Below the pieces are notes generated by a model. It had not been told where the DNA came from. It saw only the letters and a list, made by a program, of their open reading frames with translations, and searched no databases. From positions 1 through 43,702 of the forward strand of contig WHSL01000022.1 in the NCBI GenBank assembly GCA_009380095.1: a stretch of 43,702 nt of DNA, given 5' to 3'. A program made the translations under genes and the position numbers. This document shows, piece after piece, positions 1-43,702 of the stretch; position 1 is the stretch's first letter; each line of letters starts with the position of its first letter. Source of the DNA: Streptosporangiales bacterium (GTDB taxonomy: Bacteria; Actinomycetota; Actinomycetes; Streptosporangiales; Streptosporangiaceae).

Positions 1-2
1 AC

Positions 3-59
3 GACCGCCTCCGCGCGGCCCGCCCCGCCCCGCTCTCCCCCACGGGAGGCCCGGCGTGA
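3..59 (+). CDS. C-terminal end of an upstream gene (partial)
   Basis: An open frame enters from the left edge and ends at a TGA that overlaps the next gene's GTG (GTGA, 4 bp). Only about 18 residues (Arg/Ala/Pro-rich) are visible, so no domain can be identified. In actinobacterial MoxR/DUF58 operons the gene in this place is usually a DUF4129 membrane protein, which is an inference from context only. Confidence 0.4.
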   Translation, partial: DRLRAARPAPLSPTGGPA

Positions 60-1468
60 CCCCGACCGGACCCACCGGGCCCACCGGGCCCACCGGGCCC
101 ACCGGATCCAGCGGACCCACCGGGCCCAGCGGACCCACGGGCGCCGGCGGCGCCAACGGACCCAGCGGCGCCACCGCCGAACCGACGGCGACCCCCGCCT
201 CTCCCCCAGCCGGCACGGCCACCCTCGGGCCCGCCGACACACCCGCCACGGACCGGACCGCCGAGTCCGCAGGCCCGGCCGACCCCGGCGGCACCCACCT
301 CAGCAACCGCCCCCGCGTCCGCCGACTCTGGACGGCCGTACGGCTCCCCGCCCTGATCATCGGCCTCGTCACCATCGGCACCGTCATCTCCGCGATCATC
401 GCCGGCCAGCCGGTGCGCGGCACGTACGACCCGCAGAGCGTCGACCCTACGGGCAGCAGGGCCCTCGCCCAGATCGCCCGGGAACGCGGCGTGAACGTGG
501 TCGTCGCGCGCAACGTCGGCCAGGCCGCCCGATCCCTCGGCCCGAACACGCTGCTGGTGCTGGCCCGCGGCGAACGGCTGCTGGACGCCGACGCCAAGCG
601 GCTCGCCACGCTCCCCGGCGACCGGCTGCTCATCGACCCCAGCGCGGAGCTGCTGCGCGGGCTGGCGCCCGGCATCACCCCGTCCGGGTTCGCCAGGCCG
701 CAGACGCTCCGCCCGGCCTGCGACCTCCCCGCGGCGCAGGCCGCGGGCCAGGCCCGAGTGGGCGGGGACCTCTACACCGCGGGGGCGAAGGCGCAGCAGG
801 CGCGGCTCTGCTACTCGACCGGCGGCGAGGCCCCGCTCGTGCAGGCCCGCACGGCCGGCCGTACGGTCACCGTGTTCGGCTCCGGCGACCCGTTCACCAA
901 CCGCTACCTGGACGACGACGGCAACGCGGCGCTCACCCTGAACCTGCTGGACGACCGGCCCACGGTGGTCTGGCTGGTGCCCGACCTGCCGCGCGCCGGC
1001 TCCGCCGCGGGCGAGCAGGAGCCGCAGCTCTTCCCGCCGGCCTTCGATGTGATCATGCTGGAGCTGGCCCTCGTCGTGCTGCTCACCGCGCTGTGGCGGG
1101 TGCGCCGCCTCGGGCCGGTCGTCCGCGAGCGGCTGCCGGTGATCGTCCGGGCCTCGGAGACCACGGAGGGGCGCGGCCGGCTGTATCTGAGCCGGCGGGC
1201 CGGAGACCGGGCGGCCGCGGCGCTGCGGCAGGGCACGCTCGACCGGCTGCTGCCTCGGCTCGGGCTGGCCCGCGGTGCCACCCAGATCGAGGTGGTCAAC
1301 GGCGTCGCGGCGCGCACCGGCCGCGACCCCGGCCGGATCGCCACGGTTCTGTACGGTGCGGGCGACGCCGTGACATCCAGTAATCTCGCGCGGGGGCCGG
1401 ACGACGCCGCCCTCGTACGGCTCGCCGACGAATTGGACACCCTGGAGAGAGAGGTACGGCAGTCGTGA
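56..1468 (+). CDS. DUF4350 membrane protein with collagen-like N-terminus
   Basis: This 470-residue protein of the DUF4350 family is part of a MoxR/DUF58 operon. The GTG start is supported by a GGGAGG Shine-Dalgarno sequence at 44-49. Residues 2-35 are Gly-Pro-Thr/Ser triplets resembling bacterial collagen-like repeats, followed by a Pro/Ala/Thr-rich linker. A membrane segment follows (LPALIIGLVTIGTVISAIIA, about residues 98-117). The middle is the DUF4350 domain, probably extracytoplasmic. A second membrane segment lies near residue 340 (about FDVIMLELALVVLLTALW), and the C-terminal 110 residues are cytoplasmic and charged. The stop overlaps the moxR GTG by 4 bp, implying translational coupling. 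The family's biochemical role is unknown; it presumably assists MoxR-driven membrane or metal-protein assembly. The collagen-like head is not a usual part of the family and may be strain-variable. Confidence 0.85.
   Translation: MTPTGPTGPTGPTGPTGSSGPTGPSGPTGAGGANGPSGATAEPTATPASPPAGTATLGPADTPATDRTAESAGPADPGGTHLSNRPRVRRLWTAVRLPALIIGLVTIGTVISAIIAGQPVRGTYDPQSVDPTGSRALAQIARERGVNVVVARNVGQAARSLGPNTLLVLARGERLLDADAKRLATLPGDRLLIDPSAELLRGLAPGITPSGFARPQTLRPACDLPAAQAAGQARVGGDLYTAGAKAQQARLCYSTGGEAPLVQARTAGRTVTVFGSGDPFTNRYLDDDGNAALTLNLLDDRPTVVWLVPDLPRAGSAAGEQEPQLFPPAFDVIMLELALVVLLTALWRVRRLGPVVRERLPVIVRASETTEGRGRLYLSRRAGDRAAAALRQGTLDRLLPRLGLARGATQIEVVNGVAARTGRDPGRIATVLYGAGDAVTSSNLARGPDDAALVRLADELDTLEREVRQS
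68..152 (+). repeat. 9-bp tandem repeats encoding Gly-Pro-Thr/Ser
   Basis: About nine imperfect copies of a 9-bp unit of the form gg(a/c)cccacc encode collagen-like GPT/GPS triplets at the N-terminus of the DUF4350 protein. Near-identical units suggest expansion by slipped-strand replication. Confidence 0.8.
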
Positions 1469-2451
1469 CAACACCTGCGACCCCGGCCGGCGGCCCCTCG
1501 GTCGACGAGGCCCGCCAGGCGCTGGTCGCGCTGCGCGGCGAGGTCGCCAAGGCCGTTGTCGGGCAGGACGCGGCCGTCACGGGGCTGGTCATCGCCCTGC
1601 TCTGCCGCGGCCACGTGCTGCTCGAGGGCGTGCCCGGGGTGGCCAAGACGCTCCTGGTCCGCACCGTGGCGAGCACGCTGTCGCTGGACAGCAAGCGGGT
1701 CCAGTTCACCCCGGACCTGATGCCCGGCGACGTGACCGGCTCGCTCGTCTACGACACGCACACGTCGGAGTTCGAGTTCCATGAGGGCCCGGTCTTCACG
1801 AACATCCTGCTCGCCGACGAGATCAACCGCACGCCGCCGAAGACACAGGCGTCGCTGCTGGAGGCGATGGAGGAGCGGCAGGTGACGGTGGAGGGCGCGC
1901 CACGCCCGCTGCCCGACCCGTTCGTCGTGGCCGCCACCCAGAACCCGGTGGAGTACGAGGGCACGTACCCGCTGCCCGAGGCGCAGCTGGACCGGTTCCT
2001 GCTCAAGCTGAACGTGGGGCTGCCGTCCCGCAACGACGAGATCGCGGTGCTGCAGCGGCACGCGTCCGGCTTCGACCCGCGCGACCTCACGGCGGCGGGC
2101 GTCCGGGCGGTGGCCGGGGCCTCGGAGCTGGAGGCCGCGCGCAAGGCGGTGCGCGGCGTGCACGTGGCGCCGGAGGTGGTGGGCTACGTGGTGGACCTGT
2201 GCCGGGCCACCCGCGACTCGCCGGCGGTGCAGCTCGGCGTCTCGCCGCGCGGGGCCACCGCGCTGCTCGCCGCGGCACGCGCCTGGGCCTGGCTGTCCGG
2301 CCGGGACTACGTGACGCCGGACGACGCCAAGGCGCTGGCCAAGCCCACCCTGCGGCACCGGATCCAGCTCCGGCCGGAGGCCGAGCTGGAGGGCAGCACC
2401 GCGGACGGCCTGCTCGACGGCCTGCTGGCCGCCGTGCCCGTCCCGCGCTGA
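1465..2451 (+). CDS. MoxR family AAA+ ATPase
   Basis: This 328-residue AAA+ ATPase of the MoxR family is a cytoplasmic chaperone-like machine thought to mature or remodel protein complexes together with DUF58/VWA partners. The Walker A motif GVPGVAKT lies at residues 55-62. The Walker B-like LLADEINR follows near 115, and the MoxR hallmark NPVEYEGTYPLPEAQLDRF lies near 155-175. A helical lid forms the C-terminus, with the sensor-2 region near SPRGATAL. Length is normal. The GTG start overlaps the DUF4350 stop (GTGA) and the DUF58 gene begins 7 bp downstream, so the three form one operon. The order DUF4350-MoxR-DUF58 matches the mycobacterial moxR2 locus. The actual client is not known. Confidence 0.95.
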   Translation: MTTPATPAGGPSVDEARQALVALRGEVAKAVVGQDAAVTGLVIALLCRGHVLLEGVPGVAKTLLVRTVASTLSLDSKRVQFTPDLMPGDVTGSLVYDTHTSEFEFHEGPVFTNILLADEINRTPPKTQASLLEAMEERQVTVEGAPRPLPDPFVVAATQNPVEYEGTYPLPEAQLDRFLLKLNVGLPSRNDEIAVLQRHASGFDPRDLTAAGVRAVAGASELEAARKAVRGVHVAPEVVGYVVDLCRATRDSPAVQLGVSPRGATALLAAARAWAWLSGRDYVTPDDAKALAKPTLRHRIQLRPEAELEGSTADGLLDGLLAAVPVPR

Positions 2452-2458
2452 GGCGACC

Positions 2459-3796
2459 ATGGCGATTTCCGGACGGGCCGCGCTGATCGCCCTGATCGGC
2501 GCGCTCGTCGTGCCTTTCACCGGGCGCTGGGGCGTGGCCGCCATCGGCGGCCTGCTGCTGCTCGGCATCCTCGCCGACCTGCTGCTCGCCGGGTCCGTAC
2601 GGTCCCTGGTAGTGCAGCGCGGCGGCGACACGCGGGTGCGCCTCGGCGAGACCGCGACGGTCACGCTGACCCTGGCGAACCCGGGCCGCCGCCGGGTGCG
2701 CGGCCGCCTCCGCGACGCGTGGCCGCCGAGCGCCGGAGCGAGCCCCCGCGACCAGGCGCTTGACCTGCCGCCCGGGGAGCGACGGCGGATCACCACCTCG
2801 CTCACCCCGACGCGGCGCGGCGACCGGGCCGCCGACCGGGTGACGATCCGCGCGTACGGGCCGCTTGGCCTGGCCGCGCGGCAGGGCGCCCACCGCGCGC
2901 CGTGGACGCTGCGCGCGCTGCCGCCCTTCCACAGCCGCCGGCACCTGCCGGGGCGGCTGGCCCGGCTGCGCGAGCTGGACGGCACCAACCGGGCGATGAT
3001 CCGCGGTCAGGGCAGCGAGTTCGACTCGCTGCGGGAGTACGTCGCGGGCGACGACGTCCGGTCCATCGACTGGCGGGCCACGGCCCGCCGGGAGACCGTG
3101 GTGGTCCGGACCTGGCGGCCGGAGCGGGACCGGCACATCCTCATCGTGCTCGACACGGGCCGTACGTCGGCGGGCCGGGTGGGCACCTCGCCGCTCACCG
3201 ACGTCGTCGGCGAGTCCACCCTGGGGGACGACGGCTGGCCGCGCCTCGACTGGTCGATGGACGCGGCGCTGCTGCTCGGCGCGCTCGCCGCGCGGGCCGG
3301 CGACCGGGTGGACCTACTGGCCTACGACCGGCAGGTACGGGCCCGGCTCGAGGGCCGCGCCCGGGGTGACCTGCTACCCGGCATGGTGCAGGCCATGGCC
3401 ACGCTGGAGCCGGAGCTGATCGAGTCGGACGCGCGGGGCATGGTGTCGGCGGTGCTGTCCGGTACGCGGCGGCGCAGCCTCGTCGTGCTGCTGACCGACC
3501 TCAACACGGCCGCGCTCCGCGAGGGCCTGCTGCCCACGCTCGGCGCGCTCACGGCCAAGCACCTGGTGCTGGTGGCCGCGGTGGCCGACCCGCGGGTGGA
3601 CGAGCTGGCCGCCGGCCGCGGCGACGCGGCGCGGGTGTACGAGGCGGCGGCCGCGGAGCGTACGCGCGGGCAGCGCCGGCGCGTCACCGAGGAGCTCCGC
3701 CGGCACGGCGTCGAGGTCGTCGACGCCACCCCCGAGCACTTCGCCCCCGCGCTCGCCGACAAGTACCTCGAGCTCAAGGCGGCCGGCCGCCTCTGA
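2459..3796 (+). CDS. DUF58 domain protein (MoxR partner)
   Basis: This 445-residue protein has two N-terminal hydrophobic segments (about residues 7-45), an immunoglobulin-like stretch to about residue 150, and then the DUF58 signature GSEFDSLREYVAGDDVRSID followed by W near residue 200. After it comes a von Willebrand A-like fold whose metal-site strand reads LIVLDTGRTSAGR. DUF58 proteins act with MoxR ATPases in membrane-linked assembly. The start is an ATG 7 bp after the moxR stop. A run of basic residues before the C-terminus is typical of the family. The gene closes the operon; about 100 bp without clear structure separate it from the next gene. Confidence 0.92.
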   Translation: MAISGRAALIALIGALVVPFTGRWGVAAIGGLLLLGILADLLLAGSVRSLVVQRGGDTRVRLGETATVTLTLANPGRRRVRGRLRDAWPPSAGASPRDQALDLPPGERRRITTSLTPTRRGDRAADRVTIRAYGPLGLAARQGAHRAPWTLRALPPFHSRRHLPGRLARLRELDGTNRAMIRGQGSEFDSLREYVAGDDVRSIDWRATARRETVVVRTWRPERDRHILIVLDTGRTSAGRVGTSPLTDVVGESTLGDDGWPRLDWSMDAALLLGALAARAGDRVDLLAYDRQVRARLEGRARGDLLPGMVQAMATLEPELIESDARGMVSAVLSGTRRRSLVVLLTDLNTAALREGLLPTLGALTAKHLVLVAAVADPRVDELAAGRGDAARVYEAAAAERTRGQRRRVTEELRRHGVEVVDATPEHFAPALADKYLELKAAGRL

Positions 3797-3899
3797 GCCC
3801 GTCTCCGAGCCGCCTCAGAATCACCGCGTGACCCATTGCCGAGAAGCGCTCGCGCCCGGATGATTCGGTCACTGTTCCCCGAGCGAAGGGACCCGGCCG

Positions 3900-5153
3900 A
3901 TGACGCCGCGCACGAGCCTCCGCCCCCTCATCGCGGCCGTGATCGCCCTGGCGATCGCCGTCGCACCGGCGGTGCCGGCCGACGCCACCCCGCGGCCGGC
4001 CGCGGCAGGACCCGCCGAGCCGGTGATCTTCGTAGGGAACAACTGGGCCGGCACGGTCCAGGTGATCCGGCAGCGCGGCTACACGACCCTCGGCCAGGTG
4101 AACGCCATCCCGGACTTCGACCAGCGCATGGCGGAGATCCTCGCGGACCCGGTGCGGCTGGCCTTCTTCCTGGCGATCCGGATGGGGCCGGGCGAAGGCC
4201 ACGACCAGTTCGTGGACGACATGTACAGCTCCCCCGACGGCACGTTGCTGGTCGCGTCCCGGCCGAGCTTCGCCGACGTGGTGGGCATCGATCTACGGAC
4301 CGGCCGGATCGTCTGGCGGTTCCGGGTCGCCGGCCAGCGCTCCGACCACATGGGGTTGTCCCCGGATGGAACCCGCGTCGCGGTGTCGGCCTCGACGGAG
4401 CGGCTGGTGCACGTACTCGATGTGCGGACGGGCCGGGAGCTGGGCCGGTTCCCCAGCGGCGACACCCCGCACGAGAACACGTACTCGCGTGACGGCTCGC
4501 GGATCTTCCACGCGAGCATCGGCACGGTCTACACGCCCATCGACCACCCCGCGTTCGACACCACCAAGGGCGAACGCGTCTTCGAGGTGGTCGACGCGGC
4601 GTCATTGCGCGTCCTCGAGAAGATCGACCTGCGTCCCCGGCTCGACGCGGCGGGTCACACCGAGCTGAGCTCGGCGATCCGGCCGATGGCGCACACGGCC
4701 GACGAGCGCTTCTTCTACTTCCAGCTGTCCTTCTTCCACGGCTTCGTGGAGTACGACCGGACGGAGGATCGGGTCACCCGGGTCGCCCGGCTGCCGAAGT
4801 TCACCACCGCGCCACGCGAGCAGTACGTGAACGACTCGGCACATCACGGGGTCGCGATGGACGCCACCGGCGGCAAACTCTGCGTCGCGGGGACGATGGA
4901 CGACTACGCCGCCATCGTGTCGCGTACGACCTTCGCGCACCGCATCGTCGCGGACCGGCGGCCCGACTCGGGCAAGCCGTACTGGGCGACGAGCAGCAAG
5001 GACGGCCGGTACTGCTACGTCTCCTGGAGCGGCGCCGACCAGATGTCGGTGATCTCCTACCGGACCGAACGCGAGGTCGCCCGAGTGGACGTAGGTGACC
5101 ATCCGCAGCGGATCCGCGAAGGCGCCGTCCCGGCGGGCTGGACCGCCCCTTAG
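3900..5153 (+). CDS. Secreted YncE-like beta-propeller protein
   Basis: This 417-residue exported protein has a signal peptide (MTPRTSLRPLIAAVIALAIA..., cleavage likely after ADA near residue 30) and no lipobox cysteine. The remainder shows seven-bladed propeller signatures of the YncE/YVTN type: SPDGTLLVAS, LRTGRIVWRF, LSPDGTRVAVS, VLDVRTGRELGRF, SRDGSRIF and a final VSWSGADQMSVISYRT. Such proteins bind ligands or partners outside the cell; no catalytic residues are evident. GAAGGGA lies 8 nt before the ATG. It sits between DUF58 and the convergent SpoIIM-like gene, two genes that are usually adjacent in other actinobacteria, so it looks like a local insertion. Substrate and role are unknown. 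Confidence 0.8.
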   Translation: MTPRTSLRPLIAAVIALAIAVAPAVPADATPRPAAAGPAEPVIFVGNNWAGTVQVIRQRGYTTLGQVNAIPDFDQRMAEILADPVRLAFFLAIRMGPGEGHDQFVDDMYSSPDGTLLVASRPSFADVVGIDLRTGRIVWRFRVAGQRSDHMGLSPDGTRVAVSASTERLVHVLDVRTGRELGRFPSGDTPHENTYSRDGSRIFHASIGTVYTPIDHPAFDTTKGERVFEVVDAASLRVLEKIDLRPRLDAAGHTELSSAIRPMAHTADERFFYFQLSFFHGFVEYDRTEDRVTRVARLPKFTTAPREQYVNDSAHHGVAMDATGGKLCVAGTMDDYAAIVSRTTFAHRIVADRRPDSGKPYWATSSKDGRYCYVSWSGADQMSVISYRTEREVARVDVGDHPQRIREGAVPAGWTAP

Positions 5154-5174
5154 GGCCGGTCCGCGTCCCGTCTC

Positions 5175-6170
5175 TCAGGCGGAAACGGGGGCGGTGGCGG
5201 GGCGGTCGCGGATGTCGCCGGTCTCGCCGGCGCGGACGCCACGGCGGCCGAGGACGATCACGTACGTCAGGAAGAGCACCTCGGCGACGACGCCGATGCC
5301 CACGCGCAGCCAGGTGGTGTGCACGTATCCGGTCACGAAGCCCTCGATGAGGCCGGAGATGAACAGCACCACGATGCCGCCCAGCACGATGCTCATCGCG
5401 GCTCGGCCCTCCTGGGCGAGGGCCTGGCCGCGCGGGCGGCGGCCGGGGTCGATGATCGTCCAGCCGAGGCGGAGCCCGACCGCCGCGGCGAGGAAGACCG
5501 CGGTCAGCTCGAGCAGGCCGTGCGGGGTGATCAGGCCGAAGAAGATGTCGCCCTTGCCGTGCGCCACCATCAGGCCGCCGGAGACGCCGACGTTGACCGC
5601 GTTGGAGTACAGCACGCCGATGGTGGGGATCCCGAGCAGGATCCCGAAGATCAGCGACTGCGCGGCGACCCAGGCGTTGTTGGTCCAGACCCGGAGCATG
5701 AAGGACGCCGCGGGATGCTCGGTGTAGTAGTTCGCGAAGTCGTTCTCCACGAGCTGCTTGATCTCCGCCGGGGGCGCGATCGCGGCCTGCACCTCGGGGT
5801 GGGTGGCCACCCACCAGCCGGCGACCAGCGCGACCACCAGCGAGCCGAGCGAGGCCCCGAGCCACCACCAGCGCGCCCGGTACGCGGTCACCGGGAAGGA
5901 GACCGCGAAGAATCTGGCCAGGTCGCGCCAGGCCGGGGTCTGCGCGGCGGTGAGGGCGGACCGGGCCCGCTGCACCGAGCCGGAGAGCCGGGCCACCAGG
6001 GCCGGGTCGGGCGAGGAGGAGCGCGCCTGGGAGAGGTGCGTCGACACCCGCTCGTACAGGTCGACGAGCTCGTCCACCTCGGCGCCGTCGAGCCGCCTGC
6101 GGCGCCGTACGAGGTCGTCGAGGCGGGCCCACTCGGCGCTGTGCGCGGCCACGAAGGCATCCAGGTCCAC
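5175..6170 (-). CDS. Stage II sporulation protein M-like membrane protein
   Basis: This 331-residue integral membrane protein is related to SpoIIM (DUF95). The GTG start (VDLDAFVAAHSAEWARLDDL) was chosen because the family begins with this helix and because a TATCGT hexamer ends exactly 6 nt upstream. The N-terminal 110 residues are cytoplasmic and helical. A membrane segment (WWLGASLGSLVVALVAGWWV) and an external loop follow, then three or four more segments containing the family motif ITPHGLLELTAVFLAAAVGL. In Bacillus SpoIIM takes part in engulfment, but actinobacterial homologues lie beside MoxR/DUF58 and RDD genes and have no proven role. It is transcribed divergently from the RDD gene and convergently with the propeller gene (21 bp between stops). 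Confidence 0.88.
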   Translation of the reverse strand: MDLDAFVAAHSAEWARLDDLVRRRRRLDGAEVDELVDLYERVSTHLSQARSSSPDPALVARLSGSVQRARSALTAAQTPAWRDLARFFAVSFPVTAYRARWWWLGASLGSLVVALVAGWWVATHPEVQAAIAPPAEIKQLVENDFANYYTEHPAASFMLRVWTNNAWVAAQSLIFGILLGIPTIGVLYSNAVNVGVSGGLMVAHGKGDIFFGLITPHGLLELTAVFLAAAVGLRLGWTIIDPGRRPRGQALAQEGRAAMSIVLGGIVVLFISGLIEGFVTGYVHTTWLRVGIGVVAEVLFLTYVIVLGRRGVRAGETGDIRDRPATAPVSA

Positions 6171-6176
6171 GGGCAG

Positions 6177-6182
6177 ACGATA
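6177..6182 (-). promoter_or_regulatory. Leaderless -10 element of the SpoIIM-like gene
   Basis: TATCGT (TANNNT) lies exactly 6 nt upstream of the GTG start and there is no Shine-Dalgarno sequence, which fits transcription starting at the start codon. No convincing -35 element is seen. Confidence 0.5.
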
Positions 6183-6381
6183 GCCGTCAAGCGGTGTCCG
6201 GGCACAACCGCAGTGCCGACCCGGGGGAACGACCCCCGGACCCCCGGGTCCTCGGGCGTTGCGCGCCCTGCGGCGGGGTGCTCGGCGTATCGGTGCGGTA
6301 GGGGCTGTTTGACTACCGAAAGGCGGTTGAATGGGAGTAAGCCGGAAGAGGTCCGGTTGCCTCCGCAGCGAAAGGGATGCC

Positions 6382-7497
6382 GTGTCCAACCTCGTGACCG
6401 GGGACGCCGTCGTCCTCGACGTGCGGCACGCGGGCTTCGCGAGCCGCATGGCGGCACTGCTGCTCGACCTGCTGGTGCAGTTCCTCGGAGCGCTCGGGGT
6501 CATCCTGATCACGCTGAACTGGATCGCCCCCGGCCTGGACGAGGCGGCGGCCTCCGCCGTCAGCCTGACGCTCAGCGTGCTGATCGTGGTGGGGTATCCG
6601 ACCACGATCGAGACCGTCACTCGGGGCAAGAGCCTCGGCAAGATGGCGATGGGGCTGCGGGTGGTCGGCGACGACGGCAGCCCCGAGCGGTTCCGGCAGG
6701 CGCTGCTGCGGGCGCTGGCCGCGGTGCCGGAGATCTACCTGTTCGTGGGCGCGCCCGCGCTGATCACCTCGCTGCTGAACGAGCGGGCGAAGCGGCTCGG
6801 CGACATCTTCGCGGGGACCGTGGTGATCCAGGAGCGGGTGCCGATCCGGGCCGGCGGGATGACGCCGATGCCGCCCGGGCTGGAGGGCTGGGCCGCGTCG
6901 CTGGAGCTCTCCCGGCTGCCCGACGACGTGGCGGTCACCGCGCGGCAGTACATGTCCCGCTTCCATGAGCTGGCCTGGCAGGCCCGGGAGGAGATGGGGC
7001 GGCGCATCGCGGCCAACGTGGCGGAGTACGTGAGCCCGCCGCCGCCGTCGCACCTGCCGCCGCACGTCTACATCGCCGCCGTGCTCGCCGAGCGCCGCCG
7101 CCGCGAAGAGCAGCGCATGGGCGTCCCGCCCCGGCCCCAGCCCTGGTCACCGGGCACGCCCCCACCCTCCGCCGGCTACGGCCACCCGGCCGAGTACGGC
7201 ACCCCCGGCGGGTACGGGTCCCCGGGCGGATACGGGTCCCCGGGCGGATACGAGTCGCCGGGCGGATACGGCCCGCCGCCCGCGGCCACGCGCCGCCCTT
7301 ACCCGCAAGGTTCGCCGGCACCGCAGGGCTACCCTCCGCCGCAAGGCCCGCCGATCAGCCACCTGCCGCCCCCGGGGCAGCCCTCGCCGCACACCGGGCC
7401 GGAGCAGCGCTCCCCCTACGCCCCGCCCGCCGAGCCCGAGCGGCGTGACGAACCGGACGGATCGGGCGGATCGGGCGGCTTCCAGCCCCCCTCCTGA
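6382..7497 (+). CDS. RDD family membrane protein with Pro/Gly-rich tail
   Basis: This 371-residue protein has an N-terminal RDD domain (about residues 1-150) with three or four membrane segments and the motifs GFASRMAALLLDLLVQF and TRGKSLGKMAMGLRVVGDDG. RDD proteins are implicated in membrane transport or ion homeostasis, mostly without direct proof. GTG at 6382 is preferred because homologues begin near LVTGDAVVLDVR and AAAGGGA lies 4 nt upstream; an ATG at 6331 would add 17 poorly conserved residues. The cytoplasmic tail is disordered and carries YGSPGG hexapeptide repeats ending in Pro-rich sequence. It is divergent from the SpoIIM-like gene, a pairing conserved across actinobacteria, and convergent with the next gene (22 bp between stops). 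Confidence 0.88.
   Translation: MSNLVTGDAVVLDVRHAGFASRMAALLLDLLVQFLGALGVILITLNWIAPGLDEAAASAVSLTLSVLIVVGYPTTIETVTRGKSLGKMAMGLRVVGDDGSPERFRQALLRALAAVPEIYLFVGAPALITSLLNERAKRLGDIFAGTVVIQERVPIRAGGMTPMPPGLEGWAASLELSRLPDDVAVTARQYMSRFHELAWQAREEMGRRIAANVAEYVSPPPPSHLPPHVYIAAVLAERRRREEQRMGVPPRPQPWSPGTPPPSAGYGHPAEYGTPGGYGSPGGYGSPGGYESPGGYGPPPAATRRPYPQGSPAPQGYPPPQGPPISHLPPPGQPSPHTGPEQRSPYAPPAEPERRDEPDGSGGSGGFQPPS
7195..7266 (+). repeat. 18-bp tandem repeats in the RDD gene
   Basis: Four consecutive 18-bp units encode the hexapeptide YG(S/T)PGG with variation; units two and three are identical at the DNA level. They form part of the disordered cytoplasmic tail. Confidence 0.85.
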
Positions 7498-7519
7498 CCG
7501 CCTCCCCGGCCGGCTCGTC

Positions 7520-8788
7520 CTAGGAGCCGGGTTTCCACGAGTGCAGGTAGTCCTGCTGCTCGGCGGTGAGGACGTCGATCTCCACGCCCATGGAGGCCAG
7601 CGCGAGCCGCGCCACCTCGCCCTGGAGGCCGTACGGCACGTCGTGCACGCCAGGCTCCGACGGGCGATCCTCCCCGGCCAGCCAGGCGGCGGTGAGCGCC
7701 TGGGTGGAGAAGGACATGTCCATCACCCCGGCCGGGTGCCCCTCCGCGGCGCCGAGGTTGACCAGCCGGCCCTCCGCCAGCAGCACGACGCGCCGGCCGT
7801 CGGCGAGCACGTACTCGTCCGCCTGAGGACGGACCTCCGGGTTCCGCCGCACCGCGAGCTCGTCCAGCGCGGCGAGATCGATCTCCACGTCGAAATGCCC
7901 GGAGTTGGCGAGAATGGCGCCGTCCTTGAGCACGGCGAGGTGCTCCGCGCGAATCACGTCCCGGTTCCCGGTGACGGTGACGAACACGTCGCCCACCTGG
8001 GCCGCCACCGACATCGGCGCGACCGTGAAGCCCTGCATGGTGGCGTCCAGCGCGGCCACCGGGTCAACCTCGGTGACGACCACCCGCGCGCCCATGCCGC
8101 GGGCCCGCTCCGCCACCCCCTTGCCGCAGTAGCCGAACCCGGCGACCACGATGGTCTTGCCCGCCAGCAGCGTGTTGGTGGCGCGCATGATGCCGTCGAG
8201 GGTGGACTGCCCGGTGCCGTACCGGTTGTCGAACATGTGCTTGGTATCGGCCTCGTTGACCGCCACCATCGGGAAGGTCAGCGCGCCCTCGGCGGCCATC
8301 TGGTGCAGCCGCAGCACGCCGGTGGTGGTCTGCTCGCAGCCGCCCCGTACGGAGCCCAGGAGCTCGGGCCGTTCGGTGTGCAGGGTGCCCACGAGGTCGC
8401 AGCCGTCGTCGAAGACCAGTGTCGGCCCGATGTCCAGCACGGCGTTGATGTGCCGGTAGTACTCCTCCCGGTCCACCCCGGCCCGGGCGAACACGCTCAC
8501 TCCGTACGCCTGGACCAGCGCGGCGGCGGTGTCGTCCTGGGTGGACAGCGGGTTGGAGGCGGCCAGCGCCACCTCGGCGCCGGCCGCGCGCAGCACCGCG
8601 AGCAGCACCGCGGTCTCCGCGGTCACGTGCATACAGGCGGCGACGTTCACCCCCGCCAGCGGGCGCGCGTCGGTGAAGCGTTCACGGAGGGCGCGGAGCA
8701 CGGGCATCGCCCGTTCCGCCCATTCCACCCGGGTTCGCCCCGCGTCGGCCAGGGCGAGGTCGGCCACGTCATGCGGGGGCAGGCCCAT
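7520..8788 (-). CDS. S-adenosylhomocysteine hydrolase paralogue, archaeal/Thermotoga type
   Basis: This 422-residue member of the adenosylhomocysteinase family cleaves, or is predicted to cleave, a nucleosyl-homocysteine into homocysteine and the nucleoside using bound NAD. The Rossmann motif GFGYCGKG is at 217-224, and the catalytic Lys and Asp of the [15 protein letters not shown] segment are residues 183 and 187. SNPLSTQDD near residue 78 and GHFDVEI are typical of the archaeal/Thermotoga clade. Unlike the canonical enzyme next door it lacks the internal loop of about 40 residues and the C-terminal K-x4-YRY tail that reaches the neighbouring subunit. Some archaeal members prefer S-inosylhomocysteine, so substrate is open. 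GGGAG lies 6 nt before the ATG. It is separated from ahcY by a hairpin and is probably transcribed on its own. Confidence 0.88.
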
Positions 8789-8837
8789 CGAGGTCTCCCG
8801 GATACGGCGTCGCTGAGTACGGCGTCTGTGAACAAGG

Positions 8838-8865
8838 CGCGGGGGCCGCGGCAGCGGCCCCCGCG
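8838..8865 (-). terminator. Hairpin terminator after ahcY
   Basis: Two perfect 12-bp arms (CGCGGGGGCCGC and its complement) surround a 4-nt loop, 15 nt past the ahcY stop. No T-tract follows, as is common in high-GC actinobacteria. It should limit read-through into the paralogue. Confidence 0.8.
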
Positions 8866-8879
8866 TGACTGGCCATCGA

Positions 8880-10340
<1,461 letters not shown>

Positions 10341-10430
10341 GAGGCTCCTCGCTTCGAGGGGTGAGTGGACTCAAGTGTGGAACGCACCGCAGAGTCTAGG
10401 CACGATCCAGCCATGATCACACGCTCGGAG

Positions 10431-10464
10431 GCACCAACTTGACGCCGCATTGTCAAGTTGGTGC
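10431..10464. promoter_or_regulatory. Perfect 13-bp inverted repeat, probable MerR operator
   Basis: Arms GCACCAACTTGAC (10431-10443) and GTCAAGTTGGTGC (10452-10464) are perfectly complementary with an 8-nt spacer. The repeat overlaps the merR -35 element and lies between ahcY and merR, so the MerR protein is its obvious candidate ligand. The CTTGA...TCAAG core recalls the HspR (HAIR) site but the internal spacing differs by one. Confidence 0.8.
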
Positions 10465-10480
10465 ACGCGTCGGCTAGATT
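10450..10480 (+). promoter_or_regulatory. merR promoter with 19-bp spacer, leaderless
   Basis: TTGTCA (10450-10455) and TAGATT (10475-10480) are separated by 19 bp, the long spacing typical of promoters activated by MerR proteins through DNA twisting. The -10 lies 6 nt before the ATG, so the mRNA is probably leaderless. Confidence 0.65.
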
Positions 10481-10486
10481 CGGCCC

Positions 10487-10939
10487 ATGCCCCGCCATGT
10501 CAGGTCCCGCAGGCCCGCCACGCTCACCATCTCCGCGGCCGCGGAGCGGCTCGGCATCTCGCCCCGCATGCTCCGCTACCGCGAGGCGCTCGGCCTGCTC
10601 CCGGTCACCCAGGCGGGCACCCGGGACCGGCCGAACGGGCGCGGCCACGCGCACCGCCGCTTCGGCGACGACGACGTACGGGCCGTGGAGCTGGGGCTGG
10701 AGATCGAGAAGGACTACGACATCACGCCCGCGGCGCTGGCCTTCGCGCTCCGCGTGCTCGCCGACCCGCGCGCCCGCGAGCGCGTACGTGAGCTGGGCGT
10801 ACGGATCGGCCGGCTGAACCCGCCGCCGACCCGGGCGCTGGACTGGGAGCAGGAGAAGGCGCTGCGGCTGCTCGGCGGGCGGCGGCCGCGTCCGCCCGGC
10901 GCCGGGGGCGCGTCGCCCGGCGCGGGGCGCGCCCGGTGA
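10487..10939 (+). CDS. MerR family transcriptional regulator
   Basis: This 150-residue protein starts with a MerR winged helix-turn-helix (LTISAAAERLGISPRMLRYR, about residues 14-33, then EALGLLP and a wing rich in Arg/Gly). A helical segment with EKDYDITPAALAFALRVLADP is the usual coiled-coil linker. The C-terminus is short, basic and Gly/Pro-rich, with no cysteines for metal binding and no obvious drug-binding domain, so the signal is unknown. The layout resembles HspR-size members rather than drug sensors. The ATG follows a -10 by 6 nt. The perfect inverted repeat over its own promoter implies autoregulation, and its position suggests an effect on ahcY, but that is inference. Confidence 0.88.
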   Translation: MPRHVRSRRPATLTISAAAERLGISPRMLRYREALGLLPVTQAGTRDRPNGRGHAHRRFGDDDVRAVELGLEIEKDYDITPAALAFALRVLADPRARERVRELGVRIGRLNPPPTRALDWEQEKALRLLGGRRPRPPGAGGASPGAGRAR

Positions 10940-10997
10940 CTCCCGAGAGATCCCGATCGGCCTGGAAACGCCTCCTGGCAATCCGGCCCGCGGCGGA

Positions 10998-11003
10998 TAC
11001 GCT
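10998..11003 (+). promoter_or_regulatory. Leaderless -10 element of the Fic-like gene
   Basis: TACGCT lies 6 nt before the GTG start at 11010; no Shine-Dalgarno sequence is present. The 70-bp gap after merR leaves room for a separate promoter. Confidence 0.45.
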
Positions 11004-11009
11004 GAGCGC

Positions 11010-12215
11010 GTGGATGAACCGCGACTCGCTCCCCGGTTCGCACCCCTGCCGGCGCTCGACGACGACACCCGCTCCCGGCTCGCCGCGACGGACCGGCTCC
11101 GTGCCGCCTGGGAGGATCATCGCGGCAGGCTCGCGCCCGGCACGCTGGCGGCCATCCGCAGCCGGTCGCTGCGCCGCCATGCCGTGGCCACGACCGCCGG
11201 CGGCGAGCAGCCCACCGACGAGCACCTCACCGCGCTGACCCTGCTGGAGGACTCCTGCCGGTCCGGGCGGGAGCTGGACGTGCCGCTCGTCCAGCGGGTC
11301 CGTACGGCGGTGGCCGGCTCACCGGCCCCGGAGCCGGACCCGCGGGAACAGGAGCACCTCACCGCGCTCGCCGAGCGCTACCGGCAGAGCTCCGCGGCGC
11401 ACGCGCTGGTCCGCGCCGCCTGGCTGCACCACGCACTGCTGCGCACCTGTCCCGGCCCGTCGGACCTGCGCGTCGTGCACGCGCTGACCCTGCTCCCGCT
11501 GCTGCAGACCCGGTACGCGCCGCTCGCGCTGGTGGAGCCGCACCGGGCCGCGTACCGGAGCGCGCTCGACGCCGCCGACCGCGGCGACCTGCTGCCCCTG
11601 GTGCGGGTGTTCGCCGCGCTGGAGGAGGCCGTGCTCCGCGGCGAGCTGGACACGCCGCCGCAGCGGCCCGCGTCGGGGTCGGCGCGGCTCGGCGCGGACG
11701 ACACCTCGCGCGGCGCGCAGGCCGCGCGGCTCGCCGGGGCGCTGCACCGGCGCATGATCGACCAGGTCAACGGCATGCGGCCGGGGCTGTGCGACGTCTT
11801 CCGCGAGCTCGACACCCGCGTCGCGGCCGAGGTCGCCGCGGCCGCGCCGCCCGACCCGGGCGCCGGGCGTTGGCGGCGCGAGCTGGCCGAGGCCGCGGCC
11901 GGGGCCGGCTTCACCCCGGAACGCTCGGGTGACGCCTGGTGGGTGGCGCTGCATCTCACCGTCGCCGGGGACACGTTGCGGTACGTCGCGGCGCTGCAGC
12001 GGGTCGGGCACCTGGGCAGCGGGGTGCTGGCGGTGACCGCGTGGGCCGCGGTGCTGCCCGCGGCGACGGCCGCGCCGGAGCCGCTCGCCGTGACCGAGGC
12101 GGGTAGCAGCACGTTCGTGCACACCGATACGGCCGGCGAGCGCTGGCCCGACGTGGAGCGCTACGTGGACGCCACGCTCTCCGCCGCCGTCGGCGCGTAC
12201 GCCGCCCGCCGCTGA
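11010..12215 (+). CDS. Fic-fold protein lacking the catalytic motif
   Basis: This 401-residue protein shows a Fic-like pattern. It has an N-terminal LAATDRLRAAWEDHRGRL helix and a TAGGEQ segment (62-67) that resembles the inhibitory (S/T)xxxE(G/N) motif. Then comes AAWLHHALLRT...VHALTLLPLL and Y-x-SALDAADRGDLLPLVRVF. Where active Fic enzymes carry HPFx(D/E)GNGR it has CPGPSDLRV (147-155), so the His, the acidic residue and both Gly/Asn anchor positions are lost. AMP transfer is therefore unlikely. The C-terminal half (about 230-401) is not recognised. The family assignment rests on pattern recall, not on alignment. The GTG start fits a leaderless transcript. It is downstream of merR and convergent with a phosphoesterase gene. 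Confidence 0.6.
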   Translation: MDEPRLAPRFAPLPALDDDTRSRLAATDRLRAAWEDHRGRLAPGTLAAIRSRSLRRHAVATTAGGEQPTDEHLTALTLLEDSCRSGRELDVPLVQRVRTAVAGSPAPEPDPREQEHLTALAERYRQSSAAHALVRAAWLHHALLRTCPGPSDLRVVHALTLLPLLQTRYAPLALVEPHRAAYRSALDAADRGDLLPLVRVFAALEEAVLRGELDTPPQRPASGSARLGADDTSRGAQAARLAGALHRRMIDQVNGMRPGLCDVFRELDTRVAAEVAAAAPPDPGAGRWRRELAEAAAGAGFTPERSGDAWWVALHLTVAGDTLRYVAALQRVGHLGSGVLAVTAWAAVLPAATAAPEPLAVTEAGSSTFVHTDTAGERWPDVERYVDATLSAAVGAYAARR

Positions 12216-12283
12216 GCCGCGAGCCGCCCGCCGCCCGCCGCCAGGCACGTGAGCCGCTGCGCCTCATCCGCTGCGCCGCACCC

Positions 12284-13900
12284 TCAGCAGAGCCGCTCCT
12301 CGCGGAGCAGGTCGAGCCCGGCCCGCTCACCGGCGCCGTCACTGGCGCCCCACCAGCAGACGCCGCCGGATCGCCCGCGCAGCTCCACGGTGGCCACGGC
12401 GTTGTCGAACCAAGGACCGCGGCTCACCCGCCAGCCGAACGGCGTCCGGGGCACTCCCGCCGCACGGGCCAGCACCCGGCCGAACACCCCGGCGAGCGCG
12501 AACGAAGCGACGACGTTGCCGAGCCGGAGCACCGGGCTGAGCGGGTTCCGGATCGGCGAGCAGACGATCTGCTGGACGTGCGTGCCCGCGGGGGTGCGGT
12601 TCACCCGGGCCAGATAGGAGTAGTGCACGTCGCCGGAGAGGAAAGTGATCGTCGCGGGCGGCCTGCCGCGCCGTCCCCGCGCGATCTCGGTGACCAGGTG
12701 CGCGAGATCGGAGAACGTACGCCGGAACGCGCCCCAGTGCTCCAGGTCGATGCCCTGGCGGACGCGCTCGCCGAGCCGCGCCGCCCACCGTCCCCAGACG
12801 CCGTCGCAGACGGCCTCGTTCCAGCTCTCCAGGTAGTGCAGCCCGGTCGGGAGCAGCACCGGCACCGACGACCCGATCAGCAGGTGGTCGACGTCGCCCG
12901 TGGCGAGCCGCTCGAACCAGGCCCACTCCCCGGCGTCGAGCATCGCGCGGCGGCCGGGCCCGAGGTCGCGGGCGCAGCGGGAGTCCAGCACCACCAGCCG
13001 GGTGCCGCCGTAGTCGCGGGCGAAGCTCCAGCGGTTGCGGCTCGGGTCCTCGTCGGCGGTCCAGGCGAAGTCGTCCAGCAGGGCGCCGCCGTCCCCCTCG
13101 GCTTCGCGCAGCGCGGCGAACAGCGGGTCCGCGGCGCGTTCGGCCGGCGACAGGTTCCCCAGGTGCTGGTAGAGCCAGTACGCGCCCAGCCCGGCCACCA
13201 CCCGCCGCCGCCACCAGGGCAGCCGCCGCATCTCCCGGCGCCACACGTCCGAGGTGTTCCAGTCGTCCCGCAGGTCGTGGTCATCGAAGATCATCGCCGT
13301 GGGCACCGTGGACAGCAGCCATCGGATCGCCGGCTCCGTCCAGGCGACCCGGTACAGCTCGGCGTACTCGGCGAAGTCGGCGATCTCCTCCCCCGGCTCC
13401 TCGCCGTCGCCGCGCCGGCCGCGAATGTACGCGCGCACCTCCGGCGGGGGCTCGTCCGCGTAGACCTGGTCGCCGAGGAGCAGCAGCACCGTGGGGCGTA
13501 CGGCCTCGTCCTCGCCCGCCATCCAGAGGGCGTACGCACGCAGCGCGTCCACCCCGTGGATGCGCAGGTTCTCCGCGTCGTGCGGGACGCTGGTGCGGCA
13601 GGAACCGAGCAGCACCTGGACGTCCGGCTCGGCATCGACGGTGTGGATGCGGCTCGGCGGGAACCCGCCGTCCCGCGGTGGCCACACCTCCACGCCGTCC
13701 AGCTGAACGGAGTACGGGACGCTCGCCCCCGGCTCCAGCCCGTCGATCTCCACCAGCGCGTAGTGGTGGCCGTGCACGGTGAAGGTGGGGGTGGAGGCGT
13801 GCAGGACCCGGACCGTACAGGGCGCGTCGGTCTCCACCCACACCGCCGCCGTGGTGTCGTCGACGTGGCGCAGCAGCGGGCCGAGCGCCAGCTCCGGCAT
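12284..13900 (-). CDS. PhoD-like metallophosphoesterase
   Basis: This 538-residue protein is of the alkaline phosphatase D (PhoD) type. An N-terminal fibronectin-like domain (about 1-90) precedes the metallophosphatase core: LLGSCRTS near 98, LLLLGDQVYADE near 140, MIFDDHDLRDDWN near 215, VVLDSR and LSGDVHYSYLARV near 435. These supply Asp, Asn and His ligands for the Fe/Ca or similar metal centre of the family. No signal peptide is present, so unlike classical secreted PhoD it probably acts in the cytoplasm; the substrate is unknown. GGAGGAGGGAG precedes the ATG. It lies just downstream of the kinase gene's end on the same strand order but 32 bp separate them. Assignment is firm at superfamily level. 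Confidence 0.88.
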   Translation of the reverse strand: MPELALGPLLRHVDDTTAAVWVETDAPCTVRVLHASTPTFTVHGHHYALVEIDGLEPGASVPYSVQLDGVEVWPPRDGGFPPSRIHTVDAEPDVQVLLGSCRTSVPHDAENLRIHGVDALRAYALWMAGEDEAVRPTVLLLLGDQVYADEPPPEVRAYIRGRRGDGEEPGEEIADFAEYAELYRVAWTEPAIRWLLSTVPTAMIFDDHDLRDDWNTSDVWRREMRRLPWWRRRVVAGLGAYWLYQHLGNLSPAERAADPLFAALREAEGDGGALLDDFAWTADEDPSRNRWSFARDYGGTRLVVLDSRCARDLGPGRRAMLDAGEWAWFERLATGDVDHLLIGSSVPVLLPTGLHYLESWNEAVCDGVWGRWAARLGERVRQGIDLEHWGAFRRTFSDLAHLVTEIARGRRGRPPATITFLSGDVHYSYLARVNRTPAGTHVQQIVCSPIRNPLSPVLRLGNVVASFALAGVFGRVLARAAGVPRTPFGWRVSRGPWFDNAVATVELRGRSGGVCWWGASDGAGERAGLDLLREERLC

Positions 13901-13932
13901 GGCTCCCTCCTCCGTGGCAGAGGTATCCCGCG

Positions 13933-16041
13933 TCAGCCCGCGCGGGCGATGAGTTGGCTGGACTCTTCGGAGCCGTTCTCGTCGAGGTGGCGGAGGCGGA
14001 GGAGTTCCTTGCCCTCGGGGCGCAGCACGTACGTGCCGAGCTCGTCGCAGCCCTGCCGTACGTCGAACGTCACCACGAGCTCCAGCCGCTGCGGGCCGCT
14101 CTTGATGGGGCTGACCCCGCCCTCGCAGCCGCCGCGCGTCATCCGGCCCGCCGCGCCGCGCGCCCCCGCGCGCAGCCAGAGCTCGATCGGCTCGTCGTCC
14201 TCGGTACCCGCCCAGTGGCCGTCAAACGGCTGCGGCACCGCGGGCGGCCCGAGGCCCGGCTCCTGCTCGAGGTCGGCGGTGGCGATCTGCTCCTTGGTGT
14301 CCGCGGTGAACAGCGTGAACCTGACGGTCTTCGGGTCGAGCCGGTCGAGCTCGAACTCGCCACGCTCGATGCAGTTGCCGCGCGGGTCGTCGGCGAGCGT
14401 GAACGCCATCCGGGGCCGCTCGCCGGTGCCGCCGACCCGGTACATGCCGCCCGAGCACCCCATGGACGGGAACCTGATGGTCCCGCTGGTGCCCTGCTGC
14501 CGCATGTCCAGCCGGACCAGCCACCGGGTGTCGGTGTTGGTCTGCAGGCCCACGCCGAACCAGCGGCCGGTCAGCAGCGCGGGGCCTCGGCCGGTGGTGG
14601 CGCTGGTGCGCGGGGACGCCGAGTAGGACGGCGAGGCGGTGGCCGACCCTCTGCCGCCGTTGGTATCGCGGAACGTCGTCAGGTACAGCGTCGCGAGCAC
14701 CAGGAGCAGCACCACGACGACCGCGATCACGCCGTACAGGCAGCCGCGGCCGGAACGCGGCTCCGCCGGGTACGCCGGGGTGGGGAGCGCGTACGTGGGC
14801 GGGCCCTGCGCCGGACCGGCCGGGCCGTAACCGGCCGCGGCGGGGGCGGCGTAGCCGGGCGGGGAGACGTACGTCGGCGGCGTCCCGTGCGGGGGCGGCG
14901 TCCCGTGCGGCGATGGCCCGCCATGCGAGGGCGGCGTTCCATGCGGCGACGGCCCGCCATACGGAGGCGGGGTTCCATGCGGAGGCGGGGTTCCATACGG
15001 AGGCGGGGTTCCATACGGAGGCGGGGTTCCATACGGAGGCGGGGTTCCATGCGGGGGCGGGGTGCCGCCGTGGGGCGGCGTGCCGTACGGCGGTGGAGTC
15101 ATGTGCGGCGGAGTGCCGAGGCCCGCCGGGGCGGGCCGGACCGGTTCGACCGGCCCGGGCGGCGGGACGACCGGCACCGACCCGGTCGCCATCTCGTTCC
15201 CCTCGGCCAGCACCCCGGACGGCTCCACCTGCTCCACCCCGGTGTGCCCGAGCAGCCCGAGCAGCACCTGCCGGGCGGTCGGCCGGACGGCGGGGTCGCG
15301 CGCCAGGCACGCCTCCATGAGCGGGCGGAGCGAGCGCGGCAGGTCGCCGAGGTCGTAACGGCCGGCCATCAGCCGTGCGGTGACCGCGGGCACGCTGTCC
15401 TGCCCGAACGGCGGCTTGCCCGTGGCCGCGTAGACGAGCACGCAGGCCCAGGCGAACACGTCCGCGGCGGGCGTGATGTTCTCGCCGTGCAGCTGCTCCG
15501 GCGCCATGAACGAGGGCGTACCCACCACCGTGCTGGTGGCGAACGAGTCGGTGTCCATGGCGCGCGCGATGCCGAAGTCGATCACGCGCGGCCCGTCCGG
15601 GCTGAGCAGCACGTTGCCGGGCTTGAAGTCCCGGTGCACGATGCCGGCCTCGTGGATCGCGGCGAGCGCGGTCGCCGTGCCGACGGCGAGCCGGTGCAGC
15701 GCGGCGCCGGTCCGCGGGCCCTCGTCGCGCACCGCCTCCCGCAGCGTCGGACCCGGCACGTACTCGCTGACCACGTACGGGACCGCCCCGTCCAGCGAGA
15801 CGTCGAGCACCTGGGAGGTGCAGAACGGCGCGACCTTGCGGGCGGCCGAGACCTCCTTGTTCAGCCGCTCGCGGGTGTCGCCCTCGAGGTCGGTGCGGAG
15901 CGCCTTGACCGCGACCCGCCGGCCCGAGCCGTCCTCACCGAGGTAGACCGTGCCCTGTCCGCCAGCGCCGAGCCGGCCCACCAGACGGTAGGCGCCGAGA
16001 GCGGCCGGGTCGCCCGGCAGCAGCGGCTTGGCCTCGGCCAT
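13933..16041 (-). CDS. Transmembrane Ser/Thr protein kinase with duplicated C-terminal module
   Basis: This 702-residue Hanks-type kinase has a Gly loop GRLGAGGQGTVYLG (22-35), Lys46, the catalytic HRDFKPGN from 136, IDFGIAR with DFG at 155-157, and an activation loop ending GTPSFMAPEQ. A Pro-rich linker of GTPPPYG-type repeats and a single membrane segment (VIAVVVVLLLVLATLYLTTF) follow. The outside part contains two copies of a module of about 100 residues. Each has a GC(S/E)GG motif and a later C-x-E-x-G-like cysteine (NCIERGEF and GCDELGTY), which could form one disulfide per module. No PASTA domain is present. GGAGG precedes the ATG. The downstream-facing neighbour (16170) is a related kinase on the same strand. 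The ligand is unknown. Confidence 0.92.
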   Translation of the reverse strand: MAEAKPLLPGDPAALGAYRLVGRLGAGGQGTVYLGEDGSGRRVAVKALRTDLEGDTRERLNKEVSAARKVAPFCTSQVLDVSLDGAVPYVVSEYVPGPTLREAVRDEGPRTGAALHRLAVGTATALAAIHEAGIVHRDFKPGNVLLSPDGPRVIDFGIARAMDTDSFATSTVVGTPSFMAPEQLHGENITPAADVFAWACVLVYAATGKPPFGQDSVPAVTARLMAGRYDLGDLPRSLRPLMEACLARDPAVRPTARQVLLGLLGHTGVEQVEPSGVLAEGNEMATGSVPVVPPPGPVEPVRPAPAGLGTPPHMTPPPYGTPPHGGTPPPHGTPPPYGTPPPYGTPPPYGTPPPHGTPPPYGGPSPHGTPPSHGGPSPHGTPPPHGTPPTYVSPPGYAAPAAAGYGPAGPAQGPPTYALPTPAYPAEPRSGRGCLYGVIAVVVVLLLVLATLYLTTFRDTNGGRGSATASPSYSASPRTSATTGRGPALLTGRWFGVGLQTNTDTRWLVRLDMRQQGTSGTIRFPSMGCSGGMYRVGGTGERPRMAFTLADDPRGNCIERGEFELDRLDPKTVRFTLFTADTKEQIATADLEQEPGLGPPAVPQPFDGHWAGTEDDEPIELWLRAGARGAAGRMTRGGCEGGVSPIKSGPQRLELVVTFDVRQGCDELGTYVLRPEGKELLRLRHLDENGSEESSQLIARAG
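14879..15099 (-). repeat. 18/21-bp tandem repeats in the kinase linker
   Basis: Many copies of an 18-bp unit (core ggcggggttccatacgga as read on the plus strand), with several identical in a row around 14965-15050, encode the Pro/Gly/Tyr-rich juxtamembrane linker of the kinase. Confidence 0.85.
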
Positions 16042-16169
16042 CGATCCTCCGGGTAGACGGGTGCGCGGACGGGCCCGCGCAGGCGGTCACCCGAAAGTAT
16101 CCGGTTCGTACGGTACGGGGCGTCCGGTCGCCGGAGATAACGATGCGGCACCGGGGCCCGCGGCGACGG

Positions 16170-17168
16170 TCACCAGAGGTACTGGCCGAGGATCGCCGCC
16201 ATGATCAACCCCGCGACGACGGCCACCACGTACACCCACGGCGGCAGCCCCTCGGCACGGGTCCGTGCCGGCGGCTCCGCCGCGGGGGCGGCGCGCTGTC
16301 CCGGCACCCGGCCGAGCAGCCGCATGAGCAGGTCGTCGGCGGTGGGACGCCGCGCCGGGTCCTTGGACAGGCACTGCGCGACGAGCTCCCGGTACTGCTC
16401 CGGCACGCCCGACAGGTCCGGCTCGCCCCGCAGGATGGCCCGCCGCACCACCCGCTCCGGCTCCTCACCGAACGGCGCGCGCCCGGTGGCCGCGTACACG
16501 ACGACCCCGCCCCATGCGAACACGTCCGCCTTGGGCCCGGCGACGGCCCCACCGAGCTGCTCCGGCGCGAGAAAGGCGGGGCCGGTGGGCCGGCGCCACG
16601 CGGAGGCGGGCCGGCGCGCCGCCTCCCGGGTCACCCCGAAGTCGATCACCCGCGGCCCGTCCGGCCCCAGCAGCACGTTGCCGGGCCGGAAGTCCCGATG
16701 CGCGATGCCGGCCTCGTGGATCGCGGCGAGCGCGGTGGCCGTGCCGACGGCCAGCCGGTGCAGCGCGGGCCCGGACCGCGCCCCCGCCCGGCGCACCGCC
16801 CGGTCCAGCGTCGGCCCCGGCACGTACTCGGTCACCATGTACGGCTCGTCGGCGTCGAGGTCGGCGTCGACGAGGTGCGCGGTGCCGTACGGCGACACGC
16901 GCCGCGCGGCCGAGACCTCCCTGCGCGTCGCCTCCCGCAGCCGCTCGTCGTCGGTCCACCCGCGCAGCAGCTTCACCGCGACCGGCGAACCCCGCCGATC
17001 CTCACCGAGGAACACGACGCCCTGATGCCCGGCGCCGAGCCGCCCGGTGATCCGGTACGGCCCGACGAACGCCGGGTCACCGGCTCGTAACGGAGCGCCA
17101 CGGGCCACGGCCCGGCTCAACCGGCGCATCACCGCCCGGTCCCCCGAGCCACCCGCCGGTCCTGGCAT
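16170..17168 (-). CDS. Ser/Thr protein kinase with short C-terminal anchor
   Basis: This 332-residue kinase is closely related to the one downstream: Gly loop GRLGAGHQGVVFLG, Lys66, HRDFRPGN from 157, IDFGVTR with DFG near 176, and FLAPEQLGG. After the kinase domain (to about residue 285) a short Pro/Ala linker leads to one membrane segment at the extreme C-terminus (PWVYVVAVVAGLIMAAILGQ), leaving almost nothing outside. It therefore lacks the sensor of its neighbour and could act with it or respond to a separate partner. The start is uncertain: ATG 17168 is the longest choice and ATG 17129 is an alternative with a G-rich upstream stretch. The two kinases are separated by 128 bp. Confidence 0.9.
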   Translation of the reverse strand: MPGPAGGSGDRAVMRRLSRAVARGAPLRAGDPAFVGPYRITGRLGAGHQGVVFLGEDRRGSPVAVKLLRGWTDDERLREATRREVSAARRVSPYGTAHLVDADLDADEPYMVTEYVPGPTLDRAVRRAGARSGPALHRLAVGTATALAAIHEAGIAHRDFRPGNVLLGPDGPRVIDFGVTREAARRPASAWRRPTGPAFLAPEQLGGAVAGPKADVFAWGGVVVYAATGRAPFGEEPERVVRRAILRGEPDLSGVPEQYRELVAQCLSKDPARRPTADDLLMRLLGRVPGQRAAPAAEPPARTRAEGLPPWVYVVAVVAGLIMAAILGQYLW

Positions 17169-17311
17169 CGGCTGAGCGCACCGCCCTCCACAACGCCGCC
17201 ACCGCGATCACTGAAGCCACGGCATTGGACGTACGGTAGAACGCCGCTCGCCCGATTCGCCGCTTCCCACGCCGAGCACGCCGATTCCCCACCGCGCGCG
17301 CCGGGGACGGA

Positions 17312-18244
17312 TCAGGCGTCCTGCCCCTTCCGCCCGGCCTCGTATATGTCGGGCTCGAGATACATCACCCGGGCGATCGGAACGGCGGCCCGAACCCGCT
17401 GCTCGGCGGCGTCGATCCCGCGCGCGACGTCCTCGGCCGTCTCGTCGTGATGCACCGCGATCTTGGCCGCGACCAGCAGCTCCTCCGGCCCGAGGTGCAG
17501 GGTGCGCAGGTGGATGACCCGCTCCACCTCGGGGCCGCCGGTGATCGCGTCGGCGATCTGCTGCTCCACGTCGATGTGCGCGCTCTCCCCGATCAGCAGG
17601 CTCTTCGTCTCGAGGGCGAGCACCACCGCGATGACCGCCAGCAGCACGCCGATCGCCAGCGTGCCCACGCCGTCCCACACACTGTCGCCGGTGACCACGG
17701 CCAGGGTGACGCCGATCAGCGCGAAGATCAGGCCGAGCAGCGCGCCGAGGTCCTCCAGCAGCACGACGGGCAGCTCCGGCGCCTTGGCGCGGCGTACGAA
17801 CGCGACCCAGGACTGGTTGCCCCGGACCGCGTTGGACTCCTTGATGGCCGTACGGAACGAGATCGTCTCCGCGATGATCGCGAAGATCAGCACGCCGAAC
17901 GCCCAGGCCGGCGACTCCACCGGGTGCGGGTGGATGATCTTGTCGTAGCCCTCGTAGAGCGAGAACAGCGCGCCGATCGTGAACAGCACGACCGCCACCA
18001 CGAAGGCGTAGAAATACCGCTCCCGGCCGTAGCCGAAGGGGTGCGTGCGGGTCCGCTCCCGGTTCGCGCGTCGGCCGCCGAGCAGCAGCAGCGCCTGGTT
18101 GCCGGAGTCGGCGACCGAGTGCACGGACTCCGCCAGCATCGACGACGAGCCCGTGAACATCCATGCGACGAACTTCGCCACGGCGATCGCGGCGTTGGCG
18201 AGCAACGCGGCGACGATCGCGATCGTGCCGCCTCCGGCACTCAT
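17312..18244 (-). CDS. Cation diffusion facilitator family transporter
   Basis: This 310-residue inner-membrane metal antiporter is of the CDF family. It has about six membrane helices, the first metal-site motif SMLAESVHSVADSGNQ (His and Asp spaced by three) and a second on helix five (LLEDLGALLGL). A C-terminal cytoplasmic domain of about 90 residues (HIDVEQQIADAI...VIHLRTLHLGPEEL) forms the regulatory dimer seen in the family. Export of Zn or another divalent metal is the usual role. The stop-to-start gap to the upstream isomerase gene is 39 bp, so it may be the last gene of the mannomutase-Trm112-isomerase transcript. GAGGAG lies 14 nt before the ATG, a long spacing. Confidence 0.92.
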   Translation of the reverse strand: MSAGGGTIAIVAALLANAAIAVAKFVAWMFTGSSSMLAESVHSVADSGNQALLLLGGRRANRERTRTHPFGYGRERYFYAFVVAVVLFTIGALFSLYEGYDKIIHPHPVESPAWAFGVLIFAIIAETISFRTAIKESNAVRGNQSWVAFVRRAKAPELPVVLLEDLGALLGLIFALIGVTLAVVTGDSVWDGVGTLAIGVLLAVIAVVLALETKSLLIGESAHIDVEQQIADAITGGPEVERVIHLRTLHLGPEELLVAAKIAVHHDETAEDVARGIDAAEQRVRAAVPIARVMYLEPDIYEAGRKGQDA

Positions 18245-18283
18245 ATGGCGCTCACTCTCCTCGGTTCTCCAAAGGCCAGGGGG

Positions 18284-19417
18284 TCAGGCGGTCATGCTCT
18301 TGAGCTGCTCGATCGGCGCCACGGGTGTGGGGTCGATCCCGTACGCGAGCGCCAGGTACACACTGGCGTAGTCGGCCGGCCCCACCAGGGCCGCCAGCCG
18401 TTCCAGCGGGGAGTCGCCGGTCGCGGGGATCTCCGTCACCGGAACCCCCCGGTCCTCGGCCAGCCGCAGCGTGGCCTCGCGCCGCCGCGCCACCGCCGGA
18501 TGCTCCTCGGCGTCCCGCAGCAGGACGAGCCGGAGCCCGTGCACCGTATCGACGGCCGGCGGGTCGGCGAAGATGTCCCGCTCGCCGCCGCCCGCGCCGA
18601 GCACGCCGTCGAACGCGCAGATCTGGTTGTGCCCCGCCTCGGGCAGCTCCCCGGAGACGCTGGCGTACTTGGCGTTCTCCGCGAGCTGCGAGGTGAACCG
18701 GTACGCGGCCACGCCGGCCAGCGGCGACGTGCCCCAGATCAGCGGCAGCCGCCCGGCGAGCGCCAGGGCCAGCTCCTTGCCGGGGTTGACGAACGCGTCG
18801 CTGTCCGGCCGGCAGCGCCGGGCGATCTCGTCCAGCACGGCGGCGGCGGCCTCGTACGCCTCCTCGGGCACGCGGGTGAGCCCGAGGTGACCGGCCGCCA
18901 CCACCAGGGGCATGGACAGCCCCCAGAGTGTGGCGCGCGGCTGCCCGGCGGAGTCCACCGGCACGTACGGCGCCCGGGCGTGCGCCACGACGTCGCGCAG
19001 CGGGCCTTCCGGCCCGCCCACGCCGAGCATCCGGCAGCCGCGGCGGGCCGCCTCGGCGGCCGTGGCCAGCGTCTCCTCGGTGGTGCCCGAGCAGGACACC
19101 GCGATCACCAGGTCCTGCGCGCCGACCCAGCCGGGAAGCACGTGCGAGCGGAGCGTGCTGATCGGCACCGGGCAGCCCGGCCCGGCGACCGCGGCGAGCA
19201 CGTCCCCGGCGATGCCGGAGCCGCCCATCCCGGTGACCACCACGGCGCGCGGGCGCCCGTCGGCGGCCAGTGCCTCGACCCCGGCCTCGGCGGCGGCGCG
19301 CACCGCGGTGCGCACCTGCGCGCCGGACGACGCGACCTGGCGGAGCATCTCGCCGGGATCGGCGGCGAGCAACCCCTCGGCGTCGTCCAGCCGGGACTCG
19401 TCAAGGTCGAGGATCAC
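18284..19417 (-). CDS. Bifunctional phosphoglucose/phosphomannose isomerase (SIS domain)
   Basis: This 377-residue sugar isomerase of the PGI/PMI family interconverts fructose-6-phosphate with glucose-6- or mannose-6-phosphate. Two SIS domains are visible: TGMGGSGIAGDVLAAV and VSCSGTTEETLATAAEA in the first, SPLAGVAAYRFTSQLAENAK and the EAGHNQI segment in the second, matching catalytic Glu and His positions of archaeal PGI/PMI enzymes. The GTG at 19417 overlaps the Trm112-like stop as GTGA, so the two are translationally coupled; longer frames upstream are inside that gene. Together with the phosphomannomutase and the guanylyltransferase elsewhere in the window it completes the route to GDP-mannose. 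Mycobacteria have the corresponding SIS gene beside pmmA. Confidence 0.88.
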   Translation of the reverse strand: MILDLDESRLDDAEGLLAADPGEMLRQVASSGAQVRTAVRAAAEAGVEALAADGRPRAVVVTGMGGSGIAGDVLAAVAGPGCPVPISTLRSHVLPGWVGAQDLVIAVSCSGTTEETLATAAEAARRGCRMLGVGGPEGPLRDVVAHARAPYVPVDSAGQPRATLWGLSMPLVVAAGHLGLTRVPEEAYEAAAAVLDEIARRCRPDSDAFVNPGKELALALAGRLPLIWGTSPLAGVAAYRFTSQLAENAKYASVSGELPEAGHNQICAFDGVLGAGGGERDIFADPPAVDTVHGLRLVLLRDAEEHPAVARRREATLRLAEDRGVPVTEIPATGDSPLERLAALVGPADYASVYLALAYGIDPTPVAPIEQLKSMTA

Positions 19418-19626
19418 GCACGCTCCTCGCCCGAGGGGGAGCCCTTGCTCGCCTCCTCGATCAGCAGCACGGGGATGCCGTCGCGGATCGGATAGGACAG
19501 GCCGCAGTCCTGCCCCGCCTCGTCGGTGCAGACCAGCCGCTCGGCGGCCTCCTCCAGCCGCAGCGGCGACCTGCACTGCGGACAGGCGAGGATCTCCAGC
19601 AGCCAGGTGTCCAGCTTCACGCTCAT
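19414..19626 (-). CDS. Trm112-like zinc-ribbon protein (UPF0434)
   Basis: This is a 70-residue protein with two CxxC-like knuckles: ACPQC (Cys15, Cys18) and VC...DC (Cys33, Cys41), followed by YPIRDGIPVLL, the hallmark of the Trm112/UPF0434 family. In eukaryotes and archaea Trm112 stabilises methyltransferases; the bacterial role is not settled. The ATG at 19626 is chosen because homologues start near LDTWLLEILACP; AGGAG lies about 10 nt upstream. It overlaps the next gene by 4 bp and follows the phosphomannomutase by 61 bp, an arrangement conserved in actinobacteria. Confidence 0.9.
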   Translation of the reverse strand: MSVKLDTWLLEILACPQCRSPLRLEEAAERLVCTDEAGQDCGLSYPIRDGIPVLLIEEASKGSPSGEERA

Positions 19627-19687
19627 CTGAGGTCGGCTCCTAGTCGAGATTATCGAGGCAAGCACAGCGGTCGGCTCGTACGTCGGC

Positions 19688-21040
19688 TCATCGGTCGGCA
19701 CGGACGAGGGCCAGCACCTCGTCGCGCACCGTGGTCATGGTCTGCTCGTCGGCGCCCTCGACGTTGAGCCGCAGCAGCGGCTCGGTGTTCGACGGGCGCA
19801 GGTTGAACCACCAGTCCTCGGCGGTCACCGTGAGCCCGTCGAGCCCGTCCAGGGAAACCCCCGGCCGGCCGGCGAACACCGCGCGTACGGCTTCGGTGGC
19901 CGCCCCCTGGTCGGAGACCTCGCTGTTGATCTCTCCCGAAGCGGGGTAACGGGAGTAGCCCGCGAGGAGTTCCGACAGCGGCCCGCTGGTCTCGCCGAGC
20001 GCGGCGAGCACGTGCAGCGCGGCGAGCATGCCGGAGTCCGCGAACCAGAAGTCGCGGAAGTAGAAGTGCGCGGAGTGCTCGCCGCCGAACACGGCGCCGG
20101 TCTCGGCCATCGTCGCCTTGATGAAGGAGTGGCCGACACGGGTCCGTACGGGCTCGCCGCCGTGCTCGCGGACGATCTCCGGCACCGCGCGGGAGGTGAT
20201 CAGGTTGTGGATGATCGTGGCGCCCGGCTCCTTGGCCAGCTCCCGTACGGCGATCAGCGCGGTCAGCGTGGACGGGGAGACGATCTCGCCGCGCTCGTCC
20301 ACCACGAAGCAGCGGTCCGCGTCGCCGTCGAAGGCCAGCCCGATGTCGGCGCCGGTCTCCCGCACCTTGGCCTGCAGGTCGCGCAGGTTGGCGGGCTCGA
20401 TCGGGTTCGCCTCGTGGTTGGGGAAGGTGCCGTCGAGCTCGAAGTACATCGGGACGAGCTCGAGCGGCAGGCCCTCGAAGACCCGCGGCACGGTGGCCCC
20501 GGCCATGCCGTTGCCCGCGTCCACCGCGACCTTCAGCGTCCGCATGGCGGACAGGTCCACGAGCGTCTTCAGGTGCTCCGCGTACCCGCCGAGCAGGTCG
20601 CGCTCGCTGACCGTGCCGGGACTGGCGGCCGTCTCGGGGACCCCGTGCTCGACCAGCGCGCGGATCTCGGCGAGGCCGGAGTCGCTGCCCACCGGCCGCG
20701 CGCCGGCCCGGCACAGCTTCATGCCGTTGTACTTGGCCGGGTTGTGGCTGGCGGTGAACATCACGCCGGGCAGGTCCAGGCTGCCGCTGGCGTAGTAGAG
20801 CATGTCGGTCGAGCCGAGGCCCGCCTGGATCACGTCGGCCCCCTGGGCGGTGGCCCCGTCGGCGAACGCGGCGGCGAGCGGGCCCGAGGAGGCGCGCATG
20901 TCGTGCGCGGTGACGACCGCGTGCGCGCCCGTCACCCGGACGAAGGCGGCGCCGACCGCGCGGGCGACCTCCTCGTCGAGCTCGGCGGGCACGACGCCGC
21001 GGATGTCGTACGCCTTGAAGATCTTGTCGAGGTCGGCCAC
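19688..21040 (-). CDS. manB: Phosphomannomutase/phosphoglucomutase
   Basis: This 450-residue alpha-D-phosphohexomutase converts mannose-6-phosphate to mannose-1-phosphate (and the glucose analogue). The phosphoserine loop TASHNPAKYNGMK near residue 100, the metal loop FDGDADRC near 240, the sugar-binding GGEHSAH near 320 and the phosphate-binding RPSNTEP near 420 are all present. The GTG at 21040 (VADLDKIFKAYDIRGVVP) has GGAG 5 nt upstream and matches the family's start; the frame extends 17 codons further without support. It is first in a likely operon with the Trm112-like protein and the isomerase. It corresponds to the mycobacterial pmmA (Rv3257c) beside the DUF3499 gene. Confidence 0.95.
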   Translation of the reverse strand: MADLDKIFKAYDIRGVVPAELDEEVARAVGAAFVRVTGAHAVVTAHDMRASSGPLAAAFADGATAQGADVIQAGLGSTDMLYYASGSLDLPGVMFTASHNPAKYNGMKLCRAGARPVGSDSGLAEIRALVEHGVPETAASPGTVSERDLLGGYAEHLKTLVDLSAMRTLKVAVDAGNGMAGATVPRVFEGLPLELVPMYFELDGTFPNHEANPIEPANLRDLQAKVRETGADIGLAFDGDADRCFVVDERGEIVSPSTLTALIAVRELAKEPGATIIHNLITSRAVPEIVREHGGEPVRTRVGHSFIKATMAETGAVFGGEHSAHFYFRDFWFADSGMLAALHVLAALGETSGPLSELLAGYSRYPASGEINSEVSDQGAATEAVRAVFAGRPGVSLDGLDGLTVTAEDWWFNLRPSNTEPLLRLNVEGADEQTMTTVRDEVLALVRADR

Positions 21041-21172
21041 ACGCGCTCCGTGGTCTGGGGATGGCGGCTTACGAGAACGCAGCCTACCCATGGGCCAGGG
21101 AAGATGCCCCGCGGTAGGCGCACGTCACCGGCACGTCATCGTCGCGTCGCCGGGCGGTCCCCCGGGCGCCGG

Positions 21173-21538
21173 TCAGGTCTCGGGGCGGTCGGGGTCGGAG
21201 CGCAGCACCCGGAGATGGCCGCGACGGCCCACCTCCACGCCCTGGCCCACCGGCTCGTGCCCGGGCTGCGGCCGCGCGGCCTCGCGGACCGCGTTGGCCA
21301 GCGCCTCCAGGTCGTCGCTGCCGGGGCCGCCGGCCTCCTCCGTGGGCAGCCGCACGACCTCCCAGCCGCGGGGGGCGGTGAGCCGGCCGGCGTGCTCGGC
21401 GCACAGGTCGTAGCAGTGGGGCTCGACGTACGCGGCGAGCGGCCCCAGAACGGCGGTGGAGTCGGCGTAGACGTACGTGAGCGTGAAGACGGCGGGCTGC
21501 TTGCACGCGGTGCGGGAGCAGCGGCGTACGGGGCTCAC
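21173..21538 (-). CDS. DUF3499 family protein
   Basis: This 121-residue conserved actinobacterial protein has a probable zinc site: Cys7 and Cys12 (CSRTAC) with Cys42, Cys46 and His49 (HCYDLCAEH). The aromatic beta-strand FTLTYVYADSTAVLG between them is typical of DUF3499. The C-terminal half is variable and charged. The function is unknown, but the gene is nearly always beside phosphomannomutase, as in mycobacteria (Rv3258c). The GTG start follows TAGCGT by 6 nt, so the message is probably leaderless. Confidence 0.88.
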   Translation of the reverse strand: MSPVRRCSRTACKQPAVFTLTYVYADSTAVLGPLAAYVEPHCYDLCAEHAGRLTAPRGWEVVRLPTEEAGGPGSDDLEALANAVREAARPQPGHEPVGQGVEVGRRGHLRVLRSDPDRPET

Positions 21539-21544
21539 GGGGGG

Positions 21545-21550
21545 ACGCTA
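21545..21550 (-). promoter_or_regulatory. Leaderless -10 element of the DUF3499 gene
   Basis: TAGCGT lies exactly 6 nt before the GTG; the six intervening bases are all C, so no ribosome-binding site is possible. Confidence 0.55.
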
Positions 21551-21592
21551 TCCCTTTCGCGGCCTATACGCCACTACCACGCGCCGACCCGC

Positions 21593-22045
21593 TCACTCGT
21601 CACCGTCGTCGAACACGTCGTAGTCCGGATCGACGGTCTCCGGCTCCAGCCCGAGCAACTCGGCGACCTCCTCGACCACCACGTCGTGCACCAGCGCCCC
21701 CAGATCCTCCCCGTCCCGGGCACGGATCTCCGCGGGCCGCCGGTACACCACGATCCGGGTCGGCAACCCACCCTCCGCCAGGTAGAGGTTGCCCAGCGGA
21801 ATGGGGTCGTCGGGCAACGTCCAGGCGTCCACCGGCGGCACGTCCTCCACCGCGAACTCGACGCCCGCGAGCTCCGTGCCCCACTGCCGCTCCAGCCGCC
21901 CCACGGCCTCCAGCACGAAGTCGTCGAACCGCTGCGCCCGCGTACGAGAGATCGGCAGACCCCCGGGCGTCAACGGACCGCGCAACCCCCGCCCATGCCG
22001 GTCACGCCGCCGCCCGCGGCCACCCCCAGAGTGCTCACCTCGCAC
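21593..22045 (-). CDS. Zincin-fold metallopeptidase family protein without HExxH
   Basis: This 150-residue protein belongs to the small metallopeptidase-like family found beside DUF3499 (mycobacterial Rv3259 position). The core IPLGNLYLAE, RIVVYRRPAEI and LVHDVVVEEVAELLG is visible. In active members the last helix carries HExxH; here the matching positions read EEVAE (125-129), so both zinc-binding His are Glu and peptidase activity is unlikely. The loss seems common in actinobacterial members as far as I recall. The N-terminal 35 residues are basic and low-complexity. The GTG start is preceded by TAAGCT at 6 nt. The acidic C-terminus (DYDVFDDGDE) is notable. Its role is unknown. Confidence 0.8.
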   Translation of the reverse strand: MRGEHSGGGRGRRRDRHGRGLRGPLTPGGLPISRTRAQRFDDFVLEAVGRLERQWGTELAGVEFAVEDVPPVDAWTLPDDPIPLGNLYLAEGGLPTRIVVYRRPAEIRARDGEDLGALVHDVVVEEVAELLGLEPETVDPDYDVFDDGDE

Positions 22046-22051
22046 CCCCCG

Positions 22052-22057
22052 AGCTTA
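22052..22057 (-). promoter_or_regulatory. Leaderless -10 element of the zincin-like gene
   Basis: TAAGCT (TANNNT) ends 6 nt before the GTG start at 22045, indicating a leaderless transcript. Confidence 0.5.
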
Positions 22058-22095
22058 GGGGCGCCCACCCCCGCCCCGCGACGGCAGGAGCGTCA

Positions 22096-23631
22096 TCAGG
22101 GCGTGAGGGCCCCGGCGGAGTCCGTGGTACGGGGCGTCTTGACCCAGGCGCGAGCGGAGACCACGGGGAAGACGCCGAGCCGGTCCCCATCGGTGAGGAC
22201 CCGCGCCGCGTACACGGGCGCGGACCCCGGCTGCACCTCGACCAGCACCGCGAAGTGCCCGCCGGCCGGCCCCGGCCCCGCGACCTTGACGGTGCGCGTC
22301 TTCTCCATCGGCAGCTCGACGGTCTGCGCCCGCCCGGGCCCGTTCGGCCCGATCGGGGTGAGCTTGACCGTGGCGGGCCCGGTCGGCGCGGTCATCACCA
22401 CCCGCGTGGCCTGCTTCTTACCGGACCGGTTGTCGGCGATCACTCCGGCCGGCTGCACCGGATCGGCGGCCGCGGGGTAGGCGGTGTCACCCCCGTCGTG
22501 GCCCCCCTCGGTGGCGATCAACCCGGCCGTGATCGGCACATCGGCGGTGAGCTCCACCGTGGCGGCACGGCCGGACAGCCCCGAGGCCAAATCCACGGTC
22601 GCGGTGGAGGCCCCCGCCACGTCCACCTCGCCCCGCCCGTCGGGGATGTACGCGCCGTCCTCGGTGATCACGCGCACGTGCACGGAGGCCAGTTCGTCGC
22701 TCGGCGTGGCCACCACCAGCTTGCGGTCACCACGTCCCGGCGGCAGGCCGGGCAGCACCACCCGGCGGGCCGGCTGCGCGGCGGGCGGCACCCAGTCCGT
22801 GCCCCGGTCGCCCTCGCGGACCAGCAACGACGGTGCCACCCGGCCGGTGCTGGTACGCACCCGCAACGCGACGGCACCGGCGAGCTTGCTGACGGTCTTG
22901 AGCGGCAGCACCTGCCGGCTGTGCGGCTCCAGCCGCAGGCCGAGGGTGCTGGTGTCGGCGAGCCGCCCCTCCGGGGTGAGCACGTCCACGTCCACCACGG
23001 CGGGGCCGTCGTCCACGTTGAGCAGGTACAGGTCGAGCGCCTCGGCCTCCGCGCCGCCGGGCGCGGCGAACCAGAAGTCGAGGCCGGGCTCGGGGCAGCG
23101 CTCCGCGGCGATGTAGTCGTCGTGCACGGTGGTCTGCTCGGCCTGCAGGCCGCCGGCCATCGTGCCCGAGGAGTGCAGCACGAGCGGCTGCGAGCGCCCC
23201 TTGCTCTCCTGGTACCAGGGCACGCCGGTGCTGTGCAGCGACGCGGACGGGGCGTTGGCGGGGGCGTTCAGCTCGCGGATGTCCGCGCGGCCCTCGCCGG
23301 TGCGGTCGGCGGTGGACGGAGTGATCGCGGACACCGTGGTGGATATGCCCGGGACCTTGGAGGGGGCCGGGCAGGCGTGCATCGCCGACTCGACCGGGAG
23401 CCGTTCCGGGACCACCGGCGGCGCGGCGGCCGCGGCGCCGGGCCGGGTCGCGGCGGCGACGCCGTACAGGCCCGCGACGGCGGCGAGGACCACGACGAGG
23501 ATCGCTATCCGGTGGCGGAGCAGGGTGCGCACGTCCGGCATGTCGGGAAGGTCGGGGCGCTTGAGCTCAGGGCGCTTGAGCTCGGGACGTTTGAATTCCG
23601 GGCGCTTGAACTCGGGGCGCTTGAACTTCAT
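22096..23631 (-). CDS. DUF5719 family secreted/anchored protein with Lys-rich repeats
   Basis: This 511-residue protein begins with about five copies of the pentapeptide (E/F)KRP(E) (FKRPEFKRPELKRPE), a strongly basic cytoplasmic head. A membrane segment follows (IAILVVVLAAVAGLYGVAAA, about residues 48-67). The remaining 440 residues are predicted outside, with Gly/Ala/Val-rich beta-sandwich texture and repeated VxVDVLTPEG-like strands, as in DUF5719. The function is unknown. The ATG overlaps the stop of the upstream glycosyltransferase (ATGA), so the two are translated as a coupled pair and probably work together at the membrane. This pairing next to whiB is recurrent in actinobacteria, from recall of the locus. 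Confidence 0.85.
   Translation of the reverse strand: MKFKRPEFKRPEFKRPELKRPELKRPDLPDMPDVRTLLRHRIAILVVVLAAVAGLYGVAAATRPGAAAAAPPVVPERLPVESAMHACPAPSKVPGISTTVSAITPSTADRTGEGRADIRELNAPANAPSASLHSTGVPWYQESKGRSQPLVLHSSGTMAGGLQAEQTTVHDDYIAAERCPEPGLDFWFAAPGGAEAEALDLYLLNVDDGPAVVDVDVLTPEGRLADTSTLGLRLEPHSRQVLPLKTVSKLAGAVALRVRTSTGRVAPSLLVREGDRGTDWVPPAAQPARRVVLPGLPPGRGDRKLVVATPSDELASVHVRVITEDGAYIPDGRGEVDVAGASTATVDLASGLSGRAATVELTADVPITAGLIATEGGHDGGDTAYPAAADPVQPAGVIADNRSGKKQATRVVMTAPTGPATVKLTPIGPNGPGRAQTVELPMEKTRTVKVAGPGPAGGHFAVLVEVQPGSAPVYAARVLTDGDRLGVFPVVSARAWVKTPRTTDSAGALTP
23552..23627 (-). repeat. 15-bp tandem repeats at the DUF5719 N-terminus
   Basis: Five imperfect 15-bp units (plus-strand form cttgaactcggggcg) encode the basic (E)FKRP/LKRP pentapeptides immediately after the start codon. 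Confidence 0.85.
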
Positions 23632-26600
23632 CGCGCCCCCCAGAAGGTGGTCTCCGGAACCTCGTCGGGTCGCGGCTCGGGCGTGGTGCGCGGCGGGGGC
23701 GGCGGCTCGGCGGCGTCACCGCGCCGCCTGCTGCCGCGCTTCCCGCGCGCCCGCTTGGCCCCGCCACGCCGGCCCTTGCGCTCGCCCCGTGGCCGCGGCA
23801 CCTCCGCGTCCGGGTCGCCCTCCTCCTCGGAGCGCGCGGCGGGCAGCGCCAGCACGACCGCGACGAGCACCAGCAGCCCCTGCAGCAGCAGCGCGGTGGT
23901 GTACAGGAAGGTGCCGCGGGTGATCTCCAGCGTGCCGCCCGAGGCGGGCAGCTCGAAGCCCTGCGCCCAGCCGGCCACGGTGACCGGCCGCAGCTCGGCG
24001 CCGTTCAGCGTCGCCGACCAGCCGCCGTCGGCGGACTCGGCGAGCACCGCGGTGCGGCCCTCCGGACCCGCCGGCACGGCCGCGGTCACGTCGACGCCGG
24101 CGGCCTTCAGCACCACGGGCGCCTGCCCGCCGGCGACGAGGCGCAGCCGCCCGGCCGGCTCGGTGACCCGCCACAGCGCGAACCGTGGCGTCACGCTCAC
24201 CCGGGAGAGGCCGGGCGAGCCGTCGAAGACGGCCTGCATGCGGCGGTCGATGGGGGCGGGGAGCAGCACGAAGCGGATGCCGTACGCGGCGAGCTCGCGT
24301 CCGTCGTCGCCGGCCCGGCCCGAGGCCAGTCCGGTGACCACGGCGTCAAGCCGGGAGCCGACCGGCTCCAGCCGGGCCACCTCGGCCTCGCCGAGCAGCG
24401 GGGCCCGGCCACGCAGCACCGTGTAGTCGATGCCGTACGCGGCGGGGCGCAGCACGAGTGTGCGCGGGGCGGTGCCGTCCCGGTTCTGCGCGGCGAGGAA
24501 GGCCGGCATGACCGGCGTGTTCACCTTGGTGACCGGCCCGGCCGCGCCGGACCACATCCACACCGCGGCGGCGGTCACCGCGGGCGTCGCCACCACCACG
24601 CCGACGGCGCAGGCGGCCCAGCGGCGCCAGCCGCCGTCCCGGTACAGGCCCGCGATCGTGGGGCCGGACGCCGCGACCGCCACGACGAGCCCCAGCCCCG
24701 CCACGGCGAGCGCCACGCCGGGCCACGCGGCCGCGGGAGGGCCGCCGTCCAGCGGCTTCGGCGAGGCGAGCGAGACCAGCACGGCGACGGGGAGCCCCAC
24801 GCCGGCCGCCAGCCAGCCCGCCAGCACCGGGCCGCGGCGGCGGCGCAGCAGAAGCGCGCCGAGCGCGGTCACGGCGAGGCCGGCGGTGACCCAGATCGGC
24901 GGGGTGCCGGGCCCGCCCGGGCCGAGCAGCAGCAGCGACTCGGCCGTCACCAGCGGGTCGGCCAGGCCGGGCCGGTGCAGCCCGGCCTCCAGCAGGAAGG
25001 CGGTGGGATGCGTGAACAGCCGCAGCGTCCACGGGAACAGCAGCGCGAGCGGGGCGGTCACCGCGATCGCCAGGTTCGTCACCAGGTCGCGGGTGTCCGG
25101 CATGGTCCACGGCGACCACGGGGACCAGCGCGCCACGACGGCCAGCAGCGCGGCGAGGAGCACGGCCAGCACCCACAGCAGCGGGGTGAACGCGGTGCCG
25201 ACGGCGAGAAACACGACGGTCGCCCAGGCGGCGCGGCGGGCCCGCCGGGGCGCCTCGGTGAGGATGCCGGCCGCGGCGAGACCGAGCAGCGGCAGCAGGG
25301 CGAAGGTGACCGCGGTGCCGAGGCGGCCCGCCGCGACGGCGCCGGTGGCGATGGGCAGCAACGCGTACGCGGCCGCGGGCCAGAGCGGCGTGAGCTTGCC
25401 GGGCCCCACGCGCCGGGCGAGCAGGTAGGCGGTGAACCCGGCGAGCGGGACCGACCCGAGCAGCAGCAGGCCCACCGCCGCCCACACCTTGCCGAGCAGC
25501 ACCGTGGACAGGGCGGCGATCACGGCCACGTACGGCGGGACGGTGCCGTCGGTGCCCATGCCGGTGTCGTGCCAGCCGGAGACGTAGAGCCGCCACAGGT
25601 CGGAGGCGCCGCCGGCGACCGGCACCAGCGCCCCGCCGCCGAGACGGCCGCCGGTCAGCAGTGAGCGGCAGGCCACCAGCGTGACGAGGCCCAGCGCCAG
25701 CACCAGCAGCACGCCGGGGTGCGTGAAGACGCGGCGCAGCAGGCCGCCGTCGTCGCGCAGCGGATCGTCGTCCTCGTCCTCCGGCTCGCCGGGGAGCGCG
25801 CCCGCGCGGTGGCTGCCGGAGGAGTCCATGGCCCCGTCGCCGGACATCAGGTTGGCGGCCATCTCGGCCAGTCGCCGGGTGGCGGCGCCGCGGGCCAGGA
25901 ACGGGCGGATCGCGCTGTAGGTGCGGCGGCGCGTACGGGCCCGGCGGCGGCGGGCGCCGATCAGCTTGAACGGGCGCCCGTACGCCGAGGCCAGCGCGGC
26001 GAGCTCGTCGAGCGCGCTGCCCGGCTGCTTGCCCACCAGGTACATCAGCGTGCGGAGCAGTGAGCCGAACACGTTGCGGATCAGCGCCAATGCGAGCGCG
26101 CCGGCCGGGAGGTTCGCGAACAGGACGTACAGCGCGTTGCGCCGGTCCACCCGGCGAGGGTGGTCGCCGGTGGCGGCGGTGGGGCGGCGGCGGCGCGCGG
26201 AGGCCTCGGCGTGGTAGACGATCGCGTCGGTGGCGACCGCGACGCGGTGGCCGGCGGAGTTGACCCGCCAGCAGAAGTCGATGTCGTCGCGGAAGAGCGG
26301 CAGGGCCGCGTCGAAGCCGCCGAGCTCCTCCCAGATGTCGCGGCGGATCAGCATGCCCGCGCTGCCCACCGCCAGCACCTCGCGGTTGCCGTCCTGCTGG
26401 CCCTGGTCGAGCTCGCGCGGCTCCAGCCCGGTCTCCCGGCGGCCCGCGCCGTCGATGGTCACCCCGACCTCGAGCAGCATCCGCCGGTCCAGCCAGTCCC
26501 TCACCTTCGGGCCGACGACCCTGGCGCGCTGGTCGTCCGCGGCGGCGAGCAGCAGGTGGTGCAGCGCGTCGTGGGCGGGGGCGCTGTCGTCGTGCAGCAG

Positions 26601-26900
26601 CCAGATCCACTCGACCGGGTCGATGGCCTGCACGGGGGTGTTGGCCGCGGGCTGTCGCAGGGCCTCCGCGAGCGCCGCACCGTACCCCGTCTCGCGGGGC
26701 AGGGTCACGATCGCGTCCTCGCCGAGCACCTCGTGCAGCACGCTGCGGCCGCGGTCCCGGCTGCCGGTGTCCACGCCGACGATGCGCTGCACCGGGCGGT
26801 GCTGGCTGAGGAGGCCCTTGAGGGTATCCGGCAGCCAGCGGGCGCCGTCGTGCGCGACGACGACCGCCGTGACGACATACCGGGAGAGGTTCTGTGACAA
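23628..26900 (-). CDS. Glycosyltransferase family 2 fused to a multi-TM membrane domain
   Basis: This protein of about 1090 residues has two parts. The N-terminal GT2 domain (about 1-260) shows VVVAHDGARWLPDTLKGLLSQ, DTGSRDRG, the metal-site LLHDDSAP, LAVGSAGMLIRRD and the acceptor-site FRDDIDFCWRVNSAGHRV. The rest is a large membrane domain with roughly 12 hydrophobic helices from about residue 410, then a soluble segment and a last helix before a basic, Arg/Lys-rich tail. It presumably transfers sugar onto a lipid or polymer at the membrane. The start is uncertain: TTG 26900 is preferred because codons upstream, to an ATG at 26966, have A-rich third positions unlike the gene; no strong Shine-Dalgarno is seen for either. 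It is coupled to DUF5719 downstream. Confidence 0.85.
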   Translation of the reverse strand: MSQNLSRYVVTAVVVAHDGARWLPDTLKGLLSQHRPVQRIVGVDTGSRDRGRSVLHEVLGEDAIVTLPRETGYGAALAEALRQPAANTPVQAIDPVEWIWLLHDDSAPAHDALHHLLLAAADDQRARVVGPKVRDWLDRRMLLEVGVTIDGAGRRETGLEPRELDQGQQDGNREVLAVGSAGMLIRRDIWEELGGFDAALPLFRDDIDFCWRVNSAGHRVAVATDAIVYHAEASARRRRPTAATGDHPRRVDRRNALYVLFANLPAGALALALIRNVFGSLLRTLMYLVGKQPGSALDELAALASAYGRPFKLIGARRRRARTRRRTYSAIRPFLARGAATRRLAEMAANLMSGDGAMDSSGSHRAGALPGEPEDEDDDPLRDDGGLLRRVFTHPGVLLVLALGLVTLVACRSLLTGGRLGGGALVPVAGGASDLWRLYVSGWHDTGMGTDGTVPPYVAVIAALSTVLLGKVWAAVGLLLLGSVPLAGFTAYLLARRVGPGKLTPLWPAAAYALLPIATGAVAAGRLGTAVTFALLPLLGLAAAGILTEAPRRARRAAWATVVFLAVGTAFTPLLWVLAVLLAALLAVVARWSPWSPWTMPDTRDLVTNLAIAVTAPLALLFPWTLRLFTHPTAFLLEAGLHRPGLADPLVTAESLLLLGPGGPGTPPIWVTAGLAVTALGALLLRRRRGPVLAGWLAAGVGLPVAVLVSLASPKPLDGGPPAAAWPGVALAVAGLGLVVAVAASGPTIAGLYRDGGWRRWAACAVGVVVATPAVTAAAVWMWSGAAGPVTKVNTPVMPAFLAAQNRDGTAPRTLVLRPAAYGIDYTVLRGRAPLLGEAEVARLEPVGSRLDAVVTGLASGRAGDDGRELAAYGIRFVLLPAPIDRRMQAVFDGSPGLSRVSVTPRFALWRVTEPAGRLRLVAGGQAPVVLKAAGVDVTAAVPAGPEGRTAVLAESADGGWSATLNGAELRPVTVAGWAQGFELPASGGTLEITRGTFLYTTALLLQGLLVLVAVVLALPAARSEEEGDPDAEVPRPRGERKGRRGGAKRARGKRGSRRRGDAAEPPPPPRTTPEPRPDEVPETTFWGAR

Positions 26901-27066
26901 GGGCTTTCGTCCGATTGGGGATGCGCGGTGCGGCGCGCGCGGGCGCCGTACGCTTCCTGGCCCCATGGGTCAGGGGGGCTGGTGGCTGAACACGATACGG
27001 CACCGGTGGCCGCGCCGTTCGGGGGTCCGCACAAGCCCTGCCGAGCGGTCGGCGGGAGACGGCCGA

Positions 27067-27114
27067 CCGGTCGTGACGCCCAGGTGCACCCGGGCGCTTG
27101 GGCGTCACGACCGG
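27067..27114. terminator. Strong 16-bp hairpin between whiB and the glycosyltransferase gene
   Basis: Perfect 16-bp arms (CCGGTCGTGACGCCCA and its complement) flank a 16-nt loop, 38 nt past the whiB stop. No T-tract follows. It is likely the whiB terminator; it also lies in front of the glycosyltransferase start, so a regulatory role there cannot be excluded. Confidence 0.7.
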
Positions 27115-27151
27115 CCGGATCCGGTCTCCTCGCAGGTAACGCGGACCCGGC

Positions 27152-27418
27152 CTAGAGGCCGGCGGCCGCCTTCTTCAGCCGGCGGCGTTCACGCTCCGAC
27201 AGCCCGCCCCAGATACCGAAGCGTTCGTCGTGTTCGAGCGCGTACTCCAGGCACTCCACGCGCACCTCGCAGGTCCGGCAGACCTTCTTGGCCTCGCGCG
27301 TGGAGCCGCCCTTCTCAGGAAAGAACGCCTCCGGATCGGTCTGCGCGCACAGGGCGCGCTCCTGCCAGCCCAGATCCTCGTCTGTGCCGTGCGCCAGCGG
27401 GATGATCTCCTCGCTCAA
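27152..27418 (-). CDS. whiB: WhiB-class Fe-S transcription factor
   Basis: This 88-residue WhiB-like protein binds a [4Fe-4S] cluster through four cysteines (Cys24, Cys47, Cys50, Cys56; C-x22-C-x2-C-x5-C). The G(I/V)WGG turn lies at 68-72 and the basic tail ERERRRLKKAA follows. The sequence around LGWQERALCAQTDPEAFFPE is nearly that of Streptomyces WhiB, the sporulation-septation factor that works with WhiA, and mycobacterial WhiB2/WhmD. The gene lies between the glycosyltransferase block and fbiA in the same place as those orthologues. The start is a TTG (27418) with a perfect AGGAGGT 5 nt upstream; the frame continues upstream without support. A promoter lies about 75 bp upstream. Confidence 0.95.
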   Translation of the reverse strand: MSEEIIPLAHGTDEDLGWQERALCAQTDPEAFFPEKGGSTREAKKVCRTCEVRVECLEYALEHDERFGIWGGLSERERRRLKKAAAGL

Positions 27419-27423
27419 AGCGC

Positions 27424-27430
27424 ACCTCCT
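27424..27430 (-). promoter_or_regulatory. whiB: Shine-Dalgarno sequence deciding the whiB TTG start
   Basis: AGGAGGT lies 5 nt before TTG at 27418, a near-perfect match to the anti-Shine-Dalgarno of 16S rRNA. It fixes a rare TTG start and suggests that start-codon weakness is offset by strong ribosome binding. Confidence 0.8.
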
Positions 27431-27491
27431 ATGCCCCCTCGAAACCCCTCCCACGTAGTACCCCCCGGGAGGGCTGAACCACACCAATGAA

Positions 27492-27521
27492 ATTACACGC
27501 GCGTGTCTTGCTTCGCGTCAA
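27492..27521 (-). promoter_or_regulatory. whiB: whiB promoter
   Basis: TTGACG (27516-27521) and TGTAAT (27492-27497), both read on the minus strand, are separated by 18 bp, close to the vegetative sigma consensus. A leader of about 70 nt would follow. A second AT-rich stretch with GATATC lies further upstream and could hold another promoter or operator. Confidence 0.6.
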
Positions 27522-27605
27522 CCCGTCACGGTGGTATCGGCTGATATCACAGTCGCGGCCGGCAGGTCGGGCCCAGCGGCCGCGACGGTTCTGACCTCGT
27601 ACGGC

Positions 27606-30428
27606 TCAGCGGCGGTCGTCGCCCGCGTCCCAGTCGCGCCCGGCCGGAGAAGAAGCCGACCGATCCTGGCCATCGGCCCCGGGAACCGCCCGGCCCGCGG
27701 CCGGGTCGTAGCCTCCGTACGGCTCGGCAGCGTAGTCGCTGTGGTCGTCGTAGGCCCCCACGACGGGAAACTGTGCGGTGCTCGCCGGGTTAGCGGATGG
27801 ATCGTCCCGATTGGGCTCCGGTGAGGGGTCCGCGAAGAACCGATCGAACACCGTCCCCCTCCCGCCGGCCGGGGCCTGCGGGCCTCCGGCCGAGACCTGC
27901 GGGCCTCCGGCCGGGCCCTGCGGGCCGCCCGTCCCGTCGTCGGCCACTCCGCCACCGACGACCGGAAAGTCCTCCGTGGCCCGGCCGTCAGCCGGCACGA
28001 AGTCATCCACAGGCCCACCGGCTCCCGCCGGCAACGCCCCCGGGGACGCCGAATCAGCCGACGGGAGCGCACGCGCCGGGTCCGGCTCGTAGGCGTCATC
28101 GGGGCGTCCGGTGCCGAAAGCGTTGAACCCCGAGGCGGGCTCACCCTCCGGAGACCGCATGCCCTGCCCCTCCGGTGACGGCGCGCCCGGGCCCTCTGGA
28201 GACGGCGCGCCCGGGCCCCCCTGTGGCGGCGCCCCTGGGCTCTCCGGTGGTGGCGCGGCCGGGAACGGGTTCGTGGGCACGACCACCCGGTCCGGCGAGT
28301 CGGGATACTCCGGGTACGGCGAGCCGTAGCTCATCCCCTCCCCGGGCGCCCCGAACCGATCCCCGGCCCCAGGCGGGCCCCCCGCCCCGACGTCCGCGAA
28401 CGGCGTCCCCGCCCCGGCGCTCCCGCCGAACGGCGCGCTCTGATCCCCGAACCCCGCCGACGCGTGCGGATCGCCATACGACGATGCCGACGGGTCGCCG
28501 TACGACGACGTGGACAGGTCCGCGGGTGGCCGCGAGGGCGTGGAGGGGTCGCCATAAGACGGCGTGTACGCGGCGGCTGGAGATGGTCCTGTTGGCGACG
28601 GCGTGGACGGGCCGCCAGGCGGATCCGCCGGCTGCGAGGACGCGTTGCCGAACATGTCCGTCGGGAGCGGCGGGACGCCGGTGGACTCGGCCGCCGGCTC
28701 GGCCATGGTGTACCAGCCGAACTCGACCGCCTGCCGAGCCGCCTCCTCGCTCGAGAAGGCCTGACCCTGCGGATTCCCAAAACCGCCCTGACCCGGCGAA
28801 TCACCGAATCCTCCCTGCTCCGAGCCGAAGCCGCCTTGCCCCGGCGTGAAGCCGTCCTGCCCGGAACCGAAGCCGCTCTGCCCGGAACCGAAGCCGCCCT
28901 GCCCCGAAGCGAAGCCGCCCTGCCCGGAGCCGAAGTCGCCCTGTCCCGAGGGCGGCGTACCACCGAACCCGCCATGGTCCGCGGGTGCCGGACTACCGAA
29001 GCCGCCATGGTCCGAGGGGAACGCCTGACCGGCGGGCGAGTAGGTGGAGGGCGGCGGCTCGGGCTGTTCGTACACCCCGTGCGCAGGCGGGTGGACCGGC
29101 GGGAACGCGGGGTTGCCGCCGGTCGGCGCGTACCCCGCGCCATAGGGACCGGCGGGGCCGGCTTGCCCGGCTTGCCCGGCTTGCCCGTCGGAAGCATCCG
29201 TGTAAGGAGCCGCCTCGCGCCGACCGAGCCCCGGCTCGCGCGGACCGAACCCCGGAACGATGCCGCTCGCACCACCCCCGGACGCACCCCCGGACCCCGG
29301 CTCGGCCGGCCCACCGGCCGCACTTCCAGTGCCTGCGAATGCACCTTGGTCGAAGTCGCTACCCGGCGCACCACGGGCTGGGTCACCTGGGAGGCCCGGC
29401 GGAAGCCCGCCCGGCCCACCGGAATCGGCGGCACCCGCGCCGGTGAAAGCGCCCTGGGAGGGATTACCGGCCGAGACACCCTGCGCGGGGTCGCCCGGCC
29501 CGCTCGAGGAGAAGGGGTCACCCGGCGTGCTCGAAGAGAAGGGGCCGCCCGGCGCGCTCTGCCCGGGAGCGTCCGGAGCCCCGGGGGAACCGGGACCCGC
29601 ACTGCCGGAGCCGAGGGACGCGCCTCCTACGCCGCTTGAGCCGAGCGCCCCGGGACCCGCACCGCCGGGACCCATTTGGCCCGGCCCGACGTCAACACCT
29701 GCACCGCCCGGACCCACCTGGCCGGGCCCGACGTCAACACCTGCACCGCCCGGACCCACCTGGCCGGGCCCGACGTCAACACCTGCACCGCCCGAACCCA
29801 CCTGGCCGGGCCCGACGTCAACACCTGCACCGCCCGAACCCACCTGGCCGGGCCCCACACCGAGACCCGCACCGCCGGGGCCTGCACCGCCAGGGCCGGG
29901 GGCGGGGCCGGGGTGGGAGGGCGGGCCGCCGTAGCCGGCGAAGCCGCCCTGGGGGGCGCCTTGAGACCCCGTGGGCGCGGGGGTGGCCGGGCGCAGCGCC
30001 ACAACCTCGGGTGAGCTGTGCACGCCGAGGGTGTAGAGCCCGGCGAGCGCGAGCAGCGCGAGTTGGGCGAGGCCGAGCAGCACCGTCATCGACTTGTCCA
30101 GCGCGCCGAGCTCGGAGAACAGCGACGCGAAGACGGCGAGCACGCCGAACAGCGCGGAACCGCCCTGGGCGACGAGCGCGAGCCGTACGAACAGCCGCGT
30201 CTGCGGCAACAGCGGGCCGCCCTTCGTCGCCAGCAGTACGGCGGCGACCGGCAGCGCCGTGGCCGCCGGCCCGATCAGCGCTCCGCCGCGGGCGACCGCC
30301 GCCCCCCACTCGGCGAAGTGACCGATCGCGATGATGCGCAGCAGCGCGTACAGCACGCCGAGCAGGGAGAGCCCGAGGAGGACCCAGACGGCGGGCCCGC
30401 GCAGCCGGTTCGCGTCCTGATGATTCAC
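27606..30428 (-). CDS. Four-TM membrane protein with a long repeat-rich disordered tail
   Basis: This 940-residue protein is not recognised as a named family. Residues 1-145 contain four membrane helices (VWVLLGLSLLGVLYALL; GPAATALPVAAVLLAT; FVRLALVAQGGSALFGVLAVF; LLGLAQLALLALAGLYTLGV). The other 795 residues are low-complexity and rich in Gly, Pro, Ser, Gln and Asp. They include four identical-type 14-residue repeats GVDVGPGQVGPGGA, a block of GFGSGQG heptads and many PGGPG-like segments, resembling an intrinsically disordered, condensate- or scaffold-like tail on the cytoplasmic side. GGGGGAG precedes the GTG by 6-7 nt. It lies between whiB and fbiA and is divergent from fbiA. No catalytic motif is visible. 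A short TM protein with a variable tail is the more general description of homologues I would expect. Confidence 0.7.
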   Translation of the reverse strand: MNHQDANRLRGPAVWVLLGLSLLGVLYALLRIIAIGHFAEWGAAVARGGALIGPAATALPVAAVLLATKGGPLLPQTRLFVRLALVAQGGSALFGVLAVFASLFSELGALDKSMTVLLGLAQLALLALAGLYTLGVHSSPEVVALRPATPAPTGSQGAPQGGFAGYGGPPSHPGPAPGPGGAGPGGAGLGVGPGQVGSGGAGVDVGPGQVGSGGAGVDVGPGQVGPGGAGVDVGPGQVGPGGAGVDVGPGQMGPGGAGPGALGSSGVGGASLGSGSAGPGSPGAPDAPGQSAPGGPFSSSTPGDPFSSSGPGDPAQGVSAGNPSQGAFTGAGAADSGGPGGLPPGLPGDPARGAPGSDFDQGAFAGTGSAAGGPAEPGSGGASGGGASGIVPGFGPREPGLGRREAAPYTDASDGQAGQAGQAGPAGPYGAGYAPTGGNPAFPPVHPPAHGVYEQPEPPPSTYSPAGQAFPSDHGGFGSPAPADHGGFGGTPPSGQGDFGSGQGGFASGQGGFGSGQSGFGSGQDGFTPGQGGFGSEQGGFGDSPGQGGFGNPQGQAFSSEEAARQAVEFGWYTMAEPAAESTGVPPLPTDMFGNASSQPADPPGGPSTPSPTGPSPAAAYTPSYGDPSTPSRPPADLSTSSYGDPSASSYGDPHASAGFGDQSAPFGGSAGAGTPFADVGAGGPPGAGDRFGAPGEGMSYGSPYPEYPDSPDRVVVPTNPFPAAPPPESPGAPPQGGPGAPSPEGPGAPSPEGQGMRSPEGEPASGFNAFGTGRPDDAYEPDPARALPSADSASPGALPAGAGGPVDDFVPADGRATEDFPVVGGGVADDGTGGPQGPAGGPQVSAGGPQAPAGGRGTVFDRFFADPSPEPNRDDPSANPASTAQFPVVGAYDDHSDYAAEPYGGYDPAAGRAVPGADGQDRSASSPAGRDWDAGDDRR
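28795..28960 (-). repeat. 21-bp repeats encoding GFGSGQG heptads
   Basis: About seven imperfect units encode FGSGQGG-type heptapeptides in the tail of the 940-residue protein. Third-base differences between units indicate older expansion than in the 42-bp array. Confidence 0.75.
29688..29855 (-). repeat. Four 42-bp tandem repeats
   Basis: Units at 29688-29729, 29730-29771, 29772-29813 and 29814-29855 are nearly identical (one or two differences, e.g. cggac versus cgaac) and encode the 14-residue unit GVDVGPGQVG(P/S)GGA. The low divergence implies recent or ongoing expansion and possible copy-number variation among strains. Confidence 0.9.
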
Positions 30429-30724
30429 GGCCTGCTCCCCCCACGCGCCCGGAGCGGATGAGCACGGAAACGAGGTTCCACGGTGGCCCCCTCGTTGGAC
30501 GGGTGTCCGGGGAAGCTTCGCACAGCTTTGCGGCTGACGTGGCCCAATGACGGATACGGGTTGTTACGCTGCGCTGCCCTTTTCCGCGCTGAACAGCGGA
30601 TTCCACGGACGAAATCCGACACGAAATCACCGATCGTGACCATTCGCTCGCCGGCCGCACACGCCCCACCTCGCGCGCCGGGGGGCCGGACAGGAGTGTC
30701 GTACGGGCCTGACAGACTGGCCGC
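30429..30724. other. Divergent intergenic region, 296 bp
   Basis: This is the longest gene-free stretch and is less GC-rich than its surroundings. It holds a 12-bp-period direct repeat ACGAAATC (30609-30616 and 30621-30628) and a CGGATT-N10-AATCCG inverted repeat (30597-30618), candidate operator sequences. No small gene or RNA structure is convincing. Confidence 0.4.
30713..30718 (+). promoter_or_regulatory. fbiA: Leaderless -10 element of fbiA
   Basis: CAGACT lies exactly 6 nt before the ATG with no Shine-Dalgarno, matching other leaderless starts here; the same CAGACT hexamer precedes the AlkA-like gene. Confidence 0.5.
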
Positions 30725-31672
30725 ATGCGACTAGTCGTTCCGGCCGGCGGCATCGGTGGCGCCCGGTTCCTGCGCGGCCTGCGGGCCGACGTGCCCGACG
30801 CCGAGGTGACGGTGATCGGCAACACCGGCGACGACATCTCGCTGTTCGGCCTGCGCGTCTGCCCCGACCTCGACACGGTGATGTACACGCTGGGCGGCGG
30901 CATCGCCGAAGACCGCGGCTGGGGCCGCGCCGACGAGACGTTCACGGTCCGCGAGGAGCTCGCGGCGTACGAGGTGGCCCCCCTCTGGTTCACCCTCGGC
31001 GACCGCGACTTCGCCACCCACATCGTGCGCAGCCAGATGCTCGCGGCGGGGTATCCGCTGTCCGCGGTGACCGAGGCGCTGTGCGACCGCTGGCGCCCGG
31101 GGGTCCGGCTGCTGCCGATGAGCGACGACCGCGTCGAGACGCACGTGGTGATCGAAGACGAGCAGGGCCGCCGCGCCGTGCACTTCCAAGAGTGGTGGGT
31201 GCGGCTGCACGCGGAGGTGCCCGCCGAGCAGATCATCGCGGTGGGCGCGGAGGAGGCCAGCCCCGCGCCCGGCGTGCTGGAGGCGATCGAGGCGGCCGAC
31301 GCGGTGCTGCTGCCGCCGTCCAACCCGGTGGTCAGCGTGGGCACCATCCTCCAGGTGCCGGGCCTGCGCGAGGCCATCGCCGGCAAGACCGTGGTGGGAG
31401 TCTCGCCGATCATCGGCGACGCCCCGGTGCGCGGCATGGCCGACGCCTGCCTGACCGCGATCGGCGTCGAGACGAGCGCCCGCGCGGTGGCCGAGCACTA
31501 CGGGCCTGAGCTGCTCGACGGCTGGCTCGTCGACGACGCCGACGCGGCAGTCGCCACGGACGGCGTTCCCGGCATCGAGGTGCGCGCCCGCCCGCTCTAC
31601 ATGCGTGACACCGAGTCCGCCGCCGCCATCGCCAAGGCCACCCTCGACCTCGCCCTGGAGCTGCGGTCATGA
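30725..31672 (+). CDS. fbiA: F420 biosynthesis phospho-(enol)pyruvyl/lactyl transferase
   Basis: This 315-residue CofD/FbiA enzyme transfers the phospholactate-type side chain from its guanosine-activated form to the deazaflavin Fo. In mycobacteria the donor derives from phosphoenolpyruvate, giving dehydro-F420-0. The N-terminal [12 protein letters not shown], the [25 protein letters not shown] block, the [12 protein letters not shown] segment and the C-terminal [16 protein letters not shown] are family signatures. Length is normal. The start ATG follows CAGACT by 6 nt. Its stop overlaps the fbiB start (ATGA). The partner guanylyltransferase FbiD/CofC is not in this window. Confidence 0.96.
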
Positions 31673-32952
31673 GTGAGCGGTTCGAGGTCTGGGGAGTCCC
31701 CGGGATCGCCGAGGTGCGGGCGGGGGACGACATCGCCGCGCTGATCGCCGCGGCCGAGCCCGGCCTGCGCGACGGTGACGTGGTCATCGTCACGTCCAAG
31801 ATCGTGAGCAAGGCGGAGGGCCGGGTGCGGGCGGGCGACCGCCTCGAGACGGTGGCCGCCGAGACCGTCCGGGTCGTCGCCGCCAAGGGTGACGCCCGCA
31901 TCGTGGAGACCCGGCAGGGCCTCGTGCTCGCCGCGGCCGGGGTCGACGCCTCCAATACCGAGCCCGGCACCGTGGTGCTGCTCCCGGAGGATCCGGACGC
32001 CTCCGCGCGCGCGATCCGCGACGGGCTGCGCGACAGGCTCGGCGTACGGGTCGCCGTCCTCGTCACCGACACGTTCGGCCGGCCCTGGCGGCTCGGCCAG
32101 ACCGACGTGGCGATCGGCGCCGCCGGGATCGCGCCCATCGTGGACCTGCGCGGCGAGACCGACGGGTACGGCAACCGCCTCGAGGCCACGCTGAACGCGG
32201 TCGCCGACGAGATCGCCGGCGCGGGCGAGCTGGTGAAGGGCAAGTTCGCCGGGGTCCCGGTGGCCGTCGCCCGCGGGCTCGAGCACCTCGTCACCGACGA
32301 CGCCGGTGCGGGCGCCGCGGCCCTGGTCCGCCGTCCCGACGAGGACCTGTTCCGGTACGGCTCCCGCGACGTGCTGTTCGCCCGCCGCACGGTCCGGGAG
32401 TTCACCGCCGACCCGGTCGACCCGGCCGCGGTGCGCCGGGCCGTCGCCGCCGCCATCACCGCCCCGGCGCCGCATCACACCACGCCGTGGCGGTTCGTGC
32501 TGCTGGAGTCGGCCGAGGCGCGCAAGCGGCTGCTGGACGCGATGCTCGACGCGTGGATCGCGGATCTGCGCGCCGACGGGTTCTCCGAGGAGTCCATCGC
32601 CCGCCGGGTGCGCCGGGGCGACGTGCTGCGCCGGGCGCCGTACGTGGTCGTGCCGTGCCTCGTCGCCGACGGGGCGCACCCGTATCCGGACGAGCGGCGG
32701 GGCGCCGCCGAGCGGACCATGTTCCACGTGGCGATGGGCGCCGGGGTGCAGAACCTGCTGGTCGGGCTGGCGGTGGAGGGGCTCGGCTCCTGCTGGGTGT
32801 CGAGCACGCTGTTCTGCCAGGACGTGGTCCGCGGAGAGCTCGCGCTACCCGAGGAGTGGCAGCCGATGGGCGCGGTCGGCGTCGGCCACGCCGCGGCCCC
32901 GCCGAAGGACCGCCCGCCCCGCGACCCAGCCGACTTCATCCTCACCCGCTGA
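31669..32952 (+). CDS. fbiB: F420:gamma-L-glutamyl ligase with nitroreductase domain
   Basis: This 427-residue bifunctional FbiB has a CofE domain (about 1-245) that adds glutamates to F420-0; it is recognised by [34 protein letters not shown] and [15 protein letters not shown]-terminal FMN-binding nitroreductase-like domain (from about 250) carries [24 protein letters not shown] and GLGSCWVSS. In mycobacteria the latter reduces dehydro-F420-0. Overlap with fbiA by 4 bp indicates coupled translation. A G/C hairpin lies 34 nt downstream, and fbiC begins 202 bp later. Confidence 0.96.
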
Positions 32953-32985
32953 CGGAGGAGGACACCGTCCTGGATCGCTGAAGTG

Positions 32986-33006
32986 GGGCGGCGGACGGGG
33001 CCGCCC
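32986..33006 (+). terminator. Possible weak hairpin after fbiB
   Basis: GGGCGGC and GCCGCCC form a 7-bp stem with a 7-nt loop, 34 nt after the fbiB stop. No T-tract follows, so it may attenuate rather than end transcription before fbiC. Confidence 0.35.
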
Positions 33007-33154
33007 GGCCCGCCGATCCCGGTCGTGGCGGGGGGCTCGCCGTAGGGACGCGGCGGTGGACTCGTAGTGTGCCCAAGGGGACATCGGGAACGGCTCCGGA
33101 CGTGCGGACCGATACCCGGCGTCGGCAGACCGCGACCGACAGGAACGGTGAGGC

Positions 33155-35728
33155 ATGGCCACTCCGACCGGACCGTCCGACAACGCCCTGCGCCGCTCGC
33201 TGGCCCGCGCCCGGGACGGCAAGCAACTGGATCAGGCCGAGGCCACCACCCTGCTGTACGCCCGCGGCGAGCACCTCGACGCCCTCCTGGAACACGCCGG
33301 CCGCGTCCGGGACGCGGGCCTCACCGCGGCCGGCCGCCCCGGCGTCATCACCTACAGCCGCAAGGTCTTCATCCCGCTCACCCGGCTCTGCCGGGACCGC
33401 TGCGGCTACTGCACCTTCGCCACGGTGCCGGGCCGGCTGCCCGCCCCGTACCTCACCCCCGACGAGGTGCTGGACATCGCCCGCCGCGGCGCCGAGCTGG
33501 GCTGCAAGGAGGCCCTGTTCACGCTCGGCGACCGCCCGGAGGATCGGTGGAGCCAGGCCCGCGAGTGGCTTGACGCGCACGGCTTCGACGACACGCTGTC
33601 CTACGTGCGCGCGATGGCCGTACGGGTCCTGGAAGAGACCGGCCTTCTCCCGCACCTCAACCCGGGCGTGCTGACCTGGCGCGACCTGCAGCGGCTCAAG
33701 CCCGTCGCCCCGTCCATGGGGATGATGCTGGAGACGACCGCGGACCGGCTGTTCAGCGAGCGCGGCGGCCCGCACTTCGGCTCGCCGGACAAGGACCCGG
33801 CGGTGCGGCTGAGGGTCCTTGAGGACGCGGGCCGCAGCAGCGTGCCGTTCACCACCGGCATCCTCATCGGCATCGGCGAGACCCCGGAGGAGCGCGCCGA
33901 CTCGATCTTCGCCATCCGCAAGGTCGCGCGGGAGTACGGCGGCGTCCAAGAGGTCATCGTGCAGAACTTCCGCGCCAAGCCGGACACCAAGATGCGCGCC
34001 ATGCCCGACGCCGACCTGCACGAGCTCGCCGCCACGATCGCGGTGGCCCGGCTGGTGCTCGGCCCCCGGGTCCGCATCCAGGCACCGCCCAACCTGATCG
34101 GCGACGAGTACGCGATGATCCTCGCCGCCGGCATCGACGACTGGGGCGGGGTCAGCCCGCTGACGCCCGACCACGTCAACCCGGAGCGGCCCTGGCCGCA
34201 GATCGACGAGCTGGCCGAGCGCACCGCGCGCGACAGGTTCACGCTGCGCGAGCGGCTCACGATCTACCCGGAGTACGTACGGGCCGGCGAGCCCTGGCTC
34301 GACCCCCGGCTGAACGCGCACGTCGCGGCCCTCACCGACCCGGAGACCGGACTCGCCCGCGAGGACGCGATCCCCCGCGGCCTCCCCTGGCAGGAGCCGG
34401 ACGGCGGCTGGGCCGCCCACGACGGACAGGGCCGTACCGACCTGCACGTCGGCATCGACACCGACGGCCGCACGGCGGACCGCCGCGACGACTTCGACGT
34501 CGTGTACGGCGACTGGGACGAGCTGCGCGGAAGGATCAGCACCGCCCCCGCCCGGTTCGACGCCGACGTACGGGACGCGCTGCGCAGCGCCGAGCGCGAC
34601 CCGGCCGGCCTCTCCGACGACGAGGCGCTGTCGCTGCTGCACGCGGACGGCTCCGAGCTGGACGCGCTGGCGGAGCTGGCGGACGGGCTGCGGCGGGACG
34701 TGGCCGGGGACGACGTCACGTACGTGGTGACCCGGAACATCAACTTCACGAACGTCTGCTACACCGGCTGCCGGTTCTGCGCGTTCGCGCAGCGCCGCAC
34801 CGACGCGGACGCGTACTCGCTGTCGCTCGCCCAGGTCGGCGACCGGGTCGACGAGGCGTGGGAGGCCGGCGCCACCGAGGTCTGCATGCAGGGCGGCATC
34901 CACCCCGACCTGCCCGGCGACGCCTACTTCGAGCTGGCCGCCGAGGTGAAGCGCCGCCGGCCGGAGATCCACCTGCACGCGTTCAGCCCGATGGAGGTCG
35001 TCAACGGCGCGTCGCGCTGCGACATGTCCATCGAGGAGTGGCTGATCCGGGCGAAGGAGGCGGGCGTCGACTCGCTGCCCGGCACGGCCGCGGAGATCCT
35101 CGACGACGACGTGCGCTGGGTCCTCACCAAGGGCAAGCTGCCCACCTCGGCGTGGATCGAGGTGGTGACCACCGCGCACCGGATCGGCCTGCCGACGACC
35201 TCCACGATGATGTACGGGCACGTGGACACGCCCGCCCACTGGGTCGCGCACCTGAAGCTGCTGGCCAGGCTGCAGCGCGAGTCGGGTGGGTTCAGCGAGT
35301 TCGTGCTGCTGCCGTTCGTGCACACCAACGCGCCGATCTATCTGGCCGGGCTGGCCCGGCCCGGGCCCACGCCGCAGCAGAACCGGGCCGTGCACGCGCT
35401 GGCCCGGCTGCTGCTGCACGGGGCGATCGGCAACATCCAGTGCTCCTGGGTGAAGCTCGGTGAGGACCTCTGCCGGGACGTGCTGCGCGGCGGGGTCAAC
35501 GACATCGGCGGCACGCTGATGGAGGAGACGATCAGCCGGATGGCGGGGTCGGAGCAGGGGTCGTACAAGACGATCAGTGACATGGCGGCGCTCGTCGCGC
35601 CGACCGGCCGGCCGCTGCGGCAGCGCGGCACGCTGTACGGCGCGGTGAGCGAGGAGCGTCGGTCCGTGGCGGCGGCGAGCGACGGGGTGGCGATGGCGGT
35701 ACGGCGCCCCACACTACCGCTGGTCTGA
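33155..35728 (+). CDS. fbiC: FO synthase (7,8-didemethyl-8-hydroxy-5-deazariboflavin synthase)
   Basis: This 857-residue fused CofG-CofH radical SAM enzyme makes the deazaflavin Fo from tyrosine and a flavin precursor. Both cluster-binding motifs are intact: CRDRCGYC (Cys79, Cys83, Cys86) in the CofG half and CYTGCRFC (Cys535, Cys539, Cys542) in the CofH half. Family segments such as [40 protein letters not shown] and [12 protein letters not shown] are present. Length is typical of actinobacterial FbiC. GGTGAGG precedes the ATG. It lies 202 bp after fbiB; in mycobacteria and streptomycetes fbiC is far away, so this contiguity is uncommon. Four 28-bp repeats begin at its stop. Confidence 0.97.
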
Positions 35729-35835
35729 CCGGGGCCGTATGGCGCCGCCGGCCTGACCGGGCCGTCTGGCGCCGCCGGCCTGACCGGGGCCGTACGTCGC
35801 CGCCGGCCTGACCGAGGCCGTACGGCACCGCGGGC
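35725..35835. repeat. Four tandem 27/28-bp repeats after fbiC
   Basis: Units at 35725-35752, 35753-35779, 35780-35807 and 35808-35835 follow the pattern ctgaccggggccgtNNggcg followed by ccgccggc, with a few differences. The first unit contains the fbiC stop codon. They lie between convergent genes; no protein is encoded. Confidence 0.85.
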
Positions 35836-35877
35836 GCGACCCGGGGCCGGGCGCGGCCGCGACGGCGGCCCGCCGGG

Positions 35878-37470
35878 TCAGGGCGTGCCCGGGAGGCGGT
35901 GCGGCTCCTCCAGGTCGAGCTCGTGCTGGATGGCGCGGAACGTCTCCACGCCGATCTTGCCCTTGCGGTACAGCAACCGGGTGCGTTCGCGCTGCGCGCG
36001 GATCATCTCGCGGCGCACCCAGCCGGTCCCGGGGCGGTCCGGCTCCGCGTCCGGGTCCGGGTCGTCCGCAGCCTCCAGGACGGACCGGACGCGGTCCAGC
36101 CGCAGCTGTATCAGCTGGCGGAACACCTCCGCCGTGGAGGCATCCAGCCGGTCCGCCGCCTCCAGCTCGTTCAGCCGATCCATGGCCGCCTCCATGGCGG
36201 ACTGGCGCGCCCGCGTCAGCTCCAGCTCCCCCGTGTCCCCGGCGCCCAGTCCGAGCGCGCGGAGCAGCGTCGGCAGCGTGGCGGACTGGCCGATCAGCGT
36301 CGCCAGCACCACGGCCGCGGCCAGGAAGATGAGCACGGAACGCTCCGCCACCGACCGGCCGTCCACGCTGATCGGCAGCGACAGGGCGATGGCCAGCGAG
36401 ATCGCGCCGCGCATCCCGCCCCAGCCGATCACCACCCGCTCTCGCCACGGGATGTGCGCGAAGTCCAGCGGCCGTGGGGGCAGGTAGCGCATCAGCGGCG
36501 AGATGACGAGCTCCCAGAGGAGGCGCAGCCCGATCACGACGGCGATGACGAGCACGGCCGCGGCGGCGAGGCGGCCGGTGGAGTAGCCGGAGACCGCCTC
36601 GATCACGTCCACGATCTGCAGCCCGAGCAGCACGAACAGGGCCGACTCCAGCAGCAGGACGAGCACCTGCCAGAACGTGTTACCGGTGAGTCGTACGGAG
36701 GCGGGGAGCATGCCCTCCGTACGCACCCCCAGGTAGAACCCGGCCACCACGGTGGCGAGGATGCCGGAGAAGTCCAGCGTCTCGGCGGGCAGGTACGCCA
36801 CGAACGGCGTGATCACCGAGAGCAGGAGCTGCAGCCCCGGCTCCCGGGCGTGCCGCTGCACCTTGCCGATGACGACGCCGACGATCAGCCCGTACCCGAT
36901 CCCGCCGATCACCACCAGGGCGAGCCGGCCGAGGCCCTCGCCGAGGGTGAGCGTGTGCGACATCGCCTCCACGGCCAGCGCGAACACGGTCAGCGCCACG
37001 CCGTCGTTGATCAGGCTCTCACCCTCGAGGATGGTGACGATGCGGCGCGGCGCACCCAACCGCTGCAGGACCGCGGTGGCGGCCACCGCGTCGGTGGGGG
37101 CGACCGCGGCGCCGAACGCGAACGCGGCCGGCCAGCCGATCTCGGTGAAGAAGAAGTACACCGCGGACGCCGCGGCGGCGGTGGTGGCCAGGGTGAGGCC
37201 GATGGCCAGCGCGCTGATCGGTACGGCGTCGGCGCGGGCCTCGCGAGGCGCGGTGAAGAACGCGGCCCGGTACACCAGCGGCGGCAGGAAGATCGTCAGG
37301 ACGAGCTCGGGGGAGATGTGCAGCCCCTGCAGGACGGGCACGAAGCTGGCCGCCGCCCCGAGCAGCACCAGCGGCACGGCCGCCGGAATGCCGGTCCGGG
37401 TGGCCAGGGCCCGTGCGAGCAGCACCGCGACGACGATCGCGAGCAGGCTCAGGACCACAAGATCGTGCAT
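35878..37470 (-). CDS. Na+/H+ antiporter (CPA1 family)
   Basis: This 530-residue cation/proton antiporter has about 12 membrane helices in the first 400 residues and a cytoplasmic C-terminal tail rich in Arg/Glu. The transport-site helix reads FGAAVAPTDAVAATAVLQ and the nearby EGESLINDGVAL is the CPA1 signature. The GGMRGAISLAIALSLPI helix (conserved Arg) also matches. The tail's EAAMDRLNELEAADR helices are typical of bacterial NhaP/YjcE-like proteins. Start ATG 37470 has a G-rich stretch about 14 nt upstream, so translation initiation is not strongly marked. It is convergent with fbiC. Confidence 0.93.
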   Translation of the reverse strand: MHDLVVLSLLAIVVAVLLARALATRTGIPAAVPLVLLGAAASFVPVLQGLHISPELVLTIFLPPLVYRAAFFTAPREARADAVPISALAIGLTLATTAAAASAVYFFFTEIGWPAAFAFGAAVAPTDAVAATAVLQRLGAPRRIVTILEGESLINDGVALTVFALAVEAMSHTLTLGEGLGRLALVVIGGIGYGLIVGVVIGKVQRHAREPGLQLLLSVITPFVAYLPAETLDFSGILATVVAGFYLGVRTEGMLPASVRLTGNTFWQVLVLLLESALFVLLGLQIVDVIEAVSGYSTGRLAAAAVLVIAVVIGLRLLWELVISPLMRYLPPRPLDFAHIPWRERVVIGWGGMRGAISLAIALSLPISVDGRSVAERSVLIFLAAAVVLATLIGQSATLPTLLRALGLGAGDTGELELTRARQSAMEAAMDRLNELEAADRLDASTAEVFRQLIQLRLDRVRSVLEAADDPDPDAEPDRPGTGWVRREMIRAQRERTRLLYRKGKIGVETFRAIQHELDLEEPHRLPGTP

Positions 37471-37540
37471 GGTGGGCGCGTCTCCCCCCGACGGGCTCCC
37501 CCAGAAGATCTCCCCGATCCCCGGGCCTCTAACTGTGGGA

Positions 37541-38452
37541 TCAGATACGTCGGTAGTCGCGCACCGGGTTGCGCGGGCCGCGCCGGGGCGGGGTGCCGCC
37601 GCTGCCCATGAGCAGCATCGCGACGCGGTGCCGATGGCCGGCGTACGGCGCCAGCAGCTCGAGCATGCGCGCGTCGTCCGCCTTGCGCTCGCCGACCAGC
37701 GACCAGGCGACCATCGAGGGGATGTGGTAGTCCCCCACCGAGACGGCGTCCGCGTCGCCGTGCGCGCGCTGCCGCACCTCCGCCGACGTCCACACGCCGA
37801 CGCCGGGCAGCGACCGCAGCCGCCGGTCCGCCTCTTCCGCCGGCAGCTCCAGCGTCTCCTCCAGCCGGGCGGCCACCCGCGCGGCGCCGATGACGGTACG
37901 GGCCCGGACCGCCTCCGCGCCCGCCCGGTGCCACTCCCAACTGGGGACCTTCATCCATACCTCGGGCGGGGGTGGCACGACGAGACGCAGTTCGTGCGGC
38001 CCGGGCGCGGGCTCGCCGAACCGGCGCAGCAGCAGCCGCCACGCGCGGAACGCCTCCAGCCCCACCACCTTCTGCTCCAGCACCGCGGGCACCAGGGACT
38101 CGAAGACGCGCCGGGAGCGGCCCACCCGCAGCCCGGGCAGCCGCCGCACGCCGTCGGTGACCTGCGGGTGCACCGGCACCAGCGACCCGGGGTCGTCGGC
38201 GGCGCCGAGGAGCTCGGGCAGCGCGTCGAGCTGCCATGCGGCGCCGGGACCGTACGCCGTCGCGTGCACCTCGCCGCCCCGCGGGCGCGACACGATCCGT
38301 ACGGAGACCGGGCCGTCCGGCGTGGTGGAGGCGCGCCACACCGCCCCGTCGCCGGCCACCCGGTACGCGGGGTCGCCGTGGCCGCGCCGGTGCACGCCCA
38401 GCACCCGCGCGACATCGAGCGGCCACGGCGGCCGCCAGGTCCGTTCCAACAC
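37541..38452 (-). CDS. DNA-3-methyladenine glycosylase II-like (AlkA family)
   Basis: This 303-residue base-excision repair glycosylase of the HhH-GPD superfamily removes alkylated bases. The helix-hairpin-helix reads LPGVGVWT (215-222) and the following SVGDYH supplies the catalytic Asp241. The N-terminal domain (about 1-100) is AlkA-like. GTG 38452 is chosen because CAGACT lies exactly 6 nt upstream and because homologues begin near RTWRPPWPLD; an ATG 23 codons earlier would run through the hairpin region. It is probably a single-gene transcript, 70 bp from the antiporter gene on the same strand. Confidence 0.88.
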   Translation of the reverse strand: MLERTWRPPWPLDVARVLGVHRRGHGDPAYRVAGDGAVWRASTTPDGPVSVRIVSRPRGGEVHATAYGPGAAWQLDALPELLGAADDPGSLVPVHPQVTDGVRRLPGLRVGRSRRVFESLVPAVLEQKVVGLEAFRAWRLLLRRFGEPAPGPHELRLVVPPPPEVWMKVPSWEWHRAGAEAVRARTVIGAARVAARLEETLELPAEEADRRLRSLPGVGVWTSAEVRQRAHGDADAVSVGDYHIPSMVAWSLVGERKADDARMLELLAPYAGHRHRVAMLLMGSGGTPPRRGPRNPVRDYRRI

Positions 38453-38458
38453 CCGCCC

Positions 38459-38464
38459 AGTCTG
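38459..38464 (-). promoter_or_regulatory. Leaderless -10 element of the AlkA-like gene
   Basis: CAGACT on the minus strand lies 6 nt before the GTG, the same hexamer and spacing as at fbiA. Confidence 0.5.
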
Positions 38465-38524
38465 CCCCCCACCACACCCCAACAAGGATTTTGCGACCCC
38501 CACCTGCGGTTCCCTCCACAAAAT

Positions 38525-38550
38525 CCTTCCCCCAATTTGTTGAGGGAAGG
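38525..38550 (-). terminator. Terminator of the guanylyltransferase gene
   Basis: On the minus strand CCTTCCC and GGGAAGG form a 7-bp stem with a 12-nt loop followed by ATTTTG, 8 nt past the stop. A second, overlapping inverted repeat AAGGATTTTG/CAAAATCCTT (38484-38493 and 38519-38528) could extend or compete with it. Confidence 0.65.
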
Positions 38551-38558
38551 GGGTGTGG

Positions 38559-39656
38559 TCAGGGGTCGGGGGTGAAGCGGAGGGTGGTGGGCGGGAGGTG
38601 GGTGCCGGGCCAGAGGCGGGCGCCGGCGCGGAGCTCGTTGCCCTCCTCGATCACCGCGTCGTCGCCGATCACGGCGCCGTCGAGGATTACTCCTGGGGCG
38701 AGCCGCGCACCCCGGCCGAGGACCGAGTCGACGACCCGGGCGCCCTCACCGACCGCTGCGTCCTCGAACAGGACGCTTCCCGTGACCTCGGCCCCGGCCG
38801 CCACCGTGGCCCCGGGACCGACCGTGCTCCCGCCGCCCACCGTGGCGTCGGGGTCGATCTTGGCGTCCGCCGCGATCAGCGCCGGCGCGGGCACCCCGGA
38901 GACGGCGGGTGCGGGCAGCCGGCCGAGCACGAGGTCCCGGCAGCCCTGGACGTAGGCCTCCGGAGTCCCGACGTCCAGCCAGTACGCCGCGTCCGCGTAC
39001 CCCATCACGGTCTCCCCCGCCGCGATCAGTCCGGGGAACGTCTCCCGCTCCACCGAGACCACCTGACCCGCGGGAATGGCGTCCAGCGTGGACCGGCGGA
39101 ACACATAGCATCCGGCGTTGATCCGGTTGGTGACCGGGTCGGGCGTCTTCTCCAGGAACGCGGTGACCCGTCCGTCCGCGTCCGTGGGGACGCAGCCGAA
39201 CCGGCTCGGGTCCGTCACCTCGGTGAGGTGCAGGGTGACCGCGGCCTCCGCCCGCGCGTGCAGCGCGAGCTGCGCGCGGATGTCGTGCCCGGACAGGATG
39301 TCGCCGTTCAGTACGAGCACCGGGTCGTCCGGCCCGCCGCGCAGCGCGCCCGCCGCGTTGCGGATCGCGCCGCCGGTGCCGAGCGGCTCGTCCTCCACCA
39401 TGTAGTCGATGCACAGCCCGTACGCCGCGCCGTCGCCGAAGGCCCGCTCGAACATCGCGGCCCGGTACGAGGTCGCGAACACCACGTGCCCGGCCCCGGC
39501 CTCGCGCGCCCGCGCCAGCTGATGCGCCAGGAACGGCACCCCCGCGGTGGGCAGCAGCGGCTTCGGCGTCGCGATGGTCAGCGGCCGCAGCCGACTGCCC
39601 TGCCCGCCGACGAGCAGCACGGCCTCGAGATCGTCGTTGATCACCGCTGAGGTCAA
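38559..39656 (-). CDS. Mannose-1-phosphate guanylyltransferase-like NDP-sugar pyrophosphorylase
   Basis: This 365-residue sugar nucleotidyltransferase probably makes GDP-mannose from mannose-1-phosphate and GTP. The N-terminal signature LLVGGQGSRLRPLTIATPKP, LNGDIL near 118 (metal Asp) and FLEKTPDP are present. From about residue 265 a left-handed beta-helix of hexapeptides (IDPDATVGGGSTVGPGATV...) forms the C-terminal domain. Its position near whiB/fbiA matches mycobacterial Rv3264c (annotated as the mannose enzyme). A glucose or rhamnose-type donor cannot be excluded from sequence. The start is uncertain: TTG 39656 has GAGGAG directly in front, GTG 39644 has it 12 nt upstream. It is 24 bp downstream of the GT4 gene and probably co-transcribed. 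Confidence 0.88.
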   Translation of the reverse strand: MTSAVINDDLEAVLLVGGQGSRLRPLTIATPKPLLPTAGVPFLAHQLARAREAGAGHVVFATSYRAAMFERAFGDGAAYGLCIDYMVEDEPLGTGGAIRNAAGALRGGPDDPVLVLNGDILSGHDIRAQLALHARAEAAVTLHLTEVTDPSRFGCVPTDADGRVTAFLEKTPDPVTNRINAGCYVFRRSTLDAIPAGQVVSVERETFPGLIAAGETVMGYADAAYWLDVGTPEAYVQGCRDLVLGRLPAPAVSGVPAPALIAADAKIDPDATVGGGSTVGPGATVAAGAEVTGSVLFEDAAVGEGARVVDSVLGRGARLAPGVILDGAVIGDDAVIEEGNELRAGARLWPGTHLPPTTLRFTPDP

Positions 39657-39680
39657 CTCCTCACCGTCGAGGGATGGGGC

Positions 39681-40820
39681 TCACGACTCTAGGGCCCGCC
39701 GGTACGACGCCACATGCGCCTCGGCCGAGGCCTCCCAGGTGAACTGCGCCGCCCGGGCCCGGCCCGCCTCGGCGAGCCGCCGGCGACGCTCCGGGTCGCC
39801 GAACAGCCGCCGTAGCCCCTCGGCGATGCCGTCCGCCTCGGGCTCGGTGTAGTCCACCGCGTCCCCGCCGACCTCGGGCAGCGACGTACGCCGGGTGGTG
39901 AGCACCGGGGCGCCGCAGGACATCGCCTCCAGCACCGGCAGCCCGAACCCCTCGCCCCGGCTGGGGATCGCCACCACGAGCGCGCCGCCCAGGTAGGCGG
40001 GCAGGTCGGCGGGCGCGAGATACCCGGGCCGGACCACCCGCAGCTGCGCGGGCACGGCGGCGACCGCCTTGTCGACCTCGGCGGCGAGCGTACGGCCCCC
40101 GGCCAGCACCAGCGTCGACGGCTCGGCCTGCTCCGCGGCGGCCATCGCCCAGCCCTCGACCAGCGCGGCGACGTTCTTCCGAGGCTGCAACGCCCCGAGA
40201 TACGCCACGTACGGCTCGCCGTGCAGCCCCAGCCGGGACCGCAGCGCGGCGGCCTCGGCGGGCTCCGGCGGGTGGAAGACCGCGGGGTCGACGCCGTGAT
40301 AGGCCACGTCGATCCGGGACGGCACGGCGTCCAGCACCTCGACCAGGTCGTCGCGGGTGGCCTGCGACGGGACGATCATCCGCGCGGCGCGGCGGACCGC
40401 GCGCCGGGTGGCGGAGCGCAGGTAGGAGGCGCGCTCCTCGTCGTGCAGGTCCGGGTCGGTGAAGAAGCCCAGGTCGTGCACGGTCACGACGGTGGGGACG
40501 CCCGGCCGGTCCGGCATCGACGGGTACGGCACGTGCAGCACGTCCGCCCCCACCTGGGCGGCGACGTGCGGCAGCGTGCTCTGCTCCCAGGCCAGCCGGG
40601 ACTGCCGGTGCGTGATGGCGGCCGGGCCGGCGACGACGTGCGCACCGGGGGCCAGCCGGGTGTAGCGCTCCTTCTCCGAACGCTGGCAGACGATCGCCAG
40701 GTCGATCTCGCCGCCGTCCCGGGCTCCGCCCAGGGCGGCGACGAGTCCGTCCACATACCGGCCGAGAGCACCGCGATCGGCCGGAACGGCGGTCGCGTCG
40801 ACCAGCACACGTGGCGACAC
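39681..40820 (-). CDS. GT4 family glycosyltransferase
   Basis: This 379-residue GT-B fold transferase is of family 4. The N-terminal half contains RVLVDATAVPADRGALGRYV and HVPYPSMPDRPGVPTVVTVHD; the C-terminal half contains VDPAVFHP, VAYLGALQPRKNVAAL and the donor-binding PSRGEGFGLPVLEAMSCGA (the E-x7-E motif). It has no membrane segment, so it acts at the cytoplasmic face. GTG 40820 has GGGAG about 9 nt upstream and begins the recognisable fold; the frame upstream is unsupported. It is coupled closely with the mannose guanylyltransferase gene, so a mannosyl or related donor is plausible, but the acceptor is unknown. Confidence 0.9.
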   Translation of the reverse strand: MSPRVLVDATAVPADRGALGRYVDGLVAALGGARDGGEIDLAIVCQRSEKERYTRLAPGAHVVAGPAAITHRQSRLAWEQSTLPHVAAQVGADVLHVPYPSMPDRPGVPTVVTVHDLGFFTDPDLHDEERASYLRSATRRAVRRAARMIVPSQATRDDLVEVLDAVPSRIDVAYHGVDPAVFHPPEPAEAAALRSRLGLHGEPYVAYLGALQPRKNVAALVEGWAMAAAEQAEPSTLVLAGGRTLAAEVDKAVAAVPAQLRVVRPGYLAPADLPAYLGGALVVAIPSRGEGFGLPVLEAMSCGAPVLTTRRTSLPEVGGDAVDYTEPEADGIAEGLRRLFGDPERRRRLAEAGRARAAQFTWEASAEAHVASYRRALES

Positions 40821-40959
40821 GGGCCTCGCTCCCTCAGTCGTGCTTCTCCGGCGGGACCCCCCCGACGGGGACGGAACACCCGCCGATCTCACCCTACGAC
40901 TCCCCTCGGCCGGACGGTGGACTCTCACCACCACCGGCCACGTCGCGGTAGTGCGTCGC

Positions 40960-41673
40960 CTAAGCCGGGGCGCGCTTGCGGGCGCGTACGAGGACGATGC
41001 TGCCGCGGTCGTTCGGGGTGCGCGCGTCGCTGGCGGCGACCCAGGCGGCGAGCGGGGCGGCCGCGTTGAAGCCGACCCGGCCGCCCTTGGCCGACAGCGT
41101 CAGGTAGAGCTTCTCCGCGGCCCGGCTGCGGAACTGGTAGCTGTACTCCTGCAGGTCCAGCCCGCGCTCGGTGAACATGTCGCCCAGGCTCTCGTGCGTG
41201 TAGGTCTGCTTGACGTGGTACTTCGTGGCGTGCGCGCGGAACAGTTCCGGCCACTCGGCGCGGCGGCTGAGCACGTCGGCCGACATGGCGATCTCGCCGC
41301 CGGGCCGCAGCACCCGCGCCATCTCCGAGAGCGACGCGCCGCCGTCGTCGAAGTGCTCGATCGCGCAGATGGAGAGGATCTTGTCGAAGCTGCCGTCGGC
41401 GAACGGGAGGCGGAGCGCGTCGCCCTCGATCAGCGCGGGAGCGTACGCGAGCCGGGCGCCGCGCAGCATCTTGTGCCGCGCCAGGTCGATCGAGACGGCG
41501 TGCGCGCCCTTGCGGCGGGCCTGGGCCGCCCAGTAGCCGTCGCCGCCCGCGACGTCGAGCACCCGCTGCCCGGTCAGGTCGTCCCCGAGCCAGCGGAGCA
41601 GCCGGCCGCCCTCCCGGAACCGGCACACGTGCACCTGGTGGCCGACGAAGGCCACGGCGTCATTGAGTCCCAC
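40960..41673 (-). CDS. Class I SAM-dependent methyltransferase
   Basis: This 237-residue methyltransferase has motif I VLDVAGGDGYWAAQA (SAM-binding Gly-rich loop), an acidic Asp in AVSIDLARHK, and the post-motif ICAIEHFDDGG...MARVLRPGGEI. The domain after SADVLSRRAEWP resembles small-molecule or glycan methyltransferases; the substrate is unknown. GTG 41673 (VGLNDAVAFVGHQVHVCRF) follows TAGAGT by 7 nt; a longer frame upstream lacks support. Because it lies among glycosyltransferase and flippase genes a sugar or lipid acceptor is plausible (inference). Confidence 0.88.
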   Translation of the reverse strand: MGLNDAVAFVGHQVHVCRFREGGRLLRWLGDDLTGQRVLDVAGGDGYWAAQARRKGAHAVSIDLARHKMLRGARLAYAPALIEGDALRLPFADGSFDKILSICAIEHFDDGGASLSEMARVLRPGGEIAMSADVLSRRAEWPELFRAHATKYHVKQTYTHESLGDMFTERGLDLQEYSYQFRSRAAEKLYLTLSAKGGRVGFNAAAPLAAWVAASDARTPNDRGSIVLVRARKRAPA

Positions 41674-41680
41674 GCAGGTC

Positions 41681-41686
41681 ACTCTA
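41681..41686 (-). promoter_or_regulatory. Leaderless -10 element of the methyltransferase gene
   Basis: TAGAGT on the minus strand lies 7 nt before the GTG start. Confidence 0.5.
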
Positions 41687-41723
41687 TGGGCAGCCGCGGC
41701 ACGGCGCGGCCCGTCCACGCCCA

Positions 41724-41863
41724 CCGGTCACCCGATCGCCGCCCACGCGTCACCCGTCCCTCGCCACCCCGTCGCCAACGACGCGCCGCGCTCCCGGTCA
41801 CCCGATCGCCGCCGTGGCGTCACCCGCTCCTCGCCGGGCCGTCGTCGAGGACGCGTCGCTGCT
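41724..41863. repeat. Two imperfect 70-bp direct repeats upstream of the flippase gene
   Basis: Copies at 41724-41793 and about 41794-41863 both begin ccggtcacccgatcgccgcc and align along 70 bp at roughly 80% identity by eye. They occupy the divergent space between the methyltransferase and flippase genes and encode nothing obvious. Confidence 0.75.
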
Positions 41864-41877
41864 CCGGCCGGTCCCGA

Positions 41878-41883
41878 TAGCCT
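41878..41883 (+). promoter_or_regulatory. Leaderless -10 element of the flippase-like gene
   Basis: TAGCCT lies exactly 6 nt before the GTG start at 41890; no Shine-Dalgarno is present. Confidence 0.5.
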
Positions 41884-41889
41884 GGCCTG

Positions 41890-42825
41890 GTGCCGCACCG
41901 CCTGCGCGCCAGCCGCGCCGTACGGGCCGCCCTGGTGCTCGTCGTCCTGGGCTTCGCCGGCTCTGCGCTGGCGGCCCGGTGGGACGAGGCGCAGGCGGCG
42001 CTCGCGCAGCTGAGCTGGCAGGCGGTCTCGGCCGCGACGATCGCGGCGGTCGCGGCACTGGGCGGCCAGATGCTCGCCTGGCGCGCCCTGCTGGCCGACC
42101 TCGGCTCGCCGCTGCCGCTGCGCGCCGCCATCCGGATCATGTTCCTGGCGCAGCTCGGCAAGTACCTCCCCGGCTCGGTCTGGGCCTTCGTCGGCCAGGT
42201 CGAGCTGGCCAAGGAGTACGACGTGCCGCGCCGCCGCGGCGGCACCGCCACCATGCTCGCGGTCGCCGTCACCGTCGCCGTCAACCTCGCGGTCGCGGCC
42301 GTCTGCCTCCCGCTGACCTCGCCCGACGCGGCGCAACGCTGGTGGTGGCTGCTGGCCCTGGCCCCGGTCCTGCTGGCCTGCCTGCATCCCCGGGTGGTCA
42401 CCTGGGCGGTCAACCTGGCGCTTCGCGTCCTCCGCCGCGACCCCCTGGAGACCTCCCCCAGCCTGCGCGGCACGGCGGTCGCCGTGGCCTGGACCCTGCT
42501 CGCCTGGGTCCCGCTCGGCCTGCACGCCTGGTTCCTCGTCCTGGACGCCAGCGGCGGCACCACCGCGTTGGCCGCCCTCCCCATGGCCGCCGGTGGCTAC
42601 GCCCTGGCCTGGACCCTCGGCCTCATCGTCATCATCGCCCCCGCCGGCCTGGGCGTCCGCGAACTCGCACTCACGGTCGCCCTCTCCCCAGTCCTCTCCC
42701 CCGGCTCCGCCCTCATCGTCGCGGTCGTCTCCCGCCTGGTCATGACCGCAGCCGACCTGCTGTGGGCCGCCCTGGCCCTCCTCCTCACCCGCCGCACCCG
42801 CACGCCCACCGGGGGCTTTGCTTAG
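41890..42825 (+). CDS. Flippase-like membrane protein (LPG synthase TM domain)
   Basis: This 311-residue integral membrane protein is of the UPF0104/AglD-MprF type transmembrane domain family. About eight hydrophobic helices are visible, with the family motif AQLGKYLPGSVWAFVGQVELAK near residue 95 and IIAPAGLGVRELALTVAL near 255. Related proteins act as lipid or lipid-linked sugar flippases or as parts of glycosyltransfer systems. It begins at a GTG with a leaderless -10. The neighbouring methyltransferase is divergent and the truncated glycosyltransferase beyond is convergent. Its substrate is not evident. Confidence 0.88.
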   Translation: MPHRLRASRAVRAALVLVVLGFAGSALAARWDEAQAALAQLSWQAVSAATIAAVAALGGQMLAWRALLADLGSPLPLRAAIRIMFLAQLGKYLPGSVWAFVGQVELAKEYDVPRRRGGTATMLAVAVTVAVNLAVAAVCLPLTSPDAAQRWWWLLALAPVLLACLHPRVVTWAVNLALRVLRRDPLETSPSLRGTAVAVAWTLLAWVPLGLHAWFLVLDASGGTTALAALPMAAGGYALAWTLGLIVIIAPAGLGVRELALTVALSPVLSPGSALIVAVVSRLVMTAADLLWAALALLLTRRTRTPTGGFA

Positions 42826-42895
42826 CGAGTGGCTGCACGAATGCCGCAAAACAGGACACGAGGTCGCCACCTGGTAAGCAATCCCTCTTGACAGC

Positions 42896-43702
42896 TCAGG
42901 CGCGAACCAGGGTGGGGAGGTATTTGTCCCAGTAGGGGGTGGGGTCTACGGGGCGGACGGCGGTGCGGAGGCGTTGGGGTTCGCCGTCGCGGTAGAAGGT
43001 GGTGAGGGCCTCCGTGAGGGAGTCGACGTCGCCGGGGGTGCAGAGGAGGCCGTCGATGCCTTCGCGGATGTGGTCGGCGAGGGCGCCGGCGCGGGTGGCG
43101 ATGACGGGGACGCCGTGTTCGAAGCCGAGCCAGACGTTCTGTGAGGCGGTGGCGGAGCGGTACGGGAGGACCAGCGCGTCGGCCTGGGCGAACAGCGTGG
43201 GTACGTCCTCGGCCGCTACGTAGCCTTCGCGTAGCTCGACCCGGTCGCCGAGGCCGAGTGAGGTGATGAGCTCGCGGGTGGAGTCCGTGCCGCCCCAGAA
43301 CTCGCCCGCCACGGTGAGCGAGACGTCGGGCGGGCCTGCGGCCAGCGCGCGGAGCAGGACGTCGAGGCCCTTGTAGGGGCGGACGATGCCGAAGAAGAGC
43401 AGACGCCGGTGGACCTCGGCCGGCGCACCCGAGCCGGCGGAGGCGCCGGGCAGGTGGGGGGGCATCTCGGCCTCCGCCACCGGTGTCCCGGGTGCCAGCG
43501 AGCGAGCCAGCTCGGCCTGGTCGGCGGAGTGCGTCAACACCCCGTCGACCCGCCGCAGTAGCCGTCGCATGAGAGCCACGTCATACCCGCGCCGCTCGTG
43601 CGGCAGCACGTTGTGGCACAGCGCGACCGTACGCGGCCGCCGCCCCGCCCCGCCGAGCGCGGTGCCGCCCTGCTCGGTGCCGCCCTGCTCGGTGCCGCCC
43701 TG
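42896..43702 (-). CDS. Glycosyltransferase, GT-B fold (partial, truncated by window end)
   Basis: The frame stays open to the right edge, so this is the C-terminal 268 or so codons of a larger gene. Visible are VALCHNVLPHERRGYDVALM, then GVLTHSADQAELARS, FFGIVRPYKGLDVLLRAL (start of the donor domain), LREGYVAAEDVPTLFAQADA and LPYRSATASQNVWLGFEHG followed by VPVIAT, all typical of GT4-like enzymes. The GTG at 43609 is internal because the conserved VALCHN strand lies upstream of it. Near the edge three Gln-Gly-Gly-Thr-Glu pentapeptides form an unusual insertion. The gene is convergent with the flippase-like gene. Confidence 0.85.
   Translation of the reverse strand, partial: QGGTEQGGTEQGGTALGGAGRRPRTVALCHNVLPHERRGYDVALMRRLLRRVDGVLTHSADQAELARSLAPGTPVAEAEMPPHLPGASAGSGAPAEVHRRLLFFGIVRPYKGLDVLLRALAAGPPDVSLTVAGEFWGGTDSTRELITSLGLGDRVELREGYVAAEDVPTLFAQADALVLPYRSATASQNVWLGFEHGVPVIATRAGALADHIREGIDGLLCTPGDVDSLTEALTTFYRDGEPQRLRTAVRPVDPTPYWDKYLPTLVRA
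43661..43702 (-). repeat. 15-bp tandem repeats encoding QGGTE
   Basis: Units of ggtgccgccctgctc at 43661-43675, 43676-43690 and a cut copy at 43691-43702 are identical where complete and encode QGGTE in the glycosyltransferase. The array may continue beyond the window. Confidence 0.8.

Follow-up and report, generated by a model that had tools for sequence, protein, structure and literature searches.

A four-helix membrane protein with a long low-complexity tail adjoins whiB in two actinobacterial families

Results

The locus between whiB and fbiA

The window, by which we mean the whole 43,702-nucleotide stretch of DNA that was analysed, comes from a Streptosporangiaceae genome available as a draft of 413 contigs. 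Its minus strand carries at 27606-30428 a coding sequence of 940 residues with a GTG start, preceded on the same strand by a Shine-Dalgarno-like stretch (GGGGGGAG, about 7-14 nt upstream of the start), and orthologues occur at the same site in other genomes. The gene lies directly upstream of the ORF holding whiB, also on the minus strand (27152-27487; WhiB PF02467, E 1.4e-27), and its divergent neighbour on the plus strand is fbiA, or cofD (30725-31672; FbiA/CofD TIGR01819, 2.4e-122). A sequence-only reading of this DNA had described one ORF with four membrane helices and a 795-residue tail flanked by whiB and fbiA, and in this it was right.

The membrane anchor takes up residues 1-145 (29994-30428, minus strand), as judged from hydrophobicity and AlphaFold2. 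Four hydrophobic helices lie between residues 9 and 134, and the AlphaFold2 model has four long helices with a mean pLDDT of 84.8 and a pTM of 0.71. The window protein has both a helix 1 start of the RLREPAAW type (RLRGPAVW against the family consensus RLREPAAW) and a four-helix domain that matches the family profile A1 (E 1.6e-34, with the window protein itself in the seed). Positive charges average 2.8 at the N-terminus and 2.6 in loop 2 and only 0.4 in loop 3, a pattern which suggests that both ends of the protein are inside the cell and that the tail is cytosolic. Loop 1 and the stretch after helix 4 carry near-equal charges (1.05 and 1.04), and the topology is therefore not settled.

Profile, sequence and structure searches found no relatives of the protein in Pfam, NCBIfam or the PDB. 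Sequence searches against PDB chains gave 0 relatives, and Foldseek against the PDB gave 205 matches at E ≤10 and 0 at E ≤0.001. Among the papers listed by full-text literature searches, none has a title or abstract describing an RLREPAAW four-TM family. Four weak profile matches outside the two families considered here (E 3e-5 to 9e-4) were taken as chance; two stretches with such matches look by eye like transporter-like ORFs.

Upstream of whiB lies a conserved promoter-like site of its own, TTGACG-N18-TGTAAT (27492-27521, minus strand), whose 18-nt spacer recurs unchanged in 61 of 65 loci. The listed TTG start of the whiB ORF is probably too far upstream, since this site ends 4 bp before it. 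Upstream of the four-TM gene a short dyad, CCGAC-N6-GTCGG, at first showed apparent covariation. An RNA element was rejected there: over 52 sequences RNAalifold predicts 0 pairs, and many rows break the pairing. The stretch upstream of the gene had 0 Rfam matches in 9 sources, and we read the block as a promoter. The WhiA box is GACAC, which occurred upstream of the gene 110 times against 42 in shuffles, but the stretch counted included some of fbiA. Restricted to the intergenic part, the count is 55 against a shuffled mean of 29, with occurrences in 36 of 66 loci. A single conserved block seems to account for the excess, and we therefore make no claim of a WhiA box.

Low-complexity tail and repeat arrays

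The tail starts after residue 145 and runs for 795 residues (27609-29993, minus strand), and from the charge pattern it is predicted to be cytosolic. Its composition (G 25%, P 17% and A 14%, counted over 798 residues) points to disorder. Two tandem arrays lie within it on the minus strand: a 42-bp array of 5.3 copies (29655-29876) encoding the 14-aa unit GGAGVDVGPGQVG[SP], with nearly identical copies (93% match, score 353), and a 21-bp array of 7 copies (28803-28949, 78% match) encoding GFGSGQG heptads. When the tail was codon-shuffled 100 times, 17 shuffles had any array scoring at least 50 and the top score was 71. Both arrays had been noticed from the letters, the first as four units at 29688-29855, which proves slightly longer, and the heptads at 28795-28960. 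Codon bias is weak across residues 201-400 (GC3 0.69-0.72).

Close relatives carry tails as well, of 133-795 residues in the 108 proteins counted, and that of the window is the longest found. Copy-number variation, which the sequence-only reading had proposed, is seen as differences in length and repeats between species: the proteins have 432-523 aa in Herbidospora and 580-921 aa in Nonomuraea, and those of Actinomadura, near the window protein in the tree, are much shorter at 296-361 aa. Within genera 18-49% of mid-tail positions are gaps, and the last 80 residues in Nonomuraea still have 31% gaps. Aligned-column identity is 51-81% in the mid-tail versus 61-84% in the membrane domain, so the difference between the two regions lies in the gaps. 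Tandem arrays were found in 60 of 67 cases, a count with no shuffled control of its own. The window tail has only 5% Q, compared with 8-37% in the orthologues set beside it. We infer that the number of repeats matters little.

Conserved tail peptides

Tails that differ in length within genera nevertheless retain a C-terminal WY, DPTAIY and AYQQA. WY falls within the last 15 residues in 33 of 43 proteins (shuffled mean 0.47; the 43 remain from 47 after dropping L043 and L051, which run off a contig end, and L152 and L158, with N runs), and WY or [DN]P.AIY is found near the C-end in 63 of 66. The remaining three have neither WY nor a DPTAIY ending, and one of them is cut by a contig end. Some genomes contribute to both sets, as with G009:C1 and L161, and the two counts are therefore not independent. 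The shuffles preserve composition and not relatedness, and thus show that the motifs are not chance and not how often they arose.

The window protein ends in DWDAGDDRR (27609-27635, minus strand) and has no WY ending, AYQQA, FGHPQ or DPTAIY. It does contain AARQAVEFGWY at residues 563-573 (28710-28742, minus strand), a pattern present in 12 of 42 other proteins and matched 0 times in 20000 shuffles of the window tail. The second family described below has a peptide of the AxGxxWxTAxxAAxG type in 21 of 30 proteins against 0 in shuffles, and the conserved peptides of the two families are not the same. Threonine contexts in the tails, considered as possible phospho-sites, gave no clear signal.

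Distribution of the gene beside whiB

Among the Streptosporangiaceae loci analysed, 65 of 66 have the orthologue between whiB and fbiA. Three of 69 loci were left out of this set: L227 and L228, assigned to the second family, and L229, which has the gene, whiB and GT in order and no fbiA match on its short contig. Nine genomes of the window's family have whiB and fbiA as neighbours, 213-421 bp apart and with no four-TM gene between them, and whiB therefore works without it there; 10 of 12 re-searched members of this family gave no profile match. One sister family has a copy elsewhere, next to what by eye are PEP carboxykinase-like and uppS-like genes, and a third lineage keeps the gene with fbiA and has whiB about 5-6 kb away. 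In a sample of 30 genomes from 27 families (three from f19 and two from f38; 750-1500 bp of upstream sequence each), 28 have no such gene upstream of whiB, where a strongly diverged copy would be missed.

The second family is most likely Propionibacteriaceae. Here 38 genomes matched, and in all 30 that had loci, which are the 30 examined, a homologue immediately precedes whiB on the same strand. Homology between the two groups is clear (hhalign Prob 98.8%, E 1.3e-16, 135 columns), and a reverse search with a second-family protein recovers the first family. Another 39 genomes had no match; a WhiB search in 30 of them yielded 28 loci, and 15 of these 28 also have a homologue by profile or peptide match. 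Five loci (L302, L305, L308, L312 and L316) have the tail peptide with an anchor that gives no profile match. On the fetched stretch fbiA lies beyond the gene in only 2 of 30 loci, which makes whiB the steadier partner. Over 61 second-family loci a GT match is present in 48, and 14 resemble the first family in having a divergent fbiA beyond whiB.

Discussion

We tentatively favour, at somewhat less than an even chance, the reading of this protein as an adaptor that is anchored in the membrane and has a disordered, cytosolic tail. The four helices would fix it in the plasma membrane so that its N- and C-terminus both face the cytosol, and the long disordered tail would extend into the cytosol, with short conserved peptides spaced by fast-changing repeats. 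These peptides, for which the candidates are WY[GR]x[DE]xR, DPTAIY, AAxxAxxYGWY and AxGxxWxTAxxAAxG, may bind cytosolic partners and recruit them to the membrane, and this would most likely serve septation or envelope growth, as part of the programme in which WhiB acts. As part of this reading we propose that the repeats are spacers which expanded in the window genome. Several results weigh against it: the gene order may be no more than inheritance, nine genomes of the window's family do without the gene, the window protein has none of the WY, AYQQA, FGHPQ and DPTAIY peptides, the conserved peptides are not common to both families, aligned mid-tail columns are about as identical as those of the membrane domain, the charges leave the topology unsettled, Rv0954 shows no detectable homology, whiB has its own promoter-like site, and codon bias is weak over residues 201-400. 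The sequence-only reading had likewise spoken of a membrane-tethered disordered scaffold; the anchor with its low-complexity tail agrees with this, and the placement of the tail inside the cell comes from the charge pattern only.

Known division proteins offer useful comparisons. ZipA of Escherichia coli has a single anchor and an FtsZ-binding domain, whereas the window protein has four helices and no Pfam domain was found in it. PMC8093794 cites ZipA as a division protein bound to the membrane whose cytosolic region is rich in Pro and Gln. The closest analogue is Rv0954 of Mycobacterium tuberculosis (PF17270, DUF5336), a divisome protein with mid-cell localisation that has LamA, PbpA and PknH as interaction partners (PMC8093794). 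It has the same architecture, four membrane helices and then a Pro/Gln-rich tail, although the window tail itself is G/P-rich with 5% Q. The 19 relatives of Rv0954 sampled have 108-178 aa after the DUF5336 domain, compared with 795 here, and in the one genome viewed its gene adjoins by eye purine-like genes and not whiB. Membership of DUF5336 was rejected, with an hhalign Prob of 0.4-0.5% (25 columns at 0.4%) against 98.8% over 135 columns for the second family as control. There was no DUF5336 match in the window protein or the window genome, nor among the matches listed (25 families); matches occur in 51 of 246 genomes of the class, and neither the window genome nor the 19 listed genomes of its family are among them.

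GlpR (Cgl0885) of Corynebacterium glutamicum is the membrane receptor of the gephyrin-like Glp (PMC10522489). Like the window protein as predicted here, it is an integral membrane protein with disordered cytosolic regions, and GlpR binds a division protein (PMC10522489). As described there, it has three helices and two oppositely charged disordered cytosolic regions (PMC10522489), where the window protein has four helices and one long tail. The parallel with GlpR and with Rv0954 suggests that the adaptor could act in septation or wall growth.

A somewhat less probable alternative takes the gene for a neighbour of whiB that is passive, or linked to it only loosely, and that came down as part of a GT-whiB-gene-fbiA block; the anchor would do an envelope job unrelated to WhiB, and the tail would be mostly drifting low complexity with functionless repeat expansion. 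The block is indeed shared (GT in 48 and fbiA in 14 of 61 second-family loci), the tail is quick to change in length and repeats, the gene is missing from the site in nine members of the window's family, and the sister-family copy sits elsewhere. Against this, short peptides are retained in tails of varying length, and the gene is with whiB in the 28 of 30 second-family loci whose fetched stretch shows no fbiA. The earlier suggestion that adjacency to whiB hints at a functional link thus holds in part: the arrangement is retained in two families, but fbiA is in the same block at many loci, so shared descent of the block explains part of the association.

It is unlikely that the protein is a membrane partner of WhiB whose anchor senses the state of the membrane or envelope and whose tail peptide binds WhiB, WhiA or a sigma factor, holding or releasing the regulator. 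In its favour, whiB is the steadiest neighbour in both families, downstream on the same strand, and the five second-family loci named above keep the tail peptide where the anchor has no profile match. However, most families sampled keep whiB with no such gene upstream (28 of 30 genomes, where a diverged copy would be missed), the third lineage has the gene with fbiA and whiB kilobases away, and the two families have no common peptide. We know of no membrane partner of WhiB. It is quite improbable that the family is a dedicated partner of this kind, with tail peptides binding WhiB or a WhiA/sigma complex, a four-helix sensor timing release of the septation regulator not only in the spore-forming Streptosporangiaceae but also in a second family that probably does not sporulate, and repeats tuning the reach of the tail. 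To our knowledge Propionibacteriaceae are not spore formers; if they are the second family, the link is not specific to sporulation.

That the long frame or the repeat array is a reading-frame or assembly artefact is very improbable: the genome is a draft of 413 contigs, the 42-bp copies are near-identical and three orthologues (L152, L158, L200) have N runs inside the gene, but same-site orthologues have long open tails, some in single-contig genomes, and the window frame carries its conserved peptide (residues 563-573) beyond both repeat arrays.

WhiB-type proteins control septation in actinobacteria. By our searches the RLREPAAW four-TM family is undescribed and has no Pfam or NCBIfam model, and it adjoins whiB in two distant actinobacterial families. 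It shows how quickly the length of a tail can change while short peptides persist. With its four-helix anchor and long flexible tail, such a protein may bring partners together at the membrane, and the candidate peptides named here give a handle for finding what the family recruits there.

The anchor-tail protein of the window

The open reading frame at 27606-30428 (minus strand) encodes a protein of 940 residues, with four membrane helices in residues 1-145 (the anchor) and a low-complexity tail in residues 146-940 (G 25%, P 17%, A 14%, S 10%). AlphaFold2, given 55 aligned sequences, folds the anchor as four long helices (mean pLDDT 84.8, pTM 0.71). The tail carries a 42-bp tandem array at 29655-29876 (5.3 copies, 93% match) and a 21-bp array at 28803-28949 (7 copies, 78% match), and the former scores 353 against a best of 71 among 100 codon-shuffled tails. 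The listed whiB ORF follows on the same strand after 118 bp; the divergent fbiA lies 296 bp upstream, followed by fbiB and by a long ORF at 33155-35728 that we take to be FbiC. The sequence-only reading had described a four-helix protein with a repeat-rich disordered tail between whiB and fbiA, and the helices, the tail, both arrays and the neighbours all bear this out. Beyond the glycosyltransferase (GT) gene on the far side of whiB, a DUF5719 protein (22096-23631, minus strand) starts with a repeated five-residue unit, KFKRPEFKRPEFKRPELKRPELKRPDL.

GC at the three codon positions is 0.78/0.68/0.82 over the whole ORF, a signal that is weak over residues 201-400. The reading frame is nevertheless supported, because orthologues at this site likewise have long open tails and the peptide AARQAVEFGWY (residues 563-573) is in frame. 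Its pattern recurs in 12 of the 42 other proteins of a 43-protein set from the window's family (the first family), in none of the 66 proteins of an overlapping set from genus-named genomes, and in none of 20000 shuffled versions of the window protein's tail. This GWY peptide is the only conserved one that the window protein holds; its C-terminal end is DWDAGDDRR. Its tail is the longest among 108 proteins counted in overlapping collections, with that of locus L214 (791 residues) near it.

Distribution and gene order in the first family

A single-sequence search found the anchor-tail gene in 26 of 60 genomes, the window's own counted. When 15 negative genomes were searched again, five gained a match, two of them among the 12 of the same family, and the other ten of these 12 were still without one. 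In nine of these ten, whiB and fbiA are 213-421 bp apart with no anchor-tail gene between them, and the tenth gave no fbiA match. In a tree of FbiA+FbiB (121 sequences; branch support values not inspected) the same-family negatives cluster, and their nearest branch is L048, a genome that carries the gene. A profile search of 246 genomes of the class matched 28, comprising 22 of the same family (the window's counted, one match each, and every same-family genome shown), two strong matches in family f39 and four weak ones elsewhere. Genus-named genomes yielded 69 loci in Nonomuraea, Streptosporangium, Microtetraspora, Planomonospora, Herbidospora, Acrocarpospora, Sphaerisporangium, Actinomadura and others, genera that we assume to be Streptosporangiaceae in the wide GTDB sense. 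The order whiB, anchor-tail gene, fbiA was found in 65 of the 66 loci analysed, the remaining one being cut by a contig end.

Two other families show different arrangements. In the two f39 genomes the homologue adjoins fbiA; whiB is about 5-6 kb away, with an fbiC match in between. The fbiA frame of this lineage (L123, L124) has an in-frame TGA in G135, and in G235 it is split into two pieces, of which one contains a TGA. The sister family f3 has a copy at another site, a short-tailed RLREP-type four-helix gene (L120, L121), which by eye adjoins genes resembling PEP carboxykinase and uppS; at L118 and L119, whiB and fbiA are separated by 137-192 bp that lack the gene. Across 30 genomes from 27 families, a survey that a strongly diverged copy would escape, an anchor-tail-type gene stood upstream of whiB only in G037, ordered as in the window, and in G435, of the second family.

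A second family

The loci from Propioniciclava and a Propionibacteriaceae MAG, two of the 69, encode a four-helix protein with the helix 1 consensus RLREPAAW, whose gene directly precedes a WhiB gene at distances of 134 and 147 bp; the fetched stretches gave no match to fbiA. A class search with a protein of this type as query matched 12 of 394 genomes, ten of them from the window's family. Within the family of a further match, which we infer to be Propionibacteriaceae by its 60-61% identity to the MAG locus, the protein was found in 38 of 77 genomes, and in all 30 loci read its stop codon is followed, after 65-423 bp, by a same-strand WhiB match. Thirty of the 39 genomes without a protein match were searched for WhiB and 28 yielded a locus; the upstream same-strand ORF matched the joint profile (10) or contained the tail peptide described below (11) in 15 of these, six having both, and neither was found in the other 13.

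Comparison of the two family profiles gave Prob 98.8 (E 1.3e-16) over 135 columns, against 5.7% for the reversed control. Block-shuffled controls reached Prob 25-93, but this covered only 16-33 columns around the RLREPAAW block, and DUF5336 (PF17270) gave 0.4%.

Of 61 second-family stretches, 48 matched the GT-side neighbour and 14 matched fbiA (two of the 30 loci first read and 12 of the 28 further ones). In these 14, fbiA is divergent and placed beyond whiB, and the two matches are 593-1380 bp apart. This makes GT, whiB, anchor-tail gene, fbiA the probable ancestral order of both families. Where fbiA is not seen, the gene still accompanies whiB; most stretches extend only about 1.5 kb to either side.

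Variable tails and kept peptides

Repeat-rich tails are ordinary in this family, and 60 of 67 coding sequences contain in-frame tandem arrays scoring 80 or more. Protein length varies within genera (Nonomuraea 580-921 residues, Herbidospora 432-523, Sphaerisporangium 752-936), with gaps of 18-49% in the mid-tail against 0-5% in the membrane domain and 2-31% in the last 80 residues, while identity in aligned columns is similar (mid-tail 51-81%, membrane domain 61-84%).

Short peptides are kept within these tails. In the 43-protein set, WY falls within the last 15 residues of 33 proteins (shuffled mean 0.47, maximum 3), DP[TVP]AIY occurs in 17 (shuffled 0.00) and AYQQA in 18 (shuffled 0.85); WY or [DN]P.AIY is near the C-terminal end of 63 of the 66 genus-named proteins. 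An AxGxxWxTAxxAAxG-type peptide, absent from all first-family sets, is found in 21 of 30 second-family proteins and in no shuffles; in five of the 11 further loci that have it upstream of whiB, the anchor profile was not matched. At L305, L308 and L312 the ORFs upstream of whiB have several hydrophobic helices and an AxGxxWxxAxxAAxG-type peptide without a membrane-domain profile match, as if in the second family this peptide were more conserved than the anchor. Three second-family tails are Q/P-rich (L314, L315, L319), and two of them carry GNGWYPV or GNWYPV close to the C-terminus, reminiscent of the first family's WY ending.

Topology and promoter-like sites

Mean positive charge over 55 sequences is 2.80 at the N-terminus, 2.56 in loop 2 and 0.42 in loop 3, which weakly suggests that both ends are inside the cell; loop 1 (1.05) and the segment following helix 4 (1.04) hardly differ, and the short loop 2 of the window protein has no positive charge.

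Loci L161-L226 have a conserved block of about 45 nt upstream of the anchor-tail start, GGTT..TGGGWC..CCGACACCAAAGTC..ATGTGC.AAACT, which does not fold as RNA and is probably a promoter. Its core, ATGTGS.AARCT, is matched strictly in 52 of the 66 genus-named loci, 32-48 nt before the start, with close variants at other loci; no such block can be made out in the window. A promoter-like site of its own precedes whiB, TTGACG-N18-TGTAAT (27492-27521, minus strand), and the 18-nt spacer recurs in 61 of 65 genus-named loci. Judged by this site, the listed TTG start of whiB (27487) seems to be placed too far upstream, and the two genes are probably started separately, though they may share a transcript.

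Discussion

The window protein matched no Pfam or NCBIfam model, six full-length relatives matched no family model, and no relative was found in the PDB. Against Pfam, 26 members touched 27 families, each by at most two members (best 4.3e-4); against NCBIfam, 55 members touched three, by one member each (best 0.0012). By the profile tests made, the family does not belong with Rv0954/DUF5336, and by its topology it does not belong with GlpR.

According to PMC8093794, M. tuberculosis Rv0954 combines four predicted helices with a cytosolic half rich in Pro and Gln, localises at mid-cell and might, as proposed there, be a scaffold of the divisome; deleting it had no visible effect on shape. GlpR of Corynebacterium, according to PMC10522489, has cytosolic disordered regions and binds a division protein. 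On these accounts the anchor-tail family likely works in the same way, and by analogy the protein would most likely be an anchor whose tail recruits partners through short peptides. The sequence-only reading had proposed a membrane-tethered disordered scaffold of varying repeat number, linked with septation or cell-wall growth; this is supported in part, with the mechanism and the partner staying at the level of what such a protein may do. The notable result is an undescribed family that has stayed next to whiB in two distant families, in which short peptides are preserved within tails of variable length.
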